Shown here in pieces: positions 1 to 20,051 of a stretch of 20,051 nucleotides of DNA; position 1 is the stretch's first letter, and every line of letters begins with the position of its first letter. Source of the stretch: a virus; IMG/VR virus record IMGVR_UViG_3300025417_000115, positions 1 through 20,051 of that record; one strand, 5' to 3'. The notes under the pieces were generated by a model. That model was given only the letters and a program-made list of their open reading frames with translations. It searched no databases and was not told where the DNA came from. Made by a program: the position numbers and the translations under genes.

Positions 1-240
1 AAACGTTATGGTAAGACACATGCATGTGAAGTCATTTTAAAAAATGAATTAAGCATTCCACCAGAATCTCTTACATTTGGCGGTTGGAAAAATCCTCCTC
101 AATGTATGCCAAATGAATATAAGCATACAGATACAGTAACTGCTTATCGCCAATATTACCGCCATAAAAAGAATGTTATGGTTATGAAATGGAACCGTGA
201 TCATGCATATGCGCCTGATTGGATGAACCATTATGCTTAA
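1..240 (+). CDS. Unknown phage protein, C-terminal part (5' end outside window)
   Basis: Frame 1 is open from the first base to a TAA at 238-240 and encodes 79 residues of a protein that begins upstream of the window. The visible part is basic and aromatic-rich, with an AYRQYY stretch followed by basic residues and a late PDW. From memory, an A-Y-R-x-Y-Y motif followed by lysines and a P-x-W near the C-terminus recurs in small uncharacterised phage proteins near nucleotide-metabolism genes, but I cannot name a function. Its stop codon overlaps the start of the dCMP deaminase gene by 8 nt, so the two are probably co-transcribed and translationally coupled. The gene is short of its start here, so total length is unknown. 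Confidence 0.75.
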   Translation, partial: KRYGKTHACEVILKNELSIPPESLTFGGWKNPPQCMPNEYKHTDTVTAYRQYYRHKKNVMVMKWNRDHAYAPDWMNHYA

Positions 241-664
241 TAAAGACAAATGGGATTTACGGTATTTGGAAATGGCTAAATTGGTATCAACATGGTCCAA
301 GGATCCATCAACCAAATGTGGTGCGGTTATTGTGGATCCAAACAACCATATTGTTAGTGTTGGCTTTAATGGTTTTCCTGCATATGTTGATGATAAACCT
401 GAACGTTTACATGACCGTGAACTAAAGTATGCAATGACAATTCATGCCGAGCGAAATGCCATGATTTTTGCCAATAGAAATCTTTATGGTTGCACAATGT
501 ACACATACCCAATGCAAGCTTGTAGTGAATGTGCTGCAATGATGATACAATCAGGGATTACTAGACATGTTAGCTTTAATAAAAGGCCTGAAAGATGGAA
601 TAAATCATTTCAAATAGCAAGCGATATGTTTAAAGAAGCATTTGTAGAAGTAAAACTATATTAG
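233..664 (+). CDS. Deoxycytidylate (dCMP) deaminase
   Basis: This 143-aa protein matches the zinc-dependent cytidine/deoxycytidylate deaminase family in length and motifs. H71-A-E73 supplies one zinc ligand and the catalytic glutamate, and C97-x2-C100 in a P-x3-C-x2-C context supplies the other two ligands. The N-terminal K-D-P-S-T-K-C-G-A stretch (residues 23-31) and the G-F-N-G-F-P loop (44-49) are typical of dCMP deaminases that act on the mononucleotide. The expected reaction is dCMP to dUMP, which feeds the thymidylate synthase-like protein encoded at 8852-9784. The start overlaps the previous gene by 8 nt; an 8-nt gap follows before the next gene. Function is assigned by motif; the allosteric behaviour (dCTP/dTTP) cannot be read from the sequence. 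Confidence 0.93.
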   Translation: MLNKDKWDLRYLEMAKLVSTWSKDPSTKCGAVIVDPNNHIVSVGFNGFPAYVDDKPERLHDRELKYAMTIHAERNAMIFANRNLYGCTMYTYPMQACSECAAMMIQSGITRHVSFNKRPERWNKSFQIASDMFKEAFVEVKLY

Positions 665-672
665 GAAAACCG

Positions 673-1047
673 ATGAACTTATCTGAACTTATTAATCAAT
701 TAGTAGAAGTAAAACAACAAAGAGCTGATCTTGCATTACAAGACAGTGATCTATCCAAACAAGTTGCACAGTTGGAAGCCGATATTATGCATGCTATGTC
801 AGAAGCAGGTACAACCAAAGCTGCATCAGAGGCTGGCCATTCTGTCACAATGTCTAAAAAGACTGTGCCTGTTATTACGGATTGGGAATCATTTTATGAA
901 TATGTTTCTCAAACCAAAAGCTTTGATTTGCTCCATAAACGGTTAAGCTCTACTGCCTTTAAGGATCGACTCGAACAAGGTGAACAGATCCCCGGTTCAT
1001 CGGCTACTGAATTATGGGGAATTAACTTAACTAAATCACGTAAATAA
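673..1047 (+). CDS. Small phage protein with N-terminal coiled coil
   Basis: This is a 124-aa protein of unknown function. Residues 1-45 are rich in Leu, Gln, Asp and Lys with heptad-like spacing and should form a coiled coil. The remainder contains a W-E-x-F-Y segment around residues 71-76 and ends in a basic L-T-K-S-R-K tail. A 'tryptophan-acidic-aromatic then I-P-G' arrangement is something I recall in uncharacterised proteins of tailed phages and prophages, often beside ssDNA-binding or recombination genes, but no biochemical role follows from it. An AGGA-type ribosome binding site precedes the ATG, and a TAAGGA motif overlapping its own stop serves the next gene, pointing to coupled expression with the putative ssDNA-binding protein. 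Confidence 0.8.
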   Translation: MNLSELINQLVEVKQQRADLALQDSDLSKQVAQLEADIMHAMSEAGTTKAASEAGHSVTMSKKTVPVITDWESFYEYVSQTKSFDLLHKRLSSTAFKDRLEQGEQIPGSSATELWGINLTKSRK

Positions 1048-1056
1048 GGAACTAAA

Positions 1057-1788
1057 ATGGCTAAAAACGAAATTGTTACATTTGAATCAGAACTTGCTAA
1101 ATTGGCAGAGCAAAGCATTGCCGCAGAAAAAAGCTCAGCAGGTGTTTCATTTATCACTACTAGTGGTGGAACTTTAAAGTATCGTGATAACCCGATTGCA
1201 GGTAATTCGTTGGAAGTAGTTGTATTGGCATCACCAATTGAGCGTTTGTACTATACATCACGCTTTGATCCAACCAACAATGCACCTCCTACTTGTTTTG
1301 CGCTAGGTTCTACATTAACAGGGTTAAAACCAAGTCATTTGTCTGAGACACCACAAGCTGAATTGTGTGAGTCTTGCCCTAAAAATCAATGGGGTAGTGC
1401 AACCAATGGTGGCAAAGGTAAAGCTTGTAGTGAAAAGCGTCGTTTATTCCTAATGACATCTGATTCTATTTCAACACCAGAAGCAGTTAGTATGGGTGAA
1501 GTGGCAGCTCTACGTATTCCAGTAACTAGTGTTAAAGGTTTTGCAACTTATGTACAAACAGTGGCTTCAACAGTTAAACGCCCGTTGGCAGGTGTTATTA
1601 CTAAAATTGCATTGGTACCTGATCCTAAAACACAATTTAAGATTCAGTTCACCTTTGTCAAAGCCGTTGAGTCTATTGAAGTTGTTAAAGCTTTATTGGC
1701 AAGAGGTGAAAAAGAAGTACTGAATGCCATTAATTCTCCTGATGTAGAAGAGGAAACTCCTGCATTGGCAACATCATCGAAGTATTAA
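1057..1788 (+). CDS. Putative single-stranded DNA-binding protein with a four-Cys metal site
   Basis: The 243-aa protein has four cysteines placed as a probable zinc knuckle: C80, C104-x2-C107 and C124, the latter inside a basic G-K-G-K-A-C stretch. The C-E-S-C-P-K-N-x-W-G-S and G-K-G-K-A-C signature is one I associate with ssDNA-binding proteins of podovirus-like phages; this is recognition from memory, not a search result. A cluster of acidic residues lies near the C-terminus (D-V-E-E-E, about 228-232), as in phage SSBs that use an acidic tail to contact partners, although the last residues here are neutral. Position just upstream of the DNA polymerase supports a replication role. TAAGGA precedes the ATG at a good distance. 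The alternative is another zinc-binding replication accessory protein. Confidence 0.6.
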   Translation: MAKNEIVTFESELAKLAEQSIAAEKSSAGVSFITTSGGTLKYRDNPIAGNSLEVVVLASPIERLYYTSRFDPTNNAPPTCFALGSTLTGLKPSHLSETPQAELCESCPKNQWGSATNGGKGKACSEKRRLFLMTSDSISTPEAVSMGEVAALRIPVTSVKGFATYVQTVASTVKRPLAGVITKIALVPDPKTQFKIQFTFVKAVESIEVVKALLARGEKEVLNAINSPDVEEETPALATSSKY

Positions 1789-1805
1789 CCATAACAGGTG
1801 TACAC

Positions 1806-2096
1806 ATGAAAACTAGTTTACTGTTATTTACAGTATTACTGTGTGTAAGTTGTTCATCTTCGCAGCCGCCGAATTATCAAGCATATAATACGTCGGCTGT
1901 GCCTATTGTCACAATGCAATATGAATCGAGTGTTCAGCAAATGTCAAGAAATGATGTAATTTCGGCAGTACTTGCTTGTCAATCAAGTGGTTTACGAGCA
2001 GAAATTGTCAATGGTAAACGTATGATCAATGGATCTATTACAAGTATTCCGGTCGATGTAGTTTGTCTTCCTAAGATGGATCCATACAAATGGTAG
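1806..2096 (+). CDS. Small predicted lipoprotein
   Basis: The 96-aa product starts with a short basic N-terminus (M-K-T), a hydrophobic core at residues 4-14 and a V-S-C at 14-16 followed by serines. This looks like a lipoprotein signal peptide cleaved before C16; the residue three before it is C13 rather than the usual Leu, a slight departure from the lipobox. The mature part would be about 81 residues, with a second pair of cysteines near its middle and end (about C57 and C88). I do not recognise the family. A phage lipoprotein expressed with replication genes could modify the host envelope, for example in superinfection exclusion, but that is inference. It overlaps the DNA polymerase start by 7 nt. 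An AGGTG site lies upstream of its ATG. Confidence 0.75.
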   Translation: MKTSLLLFTVLLCVSCSSSQPPNYQAYNTSAVPIVTMQYESSVQQMSRNDVISAVLACQSSGLRAEIVNGKRMINGSITSIPVDVVCLPKMDPYKW

Positions 2097-3910
2097 AACC
2101 GATTTTCTTAGACTTTGAAACAGAAGCTATTGGCCCTAGACCAGAACAGTATCCACCTAAGCCTGTAGGTCTTGCAGTTTTAGATCGTACAAACCAGTTT
2201 AAATCTGGCTACTATTCGTTTTGTCATGACAGCAATAACAATTGTACGTTTGAAGATGCAAAAAGACTTCTAATTCGTATTTGGGAATCAGGCAGGCACA
2301 TTTGCTTTCATAATGCAATGTTTGATATGTCAGTAATTGTGGAGCAGTTTGGGCTTCCATTTTTACAGCCTGAACGAGTTCATGATACTTTGGTTTTGGC
2401 ATTTCTATACAACCCTTATGTTAGAAGTTTATCATTAAAAGAACTATGTGTTGAATGGCTCAATATACAACCTGAAGAACGTGATCAACTGTTTGAATGG
2501 TTAGTAGCTCACATACCTGCAGTTGCCAAAAAGCCTAAAACCGCTGGAGCTTACATTGCCCGTGGTCCGGCGGACCTTGTAGGAATGTATGCAGAGGCCG
2601 ACGTTGCATTAACAGCCAAACTATGGGACTTTACCTTATCCGTTAGACAAACAATGCCACGGGCCTATCTCAGGGAAATTGAGCTAATGCCTATTTTATT
2701 GGAAAACTCTAGGATAGGGGTTCGTGTAGACAGAGACGGTCTGAATCAGTGCCTTGAAAAAGCCAAAGCAGATATTTTGCAATGTGAAGTCTGGTTGAAT
2801 AAATACTTCAATGCAGACGATATTAACTATAATTCTGGTGCTCAGCTGGTTCAAATCATTCAAAATAAAGGTTGTTATGACAAGAACAAAAAGTGGCCAA
2901 CGAGTGATAAAGGTACGCCTTTGTCAGATAAAGATACACTTGCAAATCTGATTACAGATCCTGAGCTATCATCCGTTTTACGACATCGAGATGTGTTGGT
3001 CAAATTGACTGGCGCATACATTGAGCCATGGTTAGAGCAGTCTGCTTCTACAGGTCGGATTTATACAGAGTGGAACACAGTTAGAGGTGAAGCGGGTGGC
3101 ACTAGAACAGGTCGATTATCATCAAAACCGACACTACAGACAATGCCTATACGAGGTCCGAAGACTCCTCTGCCCTCCGAAATTCGTGATCTTATTATAC
3201 CTAAGGTTCGTGAATATATCCTTCCTGATGAAGGTCATTCAATGATTGCATGCGATTACAATGCGCAGGAACTTCGACTATTTGCTTATTTTGAGGATGG
3301 ACAGCTTAAAGAACAGTACTTGAAAGACCCTAAAGCTGACCTTCATACGTTTAGTAAGAACTTAATGAGTGAAAAGGTTGGAAGAGACATTCCTCGTGAT
3401 TACGTGAAAACACTATCATTCGGTATTTTGTACGGTGCAGGCCCTAAAAAATTATCCGAAATGTTAAAGATTCCGTATGATGAAGCTAAAGAACTTGTGG
3501 ATCTGTATAAAACAGAAGTAGCTACAGGACTTCCTAAGATTAATGAAGACCTAATGGCTAGATATAGAGCCAAGATTCCTTTTAAGACTGTCGGCGGACG
3601 ACTAATAAAAGGTGAACCGCCAAAGATAATCCATGGTAAATTAATGGAATTCGGGTTTAAATCCCTTAATACATTAATTCAAGGATCTGGTGCTGACATG
3701 GCAAAGAAAGCAATGATTGACTATTCTAAGCTTGCTACTCATTCACGGCTTTTGCTATCATTACACGATGAAATTGTAATCACATGCCAAAAAGGGTATG
3801 AAGAACAGGAAGCTAAAAAATTAGAGCAATCTATGGTAGGTGCATTTCCAATGGACGTTCCTTTTATTGCCGAAGCTAAATTCGGTGACAACTTTGCCCA
3901 AACTAAATAA
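2090..3910 (+). CDS. Family A DNA polymerase with 3'-5' exonuclease
   Basis: This 606-aa replicative polymerase has both expected domains and no 5' nuclease domain. The N-terminal exonuclease carries D8-x-E10 (Exo I), N75-x2-F78-D79 (Exo II) and Y167-x3-D171 (Exo III), so proofreading should be active. The polymerase domain has motif A around D389 (D-Y-N-A-Q-E-L-R), motif B R436-x3-K440-x3-F444-x3-Y448-G449 and motif C H559-D560-E561. The residue equivalent to E. coli Pol I F762 is phenylalanine (F444), not the tyrosine of T7. No DnaJ-like cysteine repeats are inserted, unlike HMO-2011-type phage polymerases as I remember them. The ATG overlaps the lipoprotein stop, and a TAAGGA at its own stop serves the next gene. 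Confidence 0.96.
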   Translation: MVEPIFLDFETEAIGPRPEQYPPKPVGLAVLDRTNQFKSGYYSFCHDSNNNCTFEDAKRLLIRIWESGRHICFHNAMFDMSVIVEQFGLPFLQPERVHDTLVLAFLYNPYVRSLSLKELCVEWLNIQPEERDQLFEWLVAHIPAVAKKPKTAGAYIARGPADLVGMYAEADVALTAKLWDFTLSVRQTMPRAYLREIELMPILLENSRIGVRVDRDGLNQCLEKAKADILQCEVWLNKYFNADDINYNSGAQLVQIIQNKGCYDKNKKWPTSDKGTPLSDKDTLANLITDPELSSVLRHRDVLVKLTGAYIEPWLEQSASTGRIYTEWNTVRGEAGGTRTGRLSSKPTLQTMPIRGPKTPLPSEIRDLIIPKVREYILPDEGHSMIACDYNAQELRLFAYFEDGQLKEQYLKDPKADLHTFSKNLMSEKVGRDIPRDYVKTLSFGILYGAGPKKLSEMLKIPYDEAKELVDLYKTEVATGLPKINEDLMARYRAKIPFKTVGGRLIKGEPPKIIHGKLMEFGFKSLNTLIQGSGADMAKKAMIDYSKLATHSRLLLSLHDEIVITCQKGYEEQEAKKLEQSMVGAFPMDVPFIAEAKFGDNFAQTK

Positions 3911-3918
3911 GGACTAAT

Positions 3919-4413
3919 ATGGCAACTAAAGAAGAAAACGAGTTATTAGAGGGTAAAGATGCGCCTCTAACGGATATGATTTATGGTATCCAACAAAAGC
4001 CTGAATATCAAGATACTGATATTCTTCCTGACAACAACGGTGTGCTTCGTGGTGAATCTGACCCATTACAGTTATTTGTAAATATGTATCAACCGGGTGA
4101 GTTTGTCACAAAACAGAACTTTAGAAAACATTTACTTCAAATTCTTAATAATTGGCATAAGTCAATGACCGAAAAAGAAGAATGGGCAGGTAATCGTCAG
4201 ATCGGTATTTCATTAAAACAAACTAGTCCTCATGTGCAATGGGGTGATAAGTTTGACGGTACTATATTTTATGTAAAAGCAGAATCTAATTTTGACAAGT
4301 GGCTTTTTGATGACACAATGACAACCGAAAAGAAATCAGTTGGCACATTAAATCAAAAACAATTGCATAAAGCTTTAGATGATTTTATTGCTACTTTTAA
4401 GGAGGCAAAGTGA
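3919..4413 (+). CDS. Unknown phage protein following DNA polymerase
   Basis: A 164-aa soluble protein with no membrane segment or metal-binding pattern. The first third is acidic (E-E-N-E-L-L-E and D-I-L-P-D-N-N stretches); the rest is mixed with scattered tryptophans at about residues 75, 90, 104 and 128. I do not recognise a family. It is preceded by AAATAAGGA overlapping the polymerase stop, almost the same leader as that of the 243-aa putative SSB gene, suggesting similar translation efficiency. Its end overlaps the GTG start of the next gene by 4 nt (GTGA). Coding status is supported by the long open frame, a good ribosome binding site and tight packing; position suggests a replication accessory role. 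Confidence 0.8.
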   Translation: MATKEENELLEGKDAPLTDMIYGIQQKPEYQDTDILPDNNGVLRGESDPLQLFVNMYQPGEFVTKQNFRKHLLQILNNWHKSMTEKEEWAGNRQIGISLKQTSPHVQWGDKFDGTIFYVKAESNFDKWLFDDTMTTEKKSVGTLNQKQLHKALDDFIATFKEAK

Positions 4414-4706
4414 AACGAATCGACGAACTTGCACTTTTAGAAGATCAATTCTCTAAAGAACAAAAAAGAGCAACATTAATTATGCTTATTCTTCAAGCAA
4501 TTGAAAATGTTGAAAAGCTTATTGAGGGCAATCCTGAATTTATAGAGTCTCCAATGGCATACAATTTAGTTGGTGGAATTATTGATCAACTTAAAGCATC
4601 AGTTCCAACTATTTATAAACCTGCAGAGTATTCTCTTGAACAACAAATAAAATGTGGTGATGGGCAACCTGCACAACCGTTGTTTGGAGGTAGATATGGA
4701 GACTAG
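4410..4706 (+). CDS. Unknown small phage protein (GTG start)
   Basis: A 98-aa protein of unknown function. The first half (residues 1-45) is strongly helical with Leu/Ile/Met and Lys/Glu alternation; the last 20 residues are Gly/Pro/Gln-rich and probably flexible. The start is GTG at 4410-4412, chosen because GGAGG at 4401-4405 sits four bases upstream and because GTGA overlaps the TGA of the previous gene, a standard coupling arrangement. The 3' end overlaps the following gene by 11 nt, and that gene's ribosome binding site lies inside this coding region. No motif allows a functional call. Confidence 0.75.
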   Translation: MKRIDELALLEDQFSKEQKRATLIMLILQAIENVEKLIEGNPEFIESPMAYNLVGGIIDQLKASVPTIYKPAEYSLEQQIKCGDGQPAQPLFGGRYGD

Positions 4707-4878
4707 TCTTAAAGAAGTTGAACTTGTCTTTAAAGTCAAAATTGCAACATATAAAGTTAGAGAACTTGTAGAGCATCAAACTAAAATCTTAGATTCTTTT
4801 CAAGATGTAATTAATAGAATTTTGTACACAAACGGTATTTCATCAGATGCTGTTTTAACACTAAGCGGAGAAGAATAA
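4696..4878 (+). CDS. Small phage protein, 60 aa (start revised to ATG 4696)
   Basis: The open frame can be read from a GTG at 4654, but the ATG at 4696 is the better start: GGAGG at 4686-4690 is five bases upstream, and the upstream extension would overlap the previous gene by more than 50 nt with no ribosome binding site of its own. The resulting 60-aa protein begins M-E-T-S-L and is a mixed charged/hydrophobic helix-forming chain ending in an acidic S-G-E-E. No family is recognised. The stop TAA shares its last A with the ATG of the next gene, so translation is coupled. Confidence 0.7.
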   Translation: METSLKEVELVFKVKIATYKVRELVEHQTKILDSFQDVINRILYTNGISSDAVLTLSGEE

Positions 4879-5156
4879 TGGCAGAACAATCAGACTTTCA
4901 AAAGCAATTCTTTGCCAAAGGAACAGGTGCTACTTTATTTACGCAAAAAGAGTTTGATGATGCTTTGGAAATAGCTAAAGCCGAGATTATGGCATTTGCT
5001 ATTGATGCATCTAGACAAGCGGTCATGATGGAACGTGAAGCTTGTGCCAAACTTGTTGATGAAGAAGGTGAGCATCATACAGACATGCCGTATAAAGAGC
5101 ACTTTATTGAATTAGCAGAACGTATTCGTAACCGTATTCCAAGTCAAAGACAATGA
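4878..5156 (+). CDS. Unknown small phage protein, 92 aa
   Basis: A mostly helical 92-aa protein. Its C-terminal half has an E-R-E-A-C-A-K-L-V-D-E segment (about residues 52-62) followed by L-A-E-R-I-R-N-R. I remember this 'E-x-C-A-x-L then A-x-x-I-R-x-R' arrangement as common in short uncharacterised phage and prophage proteins; no function is known to me. It shares one base with the previous stop and overlaps the next gene by 4 nt (ATGA at 5153-5156). A GGAGAAG site precedes the ATG. It lies immediately before the Cas4-like nuclease, so a link with recombination is possible but unproven. Confidence 0.75.
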   Translation: MAEQSDFQKQFFAKGTGATLFTQKEFDDALEIAKAEIMAFAIDASRQAVMMEREACAKLVDEEGEHHTDMPYKEHFIELAERIRNRIPSQRQ

Positions 5157-5791
5157 TCCATTCATATTCCGCAGTTAAGATGCACGAGCAATGTGCTCGT
5201 AAATATAAGTTTGTCAAAATAGACAAGCTTCAGGATAAATCAGGTGAAGCTGCCAATCGAGGCAAAATGATCCATGAAGAGATTGAGGCTATTCTTAAAG
5301 GCGGATTACCAATCTTATCAGAAGACATTGCTTATTTAGATGATAAACTATCTAATTGGCTAAAGCTTAAAGCTGCATCAGAAATGACAATTGCAGTTGA
5401 TAAGTCATGGAACCCTGTGTTATATAACGATCCAACCGCTATGTTTAGAGGCGTGATTGACTTATATATTGAAAATGGACCTGAAGCTACAATCATTGAC
5501 TTTAAAACAGGTAAGCATCGTGATTATTCAGACCAAGTGTCCGTATATGCAGCATTAATTATGTCATGCAAACCAAATATTCAGTATGTTAAAACAGCAA
5601 TTGAGTTTTTAGACCTTGCAAAAACAGATGAATATAAATTAATCACAAGAGCAGATCTGCCGACCTTACAAGTCCAGTTAAAACGTCGCCTTGAAAACGT
5701 AGAAAAAGACAAGATCTTTGCGCCTAATCCGTCATTTTTATGTAACTACTGTAATTTTAGTAAGAAAAGTGGCGGCCCATGTAAATGGTAA
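5153..5791 (+). CDS. PD-(D/E)XK nuclease, Cas4/RecB-like with Fe-S-type cysteines
   Basis: The 212-aa protein has the ordered landmarks of Cas4/RecB-type exonucleases: C14 near the N-terminus, R36-G37 followed by H41, G100-x2-D103, D116-x-K118 (I-I-D-F-K-T-G-K) and the RecB-type Q128-x3-Y132. Near the C-terminus C197, C200 and C210 join C14 to give the four cysteines that hold a [4Fe-4S] cluster in Cas4 and AddB-like nucleases. The expected activity is Mg2+/Mn2+-dependent DNA end resection. No CRISPR array or other cas gene is present, so a phage recombination or DNA degradation role is more likely than adaptation. It overlaps the VRR-NUC gene by 7 nt. Confidence 0.88.
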   Translation: MIHSYSAVKMHEQCARKYKFVKIDKLQDKSGEAANRGKMIHEEIEAILKGGLPILSEDIAYLDDKLSNWLKLKAASEMTIAVDKSWNPVLYNDPTAMFRGVIDLYIENGPEATIIDFKTGKHRDYSDQVSVYAALIMSCKPNIQYVKTAIEFLDLAKTDEYKLITRADLPTLQVQLKRRLENVEKDKIFAPNPSFLCNYCNFSKKSGGPCKW

Positions 5792-6090
5792 CTAAAGTTC
5801 TTGAACGAGATTTAGAAAGACATTTTTCTGCTGAGTGTAAACGTTTAAAGATTTCATCAATTAAGTTACATTTAAAGTTCAGTACTGGGTATCCTGACAG
5901 ACTTGTGATTTTGCCATTTAATAAAGTCTTATGGGTAGAACTAAAAACACTAACAGGAAAATTATCAGCTCGTCAAGAACATATACATATGTTGCTACAA
6001 CTACATCATCATTGCGTACTCGTATTAAGAACAAAAGAGGAAATCACCGATGCTTTGGAAGCCACACGAATATCAGACAAAGGCAATTAA
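5785..6090 (+). CDS. VRR-NUC domain nuclease
   Basis: A 101-aa single-domain protein of the VRR-NUC branch of the PD-(D/E)XK superfamily. The catalytic core is visible: G35-x-P37-D38-R39, then E52-x-K54 in V-E-L-K-T, followed by K-L-S-A-R-Q-E, the conserved Q-E turn. Length fits the stand-alone phage versions, which are thought to cut branched DNA structures such as flaps or Holliday junctions. An E7 upstream in E-R-D-L-E could complete the metal site. The gene sits between the Cas4-like nuclease (7-nt overlap) and the SNF2 helicase (41-nt overlap), an arrangement familiar from phage replication modules and suggesting the three act on the same DNA intermediates. Confidence 0.9.
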   Translation: MVTKVLERDLERHFSAECKRLKISSIKLHLKFSTGYPDRLVILPFNKVLWVELKTLTGKLSARQEHIHMLLQLHHHCVLVLRTKEEITDALEATRISDKGN

Positions 6091-7420
6091 GTTTTTACTA
6101 GAAAATGGTTCAGGCCAACTATGGCTTAGCCCTGGGCTAGGAAAGACTGCCATTACACTTGAGACAATCAAATTATTAATTGAAGCTAATGCAGTAAAGA
6201 AAGTCTTGGTCATTGCCCCTTTACGACCTTGCTATGCAGTCTGGCCTGATGAAATACAAAAATGGGATAACTTTAAAGACATTACTTGCAGTGTGCTGCA
6301 TGGTCCACAGAAGGATAAGAAAATCCATGATAAGGCAACCATCCATGTGGTTAACTTTGATGGTCTGGCATGGTTATCCAATACCTTTAGAAGGTTAAAT
6401 GTTAAGCTACCTTATGACATGCTTATTGTAGATGAAATTAGTTATTTAAAAAATACTCGCACACAGAGATTTAAGTCTTTAAGTCCTTTATTAGATCATT
6501 TTCCTAGAAGAGTCGGTCTTACAGGATCTCCGGCATCTAATGGTCTAATGGATATTTTTGGACCTCAACTTGTAATTGACCGTGGAGCTACATTTGGAAA
6601 ATACGTTACACACTTTAGAGCAAACTATTTCTATCCAAGTGGTTATGGCGGATATACATGGGCATTACAGACAGGCGCTGAAGAACGAATCTATGAAGCA
6701 TTGGCCGACAAAGTTTTAAGAATGTCCGCAGAAGATTATTTAGAACTGCCTGAATTAATTACTAATAAAGTATATGTCGATCTTCCACCAGATGCTTTTA
6801 AGAAATATAAAGAGCTTGAAGACAAGTTATTGCTTGACATAGAAAGTGGTCAAGTCACTGCATCAACAGCAGCAGTTGCAATCGGTAAATGCCAGCAAAT
6901 TTCTAATGGGGCAGTCTATTTAGATGGAACAGAGCGCGAAGTACAGCACATACATGATGCCAAACTGGAAGCAGTTATTGACATTGTAGAAGAGTTATCA
7001 GGGCAGCCATGTTTAATCGGTTATCATTTTAAGCATGATCTAGATAGACTTAAGAAAGCATTCCCATCGGCACCTGTCATTGGATCCGGAATTGCTGGTG
7101 ATAAGCTAACCAAGATCATTAATGTGTGGAATGAAGGTAAAACTCCTGTCCTTCTTGCTCATCCACAATCGGCAGGACATGGCTTAAACTTACAAGGTGC
7201 TGGGCATGCTGTGATCTGGTTTAGTAATACATGGTCATTAGAAATCTATGAGCAGTTTGTAAGACGACTTTATCGTCAAGGACAAAGAAATAACATCATC
7301 ATTCACCAAATTATTGGTAGAAAAACAATTGATGAAGCTATCATTAAAGCAATTGAGAGTAAAGACAAGACACAACAAAGTCTCATGAATGCAGTTAAAG
7401 CATATGCAAAAGAAAAATAA
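6050..7420 (+). CDS. SNF2-family DNA helicase/translocase
   Basis: A 456-aa superfamily 2 ATPase. The N-terminal lobe has a Q-motif-like H6-x-Y-Q (residues 6-9), Walker A P28-G-L-G-K32-T33, Walker B D128-E129 and motif III T158-G-S. The C-terminal lobe has a G-H-G-L-N-L-Q segment (376-382, motif V) and Q402-x3-R406-x2-R409-x-G-Q412 (motif VI). The compact size, short linker and R-x-G-Q ending match phage SNF2-like helicases rather than chromatin remodelers. It probably moves along double-stranded DNA or remodels forks together with the adjacent VRR-NUC nuclease. It is the last gene of the left operon; a new promoter begins a few bases after its stop. Confidence 0.94.
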   Translation: MLWKPHEYQTKAIKFLLENGSGQLWLSPGLGKTAITLETIKLLIEANAVKKVLVIAPLRPCYAVWPDEIQKWDNFKDITCSVLHGPQKDKKIHDKATIHVVNFDGLAWLSNTFRRLNVKLPYDMLIVDEISYLKNTRTQRFKSLSPLLDHFPRRVGLTGSPASNGLMDIFGPQLVIDRGATFGKYVTHFRANYFYPSGYGGYTWALQTGAEERIYEALADKVLRMSAEDYLELPELITNKVYVDLPPDAFKKYKELEDKLLLDIESGQVTASTAAVAIGKCQQISNGAVYLDGTEREVQHIHDAKLEAVIDIVEELSGQPCLIGYHFKHDLDRLKKAFPSAPVIGSGIAGDKLTKIINVWNEGKTPVLLAHPQSAGHGLNLQGAGHAVIWFSNTWSLEIYEQFVRRLYRQGQRNNIIIHQIIGRKTIDEAIIKAIESKDKTQQSLMNAVKAYAKEK

Positions 7421-7442
7421 TGTTTACTTTAATGTTTACTTA
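7419..7442 (+). repeat. 12-bp tandem direct repeat at the promoter
   Basis: The sequence AATGTTTACTT occurs twice in succession, at 7419-7429 and 7431-7441, with a 12-bp period. The first copy contains the -35 hexamer of the promoter at 7423-7451; the second lies in its spacer. Two helically phased copies could be operator half-sites for a repressor or activator; the small HTH-like protein encoded at 9774-10028 is a candidate. A chance duplication in an AT-rich spacer cannot be excluded. Confidence 0.55.
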
Positions 7443-7451
7443 TGGTATAAT
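7423..7451 (+). promoter_or_regulatory. Sigma70-type promoter for the deoxynucleotide operon
   Basis: TTTACT at 7423-7428 and a perfect TATAAT at 7446-7451 are separated by exactly 17 bp, and they fall in the longest intergenic gap of the left half (61 bp between the helicase stop and the next ATG). The expected transcription start is near 7458. This allows host RNA polymerase to transcribe the 7482-10028 genes independently of the upstream replication genes. Confidence 0.8.
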
Positions 7452-7481
7452 GTATTGTAGTTTAACAAAAGAGGAAACCGT

Positions 7482-7640
7482 ATGAGTCAAGCAGATATAG
7501 ATGCACAAAAATGGATGGAAGCTAATGCAAAATGGCAACAACGTGAACTTTATAAAGCCAAAGAAGTTGGCAGTCTTTATCATATTAATCAACATGGCGA
7601 TGTAGTAATTGAAAAGGAGAAAAAAGATGAGAATAGATGA
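7482..7640 (+). CDS. Small unknown phage protein, 52 aa
   Basis: A short frame starting at ATG 7482, seven bases after GAGG (7471-7474), and ending with TGA at 7638-7640. It is the first gene downstream of the sigma70-like promoter. The 52-residue product is hydrophilic, with an N-terminal helix containing three aromatic positions (W11, W18, Y24), then a G-D-V-V-I turn and a basic/acidic tail (E-K-E-K-K-D-E). The end overlaps the next gene's start by 14 nt, and the AAGGAG that serves that gene is embedded in its coding sequence. Such a leader-position gene might be a small regulator, but nothing in the sequence shows a function. Confidence 0.7.
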   Translation: MSQADIDAQKWMEANAKWQQRELYKAKEVGSLYHINQHGDVVIEKEKKDENR

Positions 7641-8082
7641 TTTATATGTCTATATTGCATCTCCATTCTTTAATGATGCTCAAACAAGACGCTTGGAGTA
7701 TGTTAAAGAGATTCTTGATGATAAACAAATCAGATATTTCAGCCCTAAAGATGAAAGTCTATTTGTCCCCGGTGTAACAACCCCTGAAGAAGTCTTTAAT
7801 TCAAACATGACGGCTTTAGATGTTACTAGCCTTTTAATCTGTATTACAGATGATAAAGATACCGGCACAATCTTTGAAGCAGGTTACTGCAGTGCCAAAG
7901 GCATACCCATTATTTATTTATGGACAACAGCGCAAAAAGGTCAAAAGTTTAATATCATGTTGGCAGCTTCTGGTTCTGTTTGTAAGTCATATAGCCAATT
8001 ACGTGAAGCATTAGATGATGTACTAGAAACACATACATTTACTCGTAAAGACTGGTCAGAGGATTCAACTGAATATGAATAA
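7627..8082 (+). CDS. Nucleoside 2-deoxyribosyltransferase-like protein
   Basis: The start is set at ATG 7627, seven bases after AAGGAG (7614-7619); an in-frame TTG at 7609 would add only a basic six-residue extension and has no comparable site. The 151-aa protein has the family's N-terminal I-A-S-P-F-F (residues 10-15) and the active-site D78-T-G-T-I-F-E84-A-G-Y segment, in which E84 is the expected nucleophile, followed by K-G-I-P-I-I-Y. The family transfers or hydrolyses the 2-deoxyribosyl group between nucleobases; phage members often act on nucleosides or on dNMPs. The neighbouring HD deoxynucleotidase would supply deoxynucleosides. It overlaps the next gene by 8 nt. Confidence 0.85.
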   Translation: MRIDDLYVYIASPFFNDAQTRRLEYVKEILDDKQIRYFSPKDESLFVPGVTTPEEVFNSNMTALDVTSLLICITDDKDTGTIFEAGYCSAKGIPIIYLWTTAQKGQKFNIMLAASGSVCKSYSQLREALDDVLETHTFTRKDWSEDSTEYE

Positions 8083-8581
8083 AGAAATATTAGACTTCTT
8101 TATGAGAAGCTATTCATTAGAACATACCAAACGATATTCTATGAAACCTGTGATTCAACCTGAATCCGTGGCTACTCATAGCTTCTTTGTGGCTTTAGGC
8201 GTCATGCTTATGGCAGAAGAATATGAGTTTGATGTAAATCTGGCAGTAAAGATTGCATTGGCTCATGATCTTCCTGAAATGGAAATCTCTGATGTAAACC
8301 ACTTAGTTAAAAAGAATTTCCCTGAAGTGGCTAAAGCATTAGAAGCTGCCGAAGAAAAGATTGTGGAATCAATGCCTGAAACAGTGGCTAGATATTGTCA
8401 AATGTACCATGAGGATACACCAGAAGCATTGGTGGTTCATTACTGTGATGCACTCCAATGTCTACAATATGCCGACAATGAAATCAAAATGGGCAACACT
8501 GGTTATATGGTAGATGTATACACCAATAGTGCAAAGCGTATGGCTGTGCTAGCGCATAAACTGGAGGCATACAAAGTATGA
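8075..8581 (+). CDS. HD-domain 5'-deoxynucleotidase (YfbR/DatZ-like)
   Basis: This 168-aa protein has the HD phosphohydrolase ligands in YfbR-like spacing: H35 (A-T-H-S), H64-D65 with E68 (A-H-D-L-P-E) and D125 (Y-C-D-A-L). R20 in T-K-R-Y-S matches the arginine that helps select deoxy substrates in YfbR. The expected reaction is dephosphorylation of deoxynucleoside monophosphates to deoxynucleosides; the same fold includes the dATP-specific DatZ of 2-aminoadenine phages, so the true substrate is open. The context (deoxyribosyltransferase before, MazG-like and ThyX-like after) points to control of the dNTP pool during infection. Overlaps by 8 nt upstream and 4 nt (ATGA) downstream indicate one operon. 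Confidence 0.88.
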   Translation: MNKEILDFFMRSYSLEHTKRYSMKPVIQPESVATHSFFVALGVMLMAEEYEFDVNLAVKIALAHDLPEMEISDVNHLVKKNFPEVAKALEAAEEKIVESMPETVARYCQMYHEDTPEALVVHYCDALQCLQYADNEIKMGNTGYMVDVYTNSAKRMAVLAHKLEAYKV

Positions 8582-8868
8582 CAACCACTGATCAAGTCAT
8601 TAAAGAACGCGGTGAAGTCTATGGTGACTTCTTTGAAGGTATTACATTAGAAGCTCAAATCATTCAGCTGTTAAAAGACCGTTATAAGCATCATTATGGT
8701 CTTGAAATGGGATTAGTTTATCAAATGTATTTTTCTAAAATAGCTATGAAGTTATCTCGATTAGCTATTACCCCTGATCATGTGGATAGCTGGACTGATA
8801 TTGCCGGTTATGCACGCCTTGTTGAATTACACTTACTAAAGAGAGTAGAAAATGCCAAAAATCCATAA
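8578..8868 (+). CDS. MazG-like / DUF6378-like protein
   Basis: A 96-aa all-helical protein. It opens with a R-G-x-x-Y-G-D-F segment (residues 11-18) and its second half has K-x-x-R (58-61 region: M-K-L-S-R-L) followed by D-H-V-D-S-W-x-D-I-A-G-Y. This pattern is familiar from small phage proteins of the DUF6378 type, distantly related to the MazG/PRA-PH nucleotide pyrophosphohydrolases, in which acidic residues on two helices bind Mg2+. Hydrolysis of a (deoxy)nucleoside triphosphate to its monophosphate is a plausible but unproven role that would feed the adjacent HD nucleotidase. It overlaps both neighbours (4 nt and 17 nt). Confidence 0.7.
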   Translation: MTTTDQVIKERGEVYGDFFEGITLEAQIIQLLKDRYKHHYGLEMGLVYQMYFSKIAMKLSRLAITPDHVDSWTDIAGYARLVELHLLKRVENAKNP

Positions 8869-9784
8869 ATCAGAAATGAAAAATCTTCAGCCAATGCACA
8901 CAAAGCTGAAGTTCGGTAAAAAGACAGAACCAATTCAGTTTATGAATCAATTGGAATGCATTGATGTTAAACTAGTCCATGCACCTACAGTTGCAGAGTT
9001 TAGAAAAACTATATCAGTCTTTCTACTAAATACATGGAATGATAAGATCCAATGGGATTTTCCAGAAGATCAAATTGATCAAACCATTGATGAACTATTT
9101 CGTTATGAACTGCTACCTACTGCAATGGAGACGATTAACATCACTTGGTCGGTTAATGGTATGGATATGATTGACACAACTCATTTAATACGCCATCGTC
9201 TGTTTAGTTTTGCGGCCCAAGTTCATGGTGACAGGGATATGCGAGATGATAGAGTTATGGTTAAACCGGGGATTATGGCAAATGCAGATTTTTACGAAAG
9301 ATACAAGCAGATTACTACAATGGCTCGCGATCTCTATGTTGACATGCTTGATAGTGGTCTTGTTCACGGCCTTGATACCCGTACTATTATGCCTCGCAAT
9401 TTTGAACACTTTTATATGGTACGCTGTACAATTAAAGACCTTATTGGTTACTGTATCATGCGCGGTGATGAACAGATTCAAACAACGGTAGATAATATTA
9501 TTGCTATGAAACTATGGCTAGAAGTATTAAAGGTCTATCCGTTCCTTAAAGGGTTGGTTGACTTCCGTAAACCTGATGCTTTCTACCAACGTCAATCTGC
9601 TAAAGGTAAAACCAATATATTCCCGCCAAATAAGAAGAATGATAACTTTGATTGGTGTGAAGAGCAATTCTATCATCCAATCGGTCGTGATGAATTCCCC
9701 GGCAGTGAAACTTACTTAAGAATTCGGGAAGACTTATTAAATCAGATCGATGCTATTGAAATGAGGCATATTCATGGCAAATAA
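8852..9784 (+). CDS. thyX: Flavin-dependent thymidylate synthase-like protein (divergent ThyX)
   Basis: The 310-aa protein follows the ThyX order: an N-terminal V-K-L-V-H segment, a T-A-M-E-T-I-N-I-T-W strand (90-99), the H-L-I-R114-H115-R116 signature, then R-T-I-M-P (177-181) and an R-C-T-I-K-D-L-I-G-Y...R-G-D-E-Q-I-Q helix (191-210). ThyX makes dTMP from dUMP with folate, FAD and NADPH, so it would use the product of the dCMP deaminase. It departs from the family where the Ser of R-H-R-x7-S should be: the position is V124, followed by H-G-D-R. At 310 aa it is also somewhat longer than typical ThyX, with extra N- and C-terminal sequence. It could be a divergent active enzyme, one acting on a modified substrate, or an inactive relative. 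It overlaps the next gene by 11 nt. Confidence 0.72.
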   Translation: MPKIHKSEMKNLQPMHTKLKFGKKTEPIQFMNQLECIDVKLVHAPTVAEFRKTISVFLLNTWNDKIQWDFPEDQIDQTIDELFRYELLPTAMETINITWSVNGMDMIDTTHLIRHRLFSFAAQVHGDRDMRDDRVMVKPGIMANADFYERYKQITTMARDLYVDMLDSGLVHGLDTRTIMPRNFEHFYMVRCTIKDLIGYCIMRGDEQIQTTVDNIIAMKLWLEVLKVYPFLKGLVDFRKPDAFYQRQSAKGKTNIFPPNKKNDNFDWCEEQFYHPIGRDEFPGSETYLRIREDLLNQIDAIEMRHIHGK

Positions 9785-10028
9785 TCACTGGTCGGCTGTC
9801 AAATACAATCTGAGTTTGATGACTAAACAACAAAGATTTCAATACTTTAAGTATTTTAGAACTCATAGACCTAACTGGTCAGATCATTTAATGGATGCTT
9901 TGTATTTAGTTGTTGTAGATCTTGAGACTCAAGCTTATGCAGCTCAGTTGTTTGGCATGCATAAGCAAGAAATTAACCGAGCTGTAAAGAAATACAAAGT
10001 TTATTTAGGTGGAAACAGTTTGTCGTGA
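9774..10028 (+). CDS. Small HTH-like DNA-binding protein candidate
   Basis: An 84-aa basic protein. Residues 53-73 (Q-A-Y-A-A-Q-L-F-G-M then H-K-Q-E-I-N-R-A-V-K-K) read as a helix-turn-helix with the glycine at the turn, reminiscent of TrfB/KorA-like or phage Cro-type regulators. The N-terminal half is aromatic and basic (F-Q-Y-F-K-Y-F-R). As the last gene of the operon starting at the 7423-7451 promoter, it could feed back on the tandem repeat there or regulate the convergent late genes. The ATG overlaps the ThyX-like gene by 11 nt with GAGG upstream. Its 3' end overlaps the 3' end of the opposing late operon by 28 bp. Confidence 0.65.
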   Translation: MANNHWSAVKYNLSLMTKQQRFQYFKYFRTHRPNWSDHLMDALYLVVVDLETQAYAAQLFGMHKQEINRAVKKYKVYLGGNSLS

Positions 10029-11218
10029 ATGTATTCACCAGCCTCATAGCCCATATATGGCAACTGCGAAAGAGCACCAAAAGCTCTTGTCGCAGGATGA
10101 GGAACTGCTCCAATTACGCCACCTGCGCCGCTTAGCATTTCCAAAGCACCTTTAAGTTTCTGACCTTCATTGTAATGCTGCATACCTGAAAGTGTTTGTG
10201 GTACGCCAAGCCCTGCACTTAATGCTGGAGCTGCATACTTAAGACCGGGAGTTTTGTTAATAAAGTTATTCACTTCTCCAAGTGCTTCCATTGCTTTATC
10301 GGCATAAGGAACTTTTTCAGTTAGAAATCTTTGTACTGCATTAGGCGAAGGAGTTTTGGACTTTAGTCTTTGCTCAATTTCAGCACGCTCAATAGCAAGT
10401 TTATCTAGTGACTTCTGTAATTCAGAAGCTCGAGGTGTTGTTGCTTTTCGCATCTTTTCTAAATCAGATGCTGATTGAGATGCAATTTTTTGATGTTGAT
10501 CGCGTAATTGCTGTGCTGCCAAGTAATTTTTTAAAGCTGCTGCTTTAGCGGCTTCTTGTTCTTTTGTCAAAATTGGGGCAACATCACCTTGCCCTGGAAC
10601 ATAGATTCCTGCATTTGTTAGATTGTACCCAGCTGGTCGATTAGCAGCAAGTCTAGATAACTGTCCTGCTTCAGACACAGTAGTTTCTGCTGCACCTGTT
10701 GGTGTTCCTGTAGCCGCTGATGTAGGAATCCATTTTTGGCCTGGGCCTTCAGGTGGGATTGCATCTAACTGTTGTGCATGCTCGGTAGCTTGTGCGAGTA
10801 TGTCTTCTGCATTCTTTAATGCATCTAATTTATCAGTGTGAAGTTGATGTGCAGTATCAATTGTAGCGGCATGCTCTGTGTTTACTTGATTTAGTAAATC
10901 AGCTGTTTTGGAGTGCGCTGCAATCTTACCTGATAAAGCTTCTTGATCTTTAAGAAAATCAGGGCTTAAATTATATGGTTGTGGGCCATACTTAGCAGCA
11001 GCTGCTCCTACAGCAGCCCCACCAAGTGCAGGCCCTAAAAAATCGGCAGGTGCACCTGTAACTGTTACGCTTGCTTGCGGAGTATTAGATACTTTATTAT
11101 CAAAAGTGACTGTGTTGTAAGGGCTATTGTCTATTTTCTTTGATGCATCAGGTGATGTAATAGGTGCATCACCAAGCGTTACGGTGTCATAAGGGTTGGA
11201 TTGTTTTTGGTCTGCCAT
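10001..11218 (-). CDS. Probable internal virion / DNA ejection protein (405 aa)
   Basis: The last gene of the late operon. The 405-aa protein is rich in Ala, Gln, Lys and Glu. Its N-terminal 55 residues contain two similar copies of a short element, N-P-Y-D-T-V-T and S-P-Y-N-T-V-T-F, followed by a Gly/Ala-rich hydrophobic stretch at about 58-77. The middle (about 225-290) is charged and should form long coiled coils. The C-terminus has a further Gly/Ala-rich hydrophobic segment. These traits and the location after tail genes match podovirus internal/ejection proteins, which are otherwise poorly conserved; no sequence family is recognised. A GAGG site precedes the ATG, and an 8-nt gap separates it from the upstream gene. 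Confidence 0.7.
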   Translation of the reverse strand: MADQKQSNPYDTVTLGDAPITSPDASKKIDNSPYNTVTFDNKVSNTPQASVTVTGAPADFLGPALGGAAVGAAAAKYGPQPYNLSPDFLKDQEALSGKIAAHSKTADLLNQVNTEHAATIDTAHQLHTDKLDALKNAEDILAQATEHAQQLDAIPPEGPGQKWIPTSAATGTPTGAAETTVSEAGQLSRLAANRPAGYNLTNAGIYVPGQGDVAPILTKEQEAAKAAALKNYLAAQQLRDQHQKIASQSASDLEKMRKATTPRASELQKSLDKLAIERAEIEQRLKSKTPSPNAVQRFLTEKVPYADKAMEALGEVNNFINKTPGLKYAAPALSAGLGVPQTLSGMQHYNEGQKLKGALEMLSGAGGVIGAVPHPATRAFGALSQLPYMGYEAGEYIHDKLFPPK

Positions 11219-11226
11219 ATTAGCCT

Positions 11227-12942
11227 CTACTCTTCACCATAAAATTTATTGACTTTTTCAATATGCTCTCTGTGACGTTGTGGCAAGTCTTTAAGGTATG
11301 TATCACTTAAAATAAATGCACGTGGGTCAGCAGGTTGATTACTTTGCAAAGCGCCACGTTGAAAGTTTGTCCATTCAGACTGAGCATCCATTAATGCTGC
11401 ATTATCCACTTGACGTCTTGTTGCCCATGCGCCAATAAACTTAGGTAACTGGTTCATATTTGCATTTAATGCAGACAACTGCTGATCTTGATAGTTGGTC
11501 ACACGAGATCCACCGAATGCTTTAGTCTTATTGGCAATAATGTTATTAATCACCTGCTGTGCAATGATTTGTTGTGCTTTTGCAGCTGCTACTTTTTGGT
11601 CAGGGCTTAAGTTTAAGTTCTGATATACAGGCTCAAAATTAACGCCAATGCCTGCATGAATACTGCCGGCCGTAACATTAATACCTTCTTTCATTTGCTG
11701 TAAAGCTATCTTGGTAGCTGCTTGTGCATATGTTTCACCGCCTTGTAATTGTAAAGGGGCAAAGATCTTATTTGCATCAGGTCTAGCTGCAATCTTTTTC
11801 AGCTCATTCAAGTCAGTATTTGATGACATTAAACTGTCAGTATCGATTTTGCTTAAACCAGATGCTATTTCGGCAGCATCTTTGATTTGTGGTTCTTCAA
11901 TCGCTTTTCTACGAGCATTGAATTGCTCAGGCGTTTCATCAGGACGACGCACTAATGCACCACTAACAGCGATAGGTTGTGTAGGCACTTCTTTAAGCTG
12001 CCAATGATTTGGATCTCTATCTGGCATAGGTTGTACATAGCCATTATCTTCTAACCATTGACGACCTTGTGGTGAAAGACGCTTGGAATCAATATCCAAT
12101 GCAGCACCTTTTTCATGCATGCTAGTTCCGGGTTTGGCAACCGGTAAACCATTCGGTTGAATCCCAGGAGTACCATTTGCAACACTGTCTGCATATAATT
12201 TATCATTAGAGCCAAGACCGCGAATAACAGGAAGACCTGCTTTTCTTGCAGCTTCTGCTGGATCAGCAAAGGTTGACTCAGTTCTACTAGTATGAGGACC
12301 GGGAAGACCAAGCATAGTTCTATATGCATCAATATTAGAAGTAAACTCTTTCTTTTGGTCATCACTCATGTTAGCAGTTGCTTTATGAATATCAACGCCT
12401 GAATCAAGCAGCTTAATGGCATTTTCCATTTGCTTTTGCTCAACTTCAATGCCTGACTTTAATGCTGCGCCTGCTTTTGGATCCCAATATGTAAGAGCTG
12501 CTAATTGCTTACCATTGGCAATGCGGCTTAATCCTGCAGGCGTATTTCCTGAGCTAATTTGGTTTCTTGCAGTATCAGGGTCAGTGCCTAAAATACTACC
12601 TAGAATCTCAGAACCTTTTCTTTGCTTTTCAACTTCATAGCCTTTGCCTAAGATTTCAGCTCTCATTTGAGCAAGTGGAAGTTCTTCTCTTCTTTGTTGC
12701 TCAACTTGTTGCCCAACTACATCTGCAGTTCTACCAAAAGCTTCACCGGCATTACCTGTACGCCCTGGGTTTAATAGTTGACCTGCAACACTGAACCAAT
12801 TTAACGGTTGATTTGACCGATTGTTCAGAGTTTCACTGATCTTATTTAAGGCATCCATATACTTGGTTGCATAGTCGGTGTCTCCGCCTATTTCTGAAGG
12901 CACTGGAGCATCTTTTAAAGCATTAAGCGGTGATATAGCCAT
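11227..12942 (-). CDS. Virion protein with M15-type peptidase domain
   Basis: The 571-aa protein joins a structural-protein-like chain to a short peptidase domain at about residues 240-320 (roughly 11983-12225). That domain carries S274-x-H276-x2-G279-x-A281-x-D283, a full S-x-H-x2-G-x-A-x-D zinc signature of the M15 (VanY/VanX/Ply500) group, and D310-x2-H313-W, which supplies the catalytic acid and third zinc ligand as in Ply500-type enzymes. The likely role is cleavage of peptidoglycan stem peptides during DNA entry. The flanking regions are Gln/Ala-rich and helical, as in ejection proteins. The start is firm: AGGAGG (12949-12954) is six bases upstream of the ATG and lies inside the previous gene's Gly-rich end. 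Confidence 0.82.
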   Translation of the reverse strand: MAISPLNALKDAPVPSEIGGDTDYATKYMDALNKISETLNNRSNQPLNWFSVAGQLLNPGRTGNAGEAFGRTADVVGQQVEQQRREELPLAQMRAEILGKGYEVEKQRKGSEILGSILGTDPDTARNQISSGNTPAGLSRIANGKQLAALTYWDPKAGAALKSGIEVEQKQMENAIKLLDSGVDIHKATANMSDDQKKEFTSNIDAYRTMLGLPGPHTSRTESTFADPAEAARKAGLPVIRGLGSNDKLYADSVANGTPGIQPNGLPVAKPGTSMHEKGAALDIDSKRLSPQGRQWLEDNGYVQPMPDRDPNHWQLKEVPTQPIAVSGALVRRPDETPEQFNARRKAIEEPQIKDAAEIASGLSKIDTDSLMSSNTDLNELKKIAARPDANKIFAPLQLQGGETYAQAATKIALQQMKEGINVTAGSIHAGIGVNFEPVYQNLNLSPDQKVAAAKAQQIIAQQVINNIIANKTKAFGGSRVTNYQDQQLSALNANMNQLPKFIGAWATRRQVDNAALMDAQSEWTNFQRGALQSNQPADPRAFILSDTYLKDLPQRHREHIEKVNKFYGEE

Positions 12943-12944
12943 GA

Positions 12945-14015
12945 TTAACCTCCTCCCCAGTTATTACCACTATAATCAATTGTACCATTTGGGTTAGTTG
13001 GCATTGAACCACAACCAATATTAGGAATAGGATTACCACTGTTTATGCCAGCTGTTCCACTTGCATTTCTAGCAGCTTGAGTAGCATCACTAACCGTATT
13101 TCCTGCGCAACCAAACAGATATTTTGATATTGAGCACATAGCACTTCCAATGCCTGAGCCAATAGATTTTCCAAGAGCTGTACAACTGATACCAGCTGCC
13201 AATGCACCAATACCTGCAATTTGCTGTAAAGGCGATGCTGCATAAGCTCCGGGAATTGGACCTGTGTAAGACTGAGCAGTACTTGTTGGCATTGTATAGC
13301 CACGAAGTAATGCAGACTCGTTGGTTAATTGCTGTAATGGGAATAACTGTTGATTCTGTGCAATGGTTTGTTGCTGTGCACCTAGTGTAGAGAGTGCATT
13401 AACACAGCCTAGTCCTAAGTTCTGTTGTGTTGTTGCTAAATTACCAAGAGTATTAGCAGCTGCTAACTTATTTGCTTGGCACTGTTGTAATGCTTGTTCT
13501 TGTAACTGTGTAATGCCTAAGTCTGCATTTGCAATATTCTCTGCAAGAGCACCAGCACCTCTAGTTGAGCCAAACTGACCGGTTCCAACTATGCCTGATG
13601 TGGTCTGTGGTGCCAGATTCATAGCAATATTGGATTGACCATAATTGCCAACAGCGCATGCTAAATTAGTTCCTTTAACTTGATTAGCGGCGCAAATGGC
13701 AGCATTTAATGTAGGCTGATAATTGCCTGCATTCTTAGCTACTTGACAAAATGCTTGTTGTTGTAATGGCTGAGCACCAACATACTGAGCATTTGATGCT
13801 GCTTGCTGACCTTGATTTGCAAGATTGCTTAAATAGCAAGTATAAAACTGAGGAGCAGCTGTAGCCGTTGTCTGTGTGGTCGTAATATTCGGAAGTGCAG
13901 CTCCTTGAGTAAAGGTGCCACCTGAAGGAGAACCTGCCGTTACTCCAAGATTCGGAACTGCAGGATTACTGGAAGCTATTGGCCCAGACGGAAGTGTTGA
14001 AGTTGGTAATGCCAT
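12945..14015 (-). CDS. Gln/Ala-rich virion protein with ten cysteines (356 aa)
   Basis: A 356-aa protein of low complexity, rich in Ala, Gln, Asn, Gly and Thr. It has ten cysteines (C60, C90, C108, C120, C179, C204, C268, C284, C293, C335). The central part (60-240) is helical with repeated L-x-N-L and Q-Q patterns; a hydrophobic Gly/Ala stretch at about 264-292 (I-A-G-I-G-A-L-A-A-G-I-S and on) could insert in a membrane. The end is a Gly/Asn-rich tail closing in W-G-G-G. It is placed among putative ejection proteins, which often have such segments. No family is named with certainty. Cysteines are unusual in virion proteins of this type and are shared with the preceding gene product. A two-nt gap follows before the M15 protein gene. 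Confidence 0.7.
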   Translation of the reverse strand: MALPTSTLPSGPIASSNPAVPNLGVTAGSPSGGTFTQGAALPNITTTQTTATAAPQFYTCYLSNLANQGQQAASNAQYVGAQPLQQQAFCQVAKNAGNYQPTLNAAICAANQVKGTNLACAVGNYGQSNIAMNLAPQTTSGIVGTGQFGSTRGAGALAENIANADLGITQLQEQALQQCQANKLAAANTLGNLATTQQNLGLGCVNALSTLGAQQQTIAQNQQLFPLQQLTNESALLRGYTMPTSTAQSYTGPIPGAYAASPLQQIAGIGALAAGISCTALGKSIGSGIGSAMCSISKYLFGCAGNTVSDATQAARNASGTAGINSGNPIPNIGCGSMPTNPNGTIDYSGNNWGGG

Positions 14016-14017
14016 AA

Positions 14018-15154
14018 TTAACCTTTCGAATGCCGTTTAAGTGCTTCTTTCATATATGCCAATGGAGATGCTTTTGGAGGAATCTTATCCGAAGAAGCTG
14101 ATCTCTTATGCTCACGTAATGACTCTCTAAAATGATCTAAGAGCTTTGCACCTGCATCACTTGAACCGTTACCCAAAGCAGCAACAGTGTCAGCGTCAAA
14201 CACATACTCGCCATCAGCGAGCATAGCAGGAATATCATCAGATTGACCATCGCCTTTACCTTTTACATAATGACCAGTAGCCCCTGTGACAAATTCAGGT
14301 ACGTGTTCTCCATGCTCTTGATGTTCTTCATGCTGAGCACCGCCTGCTTTTTGTCCGCTAAGTAATTTTAATCCGGAATTCATTAATGCGCCAGATCTAT
14401 TTCTTGTACTTTGATCTTGGAATCGTTGAATAATGTCAGGCTGATAACCACCTTCTGCAGCCTCAGGAACTTCATAAGGCGCTACATAAGAAGACTGTAC
14501 AGGGATCCCTGTAGGATCGCCGACTCGTAAGTTTGTAGCAGCTACAGTTGGATCCACCACAGATGTTGGTTGCTCTGTAGGCACTCTTAACTGCTGCAAA
14601 GGTGACAAAATATTAGGTGCTGCGCCACTAACAGCTGCACCGGCTAATGCAGGGCTTTGTAATGGAGTAGGAATGGCACCAGATCCGCCTGTACCACCTG
14701 CCAACATATTATTCCCTGTAGAACCTAATGCGCTTCCAACGTTTCCTTGTGTTGTCCTTGAATTTGCAGCATTTGCACCTGCTGACGGCCCTGTTAATGC
14801 GCCTGCAATGGTCTTAGCAACTGGCGATGCAATAGCGCCTATGACGCATTTAACTCCGGGCAAAGGAATAATAGGAGGAACTACAGGTGGCGGTGTAGGT
14901 AATCCTGCATTAGGGCATGTAGGAATCTGTCCTTCATATTGACAAGGAATTGGTTGATCAGAGGAAACAGGAGGCTGTGTATCTGCAGGCGGTGTTGCGC
15001 CATCACCCGGAGTGCTTGTAGGGCCACTATCTGTAGGAGGGTTAAAAGGATCACAACTCGGAATACAGTTATATTGGCAAATTAAACAGCCAAGCTCACA
15101 TGCAATAAAACATCCGATAATACAGTCCACAATTGGAATTGCTTCGCCGCCCAT
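14018..15154 (-). CDS. Virion-associated protein with Cys ladder, His ladder and conserved phage C-terminal motif
   Basis: The 378-aa protein has four zones. Residues 11-34 hold seven cysteines (11, 15, 19, 23, 26, 30, 34) in a hydrophobic setting. Residues 36-100 are Pro-rich with three more cysteines (71, 80, 103 just after). A Gly/Ala-rich linker follows. Near 275-284 four histidines sit at three-residue steps (H-E-E-H-Q-E-H-G-E-H). The C-terminal part (about 299-350) contains K-G-x-G-D-G-Q-S-D-D-I-P-A-M-L then D-G-E-Y-V and A-L-G-N-G-S, which I recognise as a motif widespread in uncharacterised phage structural proteins. The location in the late operon agrees. The exact virion role is unknown. 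The Cys-rich start lacks the basic residues and length of a normal signal peptide. Confidence 0.72.
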   Translation of the reverse strand: MGGEAIPIVDCIIGCFIACELGCLICQYNCIPSCDPFNPPTDSGPTSTPGDGATPPADTQPPVSSDQPIPCQYEGQIPTCPNAGLPTPPPVVPPIIPLPGVKCVIGAIASPVAKTIAGALTGPSAGANAANSRTTQGNVGSALGSTGNNMLAGGTGGSGAIPTPLQSPALAGAAVSGAAPNILSPLQQLRVPTEQPTSVVDPTVAATNLRVGDPTGIPVQSSYVAPYEVPEAAEGGYQPDIIQRFQDQSTRNRSGALMNSGLKLLSGQKAGGAQHEEHQEHGEHVPEFVTGATGHYVKGKGDGQSDDIPAMLADGEYVFDADTVAALGNGSSDAGAKLLDHFRESLREHKRSASSDKIPPKASPLAYMKEALKRHSKG

Positions 15155-15157
15155 AAT

Positions 15158-15610
15158 TTACTCCGTCACTATTGTATAGATTTTTTCAAAAAAGTTAGCC
15201 CCTATTCTTTCAAGAATCGGACTATAGTCTAAGAACGGCTTAACATGAAACATAATCCTTTGAGGATTACGTTTCTTAATCTCTTCAGTCGTCCATTTAA
15301 TAAATTTCACACCTGTCATGCCTTTTCTATAATCTGGGCTTATATACAATACATCAGAATTAGCTGTAGTACTATCTGCATAATGGATATGTTTTGTTAC
15401 GAACCATAAACTATAACCAATAAGCTTTCCATCATCTCTAATCGTATGTATTTCTAAAACTCCACTTTTATAAAACTTGTTGTATAACTTTAAATCCGGT
15501 TTTAACTTAATTACATCTTTACGTTCTGCTATTTCTTTGTAATGCTTTTTAAATAAATCAAGTGCCTCTGTCGTAAATGGCTCAGGAGACTCTTTCTGAA
15601 ATGTTATCAT
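15158..15610 (-). CDS. GNAT-family N-acetyltransferase-like protein
   Basis: A 150-aa protein with a GNAT outline: I-R-D-D-G-K-L-I-G-Y strand pair (57-66), a long D-V-L-Y-I-S-P-D-Y strand (86-94) leading into R95-K-G97-x2-G100 in the acetyl-CoA pyrophosphate-binding position, then a helix (V-K-F-I-K-W-T-T-E-E-I-K-K) and a terminal strand region with I-G-A-N-F-F-E-K-I-Y. The R-x-G-x2-G loop differs slightly from the usual Q/R-x2-G-x-G/A. GNAT proteins of this type are common near tail or portal genes in podovirus-like phages, with unknown substrates. The ATG overlaps the preceding cupin gene by 29 nt and its ribosome binding site is weak, so translation may depend on that upstream gene. Confidence 0.75.
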   Translation of the reverse strand: MITFQKESPEPFTTEALDLFKKHYKEIAERKDVIKLKPDLKLYNKFYKSGVLEIHTIRDDGKLIGYSLWFVTKHIHYADSTTANSDVLYISPDYRKGMTGVKFIKWTTEEIKKRNPQRIMFHVKPFLDYSPILERIGANFFEKIYTIVTE

Positions 15611-16094
15611 TTAAATTTTGTTCCAAAATTTTCGAATGTACTTCACCTACAGGTTCACCTTCCCAGTTCGTTGTAACTGATACTGGGTCTTTATCTTTCC
15701 AATGCTCAAAACTTAAAAATGCACCACCTTCTTTTCCTATTAGCAACCAATGAGGTATGCCATCGGGAGAACTAACGGTCTTTCCAAGCAAAGCATGAGT
15801 TCCATCTTCTTTTTCAGTTTGCCACTGACTAACATCAGGATTATCTCTGCCTTCTAAATTGAATTGTATATTACCGCCTAGATATACAAAGCATGAATCA
15901 ACACCGGGGTGCGTATGCTTTGGAGATGTGCTATGAGGCTCGGTAATATAAAGCTCAACCTGATATTGACCTTCTCTAAATAAACATAGAGACATAGCAT
16001 TGTCAGTATAGAAAACAGGATTATGAAATGGTGGTCTTAATGGTGAACCATTCTTAAAATACCAATCACGGAATTGCTCTACTGTCTTATGCAT
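15582..16094 (-). CDS. Cupin-like protein A (start revised to ATG 16094)
   Basis: A 170-aa single-domain cupin. Motif 1 is H60-x-H62-x3-D66-x6-G73, the standard H-x-H-x3-E-x6-G with Asp for Glu; motif 2 is P110-D-G112-I-P-H115, matching P-x-G-x2-H. The residues fit a metal-binding cupin site. The frame can be extended to a GTG at 16127 or ATG at 16118, but ATG 16094 has AAGGA upstream, gives an N-terminus that lines up with the paralogue encoded just upstream (T-V-E-Q-F against N-V-E-Q-F) and overlaps that gene by 8 nt instead of about 40. Cupins include dioxygenases, isomerases and sugar-binding proteins; the substrate is unknown. Location among virion genes is unusual. Confidence 0.75.
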   Translation of the reverse strand: MHKTVEQFRDWYFKNGSPLRPPFHNPVFYTDNAMSLCLFREGQYQVELYITEPHSTSPKHTHPGVDSCFVYLGGNIQFNLEGRDNPDVSQWQTEKEDGTHALLGKTVSSPDGIPHWLLIGKEGGAFLSFEHWKDKDPVSVTTNWEGEPVGEVHSKILEQNLNDNISERVS

Positions 16095-16575
16095 GATATT
16101 CCTTAATGGTCTGAGCATGCTTTTCACCTACAAGATCACCTTCCCAGTGCAATGTTACAGAAGAAGGATTATCTTTAAGCCAATGTTCAAATATTAGAAA
16201 TGAACCACCAGTAGACCCAGTTCTTAGTGCATGTGATTTACCGTCATTTTTCTCGGCAGTCTTGCCTAGTAACATATGAGCACCATTTTGCTTAGGCCAC
16301 TGATATGCAGATAAATCTTTATAGTTTCCATTTTCATCAGCAAATGAAAGATTCCCTGTTAAATACATTGAAATAGAATTAACATTTGGATGACTATGAA
16401 TAGGCGACTCTGTATTTGGTTTACAGATATACAACTCAACTTGAAACTGATCTTTTCTATACAAGCACATTGCATATGCAATATCAGTTGTATGAATGCA
16501 ATTCTTAAATGGCGGTTTCATAGGCCTTCCAGCTTTTAACCACCAATCTTTAAATTGTTCTACATTATTAAACAT
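16087..16575 (-). CDS. Cupin-like protein B, paralogue of cupin A
   Basis: A 162-aa protein that aligns with cupin A without gaps over at least the first 75 residues; by hand count 39 of those 75 positions are identical. The metal-binding positions are at the same numbers: H60, H62 and H115. It differs where cupin A keeps consensus: N66 replaces the acidic ligand and N110 replaces the proline of P-x-G-x2-H. Both share a P-P-F-x-N stretch (21-25) and a G-G-x-F-L-x-F-E-H-W segment after motif 2. It probably arose by tandem duplication followed by divergence. Its ATG overlaps the stop of the 120-aa gene by one base. The function is unknown. Confidence 0.75.
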   Translation of the reverse strand: MFNNVEQFKDWWLKAGRPMKPPFKNCIHTTDIAYAMCLYRKDQFQVELYICKPNTESPIHSHPNVNSISMYLTGNLSFADENGNYKDLSAYQWPKQNGAHMLLGKTAEKNDGKSHALRTGSTGGSFLIFEHWLKDNPSSVTLHWEGDLVGEKHAQTIKEYHA

Positions 16576-16937
16576 TATAGATAGATTGCCAATTTAGAAG
16601 GACTATGAGGTGAACGCATAATATGCGCATGATCCGCTGCCAATGCTTGCATTACTTTAGGGTTTTTTGATGAAGTATGTAATACTTTAATTCCATGCTT
16701 TCTAGCAACATCTAAAAAATATTTAATTGCACTAGCTAAAACCAATGGTGCATCAATTGTAATGAAATGTACATTTGCATTATGATCATCAATTTTTTTT
16801 AAATACATTAATGTATCATGCTTTTGTAATAAGTTGGCATCACTTTCATGAATATGCTTGCTTAACTTTGCTAAGATTGCATCAGACTTCATGCCTTTGC
16901 GGCCGGTTTCATATGCGATAATTTGTTCTGGTGTCAT
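16575..16937 (-). CDS. Unknown phage protein, 120 aa
   Basis: A 120-aa soluble protein. The N-terminal 45 residues are helical and basic; the rest alternates strands and helices: V-H-F-I-T-I-D-A (about 56-63), a helix S-A-I-K-Y-F-L-D-V-A-R-K, V-L-H-T-S-S-K-N (about 85-92), and a final S-P-S-K-L-A-I-Y-L. This strand-helix-strand order with D-A and late S-x-x-L-x-x-Y-L recalls small phage proteins sometimes placed near GNAT-like folds, but no catalytic motif is visible and I do not assign a function. It lies between the tail hub/80-aa pair and the cupins, with a single-base gap upstream and a one-base overlap downstream. Confidence 0.7.
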   Translation of the reverse strand: MTPEQIIAYETGRKGMKSDAILAKLSKHIHESDANLLQKHDTLMYLKKIDDHNANVHFITIDAPLVLASAIKYFLDVARKHGIKVLHTSSKNPKVMQALAADHAHIMRSPHSPSKLAIYL

Positions 16938-16938
16938 T

Positions 16939-17181
16939 TTAAAGTTGCCTTGTATCTACATTCATAATACCAACCAAAGATTCAGCCCATTGAGACCATT
17001 CATCAAAGCCTCTTGGATCAGGCACAGCTGAATTTACAAAGTAACCAATACCTTGCATACCGTCTGCCCAGTCTCTCCATTTGTCTTCAGTCACTGTGCC
17101 TAACTGATTTGCTGCAAACAGTTCAGCCATTCTAGAACACCAATGGTCCCATGTTAGTCCGCGTGGATCATAGACTACCAT
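16939..17181 (-). CDS. Small virion-operon protein with three W-x2-W repeats
   Basis: An 80-aa acidic protein containing three copies of a pattern W-x2-W-[C/A]-x2-[M/L]-x2-[L/I]: W11/W14, W35/W38 and W62/W65. Copies one and three are preceded by D-P-R-G (5-8 and 55-58). Each copy probably forms a short amphipathic helix with tryptophans on one face. I recall small proteins with F/W-x2-W-A motifs beside the gp10-like gene in podoviruses, but no role is known to me. It shares one base with the stop of the tail hub gene (ATG at 17179-17181, TAA at 17181-17183), so the two are translationally coupled and may interact. Confidence 0.75.
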   Translation of the reverse strand: MVVYDPRGLTWDHWCSRMAELFAANQLGTVTEDKWRDWADGMQGIGYFVNSAVPDPRGFDEWSQWAESLVGIMNVDTRQL

Positions 17182-18938
17182 TATGGGTTACCTGTAGAGC
17201 GTTCGTCGCCAATATCAGCGCTTAATAAGACATTACCAAGTTGGTAATTTCCACCTTCTGTATTACTTGTAAAACGGAGTCTCATTTCACGTCTTTGTTC
17301 ACGCATATCTATTTTAAGAGTATCAGGATCAAAATTATAAGGACCAGTAGTAATGTCTGTGTCATCAGCATAGCCTTTACCTGTTACTGTCACTTGCATA
17401 GTGCCTGACTGCACAAAGTCAGGTTCAATACGTTCTAATCGAATCCATTTATTTGGTCCTGTTACAGATAACTGACCAGGGCCGCCTCGTACCCAGCCAA
17501 TACTGTTTGTCTCAAAAAATGATTCTACAGCATTTACAGTACTTAAAAAGATGGCATCAGTTCCGATTTCATGCTGCCAGATTGTATATGTGCCAGCAAC
17601 GTTTTGAGCATTTTCAGCCCAAATAGGATAACGGAACACTTCAGAGAATACGCCTGCTGAGCGATTAGCTGCAGGAGCAAAACCGGCATCGTACCAAGTC
17701 TTTTCACGTACATTGTAAATAATAGCATTATTGCACTCAGTAGCAGTGCCTGCAGGATAAAACCACCAGATCTCACCCCACCGTGGAATCTTAATTGCCC
17801 AAACTTTTTGGCGTTGCACATAATTTAAGTTATCAAAAAAGTAATTTTGATTAATTGAGTTTGGGATTTCTTGGACAACACCGTTATACATTAAGAATCG
17901 ATCTACACCAACCCAATAAAATATACCATCATACTCAATAACACAAGAACTTGACATGATAGATGTCTGAGTACTAATAATGTCATAGCGCCAATATAAG
18001 ACAGATGATCCTACAGTTGTAGGACTATAGGACACACGAGTAAGCTGATCAAGTGACCAGAATAAACCGGAAGGTGATGTGGTTCCGCCTCTAAGTGCCA
18101 TGCCTTTGACTACTTTAGTGCTGGATACATTATTTGCGTTTGAATCAGCGCCGACCCAGTTTGTAAAGTCGCCTGCTGAGTTATTTTGTATTAAGCCATT
18201 ATTCCCATACACAAAAAGATATGGGTAAACCATGCAAGCTCCGCCTGACACCGAGATATTATTATCAAAAGTCAGTGTTTGTGAACCTGATCCACCACCA
18301 TTACTTAAAGTCACAGTAGTCGTAGACCCTGTAACGGATACTAATGTCACTACAGTATTTGCAGGTAAGCTAGCACCTGTGACTGTCTGACCTACTCCAA
18401 TCTTATAGTTGGCAGAGCTAATGACAAATGATGTACCTGTCAATGTACCAGTTGCTGTAAAGACACCAACTTTGGACAAAGCGCCATATGGAAAGTTTCC
18501 TGAAAGTACAGGAACATTAATCGTACTGTCAATGTCTAATAAATTCTGACCTGGGTGAGCAACCACTTGAAGCTGACCTGTTCCATTGGAGTTATATCCA
18601 ATATCAAATTGCCATAAATTATTAGGACTTGCTGTAAAATTGTTTAATGTAATATTGGTCGGACCTGAACCAACACCATCATCATTATCAGTTTGCCAAG
18701 CTTGCACATAGTTCTGTGACCCTGAATAAACATAGTTTAGACCTTGCTGAGATTGCATGGTCATACCACGACTAATTTCAAGAGCATTTAAAAAGATGCC
18801 TTTATATCCACCTATCTTACGTGGTCGACCACGTTGAAATCGTACCCATTGCCCATCCACATACATCGGAGAGTCAAATTGAGTACCGTCTCGCTGTATT
18901 CCAGCAGGAATATTTAGAGAGATGACATTAGCTGTCAA
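17181..18938 (-). CDS. P22 gp10-like packaged DNA stabilization / tail hub protein
   Basis: A 585-aa beta-rich protein. The N-terminal segment (about 21-47: F-D-S-P-M-Y-V-D-G-Q-W-V-R-F then G-R-P-R-K-I-G-G-Y) is typical of the P22 gp10-like hub family, whose members form a ring below the portal to plug the tail and hold packaged DNA. Later W/Y-rich repeats (Y-W-R-Y-D, W-V-G-V-D-R-F, W-A-I-K-I-P-R-W-G-E-I-W-W) look like propeller blades. Residues about 161-224 are a Gly/Thr/Val-rich insert. The start is TTG at 18936-18938, supported by GGAGGA at 18944-18949 with a 5-nt spacer; no in-frame ATG follows until M25. The stop of the upstream gene overlaps the start by 4 nt. Confidence 0.8.
   Translation of the reverse strand: MTANVISLNIPAGIQRDGTQFDSPMYVDGQWVRFQRGRPRKIGGYKGIFLNALEISRGMTMQSQQGLNYVYSGSQNYVQAWQTDNDDGVGSGPTNITLNNFTASPNNLWQFDIGYNSNGTGQLQVVAHPGQNLLDIDSTINVPVLSGNFPYGALSKVGVFTATGTLTGTSFVISSANYKIGVGQTVTGASLPANTVVTLVSVTGSTTTVTLSNGGGSGSQTLTFDNNISVSGGACMVYPYLFVYGNNGLIQNNSAGDFTNWVGADSNANNVSSTKVVKGMALRGGTTSPSGLFWSLDQLTRVSYSPTTVGSSVLYWRYDIISTQTSIMSSSCVIEYDGIFYWVGVDRFLMYNGVVQEIPNSINQNYFFDNLNYVQRQKVWAIKIPRWGEIWWFYPAGTATECNNAIIYNVREKTWYDAGFAPAANRSAGVFSEVFRYPIWAENAQNVAGTYTIWQHEIGTDAIFLSTVNAVESFFETNSIGWVRGGPGQLSVTGPNKWIRLERIEPDFVQSGTMQVTVTGKGYADDTDITTGPYNFDPDTLKIDMREQRREMRLRFTSNTEGGNYQLGNVLLSADIGDERSTGNP
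18267..18458 (-). other. Ig-like/beta insert domain in the tail hub protein
   Basis: This region codes for residues about 161-224. The protein changes from W/Y-containing blade sequence to T-A-T-G-T-L-T-G-T-S, then G-V-G-Q-T-V-T-G-A-S-L-P-A-N-T, then T-V-T-L-S-N-G-G-G-S-G-S-Q, and returns to blade sequence at 225. The 'G-x-x-V-x-G-x-x-I/L-P-A-N-T' element is a recurring module in phage surface proteins and is often thought to bind carbohydrate. Domain edges are approximate. Confidence 0.55.
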
Positions 18939-20051
18939 AACGTTCCTCCACTAATACCATTAAATGCGTAGAACCCTGTGCTATCAAAGTAACCAGCTTC
19001 TGTATTATTTATTACAAATCCAAACTGCCCTGTAGATGGCAAATACACACCGGTATTAACGTCGCCTTGAAACTTAATGGAAGGAACTGCAAGACTACCA
19101 TTACCTACAGTTAGACTGGTAATTGATGAAGATGAACCAGATGCTGCATTGTATACGTTAGTTCCGTCGCAAATCACAATCAATGTAGAGCTTTGCGGAA
19201 TAGTAACAGTTGCACCACCCACTGCACTTGTTTTAACCGTGAACGTAAATGATCCAGTCGTGTTATTTGTAAAAGTGTAAAGCTGTACTGTTGAAGGAAC
19301 GATAATGATCTGGTTTGATGTTAGTGTTCCGCTAAACTCTTGAATTAAGTTTGATGCTTGTGCATTAGTCTCTGTTAAAGTACCTCCAGATACTACAACA
19401 GCTAACTGTGTAAATGCAAACTGAACTGCTTGTCCGTAACCAAAACTATTAAATCCAGATCCATTGCATACAACCACAAAAGACTCAGTAATCTGTAACT
19501 GTTTAGATGTATTACCGTCAAGTCTATCTGTACCTTGAAGTGCAATATTTAAAATACCTGTACCGTCATTGGCAATCATGACAAACCAGCCATTGCCTAC
19601 CGATGCAGACGGAGGAAGTGTTATTGTGCCAACGCCTGATGCCCAAACCACAAAGCCAGCTCTATTGGTTGCATCGAGAGTCTGATTTGAATAATAGTTG
19701 GTTGTGGCATACTGCTGATTTAAGGTTGTATTAATTGGATACAAACCGTACCCTGCAAGAGCCGAAGCATTTGCAGAACTTGTACCTGCACCGAAGGTAA
19801 TAGTTGCCCATGTACCTTGTGATGTCGAGTTGCTTGTTAAATAAATGTACTCAGCAATCCCAGATGGGATCGAGATGATAGTTGTATTACTGCTATTAGT
19901 AACGGTAAAGGAATATGATCCAATGTTTCTGATGATCACTGCTTCACCGACAGACACTTGTGTAGCAACAGGTAGAGCTAAGTTCAGACCACCTGTAGTG
20001 GCTGTAACCTCAATAATATTTGTAGTCGTTACTGCACCATTTGTTCCATTA
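18935..20051 (-). CDS. Tail-fibre or appendage-like protein (5' end outside window)
   Basis: The frame is open to the right edge, so a GTG at 19957 is not necessarily the start; 371 residues are visible. The sequence is Ser/Thr/Asn/Gly-rich beta structure. Three similar stretches can be seen, each with an L-P/I-P strand, a turn with I-x-N or T-N-N and a closing I-x-V or V-V-V-C-x-G strand, the clearest being I-T-L-P-P-S-A-S-V-G-N-G-W-F and V-T-I-P-Q-S-S-T-L-I-V-I-C-D-G-T-N. Near the end, A-V-P-S-I-K-F-Q-G-D-V-N-T-G-V-Y is a motif common just before the C-terminus of phage tail proteins. It may be a fibre, a baseplate or a neck appendage. No intramolecular chaperone is seen. Confidence 0.7.
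   Translation of the reverse strand, partial: NGTNGAVTTTNIIEVTATTGGLNLALPVATQVSVGEAVIIRNIGSYSFTVTNSSNTTIISIPSGIAEYIYLTSNSTSQGTWATITFGAGTSSANASALAGYGLYPINTTLNQQYATTNYYSNQTLDATNRAGFVVWASGVGTITLPPSASVGNGWFVMIANDGTGILNIALQGTDRLDGNTSKQLQITESFVVVCNGSGFNSFGYGQAVQFAFTQLAVVVSGGTLTETNAQASNLIQEFSGTLTSNQIIIVPSTVQLYTFTNNTTGSFTFTVKTSAVGGATVTIPQSSTLIVICDGTNVYNAASGSSSSITSLTVGNGSLAVPSIKFQGDVNTGVYLPSTGQFGFVINNTEAGYFDSTGFYAFNGISGGTF
18944..18949 (-). promoter_or_regulatory. Ribosome binding site that fixes a TTG start
   Basis: Read on the minus strand this is GGAGGA, five bases upstream of the TTG at 18938-18936. It is the evidence for choosing the rare TTG start of the tail hub gene, since no other start codon lies at a suitable distance in that frame. 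Confidence 0.75.

Follow-up and report, generated by a model that had tools for sequence, protein, structure and literature searches.

The late virion operon of the phage analysed here carries an inserted pair of predicted metal-binding cupins, an optional and transferable cassette that would be co-translated in the order B-A and whose two copies appear to represent an undescribed, widespread phage cupin family. For a group of lake phages, our results suggest that these cupins may chemically modify two neighbouring virion proteins. The window, by which we mean the whole stretch of 20,051 nucleotides that was analysed (IMG/VR record IMGVR_UViG_3300025417_000115), encodes on its minus strand all the features given below with window coordinates. 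The first gene of the pair, cupin B, occupies positions 16087 to 16575 (162 aa) and overlaps the second, cupin A (15582 to 16094; 170 aa, or 181 aa from an alternative GTG start at 16127), by 8 nt. BLASTP aligned the two proteins without gaps, with 76 of 159 residues identical (E 2e-57). A sequence-only reading of the window had described them as tandem paralogues that align without gaps, counting by hand 39 identities in the first 75 residues and placing H60, H62 and H115 at the same numbers in both copies, all of which proved exact.

The operon runs from a tail-fibre-like ORF through s585 (17181 to 18938), g80 (16939 to 17181), g120 (16575 to 16937), cupin B, cupin A, a GNAT gene (15158 to 15610) that is overlapped by cupin A over 29 nt, s378 (14018 to 15154) and s356 (12945 to 14015), and two more virion-operon proteins are encoded behind s356; genes of the operon overlap. 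The late virion setting that had been claimed for the cupins is confirmed by the match of s585, a conserved structural protein, to phrog_3287 (E 6.6e-31) and by tail-fibre PHROG matches in the surroundings. The tape-measure-like protein s378, which has a Cys-rich N-terminus, matches a PHROG of tail tape measures, and s356 is a second Cys-rich protein of the operon.

The sequence-only reading had further proposed a conserved trio of GNAT and two cupins. The pair was indeed found in the same order across phages, but its linkage to the GNAT did not hold. The 150-aa GNAT matches phrog_1249 (acetyltransferase, E 8e-7), which supports the assignment, whereas the Pfam GNAT match stays under the cut-off. 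About 30 further contigs have it at this place in the virion operon without any cupin, and cupin pairs that keep the B-A order occur without a GNAT in unrelated phages; the trio was therefore rejected, and the GNAT is a resident of the operon that is independent of the cupins. In the cupin-less contigs the order is s585-g80-GNAT-s378 with a g80-GNAT spacing of 27-294 nt in all but L150 (772 nt). Because g80, a conserved gene that flanks the insert on the side opposite to the GNAT, and the GNAT nearly touch in these contigs, the insert can be defined as g120-cupin B-cupin A. Its first gene, g120 (120 aa), is present in every cupin-bearing virion module of the window type and absent from the cupin-less modules. 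Its AlphaFold2 model (pLDDT 85.7) was compared with the PDB by Foldseek, and all 50 matches listed (best E 3.4e-4) were either acetyltransferases of the GNAT family or entries with a GNAT domain, so that g120 is a predicted GNAT-fold ORF; no sequence-profile match to GNAT families was obtained for it. Sister phages that share these virion genes lack the cassette, and in other phages it is found outside virion operons, which marks it as accessory and argues against the earlier suggestion that the cupins are virion parts.

An AlphaFold2 model of cupin A, made with 32 family members as input, had a mean pLDDT of 90.4, and its leading PDB matches were all cupins. We are thus confident in the predicted double-stranded beta-helix barrel of the cupin superfamily, as the earlier reading had assumed, and the 48% gapless identity of cupin B to cupin A indicates that it has the same barrel. 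The best Z score, 11.3, was obtained with archaeal phosphomannose isomerase and the CENP-C cupin domain, and values near 10 were found for D-lyxose isomerase, cysteine dioxygenase, DMSP lyase and KdgF. This comparison by Z is a re-ranking of PDB chains in which the absence of a family carries no meaning, and it singled out no one structural family; the likeness to isomerases is at the level of the fold and tied with many cupins. Cupin motif 1, HxHx(3-4)Ex6G, is present in cupin A as H60-T-H62-x3-D66-x6-G73 (HTHPGVD, 15897-15917), and the corresponding sequence of cupin B is HSHPNVN (H60/H62 at 16390-16398, N66 at 16378-16380). At motif 2, PxGxxH, cupin A has PDGIPH (H115 at 15750-15752) and cupin B NDGKSH (H115 at 16231-16233), with only Asp-Gly and the final His common to both. 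In a diverse set of family members, R40, Q45, E47, Y49, H60, H62, H115, W132, S139, G146, G150 and H153 (window cupin A numbering) are invariant, and both genes are under purifying selection with a dN/dS of about 0.06-0.18.

Neither cupin has a PHROG match or a Pfam match above the cut-off. The closest Pfam profile was PCO_ADO (PF07847; E 1.6e-5 to 2.7e-4), which scored 20.8 bits with cupin B and 22.5-24.9 bits with bacterial relatives, against a curated cut-off of 27, and did not match cupin A. It was the best Pfam profile over the HxHPG region for cupin B, for half of the 32 members scanned and for the bacterial relatives. To our knowledge, PCO_ADO enzymes have no acidic ligand after HxH; their iron site of three His without a carboxylate differs from that predicted for the phage family, nearly all members of which have Asp or Glu at position 66.

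Relatives were collected by pattern-plus-tblastn scans, which returned 35, 16 and 61 cupin loci, and with a broader profile, which returned 243 viral relatives, 80 of them kept. No relative above threshold was found among cultured phages and plasmids. All contigs are metagenomic, many are fragments, near-identical contigs recur, and the number of independent contrasts is small. Tandem pairs are more common than single copies, accounting for about 28 of about 48 cupin locus groups (a count taken after hand removal of duplicates), and the remainder are single copies. Its recurrence in the same order in dozens of contigs, together with purifying selection, places the pair far beyond chance. The B-A order is also found in replication regions beside primase- and helicase-like genes (L007-L029), and in large phages tandem pairs lie beside tail-fibre-like and 2OG-Fe oxygenase genes (L213-L224). 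In a tree of the cupins, all copies B at closer range form one supported clade and copies A form two. Cupin A of the window is 77% identical to copy A of the unrelated phage L007 and only 57% identical to copy A of L038, although the s585 protein of L038 is 94% identical to that of the window, which shows that cupins pass from phage to phage; for copy A, such exchange has taken place independently of copy B.

Several cupin loci have other unusual contexts. Three pairs in large phages (L213 3711-5996, L214 3504-5966 and L224 2749-6004) are flanked by 2OG-Fe oxygenases and by genes that by eye resemble radical SAM, ATP-pyrophosphatase and SDR genes, and these surroundings are possibly a metabolite cluster. 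In L230 (259-1880), two tandem cupins both carry an additional fused N-terminal domain, some 120 residues long and similar in the two. A scan of bacterial genomes gave three MAG contigs assigned to Methylotenera (L167 7998-8552), an alphaproteobacterium (L166 7971-8549) and Ferrovibrio (L165 7941-8501), each with a lone homologue among ORFs that look chromosomal; the homologue in L166 adjoins a TPR-sulfotransferase gene.

A 2OG-Fe(II) oxygenase gene (PF13759) accompanies the pair. Of 19 other contigs that have the cupin pair in a window-type module, 14 gave a match above the cut-off, and the five negative contigs are 6.6-9.8 kb long and thus cover little of the upstream region. None was found in 21 cupin-less contigs of the same module or in the three single-cupin contigs tested. 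Over all cupin loci, PF13759 is near 14 of 28 pair groups and 0 of 17 single groups (Fisher P 3e-4, the groups not being independent). The gene lies between g80 and g120 in L005, L034 and L035. In the window phage it lies beyond the window end: the contig L047, which is 99.9% identical over 3.7 kb and is the phage's own, has it next to the tail-fibre genes, at a distance of about 3.3 kb on the upstream side of the tail-fibre-like ORF. The oxygenase gene is followed by a small ORF (74-92 aa) with an 'RFNKSRG' motif in L047 (2500-3374), L034 (5349-6283) and L118 (3426-4351), and the two genes form a mobile unit that is placed either in the tail-fibre region or in the g80-g120 gap. Among replication-type cupin phages, only the L074 contig yielded oxygenases of the PF13640 type. 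T4-like cyanophages carry multiple copies of 2OG-Fe oxygenase genes (PMC9146016), and the large-phage cases consequently count little.

The pair is also associated with cysteines in the virion proteins encoded just behind the GNAT, an association that was noticed in the data before being tested. The s378 protein of the window has 10 Cys (2.6% over the full-length protein), seven of which are at residues 11-34, spaced 3-4 apart, and s356 also has 10. Across the pair-bearing phages of the window clade, s378 has 10-31 Cys (3.7-8%) and s356 8-16 (0 in L035). Both proteins have 0 Cys in cupin-less or single-cupin relatives of the module, except in the outlying L163 (2 Cys), and the third virion-operon protein has no Cys in any relative. 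On a phage tree built from s585 and the GNAT, the state of the pair requires at least four changes, which are forced by well-supported branches. Three sister contrasts could be made (L035/L105, the L004 clade/L104 and the window clade/L205), and in all three the pair, PF13759 and a Cys-rich s378 occur together on one side, whereas on the other there is at most one cupin, PF13759 is missing and s378 has 0 Cys. L057/L125 is outside the oxygenase comparison, and the statement that these features change together covers the checkable changes only.

Alignment to the closest homologue free of the cupin pair showed that 24 of 37 Cys in s378 and s356 face Asp or Asn and that none is conserved. For Cys of other proteins of the same phages the figure is 2 of 64, most facing Ser, Val and other residues, with Cys conserved in 63 positions; the lineages in this comparison are not independent. 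By lineage, the window clade has 5 of 6 Cys facing Asp/Asn (P 1e-4), and significance for L004 depends on the partner chosen. Since conversion of an Asp or Asn codon to Cys needs two base changes, mutation bias is unlikely to explain the pattern.

An out-of-sample test with a profile built on the C-terminus of s378 did not support the association. The profile recovered 79 new loci, all of them free of cupins over a distance of 6 kb, and most have Cys-free proteins; nine loci, however, are Cys-rich in s378 and/or s356, with up to 79 Cys, and no cupin was found on these nine contigs, which are 8-35 kb long and probably incomplete. Enrichment in Cys thus also arises without visible cupins, and the Cys-cupin association is tight only inside the GNAT-bearing clade. 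The preference for Asp/Asn was weaker in the nine-locus set (13 of 59 against a 10% background). In L344 (4243-7640) and L335 (3481-7650), whose contigs have no cupin, the tape-measure-like orthologue has 72-79 Cys and the next protein 21-29. Two of the nine, L314 and L328, have extra ORFs in the insert slot. One of these in L314 (2469-3919) is ketosynthase-like, and a similar gene in L075 (2068-3481) adjoins a single cupin and is preceded by a weak match to a phosphopantetheine site (ACP-like), so other enzymes may do comparable work.

We infer that the cupins bind metal and are catalytic, that A and B most likely form a heteromeric non-haem metal enzyme made with the virion proteins, and that cysteine is the substrate. 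In the window clade this enzyme would carry out redox tailoring of cysteines in s378 and s356, acting together with a 2OG-Fe(II) oxygenase whose gene lies at another place in these phages. Our guess at the chemistry is thiol oxygenation, cross-linking or another modification. We tentatively favour such a late-expressed tailoring enzyme, at a probability somewhat short of even. The oxygenase and Cys associations lend indirect support to the earlier idea that the cupins may modify virion components, and the thiol dioxygenases of PCO_ADO are the nearest Pfam profile, below its cut-off. Against cysteine tailoring stand the nine distant Cys-rich loci without a cupin, the replication-region phages with a pair in which no 2OG-Fe oxygenase was found, and the replication-region and large-phage pairs, for which no comparable Cys-rich virion protein pair was seen on the contigs available. 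The independent exchange of copy A also fits badly with an obligate, co-evolved heteromer, and the acidic ligand that sets the family apart from PCO_ADO, like the weaker Asp/Asn preference in the wider set, counts against this reading as well. A more specific version appears unlikely to us: the pair and the oxygenase would oxygenate the Cys that replace Asp or Asn in a pair of internal virion proteins, for example to sulfinate, an isostere of Asp, and the virion would need the modified residue. This version stays speculative because the preference for Asp/Asn, clear within the cupin clade, weakens outside it.

The main rival to cysteine tailoring is an unrelated metabolic role, in which the pair would be an accessory small-molecule enzyme, such as a sugar isomerase or a ring-cleaving or thiol dioxygenase, that alters host metabolism or a surface component, with the Cys link due to hitch-hiking in a few lineages. 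We regard this as quite possible, if clearly below even. The closest folds (sugar isomerases, quercetinase, cysteine dioxygenase, KdgF and DMSP lyase, none outstanding) are consistent with it, as are the many pairs outside virion operons, the lone homologues on bacterial chromosomes, and metabolic neighbours such as the radical SAM-like and SDR-like ORFs of L213 and L214 and the ACP- and ketosynthase-like genes of L075. It leaves unexplained why the checkable gains and losses of the pair match the Cys state of s378, and a link to glycosyltransferases, which was tested, is absent in the window lineage. A glycosyltransferase or sugar-pathway partner was in fact rejected, as PF00535 is absent from the window-lineage contigs and scattered elsewhere.

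Two further readings give one or both cupins a non-catalytic role. That the pair serves as a structural or chaperone-like assembly protein of the virion, binding and not catalysing, would suit its setting among overlapping virion genes and its position behind tail-fibre-like genes in some large phages (L215-L222); its absence from sisters with the same virion genes, its replication-region location elsewhere and the His ligands conserved across the family make this improbable. The other reading makes copy A the enzyme and gives copy B an inactive, structural part, after the catalytic/structural split that had been put forward from D66 and P110 in cupin A and N66 and N110 in cupin B. These residues are as described, and whenever a copy erodes it is always copy B: all metal ligands are lost from copy B in L074 and L080 only, and no copy A has lost any. 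Every copy A has Asp or Glu at residue 66, as do the singletons, and the acidic ligand of copy B is replaced by Asn in the window phage, Gln in L025 and Ser in L125. Most copies B, however, keep the three His plus Glu and are under purifying selection, so a catalytic/structural split is not general. The Asn of the window, with the codon AAT in three assemblies, is nearly private to this phage and was not found in its nearest relatives. We therefore consider this reading rather unlikely. An apparent loss of H115 from copy B of L086 was set aside as a probable alignment shift (RKGQSHGAG, by eye). The shortened copy B of L074 (7609-7986), which has none of H60, H62 and H115, is nevertheless retained, followed by a copy A that is intact and by two genes for 2OG-Fe oxygenases.

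Should cysteine tailoring by the cupins be borne out, it would provide a rare instance in which a phage uses enzymes to modify proteins of its own virion, and one of the numerous accessory genes found in late operons would gain a function. The proposed substrate is testable, with 10-31 Cys in s378 where the pair is present and 0 Cys in s378 and s356 of the pair-less sisters. What is new here is an unnamed family of phage cupins that keeps its pair architecture even as the cassette is transferred among unrelated phages, and, in the GNAT-bearing clade, a pair that changes together with PF13759 and with Cys enrichment of virion proteins wherever this could be checked. The literature searched, which gave partial coverage, contained no description of such a cupin pair in phages, in agreement with the earlier statement that no described phage system was known.

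Among characterised proteins, small single-domain cupins such as archaeal phosphomannose isomerase (7zvy, 7zvm) and D-lyxose isomerase (7nzo-q) are among the closest, with the predicted barrel (Z 9.7-11.3) and the HxH...D/E...His metal-site pattern in common. The phage cupins differ from the isomerases in their low identity (about 15-21%), in occurring as a tandem pair, and in having extra N- and C-terminal parts with the signature R-x4-Q-x-E-x-Y ... FE(H/K)W ... SV..nW.G...G..H. The match to PCO_ADO, the profile of plant cysteine oxidases and cysteamine dioxygenase, covers about 50 residues of the phage cupins, which have an acidic residue after HxH that PCO_ADO enzymes are not known to have. 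Jumbo cyanophages have cassettes in which 2OG-Fe(II) oxygenases and cupin-like DSBH proteins are encoded together (PMC7824862). In the part of that account available, these are large metabolite and sugar clusters, unlike the window insert, and that part describes neither a cupin pair in a virion operon nor a link to Cys-rich virion proteins. Known phage GNAT acetyltransferases include Rac of phiKMV-like phages (PMC7552054); the window GNAT appears to belong to the same family as these and phrog_1249 and is distinguished by its residence in the virion operon, independent of the cupins.
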